This document shows positions 1 through 64,000 of a stretch of 64,000 nucleotides of DNA, in pieces. Below the pieces are notes generated by a model that was given only the letters and a program-made list of their open reading frames with translations, was not told the DNA's origin and searched no databases. How positions within the stretch are numbered: the first letter of the stretch is position 1; every line of letters starts with the position of its first letter. The position numbers were made by a program, and so were the translations under genes. Origin of the DNA: Gemmatimonadota bacterium (GTDB lineage: Bacteria; Gemmatimonadota; Gemmatimonadetes; Gemmatimonadales; Gemmatimonadaceae); the NCBI GenBank assembly GCA_021299375.1, contig JAJTGR010000006.1:1-64000 (forward strand), given 5' to 3'.

Positions 1-145
1 AAACGCGGCAGCACGAAACGCGGCAGCACGAAACGCGGCAGCACGAAACGCGGCAGCACGAAACGCGGCAGCACGAAACGCGGCAGCACGAAACGCGGCA
101 GCACGAAACACGGCAGCACGAAACGCGGCAGCACGAAACGCGGCA
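1..145. repeat. 15-bp tandem repeat array, left arm of a giant inverted repeat
   Basis: Nine complete copies and one partial copy of the 15-mer aaacgcggcagcacg run from the window edge to base 145. One copy has an A for G change (105-119). The array probably continues beyond the window. Its reverse complement is nearly the same as the right array at 217-288, so the two can pair. It lies just downstream of the RND pump stop codon and has no credible coding content. Confidence 0.95.
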
Positions 146-220
146 CCGACAACAGCGTCATGGGTGAGCGTGACTGCGGGTACCGCCGTTTCGATTACCC
201 ATGACGCCGTTCTCGGTGCC
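142..220. terminator. Core palindrome between the two 15-bp arrays
   Basis: A 24-base left arm (142-165) pairs with the right arm (197-220) with two mismatches. The arms begin and end with ggcaccgac and its near complement. The arrays on either side extend the stem. Placed directly after the pump gene, it probably acts as a transcription terminator or 3' end stabiliser for that operon. No T-tract is visible, so a termination role is inferred. A related palindrome occurs at 58132-58243. Confidence 0.6.
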
Positions 221-288
221 GCCGTTCGTGCTACCGCCGTTCGTGCTACCGCCGTTCGTGCTGCCGCCGTTCGTGCTGCCGCCGTTCG
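217..288. repeat. 15-bp tandem repeat array, right arm
   Basis: Four full copies plus one partial copy of tgctgccgccgttcg-type 15-mers, two with A for G changes. The array ends three bases before the RND gene stop codon complement at 292. Read on the minus strand it is the first sequence transcribed after the pump gene, and it can fold back on the array at 1-145. Confidence 0.9.
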
Positions 289-291
289 CCG

Positions 292-3200
292 TCAGTCCCC
301 ACCCACCGGCACCGGCGCCATCCCCCCGCCCGTCGCCATCTCCCGCTTCGGCGCGCGCCGCCGCTTCACCATCTGGTCGAGCAGCGTGTACACCACCGGC
401 GTCACGTACAGCGTGATCAGCTGCGAAAACGCCAGGCCGCCCACGACGGCGAGGCCGAGTGGTTGACGCGACTCGGCGCCGGCGCCGTAGCCCACCGCGA
501 TCGGCAGCGTCCCCATGAGCGCCGCCATGGTCGTCATCATGATCGGGCGGAAGCGCACACGCGCCGCCTCCATGATCGCGTCGTACGGCGACAGGCCGTC
601 CTTGCGCTCGGCCTCGGTGGCGAAGTCGATCATCATGATTGCATTCTTCTTGACCAGCCCGATGAGCATGATCACGCCGACATACGCGTACACGCTCAGG
701 TCCTTGCCGAAGATCATGAGCGTGGCCAGTGCACCGACCGCCGCGAAAGGCAGACCCGAGAGGATCGTGAGCGGGTGGATGTAGCTCTCGTACAGGATGC
801 CGAGCACCACGTAGATCACGAAGATCGCCACCACGAGCAGTGCCAGCAGGCCGCTCTGCGCCTGCGCGAAGGCCTGCGTGTCACCCGACAGCACACTCGT
901 CACGCCGGCGGGCAACACCGCGGCCGCCTCGCGCTGCACCGCGTCGACGGCCGTGCCGAGTGCCACGTTCGGTCGCGTGTTGAACGAGATGGAGACGGCC
1001 GGTTGTTGCCCGTTGTGCTGCACTGACTGGGGCCCGACCCCCTTGGTGAAGGTCGCCACCGCGCCGAGCGGGATCTGGTTGCCCGTGTTGGAGCGGATGA
1101 AGAGCTGGCTGAGGGCGGCGGGATCGCGCTGGAACTCCTCCTTCAGCTCGATGATGACCTGATACTGGTTGGTCTGGGTGTAGATCGTCGAGACCTGCCG
1201 CGATCCGTACGCGTTGTACAGCGCGTTCTCGATCTGGCTGGCGGTCACGCCGAGCGACGAGGCACGCTCGCGGTCGATCGTGACACCCACCTGCGGGTTC
1301 CCCACCTGCAGGTCACTCGAGATGTTCTCGAGTTCCGGCAGTTCGCGCATCCGCTGCTCGAGGGCGCGCGCCGACGTGTAGAGTTCGGCGATGTCGGCGC
1401 CCTGCAGCGACACCTGGTAGGCGCTGTTGCCGCGGCGCCCCCCGATGTTGATCGGCGGCGGGTTGCGGAAGAACACCTGCACGCCCGGCACCTGCGACGT
1501 AGCGCGGGTGAGCTCACGCATCACCTGGTCGACGTGCGGGCGCTGGGCGCGATCCTTGAGCGTGAGCTGCAGGCGGGCACTGTTGTTGCCGCCGAACGGC
1601 CCGCCACCGATGGACACCATCGTGTACTCGATGTACGGACTGGCCTGCAGGATTGCGCCGACCTCGCGCGCCTTGGCCGCCAGCGCGTCGTAGCCGATGC
1701 CTTCCGGCCCTTCCACCGAACCCTGAAGGCGGCCCGTGTCCTCCGACGGGATGAACCCCTTCGGAATGATGACGAACAAGCCGACCGTCGCCACGAGCGT
1801 CAAGGCACTGAACAGCATCGTCAGGCCGCGATGCTGCATGACCCACGCCAGCGACGACGTGTAGCCGCGCTCCGACGCCTGGTAGAGCCGCTCCACCGAG
1901 CGCCACTTCCCCTCGGCGGTCGCGTGCCCTTCCCCGCCCTTGAGGAACCTGGCCGACAGCATGGGCGTGAGCGTGAGCGAGACGAAGCCGGACACGAGAA
2001 TGGCCACGCCGATGGTGACGGCGAACTCGCGGAAGAGGCGGCCGATCAGCCCCGGCATGAACAGCAGGGGAATGAACACCGCCACCAGCGAGAGCGTCAT
2101 CGAGAGGATCGTGAAGCTGATCTCGCGTGAGCCATCCAGCGCCGCCCGCACCGGCGACTTCCCCATTTCCATGTGCCGCACGATGTTCTCGAGCATCACG
2201 ATGGCGTCGTCGACCACGAAGCCCACGGCGAGCGTGAGCGCCATGAGGGTGAGGTTGTTGAGGCTGTAGCCCAACGCCCACATCACGATGCACGTGCCGA
2301 TGATCGAGAACGGCAGCGCGAGCGATGGGATGATCGTGGCCCGCACGTTGCGCAGGAACAGGAAGATCACCAGCACGACCAGCGCCACGGTGAGCGCAAG
2401 CGTGAACTGCACGTCCCACACCGAGTGCTCGATGCTCTCGGCGCGGTTGAAGATGGTCATGACCTGCACACTCTGCGGGAGCTGCGGAATGAGCTTCTCC
2501 ATCTCCGCCTGCACCGCCTTGGCGGTGGCCACCGTGTTCACGCCGGGCTGGCGGATGATGGCCAGCGAGATGTTCTGGCGGCCGTTGACCTCACTGAAGC
2601 CGCGCAGCTGCTGCAACCCGTCGAAGACGTTGCCGAGATCGCCGAGGCGCACTGGTGTGCCGTTGCGGTAGGCGACCACCAGCTGCCGGAACTCGGCGGC
2701 GTTCCGGAGCTGGCCCGTGGCCTGCAGCGTGAACGCCTGGTTGGGCCCCATGAGGACGCCAGCCGGCGAGTTGGAGTTGCCCTGGTTGATGGCTTGCTGC
2801 ACCTCGTCGATGCCGATACCGCGCTGCGCGAGCGCGCTGGGGTCGAGCTGGACACGTACCGCATACTTGGCCGAGCCATACACCTGCACCTGCGCCACAC
2901 CCGACACGGTGCTGAGGCGCTGGCCGATGAAGGTCTCGGCGTACTCGTTGAGCTCCGGCCGCGAGAGCACGTCGGAGTTGAGCGAGTACATCATGATCGG
3001 CGAGTCGGCCGCATTGGCCTTGTTGTACGAGGGCGGATTGATGCCCTGCGGCAGTTGGCGCAGCGTCTTGGAGATCGCCGACTGCACGTCGGCAGCCGCC
3101 TTGTCGATGTCCCGTTCGAGATTGAACTGAATCGTGACGTTCGTGCTGCCCTGCGAGCTCGAGGAGGTGATGTTGTCGATGCCCGAGATGGTCGCGAACT

Positions 3201-3459
3201 GCTGCTCGAGCGGCGTGGCGACCGACGTGGCCATGACCTCCGGGCTCGCGCCGGGCAGGTTCGCCGAGACCGTGATGGTGGGATAGTCGATCGTCGGCAG
3301 GTCGCTCACCGGCAGGCGCTGGTAGGCCACGATGCCGAAGATCAGGAGCGCCGTCATCACCAGCGTCGTCATGACCGGCCGTGTGATCCAGAGCTCGCTG
3401 AGGTTCAAGCCGCCGACGACCTCGTCGGGCGCGCCCTGCGGAGCCTGTCGCCCACTCAT
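292..3459 (-). CDS. RND multidrug efflux pump, AcrB/MdtC-like inner-membrane transporter
   Basis: Predicted proton-driven exporter of the hydrophobe/amphiphile efflux RND family, 1055 residues, the usual length. The first transmembrane helix follows the SELWITRPVMTTL segment. The DD pair in the VGFVVDDAIVMLENI helix (about residue 413) and the Lys in LVKKNAIMMIDFA match the proton-relay residues of AcrB. The sequence resembles MdtB/MdtC more than AcrB. The start overlaps the stop of the adaptor gene by four bases, so the pair is an operon. No outer-membrane TolC-like factor lies in the window. The substrate cannot be told from sequence. Confidence 0.95.
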   Translation of the reverse strand: MSGRQAPQGAPDEVVGGLNLSELWITRPVMTTLVMTALLIFGIVAYQRLPVSDLPTIDYPTITVSANLPGASPEVMATSVATPLEQQFATISGIDNITSSSSQGSTNVTIQFNLERDIDKAAADVQSAISKTLRQLPQGINPPSYNKANAADSPIMMYSLNSDVLSRPELNEYAETFIGQRLSTVSGVAQVQVYGSAKYAVRVQLDPSALAQRGIGIDEVQQAINQGNSNSPAGVLMGPNQAFTLQATGQLRNAAEFRQLVVAYRNGTPVRLGDLGNVFDGLQQLRGFSEVNGRQNISLAIIRQPGVNTVATAKAVQAEMEKLIPQLPQSVQVMTIFNRAESIEHSVWDVQFTLALTVALVVLVIFLFLRNVRATIIPSLALPFSIIGTCIVMWALGYSLNNLTLMALTLAVGFVVDDAIVMLENIVRHMEMGKSPVRAALDGSREISFTILSMTLSLVAVFIPLLFMPGLIGRLFREFAVTIGVAILVSGFVSLTLTPMLSARFLKGGEGHATAEGKWRSVERLYQASERGYTSSLAWVMQHRGLTMLFSALTLVATVGLFVIIPKGFIPSEDTGRLQGSVEGPEGIGYDALAAKAREVGAILQASPYIEYTMVSIGGGPFGGNNSARLQLTLKDRAQRPHVDQVMRELTRATSQVPGVQVFFRNPPPINIGGRRGNSAYQVSLQGADIAELYTSARALEQRMRELPELENISSDLQVGNPQVGVTIDRERASSLGVTASQIENALYNAYGSRQVSTIYTQTNQYQVIIELKEEFQRDPAALSQLFIRSNTGNQIPLGAVATFTKGVGPQSVQHNGQQPAVSISFNTRPNVALGTAVDAVQREAAAVLPAGVTSVLSGDTQAFAQAQSGLLALLVVAIFVIYVVLGILYESYIHPLTILSGLPFAAVGALATLMIFGKDLSVYAYVGVIMLIGLVKKNAIMMIDFATEAERKDGLSPYDAIMEAARVRFRPIMMTTMAALMGTLPIAVGYGAGAESRQPLGLAVVGGLAFSQLITLYVTPVVYTLLDQMVKRRRAPKREMATGGGMAPVPVGGD

Positions 3460-4703
3460 CGGCCCTGCCCTCCCTGACTTCCGGATGTGGTGCCGCCCGT
3501 CTCACCACCGGGACGTCCACCGCCGTTGCGACCACCGCCGTTGCGACCGCCGCGGCCTCCGCCGCTCGGCGCCGCGCCGCGGAGCTGGACCTTGGCACCG
3601 TCGCGCAGTCGGGTCTGGCCCTCGGTCACGACGCGTTCGCCGCCCACGAGCCCACTGTCGATCTTCACCATCGTTCCCGACGGGCGCCCCACCTTGACCG
3701 GGTTGCGCTTCACCTTGTCGCCATCGAGCACATACACAAACGTCGAAGTGCCCGACGTGACCACCGCTTCCGACGGAATCGTCACCGCGTCCTGGTCCAC
3801 GCTGAGCTGCAGCGCGACGGTCACGAACTGCCCGGGCCAGAGCGCCCGGTCCTGATTCGGCACCTCCGCCTTGAGCAGCACGGAGCCGGTGGCGCGATCG
3901 ACCTGGTTGTCCACGAAGATCAGCGTACCGGTGACCGCGGCCGAGCTGTCGGTGCCCGACGGCGTGACCCGCACGGCCAACGCCTTGTCGATACCGGCGC
4001 GCTTGCGCAGCTCTTCGAAGTCGCGCTCCGGTACCGGAAAGCGCACGAGCACGGGCCGCAGTTCGTTGATCGTCACCAGCTGGTCGGTGGACGCCCGCAC
4101 GAGCGACCCCGCCTTGTACAGCAGCTGACCGGTCCGCCCGGTAATGGGTGCCTTGACGGTGGTGTTCTCGAGATCGAAGCGCGCGCGTTCGAGTGACGCC
4201 TGGCCGGCAGCGACGGTTGCCGTCAGCGCCGACACCTCGGCGAAGGTCTGGTCGAGCTGCTGCTTGGTGACATAGCCGTCCTTGGCGAGCGCGGCGAAGC
4301 GCACCGAGTCGGCGCGGGCGCGGGTCAGCGTGGCGTCGTCGCGCGCCAGCGTGGCCTGCACCCGTTCGAGCTCGGCTCGGAACGGACGCGGATCGATCTG
4401 GAAGAGGACCTGCCCCTCACGCACCTCTTCACCCTCCGCGATGGCGATGCGGGTGAGCTGGCCGGACACCAGCGACTGCACGGCAACAGTGCGGTTGGGT
4501 TCGACCTGCCCGTTCGCCACCACGACGTACGGGAGGGGGCCCTTGGCCGCCGCCAGCACGGTCACCGTAGGGGTGGGCCGCTGCGGCGGGGGCGCCTTCT
4601 TGCAGGCCCCCACGACGGCGAGCAGCAAGCCGGCCGCGACGAGAGCAACGGGCGATATCGAGAGCCGGCGCGAGTGACGCGCTGGCGAGACAATGTCTGG
4701 CAT
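3456..4703 (-). CDS. RND efflux periplasmic adaptor (membrane fusion protein)
   Basis: HlyD/AcrA-family adaptor of 415 residues that should link the pump to an outer-membrane channel. The N-terminus carries a hydrophobic stretch ending in a VVGAC lipobox, so it is probably a lipoprotein. It has the usual order: barrel-sandwich half motif (VVANGQVEPNRTVAVQS), coiled coil, second half motif (NTTVKAPITGRTGQLLY), beta-barrel. The last 35 residues are an unusual Gly/Arg/Asn/Ser-rich low-complexity tail. No clear ribosome binding site precedes the chosen ATG, so the start is approximate. Confidence 0.93.
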   Translation of the reverse strand: MPDIVSPARHSRRLSISPVALVAAGLLLAVVGACKKAPPPQRPTPTVTVLAAAKGPLPYVVVANGQVEPNRTVAVQSLVSGQLTRIAIAEGEEVREGQVLFQIDPRPFRAELERVQATLARDDATLTRARADSVRFAALAKDGYVTKQQLDQTFAEVSALTATVAAGQASLERARFDLENTTVKAPITGRTGQLLYKAGSLVRASTDQLVTINELRPVLVRFPVPERDFEELRKRAGIDKALAVRVTPSGTDSSAAVTGTLIFVDNQVDRATGSVLLKAEVPNQDRALWPGQFVTVALQLSVDQDAVTIPSEAVVTSGTSTFVYVLDGDKVKRNPVKVGRPSGTMVKIDSGLVGGERVVTEGQTRLRDGAKVQLRGAAPSGGGRGGRNGGGRNGGGRPGGETGGTTSGSQGGQGR

Positions 4704-4730
4704 TCGCTGGGCGAACGGCGGGGCTGAAGT

Positions 4731-4760
4731 GACGCCCCCCCCAGTCCGGCTGGGGGCGTC
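4731..4760. terminator. GC-rich hairpin between PDZ gene and efflux operon
   Basis: Nine-base perfect stem, gacgccccc (4731-4739) with gggggcgtc (4752-4760). It lies after the minus-strand PDZ gene and just before the adaptor start. No T-run follows on the minus strand, so it could be a terminator or a leader structure. Confidence 0.5.
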
Positions 4761-4858
4761 GTTGGATGTAGCTAGATAACGTCAGCCGCGGGTCCAGCGT
4801 TGCCGAACAGGGACGGCGCAGAGCAGCCCGTGACACGACGGGGGCCGCCGCGCGACGA

Positions 4859-5989
4859 TTACAGGGCCGAGATGGTCCGGCGGAGGGACATCCGGACCGG
4901 CGCGCCGTTGCGCAGGTCCCCTTCCAGCCCGCGGACGTCCTCGCGCAGACGCTGCCTGAGTTCGTCGAGGGACTCCCGCATCCGGACACCGTCGAATTCG
5001 AGCACCCGGCCATCGGGCCGGATGATCCGGACCTCGCCCTCTCCCGGCGGCGCCGGCGTCCAGGTGGCCCGTGGAGGGCGCGGCCCCGACGGAGTCATGA
5101 TCCGGATCTCACGGTCGCCGATGCTCACGCCGAAGTCTGACGACGGCAGGTCCGACGCCCGGACGGCCGTGACCGACACGTCCCGGTACCGGCCATTGCC
5201 GTAGACCCGCAGGGAGACCGTCTGCCCCGGAGCCATCTTCTGCACCTCGCGGACGAACCGATCGGCCCGCGCCGAGGCGGACTGGGCGTCTTCGACGTCT
5301 TCCCGGGGGATCCGAACGTCCACGCCGTTCACGGCCGCGATCCGCTCGCCCTCGATGATGCCGGCCTTCTCGGCAGGCCCGCCGGTGACCACGCTGCTGA
5401 CGAACAGCCCGAGCGTGTCGCGGGCGTTGCCGGCGGCGCCGATGCTGAGCCCCACCATGCCGCGCGAGTCGCTGGCGCTCTCGGCCCGCCGTTCGCGGGT
5501 CGTGACCCGCCGCTCCTCCACGCGCTGGAGATCGGCGGCCGAGACCGTCTTGATGGCGACCGACCGGCTGGCGGTGCCGCTCCGCACCTGCAGGGTAACC
5601 TCGTCGCCGGGCTTGGCCTTGGCGAGCACCCGCTGCAGCCGCCGCTGGGCCAGGCCGGTGAGCGCCAGGTCTTCGGCGTCCGCCCGAGCCACCTTGAGGC
5701 TCACGCCGTTGATGGCCGTCAGGCGGTCCCCGGCCTTGACGCCTGCCTTGGCCGCCGGGCCCTCGGCCTCGACGGCCTCGAGCAGCACGCCCGCGGTATC
5801 GGCGGTCGAGCCGGCGCCGAGGGTCACGCCAAGGACGGCCCGATCGGCTGCCGTGGTCCAACTGAAGGCACCGCCGGCGGACGGCAGCCGGAGGACGCGG
5901 GTTTCGCGCGGCTGCGCGGTGAGCGGCGCGCTGACACAGGGCACCGCGGCGAGCGACAGCGTCGCCACGGCGAGTCGGAATCGGGGCAT
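4859..5989 (-). CDS. Secreted protein with two PDZ domains
   Basis: 376-residue exported protein. The N-terminus is a classical signal peptide with likely cleavage after PLTAQ. The first PDZ domain spans about residues 50-150 (VLLEAVEAEGPAAKAGVKAGDRL), the second about 175-285 (GLFVSSVVTGGPAEKAGIIEGERI). No protease domain is attached, so unlike DegP it is probably a substrate-binding or scaffold protein in the periplasm. A C-terminal stretch rich in Arg, Glu and Asp may form a helix. It is a single gene between leuS and the efflux operon, with terminator-like hairpins on both sides. Function unknown. Confidence 0.85.
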   Translation of the reverse strand: MPRFRLAVATLSLAAVPCVSAPLTAQPRETRVLRLPSAGGAFSWTTAADRAVLGVTLGAGSTADTAGVLLEAVEAEGPAAKAGVKAGDRLTAINGVSLKVARADAEDLALTGLAQRRLQRVLAKAKPGDEVTLQVRSGTASRSVAIKTVSAADLQRVEERRVTTRERRAESASDSRGMVGLSIGAAGNARDTLGLFVSSVVTGGPAEKAGIIEGERIAAVNGVDVRIPREDVEDAQSASARADRFVREVQKMAPGQTVSLRVYGNGRYRDVSVTAVRASDLPSSDFGVSIGDREIRIMTPSGPRPPRATWTPAPPGEGEVRIIRPDGRVLEFDGVRMRESLDELRQRLREDVRGLEGDLRNGAPVRMSLRRTISAL

Positions 5990-6028
5990 GATGGAGTCCT
6001 GATGAAGTGTTGCCCATCCGACACGACA

Positions 6029-6058
6029 ACGCGCGACAGGGTTTCCCCCGTCGCGCGT
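6029..6058 (-). terminator. Hairpin after leuS
   Basis: Nine-base stem acgcgcgac (6029-6037) with gtcgcgcgt (6050-6058), with further G/C pairing inside. It sits between the leuS stop and the PDZ gene start, so it probably terminates leuS. No strong T-tract is present. Confidence 0.55.
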
Positions 6059-6088
6059 CGTGGCCTGCCCATCACACCCAGGCGGCGG

Positions 6089-8521
6089 TCACACCACGAT
6101 GTTGAGCAGCCGCTTGGGGACGAAGATCACCTTCTTGGGGTCGCCCGTCACGAACTTCGCGACGCCGTCATCCGCGAGGGCCATGGCCATCGCGGCCTCC
6201 TGCGCGACGTCCACCGGCACGCGCAGCTTGCCGCGCAGCTTGCCGTTGACCTGCACCACGAGATCGACCTCGTCATCCACCAGCATTGCGGGATCGAAGG
6301 CGGGCCAGCCGGCGTCGAAGACGCTCGTGGTGTGCCCCAGCGCCTCCCAGCAGTCCTCGGCCAGATGCGGTGCGTATGGCGCCACCAGCTGGACGAGTGG
6401 CCGCACCTCGTCGCGATGCGGCACCCGCTCGCCGCGCCGCACCACATTGATGTACTCCATCATCGCCGCGATGGCGGTGTTGTAGCCGAGGTTCGCGGTA
6501 TCCTCGCCGACCTTCCTGATGGTGCGATGCAGCTTGCGCACCACGTCGGGCTCCGGTGCGCCGTCGCTCGTCGCGTCGCGCACCGACGCCCACAGCCGAT
6601 CGAGGAACCGGCGCACGCCGCTGATGCCCTGATCGCGGAAATCGCCGCCTTCCTCGTAGGGCCCGAGGAACATGAGGTACATGCGGAACGCGTCGGCGCC
6701 CCACTCCTCCATGTACTGGTCGGGATTGATGACGTTGCCCTTCGACTTCGACATCTTCGCGCCCTCGCGAATGATCATGCCGTGGGCGCGGAAGCGCGTG
6801 AACGGCTCCTCGAAGTCGATGTGCCCGCCGTCCTTCAGCACCATGGTGATGAAGCGGGAGTAGAGCAGGTGCAGCACGGCGTGTTCGTTGCCGCCGATGT
6901 ACGAGTTCACCGGTAGCCACGTCGTCGTGCGCACCGCATCGAACGGCACGTCGTCGCGCGTGGCGCTCGGATAGCGCAGGAAGTACCAGGCGCTGTCGAG
7001 GAACGTGTCGCTCACATCCGTCTCGCGGCGCGCGCTCTTGCCGCAGGTGGGACACAGCACGCGGTACCACTCCTCGTGGCGCGCGAGCGGCGAGATGCCG
7101 CTGTCGTCGGGCTTGAAGTCGGGGATGTTGGGGAGCACCACCGGCAGCTGCGACTCGGGCACCGGCACGGCGCCGCAGTCATCGCAGTAGATGATGGGAA
7201 TCGGCGGACCCCAGTACCGCTGCCGCGAGATGCACCAGTCGTGCAGGCGATAGTTGGTCACCGCCGTGGCATGCTGCCGCCCGGCGAGCCACTCGGTCAC
7301 GGTCCGCTTGGCGTCCGCCACCGACAGCCCATCGAACTGGGCGGAGTTCACGAGGCGGCCGCCCTCGTCGTCGGTGAAGGCGGCGTCGCCCAACGGGGTG
7401 TCGGCCGCGTCATCAGGACCGGCCACCACCCGTACGATGGGGAGCCCGAACACCTGCGCAAACTCGAAGTCACGCTCGTCGTGCCCGGGCACGGCCATGA
7501 TCGCGCCGGTGCCGTACTCCATGAGTACATAGTCGGCGATCCACACCGGGATGTTCTGCCGGGTGGCGGGGTTCACCGCGTAGGCCCCGGTGAACACGCC
7601 GGTCTTCTCGCGCGTGCTCTTGCGCGAGATGAGGTCCTGCTTCTTGGTGGCGTCCTGGTACGCACTCACCGCGGCGCGCTGGGCGTCGGTGGTGAGCGTG
7701 TCCACCAGCGGATGCTCGGGCGCCAGCACCAGGTACGTGGCGCCGAAAATGGTGTCGGCGCGCGTCGTGAACACCGTGACGCGCACGTCGTGGTCCGCAA
7801 TATCGAAGGTGAGCTGCGCGCCCTCCGACTTCCCGATCCAGTTGCGCTGGGCCTGCTTGGTGATGGGCGACCAGTCGAGCCAGTCGAGATTCTGCAGGAG
7901 GCGCGGCGCGTACTCGGAGATGCGGAAGAACCATTGCTCGAGGAACCGCTGCTCCACGGGTGTACCACAACGCTCGCACAGCCCGCCCTCCACCTGCTCA
8001 TTGGCGAGCACCGTCTTGTCGGTGGGGCACCAGTTGACCGCGGCGGCCTTCTTGTACGCGAGCCCCTGCTTGTGCAGCTGCAGGAAGACCCATTGCGTCC
8101 ACTTGTAGTACTCGGGACTCGAGGTGTCGACCTTCTGCCGCCAGTCCACCATGAACCCCGCGCGCCCCAGCTGCCGCGTGAAGTTGGCGACGTTCTTCGG
8201 CGTGAGCTCCATGGGGTGCGCGCCGATCTTGAGCGCGTAATTCTCCGAGTGGATGCCGAACGCGTCGAAGCCGAGCGGCTGGAACACGTCGTGCCCGAGC
8301 AGCCGGTGGAAGCGCGCCGAGATGTCGCTGCCGGTAAAGGCGAAGAGGTTCCCCACGTGCAGCCCTTCGGCGCTCGGATACGGGAACATCATCAGCGCGT
8401 AGAACGGCCGCTCCGGATTCTCGAGCTTGGCCTGATTGGTGCCGCGCTCAGTCCACCGGGACTGCCACTTGGGCTCGACGAGCTTGGGGTCGTACGGGGT
8501 CGGGAGATCGAGTTCAGCCAT
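6089..8521 (-). CDS. leuS: Leucyl-tRNA synthetase
   Basis: Cytoplasmic class I aminoacyl-tRNA synthetase that charges tRNA-Leu; 810 residues from the chosen start. The HIGH-type motif appears as HVGN near residue 54 and the KMSKS loop (KMSKSKGN) near residue 592. A CP1 editing insertion with the threonine-rich editing pocket and zinc-ribbon cysteines (CERCGTP, CPTCGK) is visible. The ATG at 8521 gives the conserved MAELDLPTPYDP start; an in-frame start 63 bases upstream would add a non-conserved leader through the repeat region. A TATCTT box lies six bases before this ATG and no ribosome binding site is seen, so the mRNA may be leaderless. Confidence 0.97.
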   Translation of the reverse strand: MAELDLPTPYDPKLVEPKWQSRWTERGTNQAKLENPERPFYALMMFPYPSAEGLHVGNLFAFTGSDISARFHRLLGHDVFQPLGFDAFGIHSENYALKIGAHPMELTPKNVANFTRQLGRAGFMVDWRQKVDTSSPEYYKWTQWVFLQLHKQGLAYKKAAAVNWCPTDKTVLANEQVEGGLCERCGTPVEQRFLEQWFFRISEYAPRLLQNLDWLDWSPITKQAQRNWIGKSEGAQLTFDIADHDVRVTVFTTRADTIFGATYLVLAPEHPLVDTLTTDAQRAAVSAYQDATKKQDLISRKSTREKTGVFTGAYAVNPATRQNIPVWIADYVLMEYGTGAIMAVPGHDERDFEFAQVFGLPIVRVVAGPDDAADTPLGDAAFTDDEGGRLVNSAQFDGLSVADAKRTVTEWLAGRQHATAVTNYRLHDWCISRQRYWGPPIPIIYCDDCGAVPVPESQLPVVLPNIPDFKPDDSGISPLARHEEWYRVLCPTCGKSARRETDVSDTFLDSAWYFLRYPSATRDDVPFDAVRTTTWLPVNSYIGGNEHAVLHLLYSRFITMVLKDGGHIDFEEPFTRFRAHGMIIREGAKMSKSKGNVINPDQYMEEWGADAFRMYLMFLGPYEEGGDFRDQGISGVRRFLDRLWASVRDATSDGAPEPDVVRKLHRTIRKVGEDTANLGYNTAIAAMMEYINVVRRGERVPHRDEVRPLVQLVAPYAPHLAEDCWEALGHTTSVFDAGWPAFDPAMLVDDEVDLVVQVNGKLRGKLRVPVDVAQEAAMAMALADDGVAKFVTGDPKKVIFVPKRLLNIVV

Positions 8522-8527
8522 GAGTGA

Positions 8528-8533
8528 AAGATA
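8528..8533 (-). promoter_or_regulatory. Candidate -10 element of leuS (leaderless start)
   Basis: TATCTT on the minus strand, six bases before the leuS ATG. At normal -10 spacing transcription would begin at or within a base or two of the ATG. No convincing -35 is seen; four 20-bp-spaced motifs occupy that place. Inference only. Confidence 0.45.
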
Positions 8534-8540
8534 ACTGCCA

Positions 8541-8620
8541 CGACGGTCGGGGTACCGCCACCACGGTCGGGGGAACCTCACCACGGTCGGCGGGCAGCCT
8601 GGACGGTCGGGCCGTACCCC
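8541..8620. repeat. Four motifs at exact 20-bp spacing upstream of leuS
   Basis: The octamer acggtcgg occurs at 8543, 8563, 8583 and 8603, spaced exactly 20 bases, with unrelated sequence between copies. That is close to two helical turns, so all copies face one side of the helix. They cover the region upstream of the candidate leuS -10. Inverted ccgacc copies follow at 8639 and 8651. The array may bind a regulator in a cooperative way. Confidence 0.7.
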
Positions 8621-8645
8621 GACTCTGGTAGCAGTGCCCCGACCG
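8604..8645 (-). terminator. Possible hairpin after the asparaginase gene
   Basis: cggtcggg (8604-8611) can pair with the ccccgaccg at 8637-8645 across a 25-base loop. It lies downstream of the minus-strand glycosylasparaginase stop and includes the fourth motif of the leuS upstream array. Confidence 0.35.
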
Positions 8646-8655
8646 AGACCCCGAC

Positions 8656-9693
8656 CTACCGCCGGTAGAGGTACACTGCCTCCTCGATCCGCGCTCCCGC
8701 CGCGTCACACACCGCGAACCTCCCCCCCGAATACAGCGTGGCCCCCGCGTACCGCCCGTCCTTGGTCACGGCATAGAACTCGAGGTCGAACTTCGGGCGT
8801 CCGTTGGGGCCCAGCAGGCGCGCCTCGGTCATGGCCACCACGCGCTCCAACGTCTTGATCAGCGCCGCCTCGGGGGCCAGCCCCTGGCGCATGAACTCCA
8901 CGGCCAGGAAACTCGCGCAGGTCTTGATGTTCGCCTCGCCGCGCCCCGTGCTGCCGGCGGCGCCGACGGTGTTGTCGCAGTACTGTCCCGCCCCGATGAT
9001 CGGTGAGTCGCCGATGCGCCCCGGGACCTTCCAGGCCATGCCGCTCGTGGTGGTCACCGAGGCCAGGTCGCCGGTGACCGTGACCGCATTCATGTTGATC
9101 GTGCCGGTCGTGAACTTGATCTTGAGATCGTCGTCGTGGTCGAGCCAGGCGTCGTTGGCGTTCAGGCGGGACTTCCAGCGCATCCAGTCCTGGCGGGTCT
9201 TCTCGGTGAGCAACTCCTGCTCCTTGAACCCCATGGCTCGGGCGAACCGCCGCGCCCCGTCGCCCACCAGCATCACGTGGTCGGTGTAGTCCATGACCGC
9301 CTTCGCCACCAGCGACGGCGTCGCGATGTTCTCGATGCACGCGACCGAGCCGGCCCGGCGGGTGGGGCCGTGCATGCAGCTGGCGTCGAGCTGCACCACT
9401 CCCTCCTCGTTCGGCAGGCCACCCAACCCCACCGACTGATCGTTCGGGTCGAGCTCCTGGATGTTCACGCCCGCAATCACGGCATCGAGCGGGTCCTCGC
9501 CGGCCACGATCTTGTCGTAGGCCACCTTCACCCCCCGGATGCCGTTCGACGACGAGACCACGCACGGGCGGGCACGGAATCCCGGGGCCGGCGCGGGGTC
9601 GGCGAACAGCTCGGACGACGGCAGACGGGGCACGAAGCCGGCCGCAGCAACGGCGGCGGAGCGCTCCAGGAAGTCGCGACGACTCAGGGGCAC
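8656..9693 (-). CDS. N4-(beta-N-acetylglucosaminyl)-L-asparaginase (aspartylglucosaminidase), Tat-exported
   Basis: Ntn-hydrolase of the glycosylasparaginase/type 2 asparaginase family, 345 residues. These enzymes cleave GlcNAc-Asn or isoaspartyl bonds after self-cleaving into two chains. The start PLSRRDFLERSAAVAAAGF is a twin-arginine signal, so it is exported folded. The likely processing and nucleophile residue is Thr198 in GTINMNAV, followed by the conserved VPGRIGDSPIIGAGQYCDN binding loop. I chose the GTG at 9693, just before the Tat motif. An ATG at 9789 would add 32 residues before it and collide with the divergent gene's promoter region. Confidence 0.9.
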   Translation of the reverse strand: MPLSRRDFLERSAAVAAAGFVPRLPSSELFADPAPAPGFRARPCVVSSSNGIRGVKVAYDKIVAGEDPLDAVIAGVNIQELDPNDQSVGLGGLPNEEGVVQLDASCMHGPTRRAGSVACIENIATPSLVAKAVMDYTDHVMLVGDGARRFARAMGFKEQELLTEKTRQDWMRWKSRLNANDAWLDHDDDLKIKFTTGTINMNAVTVTGDLASVTTTSGMAWKVPGRIGDSPIIGAGQYCDNTVGAAGSTGRGEANIKTCASFLAVEFMRQGLAPEAALIKTLERVVAMTEARLLGPNGRPKFDLEFYAVTKDGRYAGATLYSGGRFAVCDAAGARIEEAVYLYRR

Positions 9694-9846
9694 GGGGAGC
9701 TCGGAAGCAGGGAGAAGACAGTCCGGCCGGAGGCAGCCGCACGGCTTCCCCGACAATAGCGCACCGCCCCGATTGTGGCGAGACTCCATGGCAGCCCGTT
9801 CGCGCGGCATCAGCGGGCGCCACTCCTTTCCCACGTACCGGGTCTC

Positions 9847-11754
9847 ATGACCACTCCGGCCGAAATCGCCGAACAGCTGCGCGGCGCGTCGTTCCTCGAC
9901 GGCTTCACCGACGCACACCTCTGGAAACTGTCGCGCCACGTCACCCCCCAGCCACTGCAGCCCGACGAGACGATCTTCGCCGAGGGCGACGTCCGTCAGC
10001 GCTTCGCCATCCTGATCAGCGGCGCCGTGGCCATCGAGAAGTCGGCCGACGGGCGTACCACGCGTCTGATCACGCTCGGTGCAGGTGAGGCGATCGGCGA
10101 GGGGCTGCTGCTCGACGACTCCAACCATGGCACCACCGCCCGGGTCATCATGCCGGGGACCGCGATGGTGCTCACGCGAGCGCAGCTCGACGACATCATT
10201 CGCGAGGCGCCGCAGCTCTACGCCGCGCTGGTCGCCCGTGCCGCCCGCTCCATCTCGGCCCGCCTGCGCCGCGCCGACGCCACGCTGGTCGGCCGCGGCC
10301 GCGCCCTCGGCTTCGGCGGCCATCGCACCCGTACCGAACGCGACCTGCTCGGCGAGCGCGACGTACCCTTCGAGGCGTTGTACGGTATCCAGACGCTGCG
10401 GGCGCTCGAGAACTTCCCCATCACCGGCATTCCCCTGCGCGAGTTTCCCGTGCTGATCGAGGCTCTGGCGGCCGTGAAGGAAGCCGCCGCGCACACCAAC
10501 CACGAACTCGGCCTGCTCCACCAGACGCACACCGAGGTCATCGTGCGCGCCACGCGCGAGATCCGCGCCGGCCGCCACCACGAGCATTTCCTCGTCGACA
10601 TGATCCAGGGTGGTGCCGGCACGTCGACCAACATGAATGCCAACGAGGTCATCGCCAATCGAGCGCTCGAGCTGCTCAACCAGCCACGCGGCGCCTACGA
10701 CGTGCTCTCCCCGAATGATCACGTCAACCTCAGCCAGTCCACCAACGACGTCTATCCCACTGCCATCCGGATCGCGCTGCACAAGAGCCTGAGCGGCCTC
10801 CGTGCCGAGCTGGCGCGGCTGGCCGACGCCTTCGCCGCCAAGGGCACCGAGTTCGCGCCGCTGCTCAAGATGGGGCGCACCCAGATGCAGGACGCCGTGC
10901 CGATGACGCTCGGGCAGGAGTTCCACGCCTTCGCCAACACGCTGCGCGAGGATGTCGAGCGACTGGCCGAAGCGCAGCTGCTGATCCGCGAAATGAACCT
11001 CGGCGCCACGGCGATCGGGACCGGCATCAACGCTCCGCCGGGGTACGCCGACCTCGTCGCCACGCACTTGGCACAGGTTGCTGAGGTGCCGGTGCTCACC
11101 GCCCCCGATTTGGTGGAGGCCACCAGCGATACCGGCGCCTTCGTGCAGCTCTCGGGCGTCATGAAGCGTACCGCCACCAAGCTCTCCAAGATCTGCAATG
11201 ACCTGCGGCTGCTCTCCTCGGGGCCGCGCGCCGGCTTCGGGGAAATCAACCTGCCGGCCATGCAGCCCGGCTCGTCGATCATGCCCGGCAAGGTCAATCC
11301 GGTCATTCCCGAAGTGGTCAACCAGGTGTGCTTCGACGTGATTGGCGGTGATGTCACGGTGACCATGGCGGCCGAGGCCGGCCAGCTTCAGCTCAACGCG
11401 TTCGAACCGGTGATCGCCTACCGGCTCCTGCGCGGCATCGACATGCTGCGCAACGCCTGCCTCGTGCTGCGGGAGCGATGTGTGGTGGGGATCACCGCCA
11501 ATGCCGACCGGATGCGTCACTTCGTGGAGCATTCCATCGGCATCGTGACGGCGCTGGTCCCGGTGATCGGGTATGCACAGGCCAGTGAGGTGGCGAAGGT
11601 CGCGCTGCACAGTGGCCGCGGCGTGTTCGAGATCGTCCTGGAGCGCGGGCTGCTGACGCGCGACCAGCTGGACGAGATCCTGAACCCGGCGGCCATGACC
11701 GCCCCGCGCACCGTCACGCAGGACAAGTCGGCGGCGCCCGCGTCCACGATGTAG
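9847..11754 (+). CDS. Cyclic-nucleotide-binding-fold domain fused to aspartate ammonia-lyase
   Basis: 635 residues. Residues about 1-150 form a CRP/CNB-type beta-roll (GEGLLLDDSNHGTTARVIM). After a short linker the rest is a full-length aspartase/fumarase-superfamily lyase with TNMNANEVIANRALE, NDHVNLSQSTNDVYP and the catalytic loop GSSIMPGKVNP (Ser about 477), arguing for aspartate to fumarate plus ammonia. The Arg that contacts the nucleotide phosphate in CRP (PRSA) is replaced here (HGTT), so ligand binding is uncertain. Normal aspartases have no such domain. The start at 9847 is chosen because the protein homology begins there. It is divergent from the asparaginase gene, whose product could supply aspartate. 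Confidence 0.93.
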   Translation: MTTPAEIAEQLRGASFLDGFTDAHLWKLSRHVTPQPLQPDETIFAEGDVRQRFAILISGAVAIEKSADGRTTRLITLGAGEAIGEGLLLDDSNHGTTARVIMPGTAMVLTRAQLDDIIREAPQLYAALVARAARSISARLRRADATLVGRGRALGFGGHRTRTERDLLGERDVPFEALYGIQTLRALENFPITGIPLREFPVLIEALAAVKEAAAHTNHELGLLHQTHTEVIVRATREIRAGRHHEHFLVDMIQGGAGTSTNMNANEVIANRALELLNQPRGAYDVLSPNDHVNLSQSTNDVYPTAIRIALHKSLSGLRAELARLADAFAAKGTEFAPLLKMGRTQMQDAVPMTLGQEFHAFANTLREDVERLAEAQLLIREMNLGATAIGTGINAPPGYADLVATHLAQVAEVPVLTAPDLVEATSDTGAFVQLSGVMKRTATKLSKICNDLRLLSSGPRAGFGEINLPAMQPGSSIMPGKVNPVIPEVVNQVCFDVIGGDVTVTMAAEAGQLQLNAFEPVIAYRLLRGIDMLRNACLVLRERCVVGITANADRMRHFVEHSIGIVTALVPVIGYAQASEVAKVALHSGRGVFEIVLERGLLTRDQLDEILNPAAMTAPRTVTQDKSAAPASTM

Positions 11755-11799
11755 CGTTCGACGACACCCGATTTCCCACGGCCCGCCGTCACGACGCCG

Positions 11800-14763
11800 A
11801 TGGCCACCCTCCCCGTCACCGTTCCGGTCATGGTTCCGACACGCTCCCGCTTCCGCTCCGCCCTGGTGGCTCTCCTCTGGCTGGTTGCCGGCGGGACCGG
11901 CGGCCTTACCGCGTGTGGCGGGGGTGGCGAGGGCGGCCCGGTCACGCCACCGCCGCCGGCACCGTCCGTCCGGAGCGTGACCGTCACCCCGGGGTCGGCC
12001 ACGCTGCGCACCGGCGAAACGCAGGCCCTGAGCGCCGTAGTCGATGCCATCAACGGGGCCGGGACCGGCGTGACCTGGTCATCGGACAGCCCGGCCCTCG
12101 CGACCGTATCATCGGCCGGCGTCGTGACCGGCGTCGCCCCAGGCACCGCCGTCATTCGTGCCACGTCCACTGTGGACACGCGCGTCAGTGGTACCGCGAC
12201 CATCACCGTGCAGCCAGCCCGCGGGCTCGCCGTGACTCCCTCCAGAGCCGACATCGGCATCGGGCGTACGGTCACGCTCACGCCCACCCTGCAGATCGAC
12301 CCCGGCCTGCCCACCACGATCAACTGGCGCACCACGGCGGTGGCGATCGCCACCATCTCCCAGTCCGGCGTCGTGACCGGCGTTGCGCTCGGTACCGCCC
12401 AGATCACCGCCGTTGCCACCGCCGACACCACCTTGCGGGCCACGGTCACGGTGAACGTCGTCCCCAGTGTCCGCACCGTGGCCGTGACGCCGACCTCCGC
12501 TACGCTCAACATCAACAACACCCAGCAGCTCACCGCCACGGTCACCGCCGATGCCGGTGTCCCGCAGACCGTGACCTGGCGCTCGGCCAACCCCGCCGTC
12601 GCCTCCGTCAGCAGCACCGGGCTCGTGACCGCGCTCGCGGTGGGCACCAGCACCGTCACGGTGCTGTCCACGGCCGACACATTGAGCCGGGCCACGGTCG
12701 CCATCACCGTGGCGCCGCGCCCCACGCTGGTCGCGATCACCCAGCGCGCCGTGAGCCTCAATCCAGCCACCAGCACCACCCTGACCGCCATGGTGACCGC
12801 CGACCCGGGCGTGAACACCGCACTCACCTGGACGTCCAGCGCCGCGAATGTGGCCACCGTGAATGCCCAGGGCGTGGTGAGCGGCGTAGCCGTCGGGCAG
12901 ACCCTCATCACCGCCGCGCTCCAGGCCGACCCGACCCGCCGCGACACCGTCACGGTCAGTGTGGTGCCGCGGCTCGCCTCCACCTGGACCGCCAGCCGGC
13001 TGGGCGGCGACCTGTACGATGACGTGATCGGCATTGCCCCCGTCGATGCTAACACCGCGTGGGCCGTGAGTACGGTCGGCAACATCTATCGGTGGAACGG
13101 CACCACCTGGAGCCTCAGTGCCTCCGGCAGCACCTTCGCCACCGCGTTCAACGCCATCGGCGCCTCCTCGGCGAGCAACGTGATCGCCGTCGGTACCGGC
13201 GGGGTCATCGTACGCTGGAACGGCAGCACCTGGAGCGCGATGCCATCCGGCACGACCCGTCCCCTCTACGCCGTGGCCGTGGAGCAGGCCGCCTCGGCGT
13301 GGGCCGTTGGCGAGGGTGGGGTGATCCTGCGGTTGACGGCCAATGGCTGGAGCACGGAAACGTCGGGCACCACGCAGACGCTCAACGGCGTCTGGTCAGG
13401 CGACAATGTCGTCTATGCGGTCGGCAACAACGGCGAGGTCGTGCGCCGAACCGGCGCGACCTGGTCGCGCGTGAACGTCCCCGCCGCCGAAGTGCTGTAC
13501 GGGGTGCACGGGCTGTCGGCGGGCGACATCGTGCTCGTCGGCACCGCCGGCACGCTGCTGCGCGGCGACGGCACCAGCTGGACCGTGATTTCCGCCGGCA
13601 GCCTCACCGGTGATTTCTTCGGCGTCACCGGATCGGCAGCACTCAACGGCCGGCGCCTGATCGTGGGTGATGGGGGTATTGCGCAGCTCGACGGGACGAC
13701 CGTGACGCCCGTCGTGACACCGTACGCACCCCGCCTGTATGCCGCGGCCGTGGATCCCACGGGCACGACCTGGGCGAGCGGGCAGCGCGGCGCCGTGCTG
13801 CGCAGTGGCACACCGTGGACGACGCTCAACCTCGCCCCCGACCTGCTCGACGTGTGGACGAGTTCCGCCACGCACGCCCTCGCCGTGGGGGAATTCGGGT
13901 TCGTCTACCGCTGGAACGGCAGCCGGTGGACGCGCGAGCAGACGCCCACCCAGACCACGCTGAACGCCGTGTGGGCCGTGAATGCCACCGACGCGTTCGC
14001 CGGCGGCGACGATGGCCTCATGCTGCGATCGAACGGCACAACGTGGACGCGGATGACGTTTCCCAGCACCGCAAACGTATACGCGCTGTGGGGGAGCAGC
14101 AGTACGAACGTGTACGCCACCACGAGTGCCGGTGAAGTGCTGCGATTCAACGGGAGCAGCTGGAGCGTCGTGAACACCGTGTCCAGCGGCTTGTGGGCTG
14201 TCTACGGCGCATCTCCGACCAGCCTCGTCGTGACGGGCGAGAACGGCCTCGTGCAGCGCTTCAACGGCACCGCGTGGACCACCGTGCCCGCCCCGGCCAA
14301 CAGCACGCTGGCCGGTGTCTGGACCACCGGCACCACGGACCTGCTCACCGTCGGCGCCAATGCCGGTGGCAATGGCGGCGTGGCCTTCGCGCTGAGCGGG
14401 ACGGCGTGGAACGCGCTCGCCGTAAGCAGCACGCGCGTGCTCACCTCGATCTGGGGCCCGAGCGTGGCCGATCTCTACATCACCGGTGATGTGGGAACAC
14501 TGCTCCGCTTCAACGGCAGCACGTGGAGCACGATTCCCACCGGGACCACCGACCTGCTCTGGTCGCTCTCGGCGGCTCCCAATGCCTCCGGTGGCGCCTT
14601 TGCGGTGGGCTACAACAGCACGATCCTCACCGGCACCAACGGCCCCCCCCTGCAGGCCAGCCTCACCGAGGGAGCGCCGCGTCTCGAACCGGGTGCCGGC
14701 GCCGCGCTGCGCCGCGGCGCGCTCCCGGAACGAGCGGCGCGGGCCCGACGCCGCGGGCGGTAA
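11800..14763 (+). CDS. Big2-repeat and beta-propeller surface lipoprotein (short paralogue)
   Basis: 987 residues. A signal sequence ends in an LTAC lipobox (Cys39), so it is a lipoprotein. Four Big2 immunoglobulin-like domains of about 83 residues (56-390) follow, with the typical VTWRSANPAVASVSS...GLVTALAVGTSTVTV pattern. From about 391 there are some 13 repeats of about 45 residues with an NG[ST][ST]W core, probably one or two beta-propellers. The C-terminus is Arg-rich (GAALRRGALPERAAR). An ATG at 11830 also gives a good signal peptide. It is the first of two tandem paralogues. Probable role: adhesion or glycan/protein binding at the surface; the function is not established. Confidence 0.85.
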   Translation: MATLPVTVPVMVPTRSRFRSALVALLWLVAGGTGGLTACGGGGEGGPVTPPPPAPSVRSVTVTPGSATLRTGETQALSAVVDAINGAGTGVTWSSDSPALATVSSAGVVTGVAPGTAVIRATSTVDTRVSGTATITVQPARGLAVTPSRADIGIGRTVTLTPTLQIDPGLPTTINWRTTAVAIATISQSGVVTGVALGTAQITAVATADTTLRATVTVNVVPSVRTVAVTPTSATLNINNTQQLTATVTADAGVPQTVTWRSANPAVASVSSTGLVTALAVGTSTVTVLSTADTLSRATVAITVAPRPTLVAITQRAVSLNPATSTTLTAMVTADPGVNTALTWTSSAANVATVNAQGVVSGVAVGQTLITAALQADPTRRDTVTVSVVPRLASTWTASRLGGDLYDDVIGIAPVDANTAWAVSTVGNIYRWNGTTWSLSASGSTFATAFNAIGASSASNVIAVGTGGVIVRWNGSTWSAMPSGTTRPLYAVAVEQAASAWAVGEGGVILRLTANGWSTETSGTTQTLNGVWSGDNVVYAVGNNGEVVRRTGATWSRVNVPAAEVLYGVHGLSAGDIVLVGTAGTLLRGDGTSWTVISAGSLTGDFFGVTGSAALNGRRLIVGDGGIAQLDGTTVTPVVTPYAPRLYAAAVDPTGTTWASGQRGAVLRSGTPWTTLNLAPDLLDVWTSSATHALAVGEFGFVYRWNGSRWTREQTPTQTTLNAVWAVNATDAFAGGDDGLMLRSNGTTWTRMTFPSTANVYALWGSSSTNVYATTSAGEVLRFNGSSWSVVNTVSSGLWAVYGASPTSLVVTGENGLVQRFNGTAWTTVPAPANSTLAGVWTTGTTDLLTVGANAGGNGGVAFALSGTAWNALAVSSTRVLTSIWGPSVADLYITGDVGTLLRFNGSTWSTIPTGTTDLLWSLSAAPNASGGAFAVGYNSTILTGTNGPPLQASLTEGAPRLEPGAGAALRRGALPERAARARRRGR

Positions 14764-15005
14764 CCCGGGCGGGAACGCGGGCGGGCGTCGCCGCCGCGGG
14801 AGCGCGCGGGGCTCGGCGACGCGGCGATTGTGACGATCGTGCCCGTGGTGTGACAGTCCCGATGCGCGCCGTGTCGTGATGCGTGCCGCCGGCGTGCGTG
14901 AGTCGTCCATCGAGCGAACGGGATGACTTGGAGCGCCGCGCCGGTGTCGGATGGACCGACGGCGAGGAGCGCGTGTGCTCCTTCACGCGCCGACGCACTG
15001 CTGCC

Positions 15006-18000
15006 ATGTCTGCCTGCACACCACGTCGCTGCTCGCATCGTCTGTCGATGCGGGCGGCGGTCCTGACGGTCCTGACGTCCCTCGCCGCCTGCGCCGGCGG
15101 GTCCGATTCCATTGTTGGCCCTGGTCCGGGCGGCGGCGGCAACGGGAACAATGGTCCCGGCGCGCCGGCTCGGCTCGATGTCTCGACATCGGCCGTGAAC
15201 CTCGCGTCGGTGGGAGCATCGGAGAACATCACGGCTACCGTGCGCGATGCGAACGGCACCCCCATCAACGGGGCAGCGGTGACGTGGACGAGTGCTGACA
15301 TCACCATCGCCGATGTCGCCGTTGTCGGCACCGCCGCGGTGATCACGGCCCGCGCGCCCGGTCGCACCACGGTGCGGGCCCAGGCGGGGGCGTTCGCCCA
15401 GGATATCGCCGTCAACGTGCTGGCCATCCGCACCCTCACGCTTGCACCCACGACCGCCACGCTGCGGGCCGGCGACCAGATCACGTTCACCACGTCGCTC
15501 GACGCCGATCAGGGGGCACTCGTCGATCTGCGCTGGCAGAGCGAGAACACGTCGGTGGCCACCGTGTCGGCGCAGGGTGTCCTGACCGCGCTCTCCCCGG
15601 GCAGTACCATCATTCGGGTGAATGCCGTTGGTGATCCACGCGTTGGGGCTACCGCGCAGGTGATCGTGTCACCGGCGCGCAGTGTGCTGATCGTCGCCCC
15701 GCCAGCGACGCTGTGGGTCGGTGATCAGCAGCACCTGACCGCCACCCTCGATGTCGACAGCACAGAGACGCGCGCCGTCACGTGGAGCAGTGATGACCTG
15801 GCGATTGCCTCGGTGAATGCCGCCGGCGAGGTCACGGCGGTGGGTGTGGGCACCACCAGAATCCGTGTCACATCGGTCGCCGACCCCCGTGTGCGTGATT
15901 CGGCCACTCTGCGGGTGCAGCCGGCACGCACAGTGACGGTGTCGCCGGTCACCGCGTCCCTCGGCGCCGGTGAAACCCGCAGCTTCACGGCCCAGGTCAC
16001 CATCGAGGCCGGACTCAGCACCGCCGTCACCTGGCGATCGAGCAATCCGTCGGTGGCCATGGTCGCCGCCAACGGCATGGTCACCGGCGTGTCGCAGGGC
16101 ACCACCACCATCACCGCCATCGCCGAGGCCGACACCACGCGCCGAGGCATGGCCACCGTCACGATCGTGCCGATCGTGCGTGACCTCGACCTGACACCAG
16201 CGGCCGCGTCGATGTTCCTCGGCGACACGCGCCAACTCGTGGCCACCGTGCGTGCCGACAACGGCGCCTCCACAGCCACCCTCTGGCGCTCCAGCAACAG
16301 CGCCATCGCCTCGGTTGGCGCCGACGGCGTCGTGACGGGTGTGGGTGTCGGCACGGCCATGATCACGGCGTTGTCGGTGGCCGACACCACCAAGCGCGCC
16401 ACGTCGATCATCACGGTACGCTATGCGCCCGTGGTGACCGTGACGCCGGCCACGGTCTCGCTGTCGCTCAACGAGACACGCCAGCTCACGGCGTCCGTGC
16501 AGGCGGATGTCGGCGTGAACACCGGAGTCACGTGGCGTTCGCTGAACCCGGCGGTCGCCACCGTCAGCGCCTCCGGGCTGGTGAGCAGTGCGAGCTACGG
16601 AGCGACCACCGTCGTGGCCACGTCCGTCGCGGATACGTCACGCTCGGCCTCCGCCACGATCATCGTGGCACCGGCCGTGCAGGCCGTGAACCTCTCCTCG
16701 GCATCCGTGAACCTGTCGCCGGCGGAGTCGCAGACGCTCACCGCCACCGTGATTGGTGATGCCGGCGTGTCCAATGCGGTCATCTGGCGCACCAGCAGCG
16801 CCGCCATCGCCACGGTCTCGTCCACCGGCACCGTGACCGGCGTCTCCATCGGCACGGCCACCGTCACCGCCATTGCCGCCGCCGATACCATGAGGCGGGC
16901 CACGGCCAGCATCACGGTGCGGGCCGCACCGCAGGTCTCGGTCGATCCGGCCACCGTGGCGCTGACACTCAACGATCAGGTCTCGATCACGGCGACCGTG
17001 GTCGCCGGCGCCGGCGTCAGCACGGCCGTCACCTGGCGGACGCTCGATCCCACCATCGCCACCGTGAATGCCGTGGGCCGCGTCACAGCCGTGGGCCTCG
17101 GCACGACGCTCGTGACCGCGGTTTCGGTCGCCGACACCATGCGGCGGGCCAGCACCACGGTGACCGTGATCCCGATCGTGCGCGGCATCAGCGTGTCGCC
17201 GGCCACAGCCACCGTGGCGCCGGGCGGCTCCACGCCCCTTACAGCAACCCTCACCGGGGATCAGGGCGCCCCCGCCGGCATCGTCTGGCGTACGAGCGCC
17301 CCCGCCATCGCCACGGTGTCGTCCACCGGCGTGGTGAGCGGTGTGGCCATCGGGACCGCCACCATCACGGCGCTCGCGGCGGGTGACACCACCAAGCAGG
17401 CCACCGCCACCATCACCGTCGCCAACGGGGTCTCGATCAGCCTCACCCCATCGAGCGCGTCGCTGGCCCTCAACGAACAGCGCACCTTTGTCGCGGCCGT
17501 ACAAGCCGGCAGCGGCGTGAGTCAAGCGGTCACCTGGCGCACGAGCGCGCCCTCGGTCGCGACCGTGTCCAGTGGCGTCGTCACGGGCGTGGGGTTCGGG
17601 TCGGCCACCATCACCGCAGTCTCGGTGGCCGACACGACGCGGCAGGCATCGGCCACGGTGACCGTCGTGCCTCAGGTGCAGTCGGTGAGCGTGTCGCCGG
17701 CGACGGCCGCCCTCGCGACCGGCCAGACGGTCCAACTCAATGCCACCGTGACCGCGCAGGGCACCCTCTCCACAGCGGTGACCTACCGCAGCAGCAACCC
17801 GGCTGTGGCCAGCGTGAACTTCTCCGGCCTCGTGTCGGCGGTCGGCAACGGCAGTGCGACAATCACGGTGCTCGCCAACGCGGACACCACCAAGCGGGCC
17901 ACTGCCGCCATCACGGTCAGCGCGCCCGCCACGCGCCTCGCCACCAGTTGGTCGAGCGCGCGGCTCGGCGGTGACCTGTACGAGGACGTGGTGTCGCTCA

Positions 18001-19742
18001 CTGTCCTCGACGCGTCGAATGCGTTTGCCGTGAATTCACTCGGCGATGTCTTCCGCTTCGCCGGCAGCACCTGGACGGTGGCCGCACGCGGGTCGACGTA
18101 CGGCACCCAGTTCCTCGCCGTGTCCGCCTCGAGTACGTCGAATGTGTTTGCGGTCGGCACCGGCGGACGCATCATCCGCTTCAATGGTTCGTCATGGAGC
18201 AGCGTGACCAGCGGCACCAGCGCGACGCTCAATGCCGTCTGGGCCGAGAGCGGGAGCCTGGCGTTTGCGGTTGGGGCCAACGGAACGGCGTTGCGGTTCA
18301 ACGGGTCGGCGTGGGCCGCCACCAGCACCGGCAGCAACCAGTCGCTCAGGGGTGTCTGGTCCACGGGGGGCACGGCGTGGGCGGTCGGCGCGAGTGGGAC
18401 CATCCTCCGCTTCAGCGGCTCGACGTGGACGCCGGATGCCACGCCCACCTCCCAGCCACTCAACAGTGTCTCGGGCACGTCCACGACGAACGTGGTCGCC
18501 GTGGGCGACTTCGGCACCGTCCTCCGGTTCAATGGCACGAGCTGGTCGGTGATCAGCAGCGGCACGACGGTCGACTACTACAGCGTGGCCGGCAACGAGG
18601 CCAACGGCGGGCGCATGCATCTCGCCAGCGACGGCGGCCTCGCACAGCTGAACGGTTCCACGGTCTCGACGACGAGTACGCCGTACACGCCGCGCTTCTT
18701 CGCGGCAGCGGTGGACGGGAGTGGCAATCCGTGGACCGGCGGTCAGCGGGGCACGGTCCTGCGCAGTGCGTCGGGCACTTGGACCACGCTCAACGTAGCG
18801 CCCGACCTGATCGACGCCTGGACCACGTCGGCCACCAATGCCTGGGCCGTCGGAGAGTTCGGCTTCGTGTATCGCTGGAACGGCAGCAGCTGGAGCCGCC
18901 AGAGCACGCCCACCACGGCCACGCTCAACACCGTGTGGGGCACCGGCACAAGCGAGGCCTTTGCGGGCGGCGACAACGGCACGATGCTGCGCTGGAACGG
19001 GAGCAGTTGGTCGACGATGAGCTTCCCGGGCACAGGCAACGTGTACGGGCTGTGGGGCTCGAGCGGTAGCAATGTCTACGCGGTCACCTCGGCTGGACAG
19101 CTCGTGCGCTACAACGGGTCCGCATGGAGCGTGGTGAGCACGAGTGGCTCGGCGCTCTGGAGCGTGCACGGGTCGGACGCCGACAACGTGTTCGCCGCCG
19201 GTCAGAGCGGCCAGGCGCTGCGCTTCAATGGCAGCAGCTGGAGTGCCGTCAACGTGCCGACGGACGGCACCGTGGCCGGTGTTCTCGCCATGGGCAGCGG
19301 GGCCATCGCCGTTGGCGCGAACATGGCGGGCACCTCGGGCATCACCTTCGCCTTCAACGGCACCAGCTGGAGCGCCCAGAACCCGGGCAGCAACCGCGTG
19401 CTGACGTCGGTGTGGGGCCCGCACACCAACGACGTGTACGCCACGGGTGAAGAGGGCACCATTCTCCACTGGAACGGCAGCAGCTGGAGCGCCATGTCCA
19501 GCGGGACTGCGGATCTGCTCTGGAGCGTGACCGGCGCACCGAGCGGGACAGGCGGCGCGTTCGCGGTGGGTTTCAACAGCACGGTGGCGGCCGGGACCTC
19601 GAGTGGCGGCACGATGAGCAGCGCGATGCGATTCGGAACCGGCGGCCCGTCACCGTCGCTTGAGCCGGCACCGGGCGCGACACGCATGCGCGGCGCGCTG
19701 CCGAGTGGTCCGGCGCGGTGGCAGCGGAAGGGGCGGCGGTAG
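15006..19742 (+). CDS. Big2-repeat and beta-propeller surface lipoprotein (long paralogue)
   Basis: About 1578 residues from the chosen ATG; an in-frame start at 14883 or ATG at 15048 are alternatives. The signal ends in an LAAC lipobox. I count 11 immunoglobulin-like domains of about 83 residues (the first atypical, ten Big2), then a propeller part starting with TSWSSARLGGDLYEDVV that aligns repeat for repeat with the neighbour's TWTASRLGGDLYDDVI part. The same 13 NG[ST]W repeats and a similar tail (LEPAPGATRMRGALP) end it. It therefore arose by duplication with gain, or loss in the other copy, of stalk domains. The stalk likely sets how far the head projects from the cell. Confidence 0.85.
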   Translation: MSACTPRRCSHRLSMRAAVLTVLTSLAACAGGSDSIVGPGPGGGGNGNNGPGAPARLDVSTSAVNLASVGASENITATVRDANGTPINGAAVTWTSADITIADVAVVGTAAVITARAPGRTTVRAQAGAFAQDIAVNVLAIRTLTLAPTTATLRAGDQITFTTSLDADQGALVDLRWQSENTSVATVSAQGVLTALSPGSTIIRVNAVGDPRVGATAQVIVSPARSVLIVAPPATLWVGDQQHLTATLDVDSTETRAVTWSSDDLAIASVNAAGEVTAVGVGTTRIRVTSVADPRVRDSATLRVQPARTVTVSPVTASLGAGETRSFTAQVTIEAGLSTAVTWRSSNPSVAMVAANGMVTGVSQGTTTITAIAEADTTRRGMATVTIVPIVRDLDLTPAAASMFLGDTRQLVATVRADNGASTATLWRSSNSAIASVGADGVVTGVGVGTAMITALSVADTTKRATSIITVRYAPVVTVTPATVSLSLNETRQLTASVQADVGVNTGVTWRSLNPAVATVSASGLVSSASYGATTVVATSVADTSRSASATIIVAPAVQAVNLSSASVNLSPAESQTLTATVIGDAGVSNAVIWRTSSAAIATVSSTGTVTGVSIGTATVTAIAAADTMRRATASITVRAAPQVSVDPATVALTLNDQVSITATVVAGAGVSTAVTWRTLDPTIATVNAVGRVTAVGLGTTLVTAVSVADTMRRASTTVTVIPIVRGISVSPATATVAPGGSTPLTATLTGDQGAPAGIVWRTSAPAIATVSSTGVVSGVAIGTATITALAAGDTTKQATATITVANGVSISLTPSSASLALNEQRTFVAAVQAGSGVSQAVTWRTSAPSVATVSSGVVTGVGFGSATITAVSVADTTRQASATVTVVPQVQSVSVSPATAALATGQTVQLNATVTAQGTLSTAVTYRSSNPAVASVNFSGLVSAVGNGSATITVLANADTTKRATAAITVSAPATRLATSWSSARLGGDLYEDVVSLTVLDASNAFAVNSLGDVFRFAGSTWTVAARGSTYGTQFLAVSASSTSNVFAVGTGGRIIRFNGSSWSSVTSGTSATLNAVWAESGSLAFAVGANGTALRFNGSAWAATSTGSNQSLRGVWSTGGTAWAVGASGTILRFSGSTWTPDATPTSQPLNSVSGTSTTNVVAVGDFGTVLRFNGTSWSVISSGTTVDYYSVAGNEANGGRMHLASDGGLAQLNGSTVSTTSTPYTPRFFAAAVDGSGNPWTGGQRGTVLRSASGTWTTLNVAPDLIDAWTTSATNAWAVGEFGFVYRWNGSSWSRQSTPTTATLNTVWGTGTSEAFAGGDNGTMLRWNGSSWSTMSFPGTGNVYGLWGSSGSNVYAVTSAGQLVRYNGSAWSVVSTSGSALWSVHGSDADNVFAAGQSGQALRFNGSSWSAVNVPTDGTVAGVLAMGSGAIAVGANMAGTSGITFAFNGTSWSAQNPGSNRVLTSVWGPHTNDVYATGEEGTILHWNGSSWSAMSSGTADLLWSVTGAPSGTGGAFAVGFNSTVAAGTSSGGTMSSAMRFGTGGPSPSLEPAPGATRMRGALPSGPARWQRKGRR

Positions 19743-19763
19743 GCGGCGACCTGGGGGGCGCGA

Positions 19764-19814
19764 GCGGGAGACGGCGCGAGCGCGGGGGGCACCCGCGGCG
19801 GCCGTCCCTCCCGC
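19764..19814. terminator. Hairpin between convergent lipoprotein and dacB-like genes
   Basis: gcgggagacggc (19764-19775) pairs with gccgtccctcccgc (19801-19814) with two unpaired bases. It fills the 73-base gap between convergent genes, so it may terminate both. Confidence 0.55.
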
Positions 19815-19815
19815 C

Positions 19816-21444
19816 TCAGTCGCGGCTGAACGCCGCCATGGTTGGCCCCATTGCGTCGATCGTCTCGCGCGCGTGCCAGCGGTCCTTCCCATTGTACAGG
19901 AACGCGAACGCGAGAATCTCGCCGTTCTCAGCGGTTACATAACCGGACAGGCCGATGACATCGTTCGTGGTGCCGGTTTTCGCATGCAGGTTCCCCTGCG
20001 CCGGCGTCGCCCGCATGCGGTTGCGCAGCAGTTCGGACTCCCCCGCGACCGGGAGCGACGCATGGAATGCACTGCCCCACGGCGCGCGGTGCGCGTGGTC
20101 GAGCAGCGACACGAGGGCTCGCGGTGTCACCCGGTCCAGCACCGACAAGCCGCTGCCATCGGTGGCCATGACGGCATCGGCGGGAGTGCCCACCTCCCGC
20201 ACCATGAAGTCGCGAAGCATCGCCCCCGCCGTTTCCGCGGACCCGACGGTCTGCCTGTCGATGCCGCGCGCCGCGTTGCGATAGAGCATCTCGGCATAGT
20301 GGTTGATGCTCTCGCGGTTCATCACCGACACCAGCCGCGCCAGTGGCGGCGACGGCAGACTGGTCACCAGCGTGGCGTTGTCCGTGGCCCGCCCCAGCCT
20401 GATGGTCCCCTCGACCGTGACCCCTTGCCCCTCGAGCGCGGCCCGGAAGGCCCCGGCCGTGAACGTCACCGGGTCGCCGACCACCAGCTGATAGCGTGCA
20501 GTGCCGCTGCGGGCCCCGATGGTCCCGGACACGACCACGCGATCATCCCCTACCCGCCGGGCACTGATGCGCGAGCCGCTCCCGGCCACCGTGCGCACCG
20601 TATTGGTGATCGTCAGCCCGCGCGTGGCCGGCTCGAGGAACACCTCGGCGCCGCCGCCCGCGTGGCCCGGCGTGATCCCCACGATCACGATGTTCTCGTT
20701 CAGCGACAGTGCCGAAAAGGGCGCCGCGTAGCCGGCGCCGGCGTAGCGCGAAAGCCAACCGTCGGGGATCCGGCGTGACTCGAAGGCGGTCGCGTCGGCA
20801 ATCAGGTCGCCGGTAATGCGCTTGATGCCGGCGCCGGCCGTGAACTGCGCCAGCAGCGTCATCGGCGCGTTGGGGCCGCCGCGCACGAAGCGCGGCGACA
20901 ACGAGGGATCACCGTCGCCACGCAGGATCAGGTTGCCCGTCAGCACACCCGCCGCATTCACCGGCCCGTCGCGCAGCACCTCGGTGCTGAACGTGTGCTC
21001 GGGCCCCAGCTTGTCGAGCGCCATCGCGGCCGTGAACAGCTTCATCGTGCTCGCCGGCACGAGCAGCGCATCGGCGCCGCGCGCGAACAGCGTATCACCG
21101 CGGGTGATGCTCACCACCATCGCGCCCCACTCGCCATGGCGGGTCCGGCTGCCGAGTAGTGCGGCCAGGTCGGCGGTCAGGGCCTCGGCTCCGCGCGGGG
21201 CCGTATGGCGCAACACGGGAACGACCGACGCCGCGGTACGCCGCGTCGTCGTCTTGGCAGTCCGCTTCGAGCGCGATTTCGACGCCGAAGCGCGCGCCGG
21301 TGGACGAGTCCGTGTGGCCTGCAGCAGTCCAGCGGGCGCGACCACTGCCACCGGTACGGCCGACAACGCCGACGGCATCGCGCAGAGGACGGCCAGTGCA
21401 GCGAGTCCTCGGGCACGACGGAAAAGGGCAGCGCAACGGTGCAT
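19816..21444 (-). CDS. D-alanyl-D-alanine carboxypeptidase/endopeptidase, PBP4 (DacB) family
   Basis: Penicillin-binding protein of peptidase family S13, 542 residues, acting on peptidoglycan peptides in the periplasm. A signal peptide covers about the first 30 residues. The active-site motifs are all present: SxxK as STMK near residue 131, SxN as SIN near 379 (MNRESINHYAEMLYR), and KTG near 488 (HAKTGTTNDVIGLSGY). A basic, low-complexity segment of about 45 residues (rich in Arg, Lys, Thr) lies between the signal and the enzyme. It is four bases downstream of the acyltransferase gene, so co-transcribed. Confidence 0.93.
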   Translation of the reverse strand: MHRCAALFRRARGLAALAVLCAMPSALSAVPVAVVAPAGLLQATRTRPPARASASKSRSKRTAKTTTRRTAASVVPVLRHTAPRGAEALTADLAALLGSRTRHGEWGAMVVSITRGDTLFARGADALLVPASTMKLFTAAMALDKLGPEHTFSTEVLRDGPVNAAGVLTGNLILRGDGDPSLSPRFVRGGPNAPMTLLAQFTAGAGIKRITGDLIADATAFESRRIPDGWLSRYAGAGYAAPFSALSLNENIVIVGITPGHAGGGAEVFLEPATRGLTITNTVRTVAGSGSRISARRVGDDRVVVSGTIGARSGTARYQLVVGDPVTFTAGAFRAALEGQGVTVEGTIRLGRATDNATLVTSLPSPPLARLVSVMNRESINHYAEMLYRNAARGIDRQTVGSAETAGAMLRDFMVREVGTPADAVMATDGSGLSVLDRVTPRALVSLLDHAHRAPWGSAFHASLPVAGESELLRNRMRATPAQGNLHAKTGTTNDVIGLSGYVTAENGEILAFAFLYNGKDRWHARETIDAMGPTMAAFSRD

Positions 21445-21448
21445 GACG

Positions 21449-22669
21449 TCAGACCTTGAGAACGAATCCGCGCTTCCAGGCCACCCAGAGGATCAGGAAC
21501 CAGAGGGTCACGAAGCTGACGGCGTAGGCAAAGGACGCTTCCCGTGGCGGAAGCCATGAGGCGTACAGCGTATTGAATACGAACCCCTGAGCGGAGAGCC
21601 GGGTTCCGGACGCCGTGGGCCAGGTCCAGAGCGAAGAGATGACGCGGGCCATCAGCCCCGAGCCGAGGAACGCCAGCATCGGGTTCACGCCATAGACAAC
21701 GAATGGAAACGTCCACCGTCGCACCTGCATGACGTCGATGATCCACATGCACGTGGCCAGTGCCACCGCGCCGGTGCCCGCGGTGAATACCACGTACGAG
21801 CTGGTCCAGAGGCTCTTGTTGATGGGGAACACCCAGTGCCACATCAACCCGAGCATCATGCCCAGCGCCCCCACCGCAAAAAGGCCCGCCAACCGGTCCG
21901 CCAGCGGACGGTCCAGCTGCGCGATCCATTTGCCGGCGAACGTCCCCAGCATCATGGTACCGATCGCCGGCACGGTGCTGAGCAGCCCTTCCGGGTCCCA
22001 CGTCTTGCCGCCCACCCAGAGATGGTTGACGCCAAGTACGGTGCGATCGATCCACGCGCTGAGCAGTGCATCAGGCTTGTCGAGCATGAAGCGCCCCGGG
22101 ACCCCGGTGTCGGGCACGGGCACGAGGGTCATCAGCGCCCAGTACCCGAACAACAGCACCACCACGAGCCCCACCTGCTGCCGGAGCGACGTGCGCCACG
22201 TGAGCAGCGCCCCCCCCAGGTAGGCGAGGCCGATGCGCTGCAGCACCCCCATGATGCGCCAATGCTCGATGCGATGCACCACGCGCTCCAGGAAGCTCGC
22301 GCCCTCGAGGGCCGGCGGCCACGTGAAGAAGGGAAAGCCCGAAAGCAGGAAGCCGAACAGGAAGATCAGCGTCCCGCGACGCAGGATCTGGCGCAGGATC
22401 GCGCGTTCGTCATCCCCCCGGGCGCGGCGCGCTTGCAGCGACAGCTCGGTCGTGATGCCCACAATGAACAGGAAAAACGGGAAGATCAGGTCTGTCGGGG
22501 TCCATCCATGCCACGGCGCGTGCGCGAGCGGGGGATAGATCGCCGACCAGCTGCCGGGGTTGTTCACCAGCAGCATGCCGGCGACCGTCATACCCCGGAA
22601 CACGTCGAGCGAGACGAGGCGCTCCGACCGGCGCGTGGCGTCGCGGGAGCTCATCCCTCCCGACCTCAC
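21449..22669 (-). CDS. Membrane acyltransferase, HGSNAT/DUF5009-like
   Basis: 406-residue polytopic membrane protein with about ten helices. It begins RLVSLDVFRGMTVAGMLLVNNPG, typical of the heparan-alpha-glucosaminide N-acetyltransferase-like and DUF5009 families, and contains WTPTDLIFPFFLFIVG, another family hallmark. These proteins are thought to move acetyl groups across a membrane to sugars. The GTG at 22669 overlaps the upstream lipoprotein stop by four bases, so translation is probably coupled; an internal ATG at 22654 is the alternative. A link to envelope sugar acetylation fits the neighbouring dacB-like gene but is inferred. Confidence 0.85.
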   Translation of the reverse strand: MRSGGMSSRDATRRSERLVSLDVFRGMTVAGMLLVNNPGSWSAIYPPLAHAPWHGWTPTDLIFPFFLFIVGITTELSLQARRARGDDERAILRQILRRGTLIFLFGFLLSGFPFFTWPPALEGASFLERVVHRIEHWRIMGVLQRIGLAYLGGALLTWRTSLRQQVGLVVVLLFGYWALMTLVPVPDTGVPGRFMLDKPDALLSAWIDRTVLGVNHLWVGGKTWDPEGLLSTVPAIGTMMLGTFAGKWIAQLDRPLADRLAGLFAVGALGMMLGLMWHWVFPINKSLWTSSYVVFTAGTGAVALATCMWIIDVMQVRRWTFPFVVYGVNPMLAFLGSGLMARVISSLWTWPTASGTRLSAQGFVFNTLYASWLPPREASFAYAVSFVTLWFLILWVAWKRGFVLKV

Positions 22670-23217
22670 GGGCTCCGGGTGCTCGCGGTGTCGGCGAGCC
22701 GCCAGCCGGTGGTGTCGCAGCGCACGGTGAACTGGCGCGTCGGCGCATCCTTGCCATCGTGCTCACCGCCCACATAGTGCCCACCGAGCGACACGGTCAC
22801 CGTGTTGCCATTGTCGGTCTCGGTCTTGCCGCGATACACCACCAGGAGCGAGGCATAGGGCCCCACCGACGCCAGTTTTGCCTTGATCTGCGCCTGCGCC
22901 TTGGGGTCGCTGCTGTAGAAATACGTGGGTCCCTTGTCCTGCAGCACCTTGAATCCGTCGTCGGGTACAGCGGAATCTGTGCCGGCGGCGCTCAGGTAAC
23001 GCTGCGGTGTGGGCGTCGCCGTGGTGATAAAGGCGCGCACGGCCAGTCCGACCGGCGTGGTGTCGGGACTGACGCATTGCGGTCCGGCAGCGAGTGCGGC
23101 GGTGTCTGCCGCGGCCTTGCGCGTGGTTGCACCGTCACCGCACGCGGCGACCAGCACCGTGAGCGGAACGAGCCCCGTGAGCATGGCGGCGAGGAATGGA
23201 CGAGGTCGGCTGATCAT
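22666..23217 (-). CDS. Uncharacterised lipoprotein
   Basis: 183 residues from the chosen ATG. The hydrophobic N-terminus ends VLVAACGDG, a lipobox. The body has Tyr/Lys-containing segments (KGPTYFYSSDPKAQAQIKAK) and a final beta-rich part. I recognise no named family. Sequence further upstream in frame is not protein-like, so the ATG at 23217 is preferred. First gene of a likely operon with the acyltransferase and the carboxypeptidase. Confidence 0.75.
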   Translation of the reverse strand: MISRPRPFLAAMLTGLVPLTVLVAACGDGATTRKAAADTAALAAGPQCVSPDTTPVGLAVRAFITTATPTPQRYLSAAGTDSAVPDDGFKVLQDKGPTYFYSSDPKAQAQIKAKLASVGPYASLLVVYRGKTETDNGNTVTVSLGGHYVGGEHDGKDAPTRQFTVRCDTTGWRLADTASTRSP

Positions 23218-23388
23218 GTCGGCAAGCGAGAAGGCGGACGCGGTGGCTGGCGCGGAGGCTGGCGCATTCCATCCGACTGGGGGGTACATTCCCGGAGTGT
23301 GTCCACGGTCGCGCGGTTTGTCGAGGGGCCGCACAACAGGCGGACACCGGCACGACGTCGCATCCACCTCACGCAGGGGAGGCACCGT

Positions 23389-23886
23389 ATGTCCGCGTCA
23401 TCGAAGGTCGTCCGTGAAGGAGTCGCTGCGGGTCTGATCGGCGCGTTTGTGATCGCCGTGTGGTTCGCGATCGTCGACGGCTTGCGTGGCAAGATCCTCG
23501 CCACGCCGATCATGCTCGGCACGTCGCTCGCCTCGCTGTTCCTCGGCGACGTGGTCCCCAGCGATGCTGGCGCGTTGCTCAGCTATACCCTCTTCCACTT
23601 CGCCGCGTTCATCGCGGTCGGACTGGTTTTCGCCTGGATCGTGGACAAGGCAGAGGCGGTACCGTCCGCACTGATCGGCTTCGCCGGCCTGTTCGCGGTC
23701 TTCGAGGTGGGCTGGATCGGCTGGACCGCCGTGCTGTCCGAAGGCCGCTACGGCACACTGTCCTGGGTGGAGGTGTTCGTCGCCAACCTCATCGCCGCCG
23801 GTGTGATGGGATGGTACATGTGGCGCCAGCATCCGGCCCTGCCACGGCGCGTGGGCGCCGTCCTGAGCGGCGCAAGCGAGGCCTGA
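23389..23886 (+). CDS. Small four-helix integral membrane protein
   Basis: 165 residues with four hydrophobic helices (about 10-28, 48-75, 85-105 and 125-145). A strong purine-rich site aggggagg ends six bases before the ATG, which fixes the start. Charged residues are few outside the ends. No family assigned. It is divergent from the lipoprotein gene, with a 171-base shared upstream region. Confidence 0.8.
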   Translation: MSASSKVVREGVAAGLIGAFVIAVWFAIVDGLRGKILATPIMLGTSLASLFLGDVVPSDAGALLSYTLFHFAAFIAVGLVFAWIVDKAEAVPSALIGFAGLFAVFEVGWIGWTAVLSEGRYGTLSWVEVFVANLIAAGVMGWYMWRQHPALPRRVGAVLSGASEA

Positions 23887-23936
23887 TGGCCCCCTGACGG
23901 ATCGAGCGGGACTGTGTGCCGCGGCACGCGCGGTGC

Positions 23937-24395
23937 TCAGTCCCACTCGGCGTCGAGCTGTTCCGCGAGCGCCGCCAAGGCGCCTATCCAGCGCATGCGC
24001 GCCAGATCCGCCGGCACGCTGGCCGGCAGCCCGCTCTGCTCCAGGGTCACGCTGCTGCGGACGTTGCCCTGCCGGTCGATGGCCACGCTCACTTGCGACC
24101 CATCGGGAAGTGCCAGCCGCACGAAGCGCGGGGCCAGTGCACTCACCACCCGGTAGAGGGGCTCGGGCGACCAACCGCGGCGGGCCGGATCGTTGAGGGC
24201 CCGGTAGACGGAGCTCGCCGGCGCATCGATGATGCGGGTGACCCGAACCGCAACACCTGCGCCGACGGGGGCTGGTTCGGCACGCGTGGAATGACGACGC
24301 GGCGGCGTGTTCCGCGGGGCGGCGCTGCGCGGCGGGTCGTGACGTGGGGGGGCAGGCGTGCCGTCGCGCGGGCTGCGGTCTTTGCGCCGCGCCAT
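23937..24395 (-). CDS. SRPBCC-like small protein
   Basis: 152 residues. The first 45 are basic and Pro-rich (disordered). The rest (VAVRVTRIIDAPASSVYRALNDP) looks like the start of a START/SRPBCC ligand-binding or polyketide-cyclase-like fold, shortened. A hydrophobic ligand is usual for this fold but not shown here. The gene starts 13 bases after the ctaG stop, so it is probably co-transcribed with ctaG; a role in oxidase assembly is speculative. Confidence 0.65.
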   Translation of the reverse strand: MARRKDRSPRDGTPAPPRHDPPRSAAPRNTPPRRHSTRAEPAPVGAGVAVRVTRIIDAPASSVYRALNDPARRGWSPEPLYRVVSALAPRFVRLALPDGSQVSVAIDRQGNVRSSVTLEQSGLPASVPADLARMRWIGALAALAEQLDAEWD

Positions 24396-24408
24396 CAGCC
24401 GCGCGCCT

Positions 24409-25320
24409 TCATCGGCTCACACTCGGCACCCAGCCCACCTGCGCGCTGGCTTCGTCGTCTTCGCCACGGTTCGACCACTTGAAGAACACCACCGTCATCA
24501 CCGCGTAGAAGAAGACCCCCCCGGGAATCCACATGATCAACCCGCCATACTGCTGGTCCTGCATCGGCGTGATGCCGAGGATGCGCGGCGCGGCAGCGTA
24601 GGCCGGGTAGAGCAGCGTGTCGGCCATGGCAATGTAGATCGAGATGATCGACATCGGGATGACCATGAGGAAGCAGTAGAGCATCTGTACCGGGTAGGCT
24701 GCCCGCGGCAGTTCCGGCAACGGCGACATCAGCGGCCACCACATCAGCACCGAAGCCGCAATGAACATCAAGTGCTGCAGGATGTGCACCGGATGGCTGG
24801 CCAGCGCGAGGTTGTACATCGGCGGCAGGTGCCAGAACGCCAGTACCACGTTGAACAGGACGAAGCACCACGTGACGCGGGTGATCGTGCGTGCGGCGGC
24901 AAAGAGCGGGGCGCGACGCAGCAACGGGCGCAGCATCCAGCCGGGCGTGCCGTACACCATCAGCGGCGGCACCACCAGCGTGAGGATGAGGTGCTGCACC
25001 ATGTGCCCGCTGAACAGGTAAAAATCGCTCAGGTCGTGCAGCGGCCCGTTCAGCGTGGCGAAGAGCAGCAGGAGCGCCGTGAAGAAGGCCAGGCGTTGGG
25101 CGCCCGACGGGCCCGCAGGCGCGGCCGCGGCATCGAGCTGGGCGGCGTCAGCCGTCTCCGAGGTGACGGGCACGGGGAACCGGTCCGCAGGCGACGGCCC
25201 CTGCCGCGCACGCCAGAGGTAGGCGGCACCGAACGCGGCGATGCCGATGGCTGTACTCGGATGCACCGAGAACTCGCGCAGCGACAGCGTGGCAACGGGA
25301 TGAAGCAACATCGCGATCAT
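24409..25320 (-). CDS. ctaG: CtaG-family cytochrome c oxidase assembly protein (caa3 type)
   Basis: Membrane protein of the caa3_CtaG family, 303 residues, about seven helices. Family features are visible: SGHMVQHLILTLVVPPLMVYG, then LFNVVLAFWHLPPMYNLAL with a conserved His/Trp pattern. These proteins help place copper in caa3-type oxidases. It lies directly downstream of the oxidase genes but after a strong terminator, so it likely has its own promoter. The ATG at 25320 starts MIAMLLHP; the upstream in-frame sequence is not protein-like. Confidence 0.9.
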   Translation of the reverse strand: MIAMLLHPVATLSLREFSVHPSTAIGIAAFGAAYLWRARQGPSPADRFPVPVTSETADAAQLDAAAAPAGPSGAQRLAFFTALLLLFATLNGPLHDLSDFYLFSGHMVQHLILTLVVPPLMVYGTPGWMLRPLLRRAPLFAAARTITRVTWCFVLFNVVLAFWHLPPMYNLALASHPVHILQHLMFIAASVLMWWPLMSPLPELPRAAYPVQMLYCFLMVIPMSIISIYIAMADTLLYPAYAAAPRILGITPMQDQQYGGLIMWIPGGVFFYAVMTVVFFKWSNRGEDDEASAQVGWVPSVSR

Positions 25321-25395
25321 GCTGAAAGGTGACCTGATCGAGGCGCGGCCTCCAGTGACCGCCCCCCGCGAACCGCAGCGCGGCGGCCTGTGAAA

Positions 25396-25434
25396 AGTGC
25401 CCAGCCGCCAGTGAGCCACTGGCGACTGGGCACT
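25396..25434 (-). terminator. Intrinsic terminator of the cytochrome oxidase operon
   Basis: 18-base stem with one mismatch (25396-25413 with 25417-25434) and a three-base loop. On the minus strand it is followed by TTTTC, a classic rho-independent layout. It separates the oxidase genes from ctaG. Confidence 0.9.
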
Positions 25435-25456
25435 GACGGCCGGCGCACGGCCGCAC

Positions 25457-25801
25457 TCAGCTCAGCAGGCCGAGCCGGATGACCAGTTTGCTGAACAGGA
25501 ACAGCAGCCCGATCAGCGTCAGGCTCGCCACCATGAGCGGGCCCGTGAACAGGGCGCGAAACAGCTTGTGGTCGTACTTGAGATGCATGTAGTACATCAC
25601 CACCAGGACGAACTTCACCGTCGACATGAAGAGCATGCTGGGCACATAGAACCAGCTGTTCTCCCACGCCGGGATGTAGTACGCCGAGACCTCGACGGCC
25701 GTGATGACGGTGAGGACAAGGGCGATCTTCCAGTACGTCGACCACCCCGGGTGGTGATCTTCACTGTGGGCGCCGGGTGCCAGGGGAGCATGGTCTGCCA
25801 T
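25457..25801 (-). CDS. Cytochrome c oxidase subunit IV (caa3 type)
   Basis: 114 residues, three membrane helices, prokaryotic COX IV/CyoD-like. HAPLAPGAHSEDHHPGWSTYW is a His-rich cytoplasmic start and VVMYYMHLKYDHKLFR is the typical loop between helices. It is a small structural subunit of the terminal oxidase. The ATG at 25801 has GAGG five bases before it; a GTG one codon upstream is possible. Last gene of the four-gene operon. Confidence 0.9.
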   Translation of the reverse strand: MADHAPLAPGAHSEDHHPGWSTYWKIALVLTVITAVEVSAYYIPAWENSWFYVPSMLFMSTVKFVLVVMYYMHLKYDHKLFRALFTGPLMVASLTLIGLLFLFSKLVIRLGLLS

Positions 25802-25808
25802 CACCGCC

Positions 25809-26501
25809 TCACTTGATCAGGTAGATGAGCGTGAAGATCACGATCCACACGACGTCGACGAAGTGCCAGTAGAGCGCCGCGATGTCCACGAGCAGGGCAT
25901 CCTTCGGCTGGAGGCCACGCTTGTAGTCGATCGCGAGCAGCGTGAAGAGCCAGAGTACGCCGGCGGTGACGTGGGCACCGTGAAATCCGGTGAGGGTGAA
26001 GAAGCTCGAGCCGAACAGGTTGGTGCGGATGCTGAGCCCCTCGTGCACGAACGACGTGAACTCGTAGGCCTGGCATCCCAGGAACACGATGCCGAGCAGG
26101 CAGGTGGCCCACAACCAGAGCTTGGAGCTGCCGAGGATCTGCTCACCAAAGGTGCGCTTGGGGAGGTGCTTGTTCTGCACGGCTGCCAGGGCGAGCACCA
26201 TGGCCAACGACGACATCAGCAGCACGAAGGTCGAGGCGCTCGTGACCGGGATGTTCAGGATCGGCTTGAACACCTCGCCGGTGGCCGGATTCGTCCACGT
26301 CTCGTGCGGGTACGGCCCCGCGGGGCTGCGGCCCTTGTAGACGAGGTAGGTCGAGATCAGCGACGCGAACAGCATGCACTCGGACCCGATGAAGGTCCAA
26401 ATGGCGATCTTGCGGTTGTCGAGCCCGAGGGAGGTGTGGTGATGGCCGCCGCCGTGGGCGTGGCCGTCACCGTGGGCAACGGGAGCGGTGGTGGCAGTCA
26501 T
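25809..26501 (-). CDS. coxC: Cytochrome c oxidase subunit III
   Basis: 230-residue membrane subunit with five helices, lacking the two N-terminal helices of longer forms, as in caa3 and bo3 oxidases. The N-terminus is His-rich (HGDGHAHGGGHHH), then NRKIAIWTFIGSECMLFASL and the conserved FTLTGFHGAHVTAGVLWL motif. The His-rich start could bind metal, an inference. It begins two bases after the coxA stop codon. Confidence 0.94.
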   Translation of the reverse strand: MTATTAPVAHGDGHAHGGGHHHTSLGLDNRKIAIWTFIGSECMLFASLISTYLVYKGRSPAGPYPHETWTNPATGEVFKPILNIPVTSASTFVLLMSSLAMVLALAAVQNKHLPKRTFGEQILGSSKLWLWATCLLGIVFLGCQAYEFTSFVHEGLSIRTNLFGSSFFTLTGFHGAHVTAGVLWLFTLLAIDYKRGLQPKDALLVDIAALYWHFVDVVWIVIFTLIYLIK

Positions 26502-26502
26502 C

Positions 26503-28386
26503 TCAGTGGTGATCCTCGAGCGGCGTCAGCAGCCACGTGTAGAGGGCGCCGACCCAGCACAGCGTGCCGCCGATCATGATGACGAGGGCGGTGGGTGTGC
26601 TCGTGTCCATGAACAGGAGGCCGGAGAACATCGTCACGATCCCGGCCGCCGTGATGAGCGGCCAGATCGACGGGTTCGGCATGACGATGCCGAGCTCCTG
26701 CGAGGTGGGGATGCGCCGTGCCTTCTCCTCCTCGTGCGTCGTCTCGTGCACCAGCTCTTCCCCGTCCTTCAGGTTCCACAGGGGATAGCGCGACTTGATC
26801 TGCGGGAGCTCGGCGAAATTGTAGTCGGGCGGCGGGGACGGAATGGCCCACTCGATCGTGGCCCCGCCCCACGGGTTGCTCGACGCCGGGGCGCCCCCCT
26901 TCCAGCTCTTCCAGACGTTGATCAGGCCGAACAGCGTCCCGATGATCAGGATGAGCGTGCCGATGGACGAGAGCATGTTGAACAGCTCGAAGCCCTGCCC
27001 CGCATCATACTGGTAGTAGCGGCGCGGCATGCCGAGCAGGCCGCTGAAGTGCATCGGGAAGAACGTGAGGTTCATGCCGAGGAACGACACCCAGAAGTGC
27101 CACTCGCCGAGCTTTTCCGACAGGAAGCGGCCCGTGATCTTCGGGAAGTAGTAGTACATGCCGGCGAACAGGCCGAAGATCGACCCGCCGAAAAGCACGT
27201 AGTGGAAGTGCGCGACGATGAAGTACGTATCGGTCTGCTGCAGGTCGGCCGGCGGCGAGGAGTGCATGACGCCCGAGATGCCGCCGATGGTGAACATGCC
27301 CACCAGCGCCACCGCGAACTTCATGGCCACGCTGAAGCGGAGCTGCCCGCCCCACATGGTGGCCATCCAGTTGAAGATCTTCACGCCCGTCGGGATGGCG
27401 ATGAGCATGGTCGCCAGCGAAAACACCGAGTCCGCAATGGGGCCCATGCCCACCGAGAACATGTGGTGGGCCCACACGCCGAAGCCGAGGAAGCCGATCA
27501 GGATGCCCGAGTAGACCATCACCGGGTAGCCAAAGAGCGGCTTGCGCGAGAACGTCGGCAGCACCTCCGACACGAGGCCGAAGGCGGGCAGGATCAGGAT
27601 GTACACCTCGGGGTGGCCGAACACCCAGAACAGATGCTGCCACAGCAGCGGATCGGCACCCTTGGCGACCGTGTAGAAATTAGTGCCGAAGAAACGGTCG
27701 AACTGCAGAAACACCAGCGCCACGGTGATGACCGGGAACGCCAGCACCACCAGGAACTGCACCACGAACGACATCCACGTGAAGATCGGCATGCGCATGA
27801 GCGACATGCCGGGCGCCCGCATGTTGATGATCGTGGTGATGAAGTTGAAGCCGGCCGCCAGCGAGGAGATGCCCAGGATCTGCAGACCAAGCACCCAGAA
27901 ATCCATGTTGATCTGCGGCGAGTACGCCTTCGTGCTGAGCGGCGCATAGCCGAACCAGCCGCCGTCCGGTGCCACCGAGAAGAAGATCGGCACCGTGATG
28001 AAGATGCCGCCGAGCAGGTAGATCCAGTACGAGAACGCGTTCAGCCGCGGGAACGCGACGTCGCGCGCACCAATCTGCAGCGGAATCAGAAAGTTGAAGA
28101 ACGCCGCCGAGAGGGGCATGACGGCGAGGAAGATCATCGTCGTGCCGTGCATCGTGAACAGCTGGTTGTACATGTCGGCCGAGACGACGGTGGCATTCGG
28201 CACGGCCAGCTGGGCACGGATGACGGCGGCCTCGAGGCCACCGACGACGAAAAAGAACAGGCCGGTGATGAGATAGAGCGCCCCGATGCGCTTGTGATCC
28301 ACCGTGGTGAGCCATGACCACAACCCGGTGTCAGCGGGTGCGGCCTTGGCCTGGGTGTACGGGGGCGCGGCAGCGATGGTTGCCAT
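26503..28386 (-). CDS. coxA: Cytochrome c oxidase subunit I (A1-type haem-copper oxidase)
   Basis: 627 residues, twelve or more membrane helices. Reduces oxygen to water and pumps protons. WVFGHPEVYILILPAFG near residue 257 carries the Glu and the cross-linked His-Tyr of A1-type oxidases. Copper-site histidines appear in WAHHMFSVGM, and haem ligands in IVAHFHYVLFGG. The C-terminal extension after the twelfth helix is hydrophilic, then one more helix near the end. It is 27 bases after coxB and part of coxB-coxA-coxC-subunit IV. Confidence 0.97.
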   Translation of the reverse strand: MATIAAAPPYTQAKAAPADTGLWSWLTTVDHKRIGALYLITGLFFFVVGGLEAAVIRAQLAVPNATVVSADMYNQLFTMHGTTMIFLAVMPLSAAFFNFLIPLQIGARDVAFPRLNAFSYWIYLLGGIFITVPIFFSVAPDGGWFGYAPLSTKAYSPQINMDFWVLGLQILGISSLAAGFNFITTIINMRAPGMSLMRMPIFTWMSFVVQFLVVLAFPVITVALVFLQFDRFFGTNFYTVAKGADPLLWQHLFWVFGHPEVYILILPAFGLVSEVLPTFSRKPLFGYPVMVYSGILIGFLGFGVWAHHMFSVGMGPIADSVFSLATMLIAIPTGVKIFNWMATMWGGQLRFSVAMKFAVALVGMFTIGGISGVMHSSPPADLQQTDTYFIVAHFHYVLFGGSIFGLFAGMYYYFPKITGRFLSEKLGEWHFWVSFLGMNLTFFPMHFSGLLGMPRRYYQYDAGQGFELFNMLSSIGTLILIIGTLFGLINVWKSWKGGAPASSNPWGGATIEWAIPSPPPDYNFAELPQIKSRYPLWNLKDGEELVHETTHEEEKARRIPTSQELGIVMPNPSIWPLITAAGIVTMFSGLLFMDTSTPTALVIMIGGTLCWVGALYTWLLTPLEDHH

Positions 28387-28413
28387 CGTGTCGTGTGTCT
28401 GTCGGTGACGGGT

Positions 28414-29736
28414 CTACTTGAGAGCCTGCAGGTAAGCGACGATGTCCGCGATCTCGGGGTCGGTGAGACCACCGAGGGTCACGACGTTCTTGCGCACCGG
28501 ATCGGTGAGGCCCTTGCCGAGCGTCGGCATCAGACTGCCGGGCTTGAGGTGGGGTGCGCTCTTGATCCAGTACGCGAGGTGCTTCGCCGTGTTCGGATAG
28601 AGCCCGCCGGCGATGGTGTAGCGCGTCGCGAGATGGGTCAGGTTGGGCCCGACGTTGGCCATATTGAATGGCGTACCGGCGATGGCGTGACAGCCGATGC
28701 AGCTCGACCGGCCGTACGTCTGCCGCCCGCGCTCCGGATCACCCGCGGCCAGCAGCGACTCGTCGAAGCTGATCGTCGTCGGGAGCTTGGCGGTGGGGAT
28801 CGTGTAGGCGAAGTCCTTCTCCAGGCGCTCCCGCGGGAACGTCCAGACGGGAACCGGGGCCGCGGCGACCGAGTCGGTCGGGCCCGCCGGCGTCGCCCCC
28901 TGCATCGACGCGAGCAACACCGGCGTGGCGCCTGTCCCCGACGGAACCGGGGGCACGGAGGCACTCGCCGAGGCCGGCGCGGCGGCCGCGACGGCCGGGA
29001 AGATGGCCGGCTGCTTCTGGTGCGCCGTCCACTGGTCGAATTCCTGCGGCGTCACGGTGTACACGCGGAACTTCATGTTCGCGTGCGACGGTCCGCAGAA
29101 CTCGGCGCAGAAGCCGTTCCACGCCGAGGACGGCAGATCCTTGTTCGGCGTGAACCAGAGGTAATTGGTCTTGTTCGAGATCAGGTCGCGCTTGCCGCCC
29201 ATCTGGGGAATCCAGAAGGAGTGCAGCACGTCCACCGTCTTGAGTTGGAAGTTGACCGTGCGCCCGTTGGGCAGATACAGCTCATTGGCCGTGGTGATGC
29301 CGTACTGAGGGTACCGGAACTCCCACCACCACTGGTGGCCAATCACCTCGACCTGCAGCGATTCCGGCGCGGCTTTCGCCTGCGTCTTGAAGATCGTGCG
29401 AACGGTGGGGATCGCGATGAAGATCAGGATGACGGCGGGAATGGCCGTCCACGTGATCTCGAGGGCCGTGTTGCCGTGGACCTGTTTCGGCTTCGGCGCG
29501 CCGGGACGGCGGCGGAAGCGGAAGATCGTGTAGACGAGCGCCGCCTCGACACCAATGAAGACGACGGTGCCCCACAGGAGGAGCTTGTCCCACAACGCAT
29601 CGGTGGACGCGTTGAAATCGGTGTTGTGATTGAAGGTCGAATTCGGGTACTCGCCGCCGCAGGCTGCGAGTCCGAGGGCCAGAGCGCCCAGCAGCACGGC
29701 AGAAGCCAATCGCCGCGGGCGGAACGTGCCAACCAT
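28414..29736 (-). CDS. coxB: Cytochrome c oxidase subunit II with fused cytochrome c domain (caa3)
   Basis: 440 residues. Signal peptide with LAAC lipobox, two membrane helices, then a cupredoxin domain with the binuclear CuA site (GFCAEFCGPSHANMKF, near residue 209). After a long Ala/Pro linker comes a C-terminal cytochrome c domain: CIGCH near residue 345 and GSLMPTLG giving the axial Met. This fusion defines caa3 oxidases, which take electrons from cytochrome c. The ATG at 29736 has AGGA seven bases upstream and begins the signal peptide. First gene of the operon. Confidence 0.96.
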   Translation of the reverse strand: MVGTFRPRRLASAVLLGALALGLAACGGEYPNSTFNHNTDFNASTDALWDKLLLWGTVVFIGVEAALVYTIFRFRRRPGAPKPKQVHGNTALEITWTAIPAVILIFIAIPTVRTIFKTQAKAAPESLQVEVIGHQWWWEFRYPQYGITTANELYLPNGRTVNFQLKTVDVLHSFWIPQMGGKRDLISNKTNYLWFTPNKDLPSSAWNGFCAEFCGPSHANMKFRVYTVTPQEFDQWTAHQKQPAIFPAVAAAAPASASASVPPVPSGTGATPVLLASMQGATPAGPTDSVAAAPVPVWTFPRERLEKDFAYTIPTAKLPTTISFDESLLAAGDPERGRQTYGRSSCIGCHAIAGTPFNMANVGPNLTHLATRYTIAGGLYPNTAKHLAYWIKSAPHLKPGSLMPTLGKGLTDPVRKNVVTLGGLTDPEIADIVAYLQALK

Positions 29737-30060
29737 GCCGGTTCCTGGTGGAATTGGGGTAGCCGGCCGCCCCCGTTGCACGCACTGCGTGGTCGGGGGG
29801 CAGACGGCCGGTGGTGGTGGGGTAGCAGAGCGAAGCTAAACCGGCGTTTCCGGCCACCGCAAGCAAGCCCGCTGCACTTCCCGGGCTTTCCCCAAGAATT
29901 CTCCCTCGAGTAACTGTCCCAATCGATTTATGGTGGTTTTTCAGTCCGAACGCGGTCCGAACCGGCGACGCATTCCCGGTCAGAACTCCAGCCGTCGAAC
30001 CGCGCACGGCGGCCCCTGCGCGCATGGTTTCCGAGCGCCCGGGCGGATCGTCCTTCCCCC
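29737..30060. promoter_or_regulatory. Divergent upstream region of the oxidase operon and the binding-protein operon
   Basis: 324 bases without a credible gene. An interrupted palindrome lies near the coxB start (ccggccg 29763-29769 with cggccgg 29805-29811, flanked by C and G runs). A relatively AT-rich stretch (29894-29943) probably holds promoters for both directions, but I could not define a good -35/-10 pair. Confidence 0.4.
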
Positions 30061-31254
30061 GTGATCCGCCATCGTGAGTTCCCCGCGCACCCCCGCTGCG
30101 GCCCAGCAACTGTTCGGCACCGCCTCGCCGCCGTGCGCACCGGCACCGCGCTCGCGGCGCTGTTCCTGGCCGCCTGCCGAGGGGAAACCGCGGGAGGCGG
30201 GACGGAGGCCCCGCTCGCCATTGGCGTGGGGGCCATTCCGGGCAGCCCGGGCTATGCGCAGGTCGTCCGCGGCGTCGAGCTGGCGGTGGAGCGCCTGAAT
30301 GCCACGGGCGGCCTTCGCTTCGCCGTTCGCCTCCCCGATCGCGACGCCACCACGGCAGTCCGCGTCGCCCAACAGCTGCGCGACGACCCGCGCGTCATCG
30401 CGGTGGTCGGTCACCCGGAAAGCGGCAACACCATCGAGGTCATGCCGATCTACGCCGACGCCGCCCACGACGGCGCCAACGGGATCGTCGCCATCTCGCC
30501 CACTGCGTCGTCCCCTCGACTCACCGGCGTCAGCCCCTGGTTCTTTCGCGTCGCCCCCAGCGATGCCGATGCGGCCCGCTTCACGGCGCGCTGGGTGCTC
30601 GACACCCTGCAGGCCCGCCGTGCGGCCATCATCTACCGCAATGACTCCTACGGGCGGGATTGGGCCAGCACCTTCAGCACGGCCTTCACCCAGGGCGCGG
30701 GGAGCGTGGTGCTGCGCGACCCCTACCTCACGGGGGTCGTCGAGTGGGACGCCTATGCCGCCCTGGTCGCCACCCAGCGACCCGACGTCCTGCTCTTCCC
30801 TGGCGATGGAGAGGACGCGCTGGCGCTGCTGCGGGCCCTCCGGGCGCGGGGCGTTACGGTGCCCTTCATCGGCGGCGACGGTACCGAGACCATGAGCGGC
30901 GCCTCCGACGCCGTCGGCGCGTGGTTCGTGGCCTTCTTTCGCGCCGAGCGAGCGAGCAGCGCCGAAGCGAGGTGGTTCCTGCCCCGGTATCGCGAGCGCG
31001 TCAGGAAAGAACCCGACATGTTCGCCGCCCTCAGTTACGACGCCGCCATCGTCATCGGGCGTACGGTCGCCAGTGGCGCCCGCACCCGCAGCGCGCTGCG
31101 CCAGGCGCTCGAGCGGGTGGGTAACGGGGCGCCCTCCATCGACGGTGTCGCCGGACGGATCGCCTTCCTCACCAACCACGACATCAAGGGACGCCGCGTC
31201 GTCATCACGCGCATCACGGGGGCGCCGGCCACCGCAGCCGAGAACGCGCCATGA
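30061..31254 (+). CDS. Branched-chain amino acid-type periplasmic binding lipoprotein
   Basis: 397 residues, type I periplasmic binding fold (Leu/Ile/Val-binding, receptor family ANF-like). The signal has a LAAC lipobox (Cys39). [12 protein letters not shown] starts the fold; [26 protein letters not shown] and [21 protein letters not shown] are family segments. The gene starts GTG at 30061; a GTG at 30133 would give a shorter signal. The stop overlaps the following chemoreceptor start (ATGA). No ABC permease or ATPase genes are near, so it probably serves sensing, not uptake. Confidence 0.88.
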
Positions 31255-32969
31255 CCAGGGGGCGCTGGCGTCTGTCCACGGTGCGGGGCCGACTCATCGC
31301 CGGCTTCGGCACCTCCATCACCTTGTTGCTCGCTGCCGGCCTCCTCGGCTGGTACGGCTTGTCGCGCAGCAACCGGGAGGCCGAGGCCACGATCGGCGAC
31401 CTGGCAGCGCGCTCGGAGTTCATCGAGCGCGCCACGAACACCGTGCTTCGCGAGCTGGTCGCCGGGCTGCGGTACCTGAACACCGGCGCCAGCGACGACG
31501 AAGCCCAGTATCGCACCCTGGTCGCCAAAGCCGAGGCCCTCCGAAACGATGCCCTGTCGCAGGGCGCCCTCGGCGTGGAGGAACGCCGTCGCCTCGAGAA
31601 CCTGGGGCGCCTCCAGGCCACGCTGGAGGTGCGTATCGCCGTAACACGTGCATGGCAGCTCAGCGGACAGCAGGCGGCCGCCGATCGGGTGCTCGCGCTC
31701 ATCAGCAGAGACGTCGAAGCCGTGGAGGCCGAACTGCAGGCGTTGCGGATCGACTCGTGGCGCAGCGCCGACGCGGCCATCGCGCGCATGCATGGGGGCC
31801 TCGTCCGGGCGGAAGCCAGCCTCGCCGTCGTGGTCGCGCTGGCGTTCGGGGTCGCAACGTTCTTCGGGCTCTCCACGTCACGCGCCGTCACCCAGCCGCT
31901 GGTGCGTTTGCGTGACGCCATGATGGCGATGGGTGCCGGTGACCTGCGCGACCCCGTGGTGGACCTGAGGCGCACGGGTGTCGCGCAGGAGTACGCCGAA
32001 CTCATCGATGCGATGCAGCAGGCCCGCGAGCGCCTCCGCCTGCTGCTTGTCCGGGTGCAGGAGGAAGCGGATCAGGTCACGCTCGCGGCCAGTGAACTCT
32101 CGGCGTCGGCCTCATCCGCCGCCACATCCACCCAGCACGTGACCACGGCGGTCACGGACATTTCGCACGGCGCAGTCCTGCAGCTCACGGCGCTCAATCA
32201 CGCCGGCGAGACGGTCAAGGAACTCGCCGAGGCCGGGGCGACCATTGGGGAGGCGGCCGAGGACACCGACCGCGTCGGGCGGGAGATCCGCACGACCACC
32301 ACCAGTGCGCGCGATCAGGTGCAACTCGCCGTGGATACGTTGCTGAGTGCCCGCGAGGTGGTCACCGCCTCGCGCCAGGAAATGACGTCGCTGCGCGACG
32401 CCACGGGTGTGATCGACGACTTCGTCAGCGTGATTTCCGAGATCGCCACGCAGACGAACCTGCTGGCGCTCAACGCCGCGATCGAGGCGGCCCGGGCGGG
32501 CAGCGCGGGGCGCGGCTTCGCCGTGGTGGCGCAGGAGGTGCGGGCGCTGGCCGAGCAGAGCGCCACCGCCGCCAACGAGGTCACCGAGAATGTGCAGCGC
32601 ATCCGCGCGCGCATCGCCAGCGCCTCGAGCGCCGTGGAGTCGGGAGCGACGCGCCTGCGAGACGTGGAAACCGTCGCCGACGCGGTCGCCTCGGCGCTCG
32701 CCCGCATCGAACACGCCGTGGCGCAGGTGGACATCGCGACTGCACGCGTGACCGGCGCGGTGGAGACGAACCGCCAGTCACTCGGCGTGGTGCAGCGGTC
32801 ACTGTCGTCGGCCCGGGCGACCGCGGAGAGCCACGCCGCCTCAGCCGAAGAGGTTGCCGCCAGCACCGAGCAGACCTCCGCGTCGGCTCAGGAAGTGAGC
32901 GCCACGGCGGAGATGCTGCAGACGGCGAGCCTGCGGGTACGGGGACTCATCGGCGAGTTTCGCGTCTAA
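31251..32969 (+). CDS. Methyl-accepting chemotaxis protein
   Basis: 572-residue chemoreceptor. First helix about residues 16-38, a helical periplasmic domain of some 150 residues, second helix about 190-212, then a HAMP domain ([21 protein letters not shown]). The long cytoplasmic coiled coil has the highly conserved tip [20 protein letters not shown] near residues 395-415, which contacts CheA and CheW. No cache or PAS domain is evident. It overlaps the binding-protein gene by four bases, so the two products are made together and may interact. Confidence 0.95.
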
Positions 32970-32987
32970 CACCGACCGACCGCGGGG

Positions 32988-33027
32988 CCGATGACGTCGT
33001 CACACGACACGACGGCGTCATCGGTTT
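32988..33027 (+). terminator. Intrinsic terminator of the chemoreceptor operon
   Basis: 14-base stem with one mismatch (32988-33001 with 33011-33024), nine-base loop, followed by TTTCG. The arms ccgatgacg and cgtcatcgg resemble parts of the palindromes near 150-220 and 58217-58243. Confidence 0.8.
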
Positions 33028-33069
33028 CGTCGCGGCCTGGGCGCCGTCAGCACGACTGGCGGCCTCCGG

Positions 33070-34209
33070 TCACGCGATTTCCCGCACGATGATTCCCCGG
33101 GCGGCCAGCATCGCGAAGTATCGCGCCGCCGGGATGCACTCATCCGGCGTGTGCACACCCGGCGCGATCGCCCCGCTGGCCTGCAGCTGACCGGTGATCG
33201 ACAGCGTGTAGCCGGTCGTGCGCATCATCGCCGAGAGACCATGCTCGGCATCGTAGCGATCGACGACTTCCCAGGTGCGCGTGCGTCGCGCACCCGCCCG
33301 CGTCCCCGTGACGACGACCCGCAGGGCGACCAGATCCGGCTTGCCCTTGCGCAGGTGATCGCCGGCGACTTTCACGAACACATCGCGCGGTACCACCTGC
33401 TGCCCCTTCACGTCCACGGGCACCTTGTCGAGGAGCCCCAGTTCGCGGATGGCGGCCATGATCGCCGCGTGTCCGGGATACCGCAGCGTCTTGTACTCCA
33501 TCACCGGGATCCGGTCGGCATACCGGTACACCATGGTGGAGAGCCCGCCGGCCGTGTGGAACGCCTCGAGATCGCCAATGGGGGCGTCGAAGTGCACCGT
33601 TTCGAGCTCGGAGAGCGCGCGCACGGTGGCCGGCCGGCTGTCGCGGACGACGAGCGACTCCGTGGTGTAGTAGTCGACCATGCCTTCGATCGAATAGGCG
33701 ATCTGGTAGCCCAGCGGTGGCTCGGGCACCTGCGGCAACCCGCCGACGAAGAGCTTCACCGACTCGACGGCATCGAACTGGTTGATGCCATGCTGGGCAA
33801 TGACATTCACCATGCCAGGCGCGAGGCCCGTGTCGGGAATGACGCTGATCCCCTTGGCACGCGCCGCCCCATCGAGTTGTTTCTGTTGCTGGACGATCTC
33901 GGTGTTGCCGCCCAGATCGGCGAAGTGCACGCCGGCGTCGACCGCGAGGCGGGCGAGGGTCCCGTTGAAGTAATAGGGAATCGCACTCAGCACGGCATCG
34001 CAGCGCGCGAACGCGGCGCGCACGGCCTGCTCGTCGCGGACGTCGAGGGCGAGGGTGGTCAGGCGCTCGGGTGAGGCCTGGCGCAGGAACGGTGGCAGGC
34101 TGTCGACCCGCAGGTCGGCGAGCACCACCTGCTCGACGGTGGACTCGTTCAGCAGGTCGAACGCGCACGCAGTGCCTTGCAGCCCTGCGCCGAGGACGAG
34201 CAATCGCAT
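33070..34209 (-). CDS. Saccharopine dehydrogenase-family oxidoreductase (lysine 6-dehydrogenase-like)
   Basis: 379 residues. Rossmann start MRLLVLGAGLQGTACAFDLL with a GxGxxG nucleotide site, then SAIPYYFNGTLARLAVDAGVHF and DTGLAPGMVNVIAQHG, typical of the saccharopine dehydrogenase/LysDH group. Likely NAD(P)-linked oxidation of an amino acid such as lysine or saccharopine; the substrate is not certain. The ATG at 34209 has GGAG eight bases upstream and begins at the fold start. Divergent from the CoA-binding protein gene. Confidence 0.85.
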   Translation of the reverse strand: MRLLVLGAGLQGTACAFDLLNESTVEQVVLADLRVDSLPPFLRQASPERLTTLALDVRDEQAVRAAFARCDAVLSAIPYYFNGTLARLAVDAGVHFADLGGNTEIVQQQKQLDGAARAKGISVIPDTGLAPGMVNVIAQHGINQFDAVESVKLFVGGLPQVPEPPLGYQIAYSIEGMVDYYTTESLVVRDSRPATVRALSELETVHFDAPIGDLEAFHTAGGLSTMVYRYADRIPVMEYKTLRYPGHAAIMAAIRELGLLDKVPVDVKGQQVVPRDVFVKVAGDHLRKGKPDLVALRVVVTGTRAGARRTRTWEVVDRYDAEHGLSAMMRTTGYTLSITGQLQASGAIAPGVHTPDECIPAARYFAMLAARGIIVREIA

Positions 34210-34248
34210 CGGAAGCACTCCAGAAGGTGGGGCACGGGGGAGGAAGTG

Positions 34249-34716
34249 ATGGAGCACAAGTTAACCGCACCGTATGAGACGTGGCGGGCACAGCTGGTCG
34301 ACTCGCGCCATGGCACGGCGCGCATTCTCTTGCGGGTGCGCCGAATCGCGGTCATCGGCATCAAGCCGGAGCACGTGGGCGGACCCGCGTTCGACGTACC
34401 AGCCCGGCTGCAGCGGGCGGGATACACGATCGTGCCGGTACCGGTCTACTACCCGCTCATCACGTCGATCCTGGGCGAGCCCGTGCACCGATCGCTGGCG
34501 ACCATCGACGGGCCGATCGACATGGTGGTGCTCTTCCGGCGTTCCGCCGACGTGCCGGGACACCTCGATGAGATCCTGGCAGCCCGGCCGTCGGTGGTGT
34601 GGATGCAGTCGGGCATTCGCCACGACGCGGTCGCGGAAACGCTGGCGCGGGCGGGCCTGCAGGTGGTGCAGGACCGCTGCGCCAAGGTCGAACTCGAACA
34701 CATGCCGACACTCTGA
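34249..34716 (+). CDS. CoA-binding domain protein (YccU-like)
   Basis: 155 residues, single Rossmann-like CoA-binding domain related to succinyl-CoA synthetase alpha subunits: RIAVIGIKPEHVGGPAFDVP and IDMVVLFRRSADVPGHLDEI. The conserved VVWMQSGIRHDAVAETLARAG segment is family-typical. The start is set by a strong gggggagg site six bases before the ATG. Members bind CoA or related ligands; the biological role is poorly known. Confidence 0.88.
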   Translation: MEHKLTAPYETWRAQLVDSRHGTARILLRVRRIAVIGIKPEHVGGPAFDVPARLQRAGYTIVPVPVYYPLITSILGEPVHRSLATIDGPIDMVVLFRRSADVPGHLDEILAARPSVVWMQSGIRHDAVAETLARAGLQVVQDRCAKVELEHMPTL

Positions 34717-34718
34717 GC

Positions 34719-34746
34719 GTCCGCCGGCCTTCGCGGGCCGGTGGAC
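34719..34746. terminator. Bidirectional terminator hairpin
   Basis: Eleven-base stem with one mismatch (34719-34729 with 34736-34746) around a short ttcgcg loop, in the gap between two convergent genes. Confidence 0.65.
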
Positions 34747-34755
34747 CCGTTCACC

Positions 34756-35697
34756 CTAGAGCCGGACCCGATTCCGGCCGTCTGCCTTGGCCCGGTACAA
34801 GGCGGCATCGGCCCGTGCGAACAGATCCTCCACCGACTCGATCCGGGCCGCCGGGAATACCGCGACGCCCACGGACGCGGTGAGCCCCAGCGGCCCGAAG
34901 ATGGTGTCGCGCGCGAACGCGTGCTGTTCCACCGCCACGCGAATGCGCTCGGCAAACGACTCGGCGCCGACTTCATCGGTCTCCGGGAGCAGCACCAGGA
35001 ACTCCTCACCGCCGTACCGGGCCACGATGTCGCTCGCGCGGATCGTCGTGGCCAGCAGCTGGGCCACGTCACGCAGCACGTCGTCACCGACGAGGTGGCC
35101 GTACGTGTCGTTGACTTTCTTGAAGTGGTCGAGGTCGACCATGAGCAGTGCCATCGTCGAGTCGTAGCGCAACGCCCGCTCCATCTCGGCGGTGATGCGC
35201 TCGGTGAGCGCACGACGATTGAGCAGCTGCGTGAGGGGATCGGTCTGGGCGAGCTGCTCCAACCGCGCATTGTCGGCCATGGTGTTCTCCACCATCTGCG
35301 CGCGCTGGATGACCGCGACGGCGGCGGTGACGACGGCTTGCGCGAACTCGAGGTCAGCCGCCTCGAAGCGCTCCTGGTCGCTCGTTCGGCGCACGAGGAA
35401 CACGCCGTACTCGCCGCGATCGATGGAGAACGGCAGCGCGATGACGGAGCGGATGGGGATCTCGAGCCCTTCGCTGCCCCAGCACTCACGCACCCCGTTG
35501 TAGAGGGGGTGCGTGTCGAGGTCTTCGACGAGCACCGGCTGCCCGCTTTCGAGCGCGGCCTTGATCTCGGGGTAGCGCTCGAGCTCCACCGTGAGGTGCT
35601 GGATACCGGGGTTCTCGAACGCGGCGACCACCACCGCCTGGGTGTCACCGGGGCGTGCCAGCACCACCGAGCAGTGGGAGACGCCCAGCGCGCGCGG
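34756..35697 (-). CDS. GAF-GGDEF diguanylate cyclase part, out of frame with its receiver domain
   Basis: About 314 residues in the frame ending at 34756. A GAF domain comes first (ALGVSHCSVVLARPGDTQ to EFAQAVVTAAVAVIQRAQ), then a GGDEF domain with the active motif GGEEF and an RASD inhibitory site five residues before it, so it should make cyclic di-GMP and be feedback-inhibited. No start codon of its own is evident at the join. The receiver domain at 35645-36229 continues smoothly into this frame if two bases are added in the CG run at 35688-35696. It is therefore one REC-GAF-GGDEF gene broken by a frameshift or by a sequencing/assembly error. Confidence 0.85.
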   Translation of the reverse strand, partial: PRALGVSHCSVVLARPGDTQAVVVAAFENPGIQHLTVELERYPEIKAALESGQPVLVEDLDTHPLYNGVRECWGSEGLEIPIRSVIALPFSIDRGEYGVFLVRRTSDQERFEAADLEFAQAVVTAAVAVIQRAQMVENTMADNARLEQLAQTDPLTQLLNRRALTERITAEMERALRYDSTMALLMVDLDHFKKVNDTYGHLVGDDVLRDVAQLLATTIRASDIVARYGGEEFLVLLPETDEVGAESFAERIRVAVEQHAFARDTIFGPLGLTASVGVAVFPAARIESVEDLFARADAALYRAKADGRNRVRL

Positions 35698-36229
35698 CTC
35701 GACGCACCAGGATCTGGAAGAGCTCCGGCACCGACAGATCGCCGGTGACTTCGTGCAGGATGTCCACCAGCTTGCGCCGGCTGTCGGCATCCTGCTGGGC
35801 CCGAATGAGGGCCTCCTCGGTGCGCAGCAACGCAAGGTGGGCGGACCGCAGCAGGGCCCCCATGCGCAACTGCGCCTGCACACGGGCCAGCAGCTCCTTG
35901 GGGCGGTAGGGCTTGCGGATGAAGTCGGCGGCGCCGAGCCCCAGCGACCGCACGGAGGCGTCCTCGGGGGGCTGCGCCGACAGCATGAGGACCGGCAGGT
36001 CGCGCCAGCGATCCTCGGCCTTGATGCGCTCGAGCAGCTGGAAGCCGTCGGCATCGGGCATGAGGATGTCGAGGAGCAGCAGGTCCGGGGGACGATGGTC
36101 GAGTTGCTCGAGGCACGCCGCCCCGCCCTGCGCCGGCACGACGTCGTAGCCGTTCTCCTGAAGCAACCAGGTCACGGACTCCAGCACCGCCTGATCGTCA
36201 TCAGCCACCAGAATGCGCGACGTCGCCAT
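35645..36229 (-). CDS. Response regulator receiver part of a frameshifted REC-GAF-GGDEF protein
   Basis: As read, 194 residues. Residues 1-120 are a CheY-like receiver: acidic pocket ADDD, phospho-acceptor Asp near 54 in LLLLDILMPDADG, switch Ser in MLSAQ and the Lys in FIRKPYRP. A helical linker leads to LVRR, after which the frame runs into 15 unrelated residues and stops. The correct continuation is in another frame downstream. GAGGAAGGGG directly before the ATG is a strong ribosome site. If the frameshift is real, only the receiver is made and cyclase output is lost. Confidence 0.88.
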   Translation of the reverse strand: MATSRILVADDDQAVLESVTWLLQENGYDVVPAQGGAACLEQLDHRPPDLLLLDILMPDADGFQLLERIKAEDRWRDLPVLMLSAQPPEDASVRSLGLGAADFIRKPYRPKELLARVQAQLRMGALLRSAHLALLRTEEALIRAQQDADSRRKLVDILHEVTGDLSVPELFQILVRRAARAGRLPLLGGAGTPR

Positions 36230-36244
36230 TCCCCTTCCTCGAGA

Positions 36245-36292
36245 CCGTAGGGACGCGCACGTCGTTGCACGCGTCCTCGCACTGACCTACGG
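36245..36292. terminator. Hairpin between gyrA and the response regulator gene
   Basis: Two nested stems: ccgtagg (36245-36251) with cctacgg (36286-36292), and gacgcg (36252-36257) with cgcgtc (36270-36275). It lies after gyrA on the minus strand and before the response regulator start, so it is a terminator or leader structure. Confidence 0.5.
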
Positions 36293-36306
36293 AGGACGAC
36301 GGCGCC

Positions 36307-38841
36307 TTACGCGCCGTCACCCCCGTTCGCGCCGCCGGCATCGACCCCCGTGTCGGCCCCGGCCCCCTCATCGCCCTCCCCTTCGTCCTTGTCGTCCGGG
36401 ATGACACGTGCCACCGCCGACACGACGTCGTGGTCGTCGAGCGACACCAGCTTCACGCCTTGCGTGGCCCGACCGGCCACCCGGATCTCACTGACCTTGC
36501 TGCGGATGGCAATCCCCTGCCGCGTCATCAGCATGAGCTCATCTTCCGGCACGACCTCCATGAGTGCCACCACGTCGCCCGTCTTGGGCGTGCGGTTGAG
36601 CGTGAGGATGCCCTTGCCGCCTCGCTTCTGCACGCGGTACTCGCTCACTTCGCTGCACTTGCCGAGCCCCTTCTGGGTCACGACGAGCAGGGTGGCCTCG
36701 CGCTTGATGACGACCATGCCGACCACCTCGTCGGCGGGGCGCAGCTCGATGCCCTTCACGCCGGTGGTGTCACGTCCCATCTCGCGCACGTCACTCTCGT
36801 GGAAGCGGACCGACAGGCCGTGCTTGGTGGCCAGCACCACATCGTTGGAGCCACTGGTCACCTGCACGTCCATCAGCACGTCGCCCTCCTCGATCTTGAT
36901 GGCCTTGATGCCATTCGACCGGGGGTTGGAGTACTGCGACAGCGCGGTCTTCTTGACGGTGCCGTTGCGGGTGCTGAAGAGCAGGCATTCGGTGTCGGAG
37001 AACTCGCGCACGGGCACGATGGCCCGGATACGGGTGTCCGGTGTCACGTTGATGAGATTGACGATCGGCTTGCCCCGTGTGGCGCGCCCCAGCTGCGGCA
37101 ACTCATGCACCTTGAGCCAGAAGCAACGGCCGTCGTCGGTGAAGATGAGCAGGTACGTATGGGTGCTCGCCACGTACAGCCGCTCGATGAAGTCGTCCTC
37201 GCGCAGGTCGGCACCGCTCTTGCCGCGTCCGCCCCGGCCCTGCCGCTTGTACAGCGACACCGCCGTGCGCTTGATGTACCCCTTGTGGGAGATGGTGACG
37301 ACCATCTCCTCCTCGGCGATCAGGTCTTCGATCGAGAACTCGCCTTCGTCGCTCACGATCTCGGTGCGCCGGTCATCGCCGTAGGTCTCGGCGACCTTGA
37401 GCAGTTCGCCCTTGAGGATCTCCATGCGACGCGGCTTGCTCTCGAGGATCGCCCGCAGCTCGACGATCTCGGCCCGCACCTCCGCCAGTTCCGCCTCGAG
37501 CTTGTCGCGCTCGAGACCGGTGAGCTTGGCGAGGCGCATGTTGAGGATGGCCTCCGCCTGACGCTCGGAGAGCCCGAAGCGCCCCTGCAACTGTGCGCTC
37601 GCCGTGGGCGTGTCCTCGGCCGCGCGGATCAGCGCGATCACCTCGTCGATGTTGTCGACGGCGATCTTGAGCCCTTCGAGGATGTGCTCACGCTCGAGCG
37701 CCTTGTCGAGCTGGAACCGCGTCCGCCGCACGATGACTTCGTGGCGGTGCGCGATGTAGTGCTCGAGACATTGCTTGAGCGTGAGCACCCGCGGCACGAG
37801 CTGCCGCGTGTTGGGATCGGGCACGAGCGCGAGCATGATGACGCCGAACGTGCTCTGCATCGCGGTGTGCTTGTACAACTGGTTGAGCACTACGCGCGGG
37901 ATGGCATCGCGCTTGAGTTCGATGACCACCCGGATGCCATCGCGGTCGGACTCGTCGCGCAGGGCGCTGATGCCCGTGAGCTTCTGCTCGCGTACCAGCT
38001 CGGCGATGTCTTGCACCAGCTTGGCCTTGTTGACCTGGTACGGCACCTCGGTCACGACGATCTGCGACTTGCCGCTCGACTCCTTCTCCTCGATCACGGC
38101 CCGGGCGCGCATCACGATGCGGCCGCGGCCGGTGTCCTGGTAATCGGCGATGCCGGACCGGCCGTAGATGTAGCCGCCCGTCGGGAAGTCGGGGCCCTTG
38201 ATGTGCTTGCGCAGCGCCGCCCCATCGAGTTCCGGATTGTCGATGAGCGCCACCACGGCCCCCACGACCTCCGTGAGGTTGTGGGGCGGGATGTTCGTGG
38301 CCATGCCCACCGCGATGCCCGCCGAGCCGTTCACCAGCAGGTTGGGGAAGCCGCTGGGGAGCACGCGCGGCTCCTCGAGCCGGTCGTCGAAGTTGGGCGC
38401 GAAATCGACCGTGTTCTGGTCGATGTCGTTCAGCATCTCCACCGCCATGCGCGTCAGGCGCGCCTCGGTGTAGCGGTACGCGGCGGCGCCATCGCCATCC
38501 ATCGAGCCGAAGTTGCCCTGCCCATCGACAAGCGGATAGCGCAGCGAGAAGTCCTGCACCATGCGCACCAGCGCGTCGTACACACTGCTGTCGCCGTGCG
38601 GGTGGTACTTGCCCAGCACGTCCCCCACCACGGTCGCCGACTTCTTGTACGGCCGCCCCGGGAGCAGCCCCAGCTCGTTCATCGCGTACAGCACACGGCG
38701 ATGCACCGGCTTGAGGCCATCGCGCACGTCGGGCAGCGCACGCGACACGATGACGCTCATGGAGTAGTTGATGAACGACTCCTTGACCTCCTCGTCGATG
38801 AGGCGCGGCAGGATGCGTTCGCGGGCGTTTGGTGCGGTCAT
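36307..38841 (-). CDS. gyrA: DNA gyrase subunit A
   Basis: 844-residue type IIA topoisomerase subunit that cleaves and rejoins DNA during negative supercoiling. The catalytic Tyr is in [10 protein letters not shown] near residue 122. The quinolone-resistance region reads [15 protein letters not shown], with Ser and Asp at the positions of E. coli Ser83 and Asp87, so no classic resistance change. The gyrase box [10 protein letters not shown] separates it from ParC, and six C-terminal beta-pinwheel blades follow. The C-terminus ends in an acidic Gly/Asp-rich tail. gyrB is not in the window. Confidence 0.97.
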
Positions 38842-38885
38842 GGCACGGCGGGCAGGGGAATCCGGCAGATCGGGTGGAACCTGTA

Positions 38886-38912
38886 CAATTTAGCGGGGGC
38901 CACGTGGACAAA
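38886..38912 (-). promoter_or_regulatory. Candidate gyrA promoter, FCB-like
   Basis: On the minus strand TTTG (38912-38909) is followed after 16 bases by TAAATTG (38892-38886), about 44 bases before the gyrA ATG. This resembles the TTTG / TAnnTTTG promoter of Bacteroidota. The region upstream of sucB shows the same spacing. Confidence 0.35.
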
Positions 38913-39010
38913 CACAGGGTCGGATGCCGCCGCATCGCTCGGCGGGACAGGCACACGCGCCTTGACTTTTTCAGGGGGGGGACGGCGGAACGGCGCAAGC
39001 CATGCGGCGC

Positions 39011-39195
39011 CCTCTGCCTCGCGCCCTTTGCCTCGCGCCCTCTGCCTCGCGCCCGTTGGCTCGCGCCCGTTGGCTCGCGCCCTTTGGCTCGCGCCCTCTG
39101 CCTCGCGCCCTTTGCCTCGCGCCCTTTGGCTCGCGCCCTCTGCCTCGCGCCCTTTGCCTCGCGCCCTTTGCCTCGCGCCCCCCAGCTCGCGCCCG
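39011..39195. repeat. 14-bp tandem repeat array, about 13 copies
   Basis: Copies of the 14-mer cctcgcgccctttg with alternating variants (cctctg, cgttgg, ctttgg). The copies are mixed in order, which suggests slipped-strand expansion. Fourteen bases is not a multiple of three, so every frame shows a 14-residue period and no real protein. It is framed by direct repeats on both sides. Confidence 0.92.
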
Positions 39196-39291
39196 CAGGC
39201 ACACGCGCCCTGACGTACTCCGGAAGTGGCGAGCCTTGCGGCGCCCTCTGCCTCGCGGCGTCCCGCCGTCACAACCGGCGTAGGCGCCGCG

Positions 39292-40164
39292 TCACCCGCC
39301 CCACGATCGCACGATCGCGAGCAGACGCCACTCGCTGCCCACGCGCCGCATCAAATACGCGGCCCCGCCTCGGCTCTCCCGACCAATCTCCACTCCCCCG
39401 CGCTCCACGGGACGGTGCACACCGACGACCGCGTAGTCGCGCCAGATCACGATCGGCGCCACCACGATGTACGCCAGCGCTGCGTCGGGGTTCGTCCGGC
39501 CGACGCGGGCGAAGAACTCGTCACGCGCTCGCACCTGCCCCGCGGGCCCGAAGTAGGCCATCACCCGGGGGCTCGGCGCCTTCGGGAAGTCCATGCCGGT
39601 GAATCCGGGGATCACGAACAGCACCGTGTCACTCGCGATGGGCGAGGGCAGACAGCCAGGGCCCTCGGGATCGGGCACCTCCCCGGTCAACCCGGTGGCG
39701 ACGGCAACCCGCGGTGGTCCCGCACGCTCCGTATCCCAGATCGGCCGGTCGATACCGGCTTCCCATCCGACAATCACCCGGAGCAGGCGACGCGCGTCGG
39801 GTGTGTCGAGCTTCGCGCCCACGCCGCGCAGGACGACCTGCTGCTCCATGCGCTCCACCAGCTGCTGCACGGAGTCGCGCGCCTGCGCCGTGGTGTCAGC
39901 CGGGAAGATGCGCAGCGAGCCGGGATTGCAGCGCGCCCCGAGGTCGGCCCAGGCTGCCCCGCGCAGGTACTGCGTGCGCGCCTGCCGCAGCCGCTGATAG
40001 GCCGCGGCGTCCTCGGCAGCCACGAATGCGCGCGCCACCGCGTCACTGTCGGTGGGCGCCGCAACCTTCGCCCGGGCTGCCTGCGCGCCGGCACTCAGGG
40101 GATACACGAAAGATGACGCCATCGCGATCCACACGCGCAGGCGCACGATACTGGACCCTGTCAT
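39292..40164 (-). CDS. Secreted uncharacterised protein
   Basis: 290 residues. A signal peptide with likely cleavage near SAGAQA. The mature part has paired cysteines (GARCNPGSL and GPGCLPSP), a Gln/Glu-rich helical segment and a C-terminal part ending AAYLMRRVGSEWRLLAIVRSWGG, reminiscent of NTF2-like folds but not conclusive. I chose ATG 40164 over a TTG two codons upstream. It starts 22 bases after the stop of the channel-like gene, so they may be co-transcribed. Confidence 0.7.
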   Translation of the reverse strand: MTGSSIVRLRVWIAMASSFVYPLSAGAQAARAKVAAPTDSDAVARAFVAAEDAAAYQRLRQARTQYLRGAAWADLGARCNPGSLRIFPADTTAQARDSVQQLVERMEQQVVLRGVGAKLDTPDARRLLRVIVGWEAGIDRPIWDTERAGPPRVAVATGLTGEVPDPEGPGCLPSPIASDTVLFVIPGFTGMDFPKAPSPRVMAYFGPAGQVRARDEFFARVGRTNPDAALAYIVVAPIVIWRDYAVVGVHRPVERGGVEIGRESRGGAAYLMRRVGSEWRLLAIVRSWGG

Positions 40165-40186
40165 ACGCAATGGGCCTGCCGCCTGG

Positions 40187-41104
40187 TCATGCTTGGCCGG
40201 GGGCCGCCGCCTTCACCGAGGCGGCGAGACGCGCCGCTTCAGCGGCCGCTTCGGCGGCAGCGTCCGCCACGTCTTCGGATTCTTCGGCCGCCAGCTCCTC
40301 GGCCTCTTCAGCCGCAGCCTCGGCGTCGATCGCCCGACGCTCTGCCTGATACCGCTCGTACCAGTCACGGGTGATCTGGCCGGCCAGCTCGCGATTACCA
40401 AGGCCGAACGACAGCGCCAGCGCCAGCGCCACCGCGCCGAAGAGGATCGCGAACGCGGTCGTCACGATGTCGGTGGCGATGCCAAGCTCCTGCAGCGCCA
40501 TGAACACCGCCAGCACGATCACACCGCCGCGCCCCGTGCGCGCCAGCCACGGGCCGCCATGCAGGCCGCCCGCCGACGCCATGATGAGCCCTCCGACGAA
40601 ACCGCCGAGTACGATGCCGAGGATGATGATCACGATGGCCGCAATCACGCTCGGGATGTAGCTCATCAGTTCCGTGAACACGTTCGCCAGCGAGTCCAGC
40701 CCGATGGCACTCGCCGCAACGAGCAACACGGCGAACATCACGACCCAGAACAGCAGGTTCGCGAGCACCTTGGCCGGATTGAGATGCGAACCGGAGCGCT
40801 CGACCGCCTGCAGCACCCCACCGCGTTCGAGCAGTTGGTTGAAGTGCAGGCGTCGCAGCAGCCGTGCCGTGCCCTTCTCCACGACCCGCGCGACGAGATA
40901 GCCGGCGAAGAGAATGGCCAGCGCCCCAAAGAGCGCCGGGATGAAATCGCCAAGCAACGCGAAGCTCTGCTCGAGCCGCTCGGAGAAGGTGCTGGCCGCC
41001 ACCGACGTCCCTGGGGTGTCCTGGGTCGCCGCCGTGGCGAGCAGGAGGGAATCGGGGAAGGTCTGCAGCGCGGTGTCGCTGGACGACGCGATCGGTTGAT
41101 GCAA
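40187..41104 (-). CDS. Membrane protein with conserved TM-helix repeats (small-conductance channel-like)
   Basis: About 305 residues with five or six membrane helices. LLGDFIPALFGALAILFAGYLVARVVEKG and the later VFTELMSYIPSVIAAIVIIILGI segments each match the conserved TM-helix unit found in CmpX and other mechanosensitive-channel relatives. It lacks the cytoplasmic MscS beta domain; instead a Glu/Ala-rich coiled tail of about 50 residues follows. The start is uncertain: no ATG is well placed, and TTG at 41104 is my choice because conserved sequence begins after it. Confidence 0.72.
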   Translation of the reverse strand: MHQPIASSSDTALQTFPDSLLLATAATQDTPGTSVAASTFSERLEQSFALLGDFIPALFGALAILFAGYLVARVVEKGTARLLRRLHFNQLLERGGVLQAVERSGSHLNPAKVLANLLFWVVMFAVLLVAASAIGLDSLANVFTELMSYIPSVIAAIVIIILGIVLGGFVGGLIMASAGGLHGGPWLARTGRGGVIVLAVFMALQELGIATDIVTTAFAILFGAVALALALSFGLGNRELAGQITRDWYERYQAERRAIDAEAAAEEAEELAAEESEDVADAAAEAAAEAARLAASVKAAAPGQA

Positions 41105-41195
41105 GGGACGACGATGGAGGAGAAAACGGCGGAACCCTCTGAAAACTAGTGCCGTGCATTGCCGGCGCGGAGGGGGCCGATCGGATGGGGGGGCG

Positions 41196-41420
41196 CTACA
41201 GGCGGGTACCGCGCCGCACATCGAAGATCGCGCTCCGGCGACACGCAGGACAAAGCAGCCATTCCCGCTGCCGATGATAGCCAAGGCCGAAGGAGCCACC
41301 GCCGATGGGGCGCCGCGTCATGCGGACCGCACAGCGTGGACACTCGGGCAGCCCCCCCGCCTGCACCACCGCCCGCATGGCCCTTTCCTCCTCGGCGGTG
41401 AATCGTGCGGTCTCCGTCAC
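41196..41420 (-). CDS. Small zinc-ribbon protein
   Basis: 74 residues from the GTG at 41420. Two CPxC knuckles (LPECPRCAVRM and LLCPACRRSAI) should bind one zinc. It starts seven bases after the stop of the alcohol dehydrogenase-family gene, so probably co-transcribed. No further function can be assigned. Confidence 0.7.
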   Translation of the reverse strand: MTETARFTAEEERAMRAVVQAGGLPECPRCAVRMTRRPIGGGSFGLGYHRQREWLLCPACRRSAIFDVRRGTRL

Positions 41421-41427
41421 GGCAGCC

Positions 41428-42468
41428 TCACAAGGTGATGACGACCTTGCCGAACTGGGCCCCCGACGCGAGCCGCGCATAGGCCTGCGGCGCCTCGTCG
41501 AGCGCCCAGACGGTGTCGACGGGCGGCTGCAGCGACCCGTGACGGAAGAACGCCGTCATCGCATCGAATTCGGCGTCGTTCCCCATCGTCGAGCCCATGA
41601 GCGTCCACTGGTTCCAGAACAGGCGGCGCACATCGAGCTGCACCACCGGGCCGCTCGTGCCACCGCAGGTCACCAGTCGCCCCCGCTTGCCAAGCGCGAT
41701 GAGCGACTGTGGCCACGTCGCCTCGCCCACCGAGTCGATCACGACATCCACCCCCCGCTTGCCGGTGCGGGCCCGGATGGTCTTGCCGAGATCCGGCTCA
41801 CGGTGATCGAGCCGATGATCGGCGCCGAGCAGCTGCGCCCGATCGAGCTTGTCGGGACTGCCGGAGGTCACCCACACCGTCGCACCGATGTGCTTGCAGA
41901 TCTGGAGGGCGGCAAGGGCCACCCCGCCTCCGATGCCCCAGATGAGGACGTCATCGCCGGCGCGTACCTTGGCCCGTGTCACCACCATCCGCCATGCGGT
42001 CAGCGTGGCGAGGGGAAACCCCGCGGCCACGTCCCACGGCAACCAATCGGGGAACGTGCGGACGTTGGCCTCCGCGACGACCACGTACTCGGCGATCGTC
42101 CCCGGCCGATGCTCGCCGAGAATGCCGTAGGTGAGACACAGCGGTTGGTCGCCGTCGCGGCAATACTCGCATTGGCAGCTGCGGTCGACCACGCCGGGGT
42201 TGATGAGCACCCGATCGCCCGGTTTGACCGACGTGACCGCCGACCCCACCGCCTCCACGATGCCTGCCCCGTCAGCCCCGAGGGGCCACCCCGGCTGGAC
42301 GCGGCTTCCGGGAATGCCCTGCAGCACCCACAGGTCGAGCCGATTGAGCGCCGCCGCCTGAATCCGGACGCGCACCTCGTCCGGGGCGTCGATGGTCGGC
42401 ATCGGCACCGTGTCGCGCACGACGAGCTGTTCCGGGCCGCCATGGGCGATGAAGGTGAGGGCGCGCAT
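41428..42468 (-). CDS. Zinc-type alcohol dehydrogenase / quinone oxidoreductase family protein
   Basis: 346 residues, medium-chain dehydrogenase fold. N-terminal GroES-like domain with ALNRLDLWVLQGIPG and LGADGAGIVEAVG. Four cysteines in the structural-zinc lobe (DRSCQCEYCRDGDQPLC) are present, while the catalytic-zinc Cys is replaced by Asn, as in many quinone oxidoreductase-like members. The Rossmann part has WGIGGGVALAALQICK. Substrate unknown; NADPH-linked reduction of an enone or quinone is plausible. Start chosen at the conserved MRALTF. Confidence 0.85.
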   Translation of the reverse strand: MRALTFIAHGGPEQLVVRDTVPMPTIDAPDEVRVRIQAAALNRLDLWVLQGIPGSRVQPGWPLGADGAGIVEAVGSAVTSVKPGDRVLINPGVVDRSCQCEYCRDGDQPLCLTYGILGEHRPGTIAEYVVVAEANVRTFPDWLPWDVAAGFPLATLTAWRMVVTRAKVRAGDDVLIWGIGGGVALAALQICKHIGATVWVTSGSPDKLDRAQLLGADHRLDHREPDLGKTIRARTGKRGVDVVIDSVGEATWPQSLIALGKRGRLVTCGGTSGPVVQLDVRRLFWNQWTLMGSTMGNDAEFDAMTAFFRHGSLQPPVDTVWALDEAPQAYARLASGAQFGKVVITL

Positions 42469-42601
42469 GGTACGGAGGCTGGGCATACGGTGGTCGTGTG
42501 GGCAACTGGCGATTCCTGCAGACCGACGCACGATGACACCCCGCGGCGTCCGGGAGAAGGTGTCAGGGAGGTGAACGCCGCGAACGCCCGCGCCCCACCC
42601 C

Positions 42602-42629
42602 TTTGCCCGCGGTCCGCTCCCTATATTTG
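42602..42629 (+). promoter_or_regulatory. Candidate promoter of the E2 gene, FCB-like
   Basis: TTTG (42602-42605), 16 bases, then TATATTTG (42622-42629), 42 bases before the ATG. TAnnTTTG is the Bacteroidota -7 box. The spacing equals that of the candidate gyrA promoter. Confidence 0.4.
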
Positions 42630-42671
42630 CAGGTTCATCCCCTGATCCGCCCCATTCCACGGTACTGCTGT

Positions 42672-43916
42672 ATGTCGTCCATCAAGGTTCCCCCTCTCGG
42701 CGAGTCCATCGTCGAAGCGACGGTCTCCCGCTGGCTCAAGAAGGAGGGCGACACGGTCGCCGTCGGCGATTCGCTGGTGGAGCTGGAAACCGACAAGATC
42801 ACCGTGGAGGTGCCGGCGCTCGAGGCCGGTGTGCTGACCGGGCGGACGCGGGGAGAAGGCGACGTCGTGGCCGTAGGCGATGTGCTGGGCGAGCTGGCCG
42901 CGGGAGCCGGCGCGGCTACCGCCAGCGCCCCCACGCCGGCGACGTCCGCAGCCGAACCTCCCGCGGCGGCGGCGCCCCCCCCGGTGCCTACGCCCGCGGT
43001 GGCCGCGGCCACCGAGGGCAGCGCCAAGGTGTCCCCCGCCGCCAGCCGTCTTGCCGCCGAACACGGCGTCAACCCCGCGCAGGTGGCCGGCACCGGCCGC
43101 GGCGGCGTGGTCTCCAAGACCGACGTGATGGCCACGCTGTCCGCGCCCACCATCGCGCCCCCGCCACCCGCGTCCCCTGGGGCTCTACCGGCAACCGGGA
43201 GCCCGCTGCCCGCCACCCTCGCGCGTGAAACGCGCGAGAAGATGTCGACGCGCCGAAAGCGCATCGCCGAGAACCTGCTCCAGTCGCAGCAGTCCACGGC
43301 GCATCTCACGACGTTCAACGAGATCGACATGACCGCGATCACGGCGCTCCGTGAGCGCCTCAAGGATCGGGTCGAGAAGGAGCAAGGCGTCAAGCTGTCG
43401 TTCATGCCCTTCTTCGCCAAGGCGGCGTGTCTGGCGCTGAAGGCGTTTCCCACCGTGAACGCCCAGATCGACGGTGACACCATCGTCTACAAGCACTACG
43501 TGAACATGGGCATCGCCGTCGCCAGCGATGCCGGTCTCGTGGTACCGAACATCAAGGACGCCGATCGCAAGGGCGTCGTGGAAATCGGCAAGGACATTGC
43601 CGCGGTGGCCAAACGCGCACGCGACGGCAAGCTGACGATGGACGACCTCACCGGTGGCACGTTCACGATCACCAATGGCGGCGTGTTCGGGTCGATGCTG
43701 TCGACGCCGATCATCAACTATCCGCAGGTGGGCATCCTGGGCCTGCACAAGACGCAGGACCGCCCAGTGGCGATCGATGGCCAGGTCGTTGTTCGCCCGA
43801 TGATGTACATCGCCCTCAGCTACGACCACCGCATCATCGATGGTCAACAGGCCGTGCTCTTCCTCGTGCGCGTGAAGGAGCTGATGGAGGATCCGGCCGC
43901 GATGCTGGTGTATTGA
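42672..43916 (+). CDS. sucB: Dihydrolipoyllysine succinyltransferase (E2 of 2-oxoglutarate dehydrogenase)
   Basis: 414 residues. An N-terminal lipoyl domain has the lipoylated Lys near residue 42 ([11 protein letters not shown]). A Pro/Ala linker leads to the E3/E1-binding domain ([25 protein letters not shown]), a second linker, and the catalytic domain ending [12 protein letters not shown], whose His (about 386) and Asp are catalytic. The [10 protein letters not shown] segment and overall likeness favour the succinyl over the acetyl type. It transfers succinyl to CoA in the TCA cycle. E3 follows after a 460-base gap; E1 is absent here. Confidence 0.94.
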
Positions 43917-44376
43917 GCCGTCCACCGCATCAGGCACTGCACCCGGGCTCCCTGCGACATCGTGCGGCGACAGGGGGCCGGCACTGACAGATCCCCCAAA
44001 TGCGCCACGACGCCCCTCAGCGTTTCCGCCGGGACGTCGGGCTTCGCCAGCACACGTTTTCAACGCGAAGGTTGGGACCGCGGCTGGCGATGATGAGGGG
44101 CGATCTGATTCGCGTCGTCAGCGAGTGGACGATGACCCCGGCGTACAGGTAACGCCGCTTCAGGCAACGCCCCGTCGTGCAGCATGCGTGGGGCGCGTCG
44201 CAGCCGCCGGCAGTCGCCTCCCCGATCGAGTCCGTCGCGGCCACCGATCGTGCCGCCGACGACCAACGGGCCTCGCACGCCATCTCTTCGCGCTCGCTGC
44301 ATCCCTCCGCCTGTCGTCTTGGCAAAACAAGTGTAGCCGGTTATTCCAGTAGCTGCCCCTTCGCCCTCCGTCTATC
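43917..44376. other. Gap between the E2 and E3 genes
   Basis: 460 bases in which I find no convincing gene or RNA. Short open frames on both strands lack a ribosome site and protein-like composition. Near its end, TTGGCA (44320) and TTATTC (44342) with 16 bases between are a possible sigma-70-like promoter for the E3 gene. Confidence 0.5.
43946..43979 (+). terminator. Hairpin after the E2 gene
   Basis: ggctccctg (43946-43954) with cagggggcc (43971-43979), one mismatch, 30 bases past the E2 stop. It suggests the E2 and E3 genes are separate transcripts. Confidence 0.45.
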
Positions 44377-45798
44377 ATGGATCGTATGACCTCCCCGACC
44401 ATCCAGACCGTCGACGTCCTCATCCTCGGCGGTGGCCCTGGCGGCTACGTCGCTGCCATTCGGGCTGCACAGCTTGGCTTCTCCGTGACCTGCGTCGAAG
44501 CCGACACCACCCTCGGCGGGACCTGCGTGACGGTGGGCTGCATCCCGTCCAAGGCGCTGCTGCAGTCGTCCGAGCACTACGAATGGTTGCGGCTCCATGC
44601 GGCCGAACATGGCGTGAAGGTCGACGGCGCCGCGATCGATCTCCCCGCCATGATGGCGCGCAAGACCGACGTGGTGGCCCAGAACACCAAGGGCATCGAG
44701 TTCCTCTTCCGGAAGCATAAGGTCACGTGGGCCCGAGGCTTCGGTACGCTCAGGCCGGGTAACGTCATCGAGGTCCGCGCCGCCGATGGCACCACGACGA
44801 CGTGGCAGGGCGCACACGTGATCATTGCCACCGGCTCGGTGCCGGTACCGCTGCCCTTCCTGCCATTCGACGAGCAGCGGGTCCTCTCGAATGTGGGTGC
44901 CCTGCAGATCCCCGAGGTGCCGAGGCACCTGATCGTGATCGGGGGCGGCGTGATCGGCCTGGAATTGGGCTCGGTGTGGCGGCGCCTGGGCGCCCGGGTC
45001 ACGGTGGTGGAGTTTGCGCCCACCATTCTCCCCGGCAACGACCATGACGTGATCAAGGAAGCCGATCGCATCTTCCGCAAACAGGGACTGACCATCCACA
45101 CCGGCACCAAGGTTACCGGTGCCGACGTCCGTGCCGATGGGGTGACCATTCACGTGGAAAAGGATGGGGTGGCATCGAGCCTGGAAGGTGATTACGTGCT
45201 CGTGAGCGTGGGCCGCAAGCCGTCGCTCAGCGGTGTCGATGCGGCCGCCCTTGGCCTCCACCTGGGCCCGCGCGGTGAGATCGTCGTGAACGACCAAATG
45301 CGCACCAACCTTCCTCAGGTGTTCGCCATCGGCGACGTGGTGGGCGGGAAGCTGCTCGCCCATAAGGCCGAAGACGAAGGCGTGATCGCCGCCGAGGTGA
45401 TCGCCGGCAAGCCTGTCCACATGCACTACCGCACGATGCCTGGTGTGGTCTACACGTGGCCCGAGATCGCCACGGTGGGGCTCACCGAGCAGGACGTGAA
45501 GGCCAGCGGGCGCGGCTACCGGGTCGGCAAGTTCCCGTTCAGCGCCAACGGCCGGGCACGCACCATGGGTGAGACCCAGGGCTTCGTGAAGTTCGTGGTC
45601 GACGCCACCACCGACGAGATCCTGGGCTGTCACATGATCGGGCCGCACGTGGCCGACAACCTCGCACAGGTCGTGCTGGCCATGGAGTATCGTGGCAGCG
45701 CCGAGGACATCGCGATCACGGTGCATTCGCACCCGACGTTGAGCGAGACGGTGAAGGAAGCGGCCCTGTCGGCGCTGGGGCGCGCGATTCACTTGTGA
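44377..45798 (+). CDS. lpdA: Dihydrolipoyl dehydrogenase (E3)
   Basis: Flavoprotein of 473 residues that reoxidises dihydrolipoamide with NAD in 2-oxoacid dehydrogenases and the glycine cleavage system. FAD motif GGGPGGYVAAIRAAQLG, redox-active disulfide GGTCVTVGCIPSKALL (Cys50 and Cys55), NAD motif GGGVIGLELGSVWRRLG, and the active-site His-Glu pair in VHSHPTLSE near the C-terminus. ATG at 44386 is an equally good start; neither has a ribosome site. Confidence 0.96.
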   Translation: MDRMTSPTIQTVDVLILGGGPGGYVAAIRAAQLGFSVTCVEADTTLGGTCVTVGCIPSKALLQSSEHYEWLRLHAAEHGVKVDGAAIDLPAMMARKTDVVAQNTKGIEFLFRKHKVTWARGFGTLRPGNVIEVRAADGTTTTWQGAHVIIATGSVPVPLPFLPFDEQRVLSNVGALQIPEVPRHLIVIGGGVIGLELGSVWRRLGARVTVVEFAPTILPGNDHDVIKEADRIFRKQGLTIHTGTKVTGADVRADGVTIHVEKDGVASSLEGDYVLVSVGRKPSLSGVDAAALGLHLGPRGEIVVNDQMRTNLPQVFAIGDVVGGKLLAHKAEDEGVIAAEVIAGKPVHMHYRTMPGVVYTWPEIATVGLTEQDVKASGRGYRVGKFPFSANGRARTMGETQGFVKFVVDATTDEILGCHMIGPHVADNLAQVVLAMEYRGSAEDIAITVHSHPTLSETVKEAALSALGRAIHL

Positions 45799-45942
45799 AG
45801 GCCGTGCTCGTCCTTGCTGCCTGACGCCCTCGCCACCGATGCCTGGGGGTTCGGTCCTCGAGGCTGGCACACGCTTCCCCCGAGGCGTCAGGGGGATCGG
45901 TATCAGGACGGAGGAGGCAGGCGAGCCGGATGGAATGAGAAC

Positions 45943-45970
45943 GGGCGGCGCACCCGTGGGTGCGCCGCCC
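45943..45970 (-). terminator. Perfect 13-bp terminator hairpin between convergent genes
   Basis: gggcggcgcaccc (45943-45955) pairs perfectly with 45958-45970 around a two-base loop. On the minus strand it is followed by gttctcatt, moderately T-rich, so it probably ends the sigma factor operon and may stop the E3 transcript too. Confidence 0.8.
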
Positions 45971-45990
45971 GCATTACGGTCCGGACGTGC

Positions 45991-46359
45991 TCAGCGCGCT
46001 TCGCTGCTCGGCCGGTCGGCCAATCGGGCCGCCGGCACCGCCGACGGCTCCTTGGCTGGGATCGCGGCCATGATGCTGGCCATGACATGCGACGGGGTCT
46101 TCACGCGACGCATCCGGTCGGTGTCGGCGCTGGTCTTCATCCAGAAGTCCACCGCCCTGGCATCGGCGCGCCGCGCATCGGCCTCGGAGGCCTCGCCATC
46201 GAGCCACTGCTGAATCACGTTGGCGGTGGCGTCGGCCGCCGCCACGCCGGGCAACGGCACTTCGCGGTCGGCCACCGGACGACCGGCGGCCACGCCCGCC
46301 TCGCGCGGGTCGCGGGCCTTCGGATTGAGCTCCTCGTGCGCTTCGTGTCGGTCGAGCAT
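45991..46359 (-). CDS. Putative sigma-factor regulator (cytoplasmic, anti-sigma-like)
   Basis: 122 residues. The ATG overlaps the sigma factor stop as TGATG, with GAGGAG upstream, so expression is coupled to the sigma factor. The central part VIQQWLDGEASEADARRADARAVDFW looks like the short helical domain seen in many anti-sigma factors. There is no membrane helix and no zinc-binding HxxxCxxC. Role inferred only from context. Confidence 0.6.
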   Translation of the reverse strand: MLDRHEAHEELNPKARDPREAGVAAGRPVADREVPLPGVAAADATANVIQQWLDGEASEADARRADARAVDFWMKTSADTDRMRRVKTPSHVMASIMAAIPAKEPSAVPAARLADRPSSEAR

Positions 46360-46919
46360 CACGCGTATTTCTCCTCGAGCAGGGCCTGAAGCGCCTCGCG
46401 TGCCCGATGCACGCGCATCTTCAGTGCGCCAACGGTAGTCCCCAAGAGATCCGCAATCTCTTCGTACGAGCGTCCTTCGACGTGCTTCATGATGAACGCT
46501 TCGCGGAGAGACGGGGCCAGCTGCGCGAGCGCGGCGTCGAGATCCTGCCGCAGTTCAGTACGGTCGAGGTCCTCTTCGGGGGTCGCATAGCCGGAAGGCT
46601 GATCGTCTTCGTCATAGCTCAGGTGCGTGCGCCGAATGTTCTTCAGCCAATCCTTGCACCCGTTCGCCACGATCCGGAACAGCCAAGCGTCGAATCGCCC
46701 GCGGACCTCACCGAGATGATGGTAGGCCTTGATGAACGACGTCTGGAGAATGTCCTCGGCCACGTCGGGGCTACCCGTCATGCCGAGCGCATGCCGATAC
46801 AGCGGATCACTGTAGCGGCCGATCAGCAGCGCGAACGACTCGCGATCACCCGCCAGTACGCGGGAGATGACGTCCTGATCGGAGTCGACGTCGCTCGGAG
46901 GAATTTCGGAATCGGTCAT
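46359..46919 (-). CDS. RNA polymerase sigma factor, ECF type
   Basis: 186 residues. Region 2 (ALLIGRYSDPLYRHALGM, DVAEDILQTSFIKAYHHLGE, RGRFDAWLFRIVANGCKDWLKN) and region 4 helix-turn-helix (LREAFIMKHVEGRSYEEIADLLGTTVGALKMRVHRARE) are both present, region 3 absent, as in sigma-E-like factors. ATG at 46919 begins before the acidic leader; a start 42 bases upstream is possible. It forms a two-gene operon with the likely regulator. Confidence 0.92.
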   Translation of the reverse strand: MTDSEIPPSDVDSDQDVISRVLAGDRESFALLIGRYSDPLYRHALGMTGSPDVAEDILQTSFIKAYHHLGEVRGRFDAWLFRIVANGCKDWLKNIRRTHLSYDEDDQPSGYATPEEDLDRTELRQDLDAALAQLAPSLREAFIMKHVEGRSYEEIADLLGTTVGALKMRVHRAREALQALLEEKYA

Positions 46920-47066
46920 AGGCACAGCGCTAGGATAACGTCGCTGTGACGACTCGGACACCCCTTCCGGTCAACGATCGCTGGGACCCGATCAAGAACG
47001 CTGCTGCTCGTCTCACCAGAAGGACGACGGGGCTGGGCGAAGGTCACGGGGGCGTTGCACGCGTTC

Positions 47067-48197
47067 TCACTCAGGTATCGGCAGCTCATCGAAGATTCTC
47101 CAGCGTTTTTCCCGGATGGTGACAGTGTGCTGGCCGAGCCCTGGCGGCTCCAAGCGAACCCGGCCATTCCAAAGCGGCGGCATCCCGGTGCGTGCCGAAG
47201 CAGTAACAGGTTCGAGCGCTTCGTGCACCTCCCGGACCAGGCCGCACGGTACGCCGGCGGCGTCCAGCCGGCGGATCCATTCAATGGAGTCGGCCGTGCG
47301 CATGTGGGCCGAGAGGCGCGACACGATACGGTCGCGCTGCGCCAGCCGACCGGCGTTGGTACGCAGGGCCTCGTCATCGGCGAGGTCGGGAAGTCCAAGG
47401 GCGCGCATGGCCGCCACCCACTGGGCGTCATTGCCTACGGCCAGCACCATCGGCCGGTCGGCGGCCCGGAACAGCTGATAGGGCACCAGGTTGGCGTGTG
47501 CGTTCCCCCACCGGCGGGCCGGCCGCCCCGAGACGAGGGTGTTCTGAGCGACGTTCACCAGCGCCGCCACGGCGCTCGAGGCCAGGGTCACGTGCACCCG
47601 TCGGTCGGCGGGCGGCAGTCGCTGAGGCCGCGCCCGCTCACGCGCCGTGAGTGCCGCCAGAATGCCGATCGCCGCGTCCTTGCCGGTCGTCACGTCCACC
47701 ATGGCGACCCCGACCTTCATCGGATCGCCGTCAGGCTCGCCGGTCATGGCCATCCATCCGGATTCGGCTTGGACGACGAAATCGTAACCCGGACGCTCGC
47801 TGTCGGGACCGAAACCTGAAACAGTGCACCAGATGATCTGCGGGAATTGCGCCAGCAACGCGCCAGGATCAAGTCCGTAACGGCTGAGTACTCCAGGAAG
47901 GAAGTTCTCCAGCACCACATCGGCCTCGCTGAGCAACTCCAGCAGCAGCGTTCGGTCGGTGTCATCCCGAAAGTCGGCGGCCAGCGACAGTTTGTTGCGA
48001 TTGCAGCTCAGGAAGTACGCCGACTGGCCGTCGGGCGCGAACGGCGGCCCCCATCCGCGTGTGTCGTCGCCCGCCCCCGGGCGCTCGACCTTGATGACGG
48101 AGGCGCCAAGGTCACCAAGCATCATCGAGCAGAGGGGGCCCGCAAGGACGCGGGAAAGATCAAGGACCTTGACGCCGGTGAGTGGCAGTGACTTCAT
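47067..48197 (-). CDS. CaiB/BaiF family III CoA-transferase
   Basis: 376 residues. Family III CoA-transferases move CoA between carboxylic acids. N-terminal LPLTGVKVLDLSRVLAGPLCSMMLGDLGA and GYDFVVQAESGWMAMTG, whose Asp is the acyl-accepting residue of the family. The donor and acceptor acids cannot be told; formyl-, succinyl- or mesaconyl-type transfers are all known. Start chosen at MKSLPLTG; upstream in-frame sequence is not conserved-looking. Confidence 0.9.
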   Translation of the reverse strand: MKSLPLTGVKVLDLSRVLAGPLCSMMLGDLGASVIKVERPGAGDDTRGWGPPFAPDGQSAYFLSCNRNKLSLAADFRDDTDRTLLLELLSEADVVLENFLPGVLSRYGLDPGALLAQFPQIIWCTVSGFGPDSERPGYDFVVQAESGWMAMTGEPDGDPMKVGVAMVDVTTGKDAAIGILAALTARERARPQRLPPADRRVHVTLASSAVAALVNVAQNTLVSGRPARRWGNAHANLVPYQLFRAADRPMVLAVGNDAQWVAAMRALGLPDLADDEALRTNAGRLAQRDRIVSRLSAHMRTADSIEWIRRLDAAGVPCGLVREVHEALEPVTASARTGMPPLWNGRVRLEPPGLGQHTVTIREKRWRIFDELPIPE

Positions 48198-48476
48198 GCT
48201 GTTTCTTTTGTGTCGTGTTATGAGATACCCGAAGTGCACAGCGTATGTCAGATCGGCGACAGGAACCGGACAGTCCACGACAGCAGGCCCACTGCATTAT
48301 AGGGGCTCCCCCATGGGAAAGCACGTCCGTATACCTTGCGTAGCTCACTGAAAATCATATAGTTACACGCGTTCCGGTGGACGCGAACCTCTCGGTGGCG
48401 CCAGCTGTGCGCCTTCCGACTCCCGTCGAGCGACCACCTCTACCTCCATGTTTGGCGGAAGGAGTGCGCTCCACCC
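48198..48476. other. Divergent intergenic region
   Basis: 279 bases between the divergent CoA-transferase and phasin-like genes. It is less GC-rich than its surroundings around 48290-48365 and probably holds promoters for both. No RNA gene recognised. Confidence 0.4.
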
Positions 48477-49355
48477 ATGGCTGATATGCCGCAGGCAGAC
48501 GACGAAACGCTCATCGAAGGCGACGCACCACCAGCCAGTCCGGCGCCACGTCGCGGACCTGGTCACCGTGCGGCCGATGCCCGCGACACCGCCACCGAGA
48601 TGGCGGCCCGCGCTCATGAAATCAGCCTCGAGGCCGGCAGCCGCATGGCCGGTGCCATGCGCGATGTGGTCGGGGCGGCCGCCGGCCTGAGCGCCTTCGT
48701 CATCGAAAGCGCGCGCGACCTCATCAATTACATGGTCCGACGGGGCCAGATGAATCAGGACGAGGCCGATCTGCTCATCCAGCAGGCGGAGGCCGCGTAC
48801 ATCGCCAAGCATGGGGCCCTTCCGGCACCGCAGCCCAAGGCGGCCCCGCCGAAGCCCGTGCCGCTCGGCCAGATGCCGAAGGCGGTCAGCGCCCCGGCGG
48901 CGGCAGCCGAAGCCGCCCTCGAGGCCCGTGCCGCCATGCGCATCGAGCCCCAGAAGCCGTCCGACAAGGTGACGTTCGCGCCGCCGCCGCCGAAGCCGGC
49001 ACCCAAGGCGCCGGCCACCAAGGCGGTGGCGGAGAGCAAGCCCGAGGCGAAGCCACCCGCCAAGCCAGCGGCGAAAGCGGAGCCCAAGGCCGAAACGAAG
49101 GCGGCGGCCAAGCCGGCTACCAAGGCACCGGCCAAGACGGCCACCAAGTCAGCGGTGGCACCCGCCAAGGCACCCGCGAAGACGCCGGCCAAGGCACCCG
49201 CCAAGGCGCCGGCCAAGGCACCCGCCAAGGCACCCGCCAAGGCGCCGGCCAAGGCGCCCGCCAAGGCACCGGCCAAAGCCCCCGCGAAGGCGGCAAAGCC
49301 TGCGGCCAAGCCAGCCGCGAAGGCCCCGGCCAAGAAAGCGATCAAGAAGAAGTAA
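48477..49355 (+). CDS. Phasin-like domain with a long histone H1-like Lys/Ala/Pro tail
   Basis: 292 residues. The N-terminal half is helical (ARAHEISLEAGSRMAGAMRDVV) and carries INYMVRRGQMNQDEADLLIQQ, like the end of phasin/PHA-granule regulator proteins. From about residue 175 it is almost only Lys, Ala and Pro, with an exact KAPA repeat coded by 12-bp units around 49165-49280. PhaF-type proteins join a phasin to such a DNA-binding tail. GGAAGGAG lies 12 bases before the ATG. It may link storage granules or membranes to the nucleoid; not proven. Confidence 0.8.
   Translation: MADMPQADDETLIEGDAPPASPAPRRGPGHRAADARDTATEMAARAHEISLEAGSRMAGAMRDVVGAAAGLSAFVIESARDLINYMVRRGQMNQDEADLLIQQAEAAYIAKHGALPAPQPKAAPPKPVPLGQMPKAVSAPAAAAEAALEARAAMRIEPQKPSDKVTFAPPPPKPAPKAPATKAVAESKPEAKPPAKPAAKAEPKAETKAAAKPATKAPAKTATKSAVAPAKAPAKTPAKAPAKAPAKAPAKAPAKAPAKAPAKAPAKAPAKAAKPAAKPAAKAPAKKAIKKK
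49165..49280 (+). repeat. 12-bp coding tandem repeat (KAPA units)
   Basis: Near-identical 12-mers aaggcacccgcc and aaggcgccggcc alternate through this part of the H1-like tail. The unit length keeps the frame, so copy number can change without breaking the protein. Confidence 0.9.
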
Positions 49356-49361
49356 GCCCGC

Positions 49362-50306
49362 GTGGTCGTTGCGTCGGCGCCGACCCGCCTCGACTTCGGC
49401 GGAGGGTGGACAGATGTCCCCCCCTACCCCGAAGAGCGAGGCGGTTTCGTTTGCAACGTCGCCATTGAGCGCCGCGCCGTGGTGACTCTCGAGCCAGGGC
49501 AACCCGGGGCCCATGCCCCGGAGCCGCTCGTGGCGGCTGCCCTGTCGCGCGCAAAGCTGGGGCAGGCCCGCGTCTCGCTCGCCAACCAGTTCCCCGTGGG
49601 CGCCGGACTCGGTGGCTCGTCGGCGGCCGGAGTCGCCCTCGCCGCCGCCACGGCGACGGCGCGTGGCGCCTCCCGCGACGCGGCGGTGCTTGCTGAGGAG
49701 AGCCGGGCGGTCGAGGTGGAAGTCCTTGGCATCGCCGGTGGTTTTCAGGACCACTATGCCGCTGCCTTCGGTGGGGCACTCGGGCTGGCGTTCGGCGCCG
49801 AAACCACAGTCGAACGAATTCCACTGTCGCCGGAGCTCATCACCGCCCTCGAGTCGCGCGTGGTGCTTGTCTACACGGGCGAATCGCGGATCTCCGGTGA
49901 CACCATCACCGCAGTGCTCGATGCGTATCGTACCGGCGAGTCGCGCGTGGTGGCCGCGCTGGACCGCATGGCCGTGCTGGCCCGCGCCATGCGCGACGCG
50001 CTGCACGCACGCGACGTGACCTCGCTGGCGGCGCTCGTGGATGAGCACTGGCACCACCAGAGGTCTCTGCACCCGAAGATCACCACCGACCGTATCGATG
50101 CCATCGAGTCGTCGGTACGGCGGGCCGGTGCCACCGGCTTCAAGGCGCTTGGCGCCAGCGGAGGCGGGTGTGTCATTGCACTCGCGCCCGCCGACGCCGT
50201 GAACGCGGTGCGCAACGCGGCGCTGGTCCTTGGCGAGGTGCTCGACTGGCGTGTCGCCACCGAGGGGGTCGTGGTGAACCTATCCGAGGCGTCGTCTCCG
50301 GCCTAG
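49362..50306 (+). CDS. GHMP-family sugar kinase (heptose 7-phosphate kinase-like)
   Basis: 314 residues from a GTG start six bases after the previous stop. N-terminal APTRLDFGGGWTDVPPY is the hallmark of D-glycero-D-manno-heptose 7-phosphate kinase and fucokinase-type GHMP enzymes. The ATP loop is PVGAGLGGSSAAGVAL. C-terminal GATGFKALGASGGGCVIAL is the third GHMP motif. Likely phosphorylates a sugar for cell-surface glycan synthesis, but no partner genes lie next to it. Confidence 0.88.
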   Translation: MVVASAPTRLDFGGGWTDVPPYPEERGGFVCNVAIERRAVVTLEPGQPGAHAPEPLVAAALSRAKLGQARVSLANQFPVGAGLGGSSAAGVALAAATATARGASRDAAVLAEESRAVEVEVLGIAGGFQDHYAAAFGGALGLAFGAETTVERIPLSPELITALESRVVLVYTGESRISGDTITAVLDAYRTGESRVVAALDRMAVLARAMRDALHARDVTSLAALVDEHWHHQRSLHPKITTDRIDAIESSVRRAGATGFKALGASGGGCVIALAPADAVNAVRNAALVLGEVLDWRVATEGVVVNLSEASSPA

Positions 50307-50315
50307 ACTGTCGGG

Positions 50316-51464
50316 GTGCCGGCCCATCATCCGCTCGATCCTGTCGCGCTGACCGAGGCGCTCGTCGCCATCGACTCACGAAACCCCGACCTCGTACCGG
50401 GCGCGCCCGGCGAGCGCGCCTGCGCGGAGTTTCTTGCTGAGGTGCTCGATGGCTGGGGGTTTGCCGTCGCCCTTCAGGACGTGGCCCCCGGTCGGACAAA
50501 CGTCGTGGCGCGCATCGGCCCGGCGCACGAAGCGCCGCTGGTGCTCAACGGCCACCTCGATGTGGTCGGCACCGACGACATGACCCACGCCCCGTTCCTT
50601 CCGCACCGTCGGGGGGGTAATCTCTACGGGCGCGGCTCCACCGACATGAAGGGCGGCGTCGCGGCCATGTGCGTGGCCGCTGCGCGCGCCGCCGAGCGCG
50701 GCACGCTGCGCCGCGAGCTCATCCTCGCCGCCGTGTGCGACGAGGAGTTCGCCTCGATCGGGACGCGAGCGCTGCTCGACCAGGACCTCCACGCCGTCGG
50801 AGCGATCATCACCGAACCGACGCGGCTGGCCGTGGTGCCGGCGCACAAGGGGTTCGCCTGGCTCACCGTGACGGTCCAGGGACGCGCCGCGCACGGCAGT
50901 CGCTACGACGTGGGGATCGACGCCAACCGGCACGCCGGGCTGTTCCTGGCCGCGCTCGATCGCTTCGAGCACGACGTGCTCACGCGCCGCACGCATCCGC
51001 TGCTCGGTCGGGCCTCGGTGCACGCGGCCGAGGTGCATGGAGGGACCGGGTGGTCGACCTATGCCGACCAGTGCACGGTGCACCTCGAGCGTCGCACGTT
51101 GCCGGGTGAGAGCGGCCCCGACGCCCTGGCCGAGATGCAGGCACTGCTGGACGCGCTGCACGCGGAGCGCCCGACCTTCAGCGCCACCGTCGCCCTCGGG
51201 GGCGCCCAACCTCCACTCGACCTGGCGGCCGATGCGCCACTCGTGCACCAGATGGTCGCCGCCTGCCGGGCACATGGGCTCCCGGGCGCAATCGATGGGT
51301 TGTCGTGCTGGACCGATGCCGCGCTCTTCGCTCAGGCCGGCATACCCGCCCTCTGTTTCGGGCCGGGCGACATTGCGCGCGCTCATTCGGCCACGGAATG
51401 GGTGGAAGTGGAGCAGATCGAGCGCGCCACCGCCGTGCTCGAATCCGTGTGCCTGGCGTCGTGA
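50316..51464 (+). CDS. M20-family metallopeptidase (ArgE/DapE/carboxypeptidase G2-like)
   Basis: 382 residues. Two-zinc amidohydrolase: His and Asp in NGHLDVVGTD, bridging Asp in GRGSTDMKGGVAAM, catalytic Glu pair in CDEEFASIG, further ligand in ITEPTRLAVVPAHKG. The dimerisation domain follows (QGRAAHGSRYDVGIDA). Removes an acyl or amino-acid group from an amide; which one is not clear. GTG start ten bases after the kinase gene, so same operon. Confidence 0.88.
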   Translation: MPAHHPLDPVALTEALVAIDSRNPDLVPGAPGERACAEFLAEVLDGWGFAVALQDVAPGRTNVVARIGPAHEAPLVLNGHLDVVGTDDMTHAPFLPHRRGGNLYGRGSTDMKGGVAAMCVAAARAAERGTLRRELILAAVCDEEFASIGTRALLDQDLHAVGAIITEPTRLAVVPAHKGFAWLTVTVQGRAAHGSRYDVGIDANRHAGLFLAALDRFEHDVLTRRTHPLLGRASVHAAEVHGGTGWSTYADQCTVHLERRTLPGESGPDALAEMQALLDALHAERPTFSATVALGGAQPPLDLAADAPLVHQMVAACRAHGLPGAIDGLSCWTDAALFAQAGIPALCFGPGDIARAHSATEWVEVEQIERATAVLESVCLAS

Positions 51465-51514
51465 TGGGACGCGCGGCGTACCCGCTGCGCCGGCGCCATC
51501 AGCGCACACGCTGC

Positions 51515-51520
51515 TAGCTT
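51515..51520 (+). promoter_or_regulatory. Candidate -10 element, leaderless start
   Basis: TAGCTT lies six bases before the ATG of the 71-residue gene, the same spacing as TATCTT before leuS. No ribosome site is present. Confidence 0.4.
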
Positions 51521-51526
51521 TCGCCG

Positions 51527-51742
51527 ATGCAACTCTCCACCCGCCAGTACGACCTGCTGGAACGCGCCATCGTGGACGGCTCGCGCATCACGATCATGCG
51601 CCGAGGCACCGAGTACGTCGTGATCCCCGAACGGTTGCGTGTGGACGGCGGGCGCGAAATCATCATCGCGCGGCACCCGAGCACCGGCCATCGCCTCGAA
51701 CTCGTGATCGGCGACATCGATTACCTCGAGGTCATCCGGTGA
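51527..51742 (+). CDS. Small uncharacterised protein coupled to RNase HI
   Basis: 71 residues, no membrane segment. TRQYDLLERAIVDGSRITIM then a beta-rich part ending DIDYLEVIR. The stop overlaps the RNase HI start (GTGA). I recognise no family. Charged, balanced composition and good codon use support a real gene. A TANNNT box just upstream suggests a promoter here. Confidence 0.7.
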   Translation: MQLSTRQYDLLERAIVDGSRITIMRRGTEYVVIPERLRVDGGREIIIARHPSTGHRLELVIGDIDYLEVIR

Positions 51743-52371
51743 CAGCGCGGTATCCCCTGGTGGCGGTGTATGCGGACGAGTCGTGCCTCGGGAACGGCAA
51801 GAGCGGCGCCACCCCGGGCGGGCTTGGTGCCCTCATCGAGTTCCGTCGGGCCGACGGGACGCTGTCGCGCTTCGATCTGTGGGCCTCCGAGCCCGACACC
51901 ACCAACAACCGCATGGCGCTGCGGTCGGTGATCGACACGTACCGGGCGATGTCGCGGAAAGGGAACTGCGTGTCGGTCCAGTTCACCACCGACTCGCGCT
52001 ACATCGTGGATGGCATGACGTCGTGGGTGCGCGGCTGGATGGCGCGCGGGTGGCGGCGCAAGGACGGCGCGGTGGAGAACGTGGAGCTGTGGCGGGAGGC
52101 GGTGGAGGCCATCGCGCGGCACGAGACGCAGTGGGTGTGGGTGAAGGGCCATGCGGGTCATCCGCAGAACGAGTACGCGAACCACCTCGCCACGCGCGCC
52201 GCCGCCGCACAAGACGCGTCGGACGGCCTCGTGGCGTCGCGGTTCGACGCCTGGATGGCCGCGCAGGGAGCCGCCATCCGCTCCCAGGCGCTGTCGCCGT
52301 TTCCCGTGGCGGAACGGTTCGTGCCAGCCTCGGCGTTACCCGCTCCTTCGCGCGTGCGTCTGGAGACGTAA
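51739..52371 (+). CDS. RNase HI-like protein with altered active site
   Basis: 210 residues. The RNase HI fold is clear: YADESCLGN, TTNNRMALRSVIDTY, FTTDSRYIVDGMTSWVRGW, WVWVKGHAGHPQNEYANHLA. The first and third acidic residues (E. coli Asp10 and Asp70) are kept. The Glu of NNRMEL is Ala here, and the Asp of CDELA is Asn. A Glu follows the first Asp (DES instead of DGS). A 50-residue C-terminal extension is new. It may be a weak or inactive nuclease or have rebuilt its metal site. GTG start overlaps the previous gene. Confidence 0.85.
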   Translation: MTARYPLVAVYADESCLGNGKSGATPGGLGALIEFRRADGTLSRFDLWASEPDTTNNRMALRSVIDTYRAMSRKGNCVSVQFTTDSRYIVDGMTSWVRGWMARGWRRKDGAVENVELWREAVEAIARHETQWVWVKGHAGHPQNEYANHLATRAAAAQDASDGLVASRFDAWMAAQGAAIRSQALSPFPVAERFVPASALPAPSRVRLET

Positions 52372-52412
52372 GCCATCCGACGCTGGGGCGTCGGAGCCAC
52401 CTCCGGACGCTC

Positions 52413-52595
52413 ATGTTCAGGTTTCTCTTCGTCCTCGCCATCGGCGTCGCCATCGGGTACGGGTACGGCTGGAAGGACGCCCATCAGCACGACAAGAACA
52501 TCGCCGAGCGCATCGTGGAGCGCATCGGTGGCGAGACGCGTGATCGCATGGGGAACGACGTCGACGCGCGCTACGGCTCGGGCGACCCGAAGTGA
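52413..52595 (+). CDS. Small membrane-anchored protein
   Basis: 60 residues: one N-terminal hydrophobic segment (FRFLFVLAIGVAIGYGYGW) and a charged tail with DKNIAERIVERIGGETRDRM. The stop overlaps the next gene's GTG (GTGA). Likely a small inner-membrane protein; no family recognised. Confidence 0.7.
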   Translation: MFRFLFVLAIGVAIGYGYGWKDAHQHDKNIAERIVERIGGETRDRMGNDVDARYGSGDPK

Positions 52596-53203
52596 CCGTC
52601 GTTGCCCGCTCGCTCGACGACCTCGACCGGTTGGCGTTTCGCTTGTCGCGTACGGTACGGACGCAGTATCCGCAGCTGCTGACGCAAGGCTTCACCCTCA
52701 CGGATCTCGAGGAACGCCTGCTGCCGTACCGCGAGGTGCGGCGCGAGATGGCCGACGGCGGTGCGGATGCGTTCGAATCGGCAGTGCTGCGGCTCATCGC
52801 GGGTGAGCGGGGCTACCTGGTCGCCGATGCCGAGCTGCAGGCTGCGTGCCGACAGGCGCTGGGTTTCCCGTCGCCGACGCTGGCCCTGATCCGCACGTGG
52901 ACCGCGAGTGTGTTGCGCCTGAACCGCCCCTCCGGCCACACACCGGCCGGCATGGCCGCGGTGGTCATGGGGCGTACACCGAGTGGCGACTCGGCGGGCG
53001 ACGAGATCTTCCCGACCGCGCGGGCGACGATGTCGGCGCATGCCCATTGCCGCTTTTGCAGCAACCGGCTTCCCGACCAGCGGCGTGTCACATTCTGCCC
53101 CCACTGCGGCCTTGACCTCACCAAGCGACAGTGCGCGGCCTGCAGCACCGAACTCGAGGCCCACTGGCGCTTCTGCGTGACCTGCGGTCGCCGCGAAGGC
53201 TAG
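52592..53203 (+). CDS. Zinc-ribbon protein
   Basis: 203 residues. The helical N-terminal part is unrecognised. The C-terminal 60 residues hold three zinc-ribbon knuckle pairs: HCRFCSNRLP, TFCPHCGLDL, QCAACSTEL and RFCVTCGRREG, so two zinc ribbons (double zinc ribbon type). Translation is coupled to the small membrane protein by a GTGA overlap, suggesting the two work together. Confidence 0.78.
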   Translation: MTVVARSLDDLDRLAFRLSRTVRTQYPQLLTQGFTLTDLEERLLPYREVRREMADGGADAFESAVLRLIAGERGYLVADAELQAACRQALGFPSPTLALIRTWTASVLRLNRPSGHTPAGMAAVVMGRTPSGDSAGDEIFPTARATMSAHAHCRFCSNRLPDQRRVTFCPHCGLDLTKRQCAACSTELEAHWRFCVTCGRREG

Positions 53204-53254
53204 CCGCCTCGTCCTGCGGCACCCCCGCTTGAATCCCGCGGCGGTCCCGGCGTG

Positions 53255-53260
53255 TATTGT
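53255..53260 (+). promoter_or_regulatory. Candidate -10 element before a lipoprotein gene
   Basis: TATTGT four bases before the ATG at 53265; no ribosome site. It fits the leaderless pattern seen elsewhere in the window. Confidence 0.35.
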
Positions 53261-53264
53261 GGGC

Positions 53265-54413
53265 ATGCGAGTCGTGTGCACCCTCTCGTTGGTCTGTCTG
53301 CCCCCGCTGCTGTCTGGCTGCGCAGGCGGTGCGTCTGGCGTACGGCCGGCTGCGTCGGCGGGCGCGGCGTCAGCCGCCACGGCGCCCGCCAGCACGGCCC
53401 TTGGCGCGCCGATGCCGCAGCCACCGCTGCGCTGGCCGGTCCGGACGCTCGAGCATGTCGACCTCTGGCTGCATGGCTTTGCGCTGCTGAGCGACGACTC
53501 GGCGACGGTGCCGCTCTACCGCCGGGGCTATCGTGATTCTCTCGTGGTGGAGAAGAACCGGCGCAACATCCTGACGGCGCTCGACGGCAACCGGGCAGCG
53601 CTGAGCAAGGGGCTGCAGCGTAGCGGCTATCTCGACGCCCAGTTCCTGCCGTTCGCGTTCTCGTCGTGGGAGGAGATGCGTGGCACGGCGGAGCGGTTCC
53701 TGCAGTTCGAGGGCGATCCCCGCCGCGCCCCCGACCGCGCGCTCGCGCAGCGCATGGCGGTGCTGGCGTCGGTGTTTCGCTCCGCCAGCGACCGGGAGTG
53801 GCTGCGACTCTTCGTGGCCAGCGTCCACGACGAACACGTGCGCTTCTTCAATGCCGAGCACACCGGCCTGCTGCGCACCCGGGCGGCGGTGATCACGGCA
53901 GTCGACAGCCTGTGGCAGCAGGTGTATCGGATGAAGTTCGAGCGGTTCCTCAACAACACCGGCCAGCGGCAGGGCGACCTTGTGCTGTCGCTGCCGATCG
54001 GCGGTGAAGGGCGCACTGGTCCCGGCGTGGCGGGACGGACGATGGTCGCGGTGCCGTACCCGGCCCGTGTGGCGGACGCGCCCGACGTGCTGCATGTGGT
54101 GGCGCACGAGATCACCGGGTCGCTGGTCGCACCGGCCGTCGCCGACAATGTGACACCCGCCGAACAGCGGGCGGGTACCGCCGACCGGTATGTCGCCATT
54201 GGCCAGGTCCAGGCAGGGGTGATGCTGCTGACCCGGATCGCCCCCGAACTCGTGGAGGGCTATCAGCGGTACTATCTGGCGCAGGTGGGCGAACGCGCGT
54301 CCGCCCTCGGCGGTCCCCCGCTGGCGGCGGCGTTCGCGTCACGCTTTCCCCTTCCGCCGGCAATCCAGCAGGCGCTTACCCGCCAGATCGACATCGTCCT
54401 GAGCGGCATCTGA
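53265..54413 (+). CDS. Uncharacterised lipoprotein
   Basis: 382 residues. The signal ends LLSGC, a lipobox. After an Ala/Ser/Pro linker the mature protein is mostly helical, with a VHDEHVRFFNAEHTG segment and VLHVVAHEITGSL near residue 285; the HE pair recalls metallopeptidases but there is no full HExxH. I recognise no family. ATG at 53265 begins the signal peptide. Confidence 0.78.
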   Translation: MRVVCTLSLVCLPPLLSGCAGGASGVRPAASAGAASAATAPASTALGAPMPQPPLRWPVRTLEHVDLWLHGFALLSDDSATVPLYRRGYRDSLVVEKNRRNILTALDGNRAALSKGLQRSGYLDAQFLPFAFSSWEEMRGTAERFLQFEGDPRRAPDRALAQRMAVLASVFRSASDREWLRLFVASVHDEHVRFFNAEHTGLLRTRAAVITAVDSLWQQVYRMKFERFLNNTGQRQGDLVLSLPIGGEGRTGPGVAGRTMVAVPYPARVADAPDVLHVVAHEITGSLVAPAVADNVTPAEQRAGTADRYVAIGQVQAGVMLLTRIAPELVEGYQRYYLAQVGERASALGGPPLAAAFASRFPLPPAIQQALTRQIDIVLSGI

Positions 54414-54425
54414 GGTGGCCTTCGC

Positions 54426-55235
54426 ATGAGTGACCTGCCCCGCACCGCGCTCGAGCGCGTGCTCGCCCGCGCCGCCGAGCTGCAGACGACGACGTCGACC
54501 GACCCTGCCGAGGTGATCAGCGAGGAACGGCTGGTGGAGATCGCGCGCGAAGTCGGCCTCGAGGTCACGCACGTGCGTCAGGCCATCGCCGAGGAGCGTG
54601 CGCAGTTGTCTGTGCAAACGCCGGCGTCGGGCGCGCTGCTCGCCGCGCTGGGGCCGGCCATTGTGAGCGCGCAGCGCACGGTGAACGGGACCCCGGAGGA
54701 GATCCTGCGCCGGCTCGAGACGTGGCTGCCACGAAACGAGTTCCTCACGCCCGTGCGCCGAGCCGGCGACCGCATGGTGTGGGAGCCGCGCCGGGATCCC
54801 GTGGGCAACGTGCTGCGCTCGATCGGAGGCGGCGGGCGGCGCTTCGACCTGGTGCGCCTTGATCAGCTGGTGATCTCGGCAACCCGCATCGACGATGGGC
54901 GCACGGTACTGCGCTTCGATGCCGTGATCGACGGTGCGCGGCGTCAGGTGCGCACGGCGACGTGGATCGCGGGGTCGGTGTTCCTGCTGCTGCTGCTGCT
55001 CATGGCCATCCCGATGTTTGCGCTGACGCTGGTGGTACCACAGGTGGCCGCGGTGTCCACGGCGACGCTCGGGCTCGTGAGCGTCGCAGGCACCTACCTC
55101 ACGTGGTCGGGGCTCCGGAAAGGGTTCCGGACACTCGTGGAGCGGGTGCGGACACGCCTGGAGTTCCTGCTCGACGAGGAGCAGCACGGGCGGCTCACCC
55201 CGGCGCCGTCCCTGCTGGACAAGCTGCTCAAGTGA
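54426..55235 (+). CDS. Uncharacterised protein with two membrane helices
   Basis: 269 residues. Residues 1-60 are helical and charged (ISEERLVEIAREVGLEVTHVRQAIAEERAQ), then a soluble beta-rich domain, then two adjacent membrane helices (about 180-205 and 210-230) and a basic helix. The arrangement recalls SHOCT- or DUF1707-type N-terminal helices joined to membrane anchors, but no family is certain. It is 12 bases after the lipoprotein gene, so probably co-transcribed. Confidence 0.75.
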   Translation: MSDLPRTALERVLARAAELQTTTSTDPAEVISEERLVEIAREVGLEVTHVRQAIAEERAQLSVQTPASGALLAALGPAIVSAQRTVNGTPEEILRRLETWLPRNEFLTPVRRAGDRMVWEPRRDPVGNVLRSIGGGGRRFDLVRLDQLVISATRIDDGRTVLRFDAVIDGARRQVRTATWIAGSVFLLLLLLMAIPMFALTLVVPQVAAVSTATLGLVSVAGTYLTWSGLRKGFRTLVERVRTRLEFLLDEEQHGRLTPAPSLLDKLLK

Positions 55236-55242
55236 CGCGCGG

Positions 55243-55267
55243 CGCGACGCCGTCAGGCGGCGTCGCG
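55243..55267. terminator. Terminator hairpin between convergent genes
   Basis: Ten-base perfect stem, cgcgacgccg (55243-55252) with cggcgtcgcg (55258-55267), five-base loop, in the 51-base gap between convergent genes. Confidence 0.7.
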
Positions 55268-55286
55268 TTGGGGGCGTGCCGAGTGG

Positions 55287-56348
55287 TCAGCCGGCGAAGG
55301 CCAGTTCGAAGCTGCGGCGGCGCACCCGCTGCACCAGCCAGCGCACGCCGGCGTTGCTCATCACGAGCATGCTCCCCGTCATGAGCAGACTCTTCACCTC
55401 GCGGCGCGTGATCTTGACGCTCCCACCGGGGGTGAGCATGGCCGTGCTCTGCACGAGGTCGCGCAGCGTGGCGTAGGCCAGCAGCAGCGGCAAGATGCAG
55501 AACAGCCGGATGGACACGGCGCGACGTGGAATGTCGAGCAGGTAGATGCGGGCCTCCTCGAGATCATGCCACGCCAGTTGGATGAGCTGCGAGAGCGCTT
55601 CACGATTGCTGGCGAGCAGTTCCGGCGCCAGGATGCTGCTCTGCGAACTGCCGTGCGCGCGCAACAGCTCCTCGGGCACGTACACCGAGTTCTCCTGCTC
55701 GGCATCGACGGCCACGTCCTTGAGGATGTTGACGGTCTGCAAGGCCTCGGCGAACGCCCGACACCGCTCGCGCAGAATGGCGTAGCGCCGCGAGCCGATG
55801 CTCGGCGAGTGCTCGTGCCAGAGATCGGTGAGCATGTAGCCCACCGTGCCGGCGACGTAGTAGCAATACTCCTTGTACTCGTCGAGCGTCTGGATGCGGA
55901 TGCCATCGGGATACAGCAACACGAACTTGCGCATTCCCACGGCCATCTCGGTCACCCACTTCTGCACGACCGCCCGCGTGTTCGCGGGCAGCGCCGCGAA
56001 GTGGGCGAACACCAGTGCCGACTGCTTCGTGAGCGTCAGGTGTGCGAGATCGCCGGTGAGCCCCTGCACGCCAGCCGTGAAACGGGCGAGCGCGTCGGCA
56101 TCGCCGAAGGCGGCAAGGAAGTCGTCGAAGAGCGCCGCCTTGATGTCGGGCTGAATGCCGGGAGCGTCTTCGACCGTGTCGGCGATGCGGCAAAGCAGGT
56201 AGGCATCGAGCACGGCCTGCCCCAGCGCCCCCGGCAACACCTTGATGCCCAATGCGAAGGTACGCGAGACCGCCGGCAGGATGGCCTCGCAGAAGCGGGC
56301 GGCATCCTGGCGGGCGAGGGCGTCGGTCACGGCGGGCGGTAACGTCAT
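55287..56348 (-). CDS. Squalene/phytoene synthase family prenyltransferase
   Basis: 353 residues. Head-to-head condensation of two prenyl diphosphates. The first Asp-rich motif is DTVED in LLCRIADTVEDAPG and the second is NILKDVAVDAE. EYCYYVAGTVGYMLTDLW is the conserved central motif. The sequence looks closer to squalene synthases than to phytoene synthases, which would feed hopanoids or sterol-like lipids; a carotenoid role cannot be excluded. A TATCTT box sits seven bases before the ATG. Confidence 0.88.
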   Translation of the reverse strand: MTLPPAVTDALARQDAARFCEAILPAVSRTFALGIKVLPGALGQAVLDAYLLCRIADTVEDAPGIQPDIKAALFDDFLAAFGDADALARFTAGVQGLTGDLAHLTLTKQSALVFAHFAALPANTRAVVQKWVTEMAVGMRKFVLLYPDGIRIQTLDEYKEYCYYVAGTVGYMLTDLWHEHSPSIGSRRYAILRERCRAFAEALQTVNILKDVAVDAEQENSVYVPEELLRAHGSSQSSILAPELLASNREALSQLIQLAWHDLEEARIYLLDIPRRAVSIRLFCILPLLLAYATLRDLVQSTAMLTPGGSVKITRREVKSLLMTGSMLVMSNAGVRWLVQRVRRRSFELAFAG

Positions 56349-56355
56349 GGTGGGC

Positions 56356-56361
56356 AAGATA
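56356..56361 (-). promoter_or_regulatory. Candidate -10 element of the squalene/phytoene synthase gene
   Basis: TATCTT on the minus strand seven bases before the ATG at 56348. A GTGACG about 18 bases further upstream could serve as a weak -35. Transcription would begin at the start codon. Confidence 0.4.
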
Positions 56362-56426
56362 CGACGGGAGCAGGCGACTCGTCACCGCGTCCGGCCCTCC
56401 CGCGCTGTTCGCCAGCCCCTTGCCTC

Positions 56427-58127
56427 GTGTCCCGGCGCATCATTGGTTGCGAGGCGATGCCGCCCGTGGACCGCCCTCCGCCATACGCACCGCCGTCCGA
56501 CTTCCGGGGGGTCTTTCGGACCGACCGGCTGGCCCGTACGCTGTATGCCGAGGGGGCCGGCATCGCGCGGTGCGTACCCGCTGCGGTGGCGGTGCCCGCC
56601 GACGCCGATGACGTGCCCGCGCTGGCCCGGTGGGCCAAGCGCACGGGGGCGCCGCTCATGCCGCGCGGCTCGGGGAGCGGGATGGCGGCCGGCGCCGTAG
56701 GCCCAGGCATCGTGGTCGACCTCAGCCGGCTTCGGCACATCGCCCCCATCGACACCGACGGTCGGCGGGTGCGCGCGGGCGCGGGCGCGCTGCGCGGTGA
56801 GATCGATGCAGCGGCACGGGCCGTGGGGTTGCGGTTTCCCGTTGACCCGTCGAGCGGGGCGTTCTGCACCATCGGTGGCATGGTGGGTGCCAACGCCGCG
56901 GGCGCCCGCACGCTCCGCTTCGGTGCCACGCGCCCGTGGGTGCTCGGGCTGCGGTGCGTGTTCGATGACGGCCACGAGGCGTGGGTGCACCGGGAGCGGC
57001 CGCTGCCGCGCGACGTGCCGGCCGTGACGCGACTGCTGCGCGCGACGGACGAGGTCCGCCAGGGCGTCGACCCATCTCGGCTGGTGCATACCGGAGTGCG
57101 GAAGGAGTCGTCAGGATACGGGGTGGCCGCGATGCTGGCGCCGGGCGGGCACCTCGTGGACCTGCTGGTCGGGAGCGAGGGGACCCTGGCGCTGTTCACC
57201 GAGGTGGAGTTGGCGCTCATCCCGGTCGCCGAGGCCACGGCAACGGTGCTGGCCACATTCCGCACACTGGAGGCCGCGACCGTGTGCGCCAGCGCGACGC
57301 GCGAGGCGGGGGCGACGGCGTGCGAGCTGCTGGATCGGACGTTCCTGGATGTCGCCGCCACCGGGGGGCCGACCGGCATTCCGGCAGACGCAGAGGCGGT
57401 GCTGTTGATCGAGGTGGAGGGGGCATCGGGCGAAGACGTCGGCGGATTGCTGGACGCGGTGATCGATCGTTGCCGCTCGCATGGCGCGCTCGCGCTGCAT
57501 CAGGCGTCGGAACCCGACGCCGAACATCGCCTGTGGGCGTTGCGACACGCGGCCAGCCCGATTCTCGCTCGGCTTGCGCCGCGACTGCGGTCGATGCAGT
57601 TCATCGAGGATGGCTGTGTGCCGCCCGAGCAGTTCCCGGCGTACGTCCGTGGCGTCCGGGCGGCGCTTTCCCGCTTCGGCATGCCGGGGGTGATCTTCGG
57701 CCACGCAGGTGATGCCCACGCCCACGTGAACCCGCTGGTGGATACCAGTGCCGCGGGCTGGCGCGACCGGGTGCACGGCGTACTCGCCGAGGTGAGCGAC
57801 CTCACGGCGTCGCTGGGCGGCACGCTCGCCGGCGAACATGGCGACGGCCGCCTGCGGGCACCGTTGCTGCACCGGGTGTGGGGGCTCGAGGCGCGCAGTG
57901 TATTCGCCCACGTGAAGGAAGCCGCCGATCCGTCCGGCGTGCTCAACCCGGGCTGCAAGATCGCACGCCCCCACGACGAGCCGTTCACGACGCTGCGGCA
58001 CGATCCGGAGGCGCCACCGTTACCGGCGGAGGCGGAGCGAGTGCTGCGGGACATCGAGCAACGGCGGGACTGGGGGCGGTTCCGACTCGCCGGCGTCGGC
58101 GTGGACGGCGAACAACGGCAGCGATAA
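56427..58127 (+). CDS. FAD-linked oxidase (GlcD/D-lactate dehydrogenase family)
   Basis: 566 residues from GTG, or 556 from the ATG at 56457. PP-loop FAD-binding domain: PLMPRGSGSGMAAGAVGPGIVVDLSRL, DPSSGAFCTIGGMVGANAAGARTLRFG, LLVGSEGTLALFTEV. C-terminal domain with metal-site FGHAGDAHAHVNP and GEHGDGRLRAP. Oxidises a D-2-hydroxy acid such as lactate or glycolate. There is no C-terminal iron-sulfur domain and no GlcE/GlcF gene nearby. Confidence 0.88.
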   Translation: MSRRIIGCEAMPPVDRPPPYAPPSDFRGVFRTDRLARTLYAEGAGIARCVPAAVAVPADADDVPALARWAKRTGAPLMPRGSGSGMAAGAVGPGIVVDLSRLRHIAPIDTDGRRVRAGAGALRGEIDAAARAVGLRFPVDPSSGAFCTIGGMVGANAAGARTLRFGATRPWVLGLRCVFDDGHEAWVHRERPLPRDVPAVTRLLRATDEVRQGVDPSRLVHTGVRKESSGYGVAAMLAPGGHLVDLLVGSEGTLALFTEVELALIPVAEATATVLATFRTLEAATVCASATREAGATACELLDRTFLDVAATGGPTGIPADAEAVLLIEVEGASGEDVGGLLDAVIDRCRSHGALALHQASEPDAEHRLWALRHAASPILARLAPRLRSMQFIEDGCVPPEQFPAYVRGVRAALSRFGMPGVIFGHAGDAHAHVNPLVDTSAAGWRDRVHGVLAEVSDLTASLGGTLAGEHGDGRLRAPLLHRVWGLEARSVFAHVKEAADPSGVLNPGCKIARPHDEPFTTLRHDPEAPPLPAEAERVLRDIEQRRDWGRFRLAGVGVDGEQRQR

Positions 58128-58257
58128 CGACGGCACCGACAATGGCCGCATGTGTGACGGTGTCATCAGTCACGGCGGGGACCAGCTCAACCCCGCCCAT
58201 CGATCACGCCGTCAGGCATGACGTCGTCATCGGTGCCGCCGTTTGTGCGTCCGCCGT
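58128..58257. repeat. Long composite palindrome between convergent genes
   Basis: Three nested stems: outer 58132-58150 with 58217-58243 (imperfect), middle 58155-58166 with 58203-58214, inner ggcgggg (58174-58180) with ccccgcc (58191-58197). The outer arm shares ggcaccgac and gacgtcgtcatcggtgcc with the palindrome at 142-220 and the terminator at 32988. It probably ends transcription of both flanking genes. Confidence 0.75.
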
Positions 58258-58263
58258 CCGGCG

Positions 58264-58773
58264 TTACCGCCGCTCGCCGTCCCGGCTTTCGCCACCGGTC
58301 CGCAGCGTCCCCAACAGCGCGATGAGGGTCCGGAGCTCCGCCGCCCCGAGCACCGACATCGTGGCGTCATCGGCGGCGGCCATGGCCGGGTCGAGCGCGA
58401 CCAGCATGGCCTCACCCGCGGGCGTAATGGTGCACAGCACCTGCCGGCGGTCGGGCCGACTCCGATCGCGGCTCACGAGTCCCGCCTCTTCGAGTTTGTC
58501 GAGCAACCGGGTGACCGTCGAGCCCTCGTCGATCATGCGATCACGAATGGCCAGGGTGGGCAAGCCGGCCGGCCCAGCGCCCCGGAGAATCCGCAGCACG
58601 TTGTACTGCGCCAGGCTGATGCCATGGGGTTCCACTACCCGGGCGAACCGCCGTGATACCACCGAGGCCGTACGCAGGAGGGCGAGGGCGGCCTCCTGCG
58701 AGTCGGACCGGAAAGGGCGTGTCTGCTGGATTTCCTCCAGCAACGACCGGGCGCGGGGACGATTCGCTGGCAT
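58264..58773 (-). CDS. MarR-family transcriptional regulator
   Basis: 169 residues. Winged helix-turn-helix: EPHGISLAQYNVLRILRGAG, LPTLAIRDRMIDEGSTVTRLLDKLEEAGLV, then wing RDRSRPDRRQVLCTITPAG. Usually a dimeric repressor that responds to small aromatic or oxidising compounds. Its upstream region overlaps that of thyX and reads divergently, so it may control itself and thyX. A longer reading from 58845 would enter the thyX leader. Confidence 0.92.
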   Translation of the reverse strand: MPANRPRARSLLEEIQQTRPFRSDSQEAALALLRTASVVSRRFARVVEPHGISLAQYNVLRILRGAGPAGLPTLAIRDRMIDEGSTVTRLLDKLEEAGLVSRDRSRPDRRQVLCTITPAGEAMLVALDPAMAAADDATMSVLGAAELRTLIALLGTLRTGGESRDGERR

Positions 58774-58856
58774 CTGGACGGGTGCAGGGTGAAACTTCCG
58801 GAATAGTGCAGCCCCGCTGCGAAAGCTCAACCCGACCGTCCTCATTTGCCCCTCCG

Positions 58857-59624
58857 GTGCCGCTTTCCGACGCCGCCATTCTGCGCGAACCCACCGTCAC
58901 CGTCCTCGCGCGCCCGCAGTTCGCCGAGCCGGCGCACCTGCCCGTGCAGTGGATGGGGGACGCCACGGACGGTGAGCGGCTTGCCGAGTTCGCGGGGCGG
59001 CTCTGCTCCATGAGCCAGCGCAACCCGGCCGGTCGCGCCACGCGTGAGTACCTCGAGAATATCAAGAAGCAGGGACACGGCAGCGTCCTCGAGCACGCCA
59101 CCTACTCGCTGCTGCTGGAGGGTGTCAGTCGATCGCTCACCCACGAGCTGGTGCGACACCGTGTCGGCTTCGCGTTTTCACAGCTCTCGCCGCGCTACGT
59201 GGACGAGCGCGACGCCTGCTTTGTCATGCCGCCGGCCATCATCGGCGATGCACCGCTCGAGACGGCCTGGCGGGCGCAGATCACGTCGGCGCACGCGTGT
59301 TACGTGGCGCTGGTCGACTCGCTGATGGTCCGGCATGCGTGGATCGCCGACAAGGTGCACCGCCGCAAGATGGCGCGCGAAGCGGCGCGCGGGATCCTCC
59401 CCAACAGCACCGAAACGAAGATCGTCGTCACCGGTAACGCGCGCGCGTGGCGCACGATGCTCGCACTGCGCTCCAGCGAGGCCGCCGAGCTGGAGATCCG
59501 CCGGCTGGCGGTGATGGTGCTGCGTGTGCTGCAGCCGGAGGCGCCGGCGTTCTTCGGTGACTTCGAGATCTATGTGGCATCCGACCGGCGGGAGGCGGCG
59601 CGGTCAACGTATCACAAGGTCTGA
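58857..59624 (+). CDS. thyX: Flavin-dependent thymidylate synthase
   Basis: 255 residues from a GTG at 58857; GTG at 58806 is an alternative. Makes dTMP with FAD and methylene-tetrahydrofolate. ENIKKQGHGSVLEHATYSLLLEGVSR and the ThyX signature region LVRHRVGFAFSQLSPRYVDE are present. The signature is normally RHR, seven residues, Ser; here eight residues separate them, a one-residue insertion relative to the usual form. C-terminal RGILPNSTETKIVVTGNAR is typical. Confidence 0.93.
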   Translation: MPLSDAAILREPTVTVLARPQFAEPAHLPVQWMGDATDGERLAEFAGRLCSMSQRNPAGRATREYLENIKKQGHGSVLEHATYSLLLEGVSRSLTHELVRHRVGFAFSQLSPRYVDERDACFVMPPAIIGDAPLETAWRAQITSAHACYVALVDSLMVRHAWIADKVHRRKMAREAARGILPNSTETKIVVTGNARAWRTMLALRSSEAAELEIRRLAVMVLRVLQPEAPAFFGDFEIYVASDRREAARSTYHKV

Positions 59625-59648
59625 TAGTCCGGCGCGCAATCCAAAACG

Positions 59649-59759
59649 GTTGAACCCCTCAGCATCAGGGGGAAGGGTCTCAGGAAGGAGTGAGCAGTAC
59701 ACCGCAGTTCGCTGCCCCCTCCCCCCTGAGCCCCTTCCCCTGATGCCTGGGGGTTCAAC
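59649..59759. terminator. Long hairpin between thyX and the EF-G-like gene
   Basis: Left arm 59649-59684 pairs with right arm 59724-59759 over about 36 bases with a few mismatches (gttgaaccc... with ...gggttcaac). It lies between convergent genes and probably ends both transcripts. The motif atgcctgggggttc in the right arm also occurs at 45839, after lpdA. Confidence 0.75.
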
Positions 59760-59791
59760 TGCTCGGTAACCGATCATCCCCCAGCCACCGA

Positions 59792-61888
59792 TCAGGCTTC
59801 CACCTCCTCCCGCTCCCTCGCGTACTCCGCCACGATCTTCTGCGCCGCATCGGGCGGCACCTGCTCGTACCCGCTGAAACGCCTGGTGAACGTGCCGAAG
59901 CCGTGCGTCAGCGACGACAGCTGCGTGGCGTACAGGTGGAGCTCCGACTGGGGCACCACCGCGCGAACCACCGTGCGATCGCCGTCGCTGTCCGTACCCA
60001 GAATGTGTCCGCGCCTCCCCGAGATATCACCGAGCACGTCGCCAAGGTAGGCATCAGGGATCGTGAGTTCGAGCAGGTCGAGCGGTTCGAGGATGACCGG
60101 GCGACACTTGCCGGCCACGGCCTTGAAGGCAAGGATGCCCGCCATCTTGAACGACATCTCGTTCGAGTCGACCGAGTGGGTGGAGCCGTCGTACACCTCG
60201 ACGCGGAAGTCGACGAGCGGGAATCCCGCCAGGACACCGCGCGCGGCGGCCTCCTGCACCCCGCGGTCGACCGCGGGGATGTACTTCGACGGGATCACGC
60301 CGCCGACGATCCGGTCCTCGAAGAGGTAGCCTTCGCCACGTGGCATGGGGAGCATGCGAATCCAGCAGTCCCCGAACTGCCCGCGGCCGCCGGTCTGTTT
60401 CTTGTGCCGCCCCTGCCCTTCGGCCCGCGCGGTGATCGTTTCGCGGAAAGCGATGCGCGGCTTCGCGAGCTCGGCCTGCACACCGAACTTCCGTTTGAGG
60501 ACTGCCACGGCCACGTCGAGGTGCCGCTCGCCCATGCCGCCGACGATCGTTTCGTGTGTCTCGGGGTTGTAGTGCACCGTGAACGTCGGATCTTCGTCGT
60601 GGAGGCGATGCAGCCCCTGCTGCAGCTTTTCCTCCTCGCCGCGCGCCGCAGCGCGCACCGCGAAGTGCACGACCGCCTCCGGGAAGACGATGGCGGCCAG
60701 GCGGATGGGATGTTCCCTGGTGGAGAGCGTGTCGTTGGTGTGCGTATTGCGCAGCTTGGTCACGCAGCCGATGTCGCCGGCGTGCAGCGTGGCCACCTCG
60801 ACACGATCCTTGCCGCAGGGGATGGACAGATGGCCGAGCTTCTCGACGCCGTCGCGCGTCGCGTTGAACACCTCCTGGCCGTTGGTCACCTTGCCTGACA
60901 GCACGCGGAAGTAGCTCACGTCACCGACGTGCGGTTCGGCAAGCGTCTTGAACACCAGTGCGGCGAAGGGACCGTCGTCCTTGGCATGCAGCGGGACGGT
61001 CTCGTGTCCCTCGGCGCCGGTCAGTGCGTGGATCTCCTCCATCTCGAACGCATTCGGCATGAGCTGCACGACTTCGGTGAGCAGGGCCCGCACGCCGATC
61101 ATGTTCTCGCTGGAGACGCAGAAGAGCGGGAAGAGATCGAGGCGTGCCATGGCCTCCTTCATGCCGTGAATGGCGTCGTCGCGGTCGATCTCCTGACCGT
61201 CGAGATAGCGCTCGAGCAGGGTGTCGTCGGTCGCGCTGATTGCCTCGATGAGTTCCTGACGATACCGGGTGAAGGGCTCCAGACACTCGGGCGGGATGTC
61301 GGCTTCGACGTACTCGCCCTTGACCCCGCTGGTGTACATGTACGCGCGCTGCGTGAACAGGTTGATCACGCCGCCGAACTCGGCGCCCTGTCCGCAGGGA
61401 ATCTCGACGGGAATGACCTTGCTGGAGAGCCGTTCCTTGATCTGCTGATAGAGGCGATCGAAGTCGGCATGCTCCTTGTCCATCATCGAGACGACAAAGA
61501 GCACGGGGTCCTGCTTGGCCACCGCGGCGCGGAACATGCGCTCCGTGCCGACTTCGACGCCGCTGGCGGCACCGATCACGCACAGGGCGCCGTCGGCGGC
61601 CGCGAGGCCCGCGATCGCTTCGCCCTGGAAGTCGAGCGAGCCCGGCGTATCGATGAAGTTGATCTTGCTGTCCATCCACTCGGCGTAGGCACAGCCAAGA
61701 CTGATGGAGTAGCCCCGATCGATCTCCTCGGGGAGATGGTCGGTGAGCGCGGTGCCATCGCGGACGGTCCCGTGACGTTTGCCGGAGCCGGCGGCGAAAC
61801 AGAGCGCGTCGACCAGGCTGGTCTTGCCGCTGCCGCCGTGACCGACCACGGCGATGTTTCTGATGCCGGCGGAGTCGTAATCCCGCAT
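59792..61888 (-). CDS. EF-G-like translational GTPase (EF-G2 type)
   Basis: 698 residues, EF-G domain order. G motifs differ from canonical EF-G: P-loop GHGGSGKTSL, DRGYSISLGCAYAEW in place of RGITI, DTPGSLDFQGE, and MDKEHADFDR in place of NKMDR. Such variants form a separate bacterial EF-G-like group whose role in elongation is not settled. Domain IV has QTGGRGQFGDCWIRM. GGAGG four bases before the ATG fixes the start at MRDYDSAGIRNIAVVG. Confidence 0.9.
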   Translation of the reverse strand: MRDYDSAGIRNIAVVGHGGSGKTSLVDALCFAAGSGKRHGTVRDGTALTDHLPEEIDRGYSISLGCAYAEWMDSKINFIDTPGSLDFQGEAIAGLAAADGALCVIGAASGVEVGTERMFRAAVAKQDPVLFVVSMMDKEHADFDRLYQQIKERLSSKVIPVEIPCGQGAEFGGVINLFTQRAYMYTSGVKGEYVEADIPPECLEPFTRYRQELIEAISATDDTLLERYLDGQEIDRDDAIHGMKEAMARLDLFPLFCVSSENMIGVRALLTEVVQLMPNAFEMEEIHALTGAEGHETVPLHAKDDGPFAALVFKTLAEPHVGDVSYFRVLSGKVTNGQEVFNATRDGVEKLGHLSIPCGKDRVEVATLHAGDIGCVTKLRNTHTNDTLSTREHPIRLAAIVFPEAVVHFAVRAAARGEEEKLQQGLHRLHDEDPTFTVHYNPETHETIVGGMGERHLDVAVAVLKRKFGVQAELAKPRIAFRETITARAEGQGRHKKQTGGRGQFGDCWIRMLPMPRGEGYLFEDRIVGGVIPSKYIPAVDRGVQEAAARGVLAGFPLVDFRVEVYDGSTHSVDSNEMSFKMAGILAFKAVAGKCRPVILEPLDLLELTIPDAYLGDVLGDISGRRGHILGTDSDGDRTVVRAVVPQSELHLYATQLSSLTHGFGTFTRRFSGYEQVPPDAAQKIVAEYAREREEVEA

Positions 61889-62183
61889 CGTCCCTCCACG
61901 CGTCGCGCGGCGCGGAGCCGGCGCGCGGACTGGGCGGGTCCGGTCCGAAACACGGGACCCGCGTGATCTGGACGTCGCGGCCCCCGGAAGTGGAGGTCGT
62001 GGGCGGCCGTCGCCGGTCGCCACCGGGATCGTGCTGCCGGGACCAGGGGGCGGCAAGCATGCTCAACCGGACGGGGCCTCAGGGGAATCCGGACAGCGGC
62101 GTGCGCGTGAAAGACAAAGCGGACGGCGCACCGAGGTGGCCGTCCGCTTTTCCTGCGCGTGGTTCTGACAGAACAGGGTCCGT

Positions 62184-62744
62184 TCAGTCCCCCTCCGTTT
62201 CATCGTAGGCATACGCATCCGCCTGACGGATCGAGTCGAGCCAGCGTTCGACCCCGGCATCGTCTTCGAGCGAAGTTCCGGCCCCGCCGCCGGTCGCCGA
62301 GGCGGCGAGCAGCGAAAAACTGAGGGCGCGTTCGGTGCCCTCGGGCCAATCGGGCATGGCCAACCCGGCCGCGACCCGTCGCAGGGTGGTCCCGCAGCTG
62401 CCGAGCAGTTCCGAGGCCCGTGCTTCGAGGATGAGCAGGGGAATGTCGAGATCCTGCGTGATGAGGCGGCCCGTCGAGCCATCCCGCCAAGCCGAGTCGC
62501 CGACCGCCCCGCGGTCCGGCCACACGCCCAGATGGCGCACGACCCCCGACTGGACGGCTTCCAGTCTCGCACTCTCCACGGTCGCGGCAATGGCCAGTGC
62601 CAGCGCCTGCGCGTCCGCCTCTCCGTACAACGTCACCACTTCCCGTCGCGAGCGAGTACCGAACGGAAGCACGGGAATCGAGTTCACGTGCGCGAGTACC
62701 GGCGAATCGCTCGGACGCGCCTCGAGTCGTACGAGGACGTCCAT
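62184..62744 (-). CDS. Uncharacterised soluble protein
   Basis: 186 residues, no membrane segment. Begins MDVLVRLEARPSDSPVLAHVNS; an AGGAGG site six bases before the ATG confirms the start. There is a VVTLYGEADAQALALAIAATVE segment, and the acidic end DAYAYDETEGD. No family recognised. Confidence 0.75.
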   Translation of the reverse strand: MDVLVRLEARPSDSPVLAHVNSIPVLPFGTRSRREVVTLYGEADAQALALAIAATVESARLEAVQSGVVRHLGVWPDRGAVGDSAWRDGSTGRLITQDLDIPLLILEARASELLGSCGTTLRRVAAGLAMPDWPEGTERALSFSLLAASATGGGAGTSLEDDAGVERWLDSIRQADAYAYDETEGD

Positions 62745-62845
62745 GTCATGCCTCCTGGGTTGGGGACAAGGGTGGACCGGCCGACCCGCCGTCACGTGCG
62801 CCGTCCACGTGCTAGACGTTCCAACCGGTTCGGTGCAACCGATGC

Positions 62846-63325
62846 TCAGGATGCGGGTTCGCCGGCGTCGAGCCAGATCCCGCCGAGCAGGGCCAGCGCG
62901 AGCGCTGCCAGGATAGGAACCGCGCCGGGCAGGGTTCCCGTCACTCCGTAGCCGATCCGTAACGGCGCCGGTACAATGCTGAGCGTCAGCAGGCCATACC
63001 CCACAACGGCCGCTGCTGCCACCATCAGTCGTCCGAGGCCGCGAAAGGGGAGCACGAGCAGTCCCAACAGCACACCCCACGCCGTGGCAATGACGAGATG
63101 GTGCACGTACCCGAGGGCCACCGACGACAGCGGGGCCGCGGCCGAGACGACCCCGAAACGTTCGAGCAAACCACGTCCGGCAAGCCGGAAGACGCGACCT
63201 GCCTCACCTTCGCGCCAGCCAAGTCCCAGCAAAGCGCCACCTGTTGCAATCGTGGTCAGTGTTCCGGTGGCAAGGGCGGCATCGAGCACGCGCTCGAAGC
63301 GGCTGGGCGAATCGGCGAAGACCAT
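62846..63325 (-). CDS. Small four-helix membrane protein
   Basis: 159 residues with four or five hydrophobic helices, Gly/Ala/Leu-rich (LTTIATGGALLGLGW, VHHLVIATAWGVLLGLLVLPF, AAAAVVGYGLLTLSIVP, ILAALALALLGGIWL). No family assigned. ATG 63325 has TATCTT six bases upstream and no ribosome site. Divergent from the DUF1800 gene. Confidence 0.75.
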   Translation of the reverse strand: MVFADSPSRFERVLDAALATGTLTTIATGGALLGLGWREGEAGRVFRLAGRGLLERFGVVSAAAPLSSVALGYVHHLVIATAWGVLLGLLVLPFRGLGRLMVAAAAVVGYGLLTLSIVPAPLRIGYGVTGTLPGAVPILAALALALLGGIWLDAGEPAS

Positions 63326-63331
63326 GGCGGT

Positions 63332-63337
63332 AAGATA
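63332..63337 (-). promoter_or_regulatory. Candidate -10 element of the small membrane protein gene
   Basis: TATCTT on the minus strand six bases before the ATG, as at leuS. Leaderless transcription inferred. Confidence 0.4.
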
Positions 63338-63423
63338 TACGGCGAAGCGCTGCCGCCGGTGCCGACCACTTAACGTGCGCGATCGTCCGGCGTCGAAGGG
63401 GAGGACTGCACCGGAGCATTCGC

Positions 63424-64000
63424 ATGCGTGACCCGATTTCCCGATTCCTTCGTCCCCCGCGCCCGGCCCTGCCGGGGCTCGCACTCGGCTGCCTGCTCTG
63501 GGGCTGTGCCGGAGCGACTGCCGGCTCGTCGGCCGAAACGGCCGGTGCCATTGGCCTCGGGCCCCGCGAGCAGACCGCCGACCAGCAGGCGCACCACGTG
63601 CTCAACCGCCTCGCCTTCGGAGCGCGGCCGGGCGACGTGGAGGCAGTGCGTGCCATGGGAGTGGATGCGTGGATCGAGCGCCAGCTGCACCCCGAGCGCA
63701 TCGACGACGCGGCCACCCAGCAGTTCCTCACCCGGTTCACCACGCTGGGCAAGACCTCGGAGCAGCTGTACGCCGACTATCCACCGGCGTTCGTGCTCCA
63801 GGCGCAGCTTGCCCGCCGCGGTGGTGAGGCCACGGCGGCCGACTCGGCCCGCGTGCGCCAGCAGGGGCGCCAGTCGCAGCTGTTCACCGCGGAGCTGATC
63901 GGCAGCCGGGTCGCGCGAGCCGTGATGAGCGAGCGGCAGCTGGAAGAAGTCATGGTGGACTTCTGGGAGAACCACTTCAATGTGTTCGTCGGCAAGGATC
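63424..64000 (+). CDS. DUF1800 family protein, N-terminal part (runs off the window)
   Basis: 192 residues seen, still open at the edge. A lipoprotein-like signal ends LWGCAG. Then HHVLNRLAFGARPGDVEAVRAMGVDAWIERQL, the DUF1800 opening, and VMVDFWENHFNVFVGKD, its next conserved block. DUF1800 proteins are exported and usually paired with a DUF1501 gene; the partner would lie outside the window. GGGGAGG is rather far upstream of the ATG. Confidence 0.85.
   Translation, partial: MRDPISRFLRPPRPALPGLALGCLLWGCAGATAGSSAETAGAIGLGPREQTADQQAHHVLNRLAFGARPGDVEAVRAMGVDAWIERQLHPERIDDAATQQFLTRFTTLGKTSEQLYADYPPAFVLQAQLARRGGEATAADSARVRQQGRQSQLFTAELIGSRVARAVMSERQLEEVMVDFWENHFNVFVGKD

Follow-up and report, generated by a model that had tools for sequence, protein, structure and literature searches.

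A species-specific, dispersed family of long palindromic repeats with tandem-array arms, mostly between convergent genes, in a Gemmatimonadaceae genome

INTRODUCTION

Classic REPs are 20–40 bp long, and the criteria for REPs and REPINs include an associated RAYT and a high copy number (>100). BOX elements of Streptococcus pneumoniae are modular repeats that form a stem-loop and hold a variable number of an internal subunit, the repeated boxB being placed between boxA and boxC. REPs prefer unidirectional and convergent spacers, in the two species studied there most convergent REPs are no more than 20 bp away from either 3′ end, and CGTC-REPs occur without a dedicated transposase (PMC3733652). 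Another report describes template switching as a process that creates and maintains hairpins (PMC8794818).

The window, the whole stretch of 64,000 nucleotides that was analysed, is the start of contig C64 in a draft genome of 4.48 Mb and 116 contigs (G000). Its first 288 bases are one member of a family of palindromic repeats that is species-specific and dispersed, with ~20 copies in the draft. Like REPs, BIMEs, and REPINs, the copies are intergenic palindromes scattered through the genome, mostly 3′ of genes and near both convergent stops, with local multiplication possible, and the family is extragenic, favouring convergent spacers (13/18 copies; 0 divergent) and the 3′ ends of genes. In contrast to REPs and REPINs, the elements are 150–650 bp rather than short palindromes of 20–40 bp, occupy ~20 loci rather than >100, and have stem arms made of tandem arrays of 14–16-bp units, and no RAYT was detected. 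We therefore do not class the family as REP: location and dispersion match, whereas size, copy number, and arm structure do not. An earlier note on this DNA had stated that REPs are not built like this, which is correct for the arms, but location and dispersion resemble published REP families (PMC3733652).

Three more specific comparisons can be made. CGTC-tagged REPs are also palindromic and without a dedicated transposase, and CGTC is also seen at the inner stem here. Their tag, however, is at one end of a short hairpin, whereas CGTCATG is set within a long stem and has its mirror image on the other arm; the letters in common may be coincidental. BOX elements, likened by description, have a stem-loop and a variable subunit number, but the repeated boxB is internal and the repeated unit of the present family makes both arms. 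Bidirectional intrinsic terminators are symmetric hairpins flush with both stops, and short examples occur at the pump junction in relatives; the present hairpin is far longer, has tandem arms, and lacks a U-tract. The family can be placed more broadly among the interspersed palindromes of bacteria, as a new variant. No description of the 15-mer hairpin family was found in the literature searched, most subscription journals being outside its scope.

RESULTS

Structure and folding of the element

The element and the genes next to it in the window are as follows.

1–145, plus strand: left arm, 9.7 tandem copies of AAACGCGGCAGCACG (98% matches, TRF), cut by the contig end and very probably continued on contig C61
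141–167, plus strand: left half of the core stem, CGGCACCGACAACAGCGTCATGGGTGA, with the family box CGTCATG at 156–162
168–194, no strand: hairpin apex region, including GACTGCGGGTACC
195–221, plus strand: right half of the core stem, TTACCCATGACGCCGTTCTCGGTGCCG
205–288, plus strand: right arm, the near-complementary unit CGCCGTTCGTGCTGC/CGCCGTTCGTGCTAC in about five copies (TRF tandem array: 5.6 copies of the 15-mer CGCCGTTCGTGCTGC, 92% matches)
292–3459, minus strand: RND efflux permease gene, stop codon 3 nt from the element
3456–4703, minus strand: RND periplasmic adaptor gene, upstream of the permease in one operon

The inner stem is near-perfect, pairing GCGTCATGGGT at 155–165 with ACCCATGACGC at 197–207, and is extended by CGGCACCGA at 141–149 against TCGGTGCCG at 213–221. 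An inverted-repeat search of the window yielded ungapped arms of 106 nt (74–179 and 183–288) that are 81% complementary, and these arms and the TRF arrays bear out an initial reading of the locus as inverted 15-bp tandem arrays serving as stem arms. The predicted minus-strand RNA fold of positions 1–300 has an energy of −204.1 kcal/mol, compared to −144.4 ± 5.4 for shuffled sequences (z = −11.1; 0/200), in agreement with the very long potential RNA hairpin proposed to follow the pump stop directly. Folding as DNA gave z = −9.2. Among hairpins scored on a 474-kb sample of sequence stretches from G000, the element ranks first (score 108; runner-up 70). Window base 1 is a contig end within the array, so the left-arm copy number is a lower bound.

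No intrinsic-terminator match and no U-tract after the hairpin were found in window 1–400, where a GC-rich stem is present; ordinary Rho-independent termination is therefore not supported. No Rfam family scored above its gathering score for the element, and the matches obtained (microRNA families, isrG, and Ms1) were far below it and reflect the long GC-rich stem. A protein-coding repeat was also rejected, since units are 14, 15, and 16 bp long and mostly lie at or past stop codons.

Junction with contig C61

A whole-genome search for the doubled unit located it at only one other place, the start of contig C61, where the array fills the first ~128 bases and reads opposite to the window array. 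The C61 gene beside it ends in histidine-kinase and response-regulator domains, with its stop ~14 nt from the array, and kup is next. A join of C61 to C64 across the array is very probable, because either that kinase or kup lies convergent to the pump gene in 26 genus relatives with an identifiable neighbour. Placement at the 3′ end of an efflux operon, as first proposed, agrees with the distance to the pump stop but is incomplete: the element sits between two convergent genes, pump and kinase, and would therefore be at the shared 3′ end of both. The outermost array units on C61, on the kinase side, are AACGGCGGTAGCACG, the same as in the right arm, and AAACGCGG/AAACGCGGCAGCACG is therefore probably a derived unit that expanded later. 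The kinase reading frame beside the array (C61 142–1882) looks split over several frames, through sequence errors or a broken gene.

A dispersed family with locus-specific arms

Using BLAST, window 100–250 matched ~20 loci in G000, and the best match in any other genome of the genus reached only E = 1.6e-4. The element is thus not unique to the efflux operon. Copies follow a common plan: n repeats of a unit such as AACGGCGGCACCNNN lead into AACGGCGTCATGNNNACGRCGTGATC, and the inverse follows beyond an apex that varies; CGTCATGNNNACGRCGTGATC and its inverse form the conserved inner stem on either side of the apex. Stem arms are commonly tandem arrays of a 14–16-bp unit that starts AACGGCG and differs by locus. 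At three loci (C80, C20, and C42), one half is present in two to five copies, and pairing is poor in some copies (C110, C78, and C31). Unequal copy numbers and arm-unit variants are found at many loci and support length differences on both arms, which may reflect slippage. The core motif CGTCATGNNNACGNCGTGATC has 25 matches in G000 with ≤2 mismatches, versus 0 for a reversed control; 84,980 genomes of other species contain 34 single matches in unrelated phyla, which we estimate to be about chance level, and viral contigs contain four. Eight contig ends (C64, C61, C41, C88, C77, C51, C40, and C109) fall in arrays, and the arrays therefore fragment the assembly. A small ORF for a four-helix-bundle-like protein lies between two family copies at the end of contig C41 (L136, 2201–2599). 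The window contains one further copy.

58103–58262, no strand: family copy between convergent genes at 56427–58127 (plus) and 58264–58845 (minus)

Other arrays and hairpins occur nearby. Window positions 38980–39265 hold a 14-bp array in a spacer (12.4 copies of GCGCCCTTTGCCTC); part of its edge recurs in inverted orientation near 39235, and the array is apparently a second array type related to GGCGCGAG 14-mers on C61 and C62. Facing 14-bp arrays (AACGGCGCGAGCTA, 11.8 copies, and CGCCCCATGGCTCA, 4.2 copies) surround a hairpin at C61 13089–13345, between two minus-strand genes that resemble an efflux-type operon. This last locus had been a candidate convergent case; it was rejected and left out of the count, both flanking genes being on the minus strand. 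A hairpin of another kind lies close to the second family copy in the window.

59649–59759, no strand: different long intergenic hairpin without tandem arms, at a convergent junction, with CAGGGGGAAGG-type arms

Arms resembling this type also occur in G002 and G020, and the CAGGGGGAAGG-type hairpin, unlike the 15-mer family, may be common to several species. Apices with ACTGCGG/CCGCAGT and unrelated arms were seen at window 171–180 and 59690–59700, at L037, and at C61 (L015) 13260. As a shared apex motif, it was present in 4/42 apices versus 0.3 expected, which is not convincing once all 7-mers are allowed for.

Concerted change of the paired arms

A permutation test was anchored on CGTCATG, with right arms dealt to other copies. 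Left arms and the reverse-complemented right arms of their own copy have 62% identity over 60 positions, compared to 50% with permuted arms (z = 5.2), and over the 15 positions of the inner stem the values are 61% and 38% (P = 5e-5). Co-variation persists when the window copy and C51, a duplicate of C77, are removed. A simpler own-arm rank test placed only 4/17 copies at rank 1, duplicated halves blurring the ranking. In the permutation test, the arms of a copy are more alike than arms taken from different copies.

Spacers at the orthologous pump junction in G006 and G008 are ~370–430 nt and fold almost end to end. Between these two genomes, 10 pairs changed on both sides with pairing kept and five changed on both sides with pairing broken. 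One block is altered on both arms, reading AAACCAGC/GCTGGTTT in one genome and AGATGAGC/GCTCATCT in the other. Such a concerted block change would be the expected product of template switching across a hairpin (PMC8794818); selection for pairing could produce the same two-arm pattern.

Preference for convergent spacers

With gene calls and orientations from a home-made coding-score script that misassigned at least one gene, and with the window copy classed as convergent because of its probable junction with C61, 13 of 18 classifiable family copies are in convergent spacers, five are in spacers between tandem genes, and none are in divergent spacers. Among all sampled G000 spacers at least 80 bp long, only 26 of 144 are convergent (Fisher P = 5.5e-6). 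Copies often extend nearly from stop to stop between convergent genes.

A 400-kb sample of the closed genome G001 (4,636,964 bp) contains a different long-hairpin family, and its strong hairpins are convergent in 8/11 cases versus 24/132 spacers (P = 3e-4). Smaller samples of G002, G006, and G020 contain long hairpins mostly in tandem or divergent spacers; the convergent preference of long hairpins is clear for G000 and G001 only. A repeat family of G001 (L061–L080) has ACAGCGGGGGGAACACAGA ends, covarying inner arms, and ~7 copies in 400 kb, and some ACAGCGGGGGGAACACAGA-ended copies enclose an ordinary terminator-like hairpin at the apex. Tandem arms were considered as a genus-wide rule and rejected: periodic arms were found in 13/33 hairpins, mostly in G000, with some in G020, G002, and G006.

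At the orthologous pump junction, long hairpins are present in G006, G008, G009, G012, and G001 and absent in the nearest relatives, G014 and G020. Many relatives have short hairpins only or almost no spacer there, so a long hairpin is not required at this junction. With regard to a MITE or insertion element, relatives are without an element of the window type at the pump junction, and the spacers are so different that a target-site duplication would not be expected to show.

DISCUSSION

The genome contains a palindromic family with tandem, covarying arms and a preference for convergent spacers. The explanation that we consider best, with a probability of about 0.5 for the whole, is a REP/BIME-like family in which slippage has grown the arms, one arm is copied to the other, and converging mRNAs share a 3′ hairpin. 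Arm length would change by replication slippage, and template switching in the folded strand would copy changes from one arm into the other, so that the palindrome is kept. Both converging mRNAs would end in, or run through, one long hairpin. It would function as a bidirectional 3′ hairpin, which may stop or slow RNA polymerase and/or 3′ exonucleases and limit antisense read-through. The route by which the family spread would not have involved a RAYT of its own. Loss of SbcCD was rejected as the reason that palindromes are tolerated: G000 has an SbcC-like and an SbcD-like gene side by side, and such genes were found in nearly all relatives, mostly below curated cut-offs.

A neutral reading is nearly as likely as the 3′-hairpin role. 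Slippage and template switching could lengthen functionless or selfish palindromes, most survivors being in convergent spacers because promoters or operons would be disrupted by insertions at other sites. As a full account of the family this is quite possible, and it is consistent with the lineage-specific sequence and copy-number differences, the half-element duplications at C80, C20, and C42, the absence from the orthologous junction in G014 and G020, and the zero copies in divergent spacers. It explains less well why convergent spacers, a minority, contain most copies and why core boxes are conserved between copies despite variable arms.

Those boxes (TCATG, TGATC, and GGYACC) may instead form a binding-site array, whose DNA is recognized by a protein of the nucleoid, a topoisomerase, or a segregation factor; by analogy with gyrase at BIMEs, the putative factor would act on positive supercoils between converging genes. 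The fixed spacing of conserved boxes in the inner stem, the tandem multiplication of half-sites, and the convergent location all suit such an array. Variable letters between the boxes also match across arms, however, which plain recognition of duplex DNA does not need, and no candidate protein was identified. We regard this explanation as improbable.

Movement by a RAYT (Y1 transposase), as for a REP/REPIN-type mobile element, is very unlikely. Dispersed palindromes that prefer gene 3′ ends would be in line with published REPs (PMC3733652), but the elements have the wrong size (150–650 bp, not 20–40 bp) and only ~20 copies, and PF01797 was not detected in the 96%-complete draft of G000 or in closed G001, which has long hairpins of its own, while control genomes were positive. 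Misassembly of a repeat at a contig end has the least credibility, despite the contig end that cuts the array and the eight ends within such arrays, since most copies lie inside contigs with their own units, synteny in 26 relatives backs the C61–C64 adjacency, and the pump junction of closed G001 also holds a long hairpin; an isolated artefact is unlikely, and the uncertainty is confined to the exact copy number of the window array.

A broader proposal is tentative and, taken in full, rather doubtful: that these elements represent a bacterial repeat class in which the palindrome is the evolving unit, tandem arms are homogenized by template switching, convergent spread occurs without a transposase, and species have their own long-hairpin versions.

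The arrays account for several assembly breaks in this genome. Some 20 hairpins whose arm units differ, all within one genome, form a natural series for palindrome-arm growth and concerted evolution, and orthologous junctions in some 26 related species extend the series for following arm evolution directly. If the proposed 3′-hairpin role is true, the family would illustrate a way in which converging transcription units may be kept apart in a GC-rich genus that does so without U-tract terminators.
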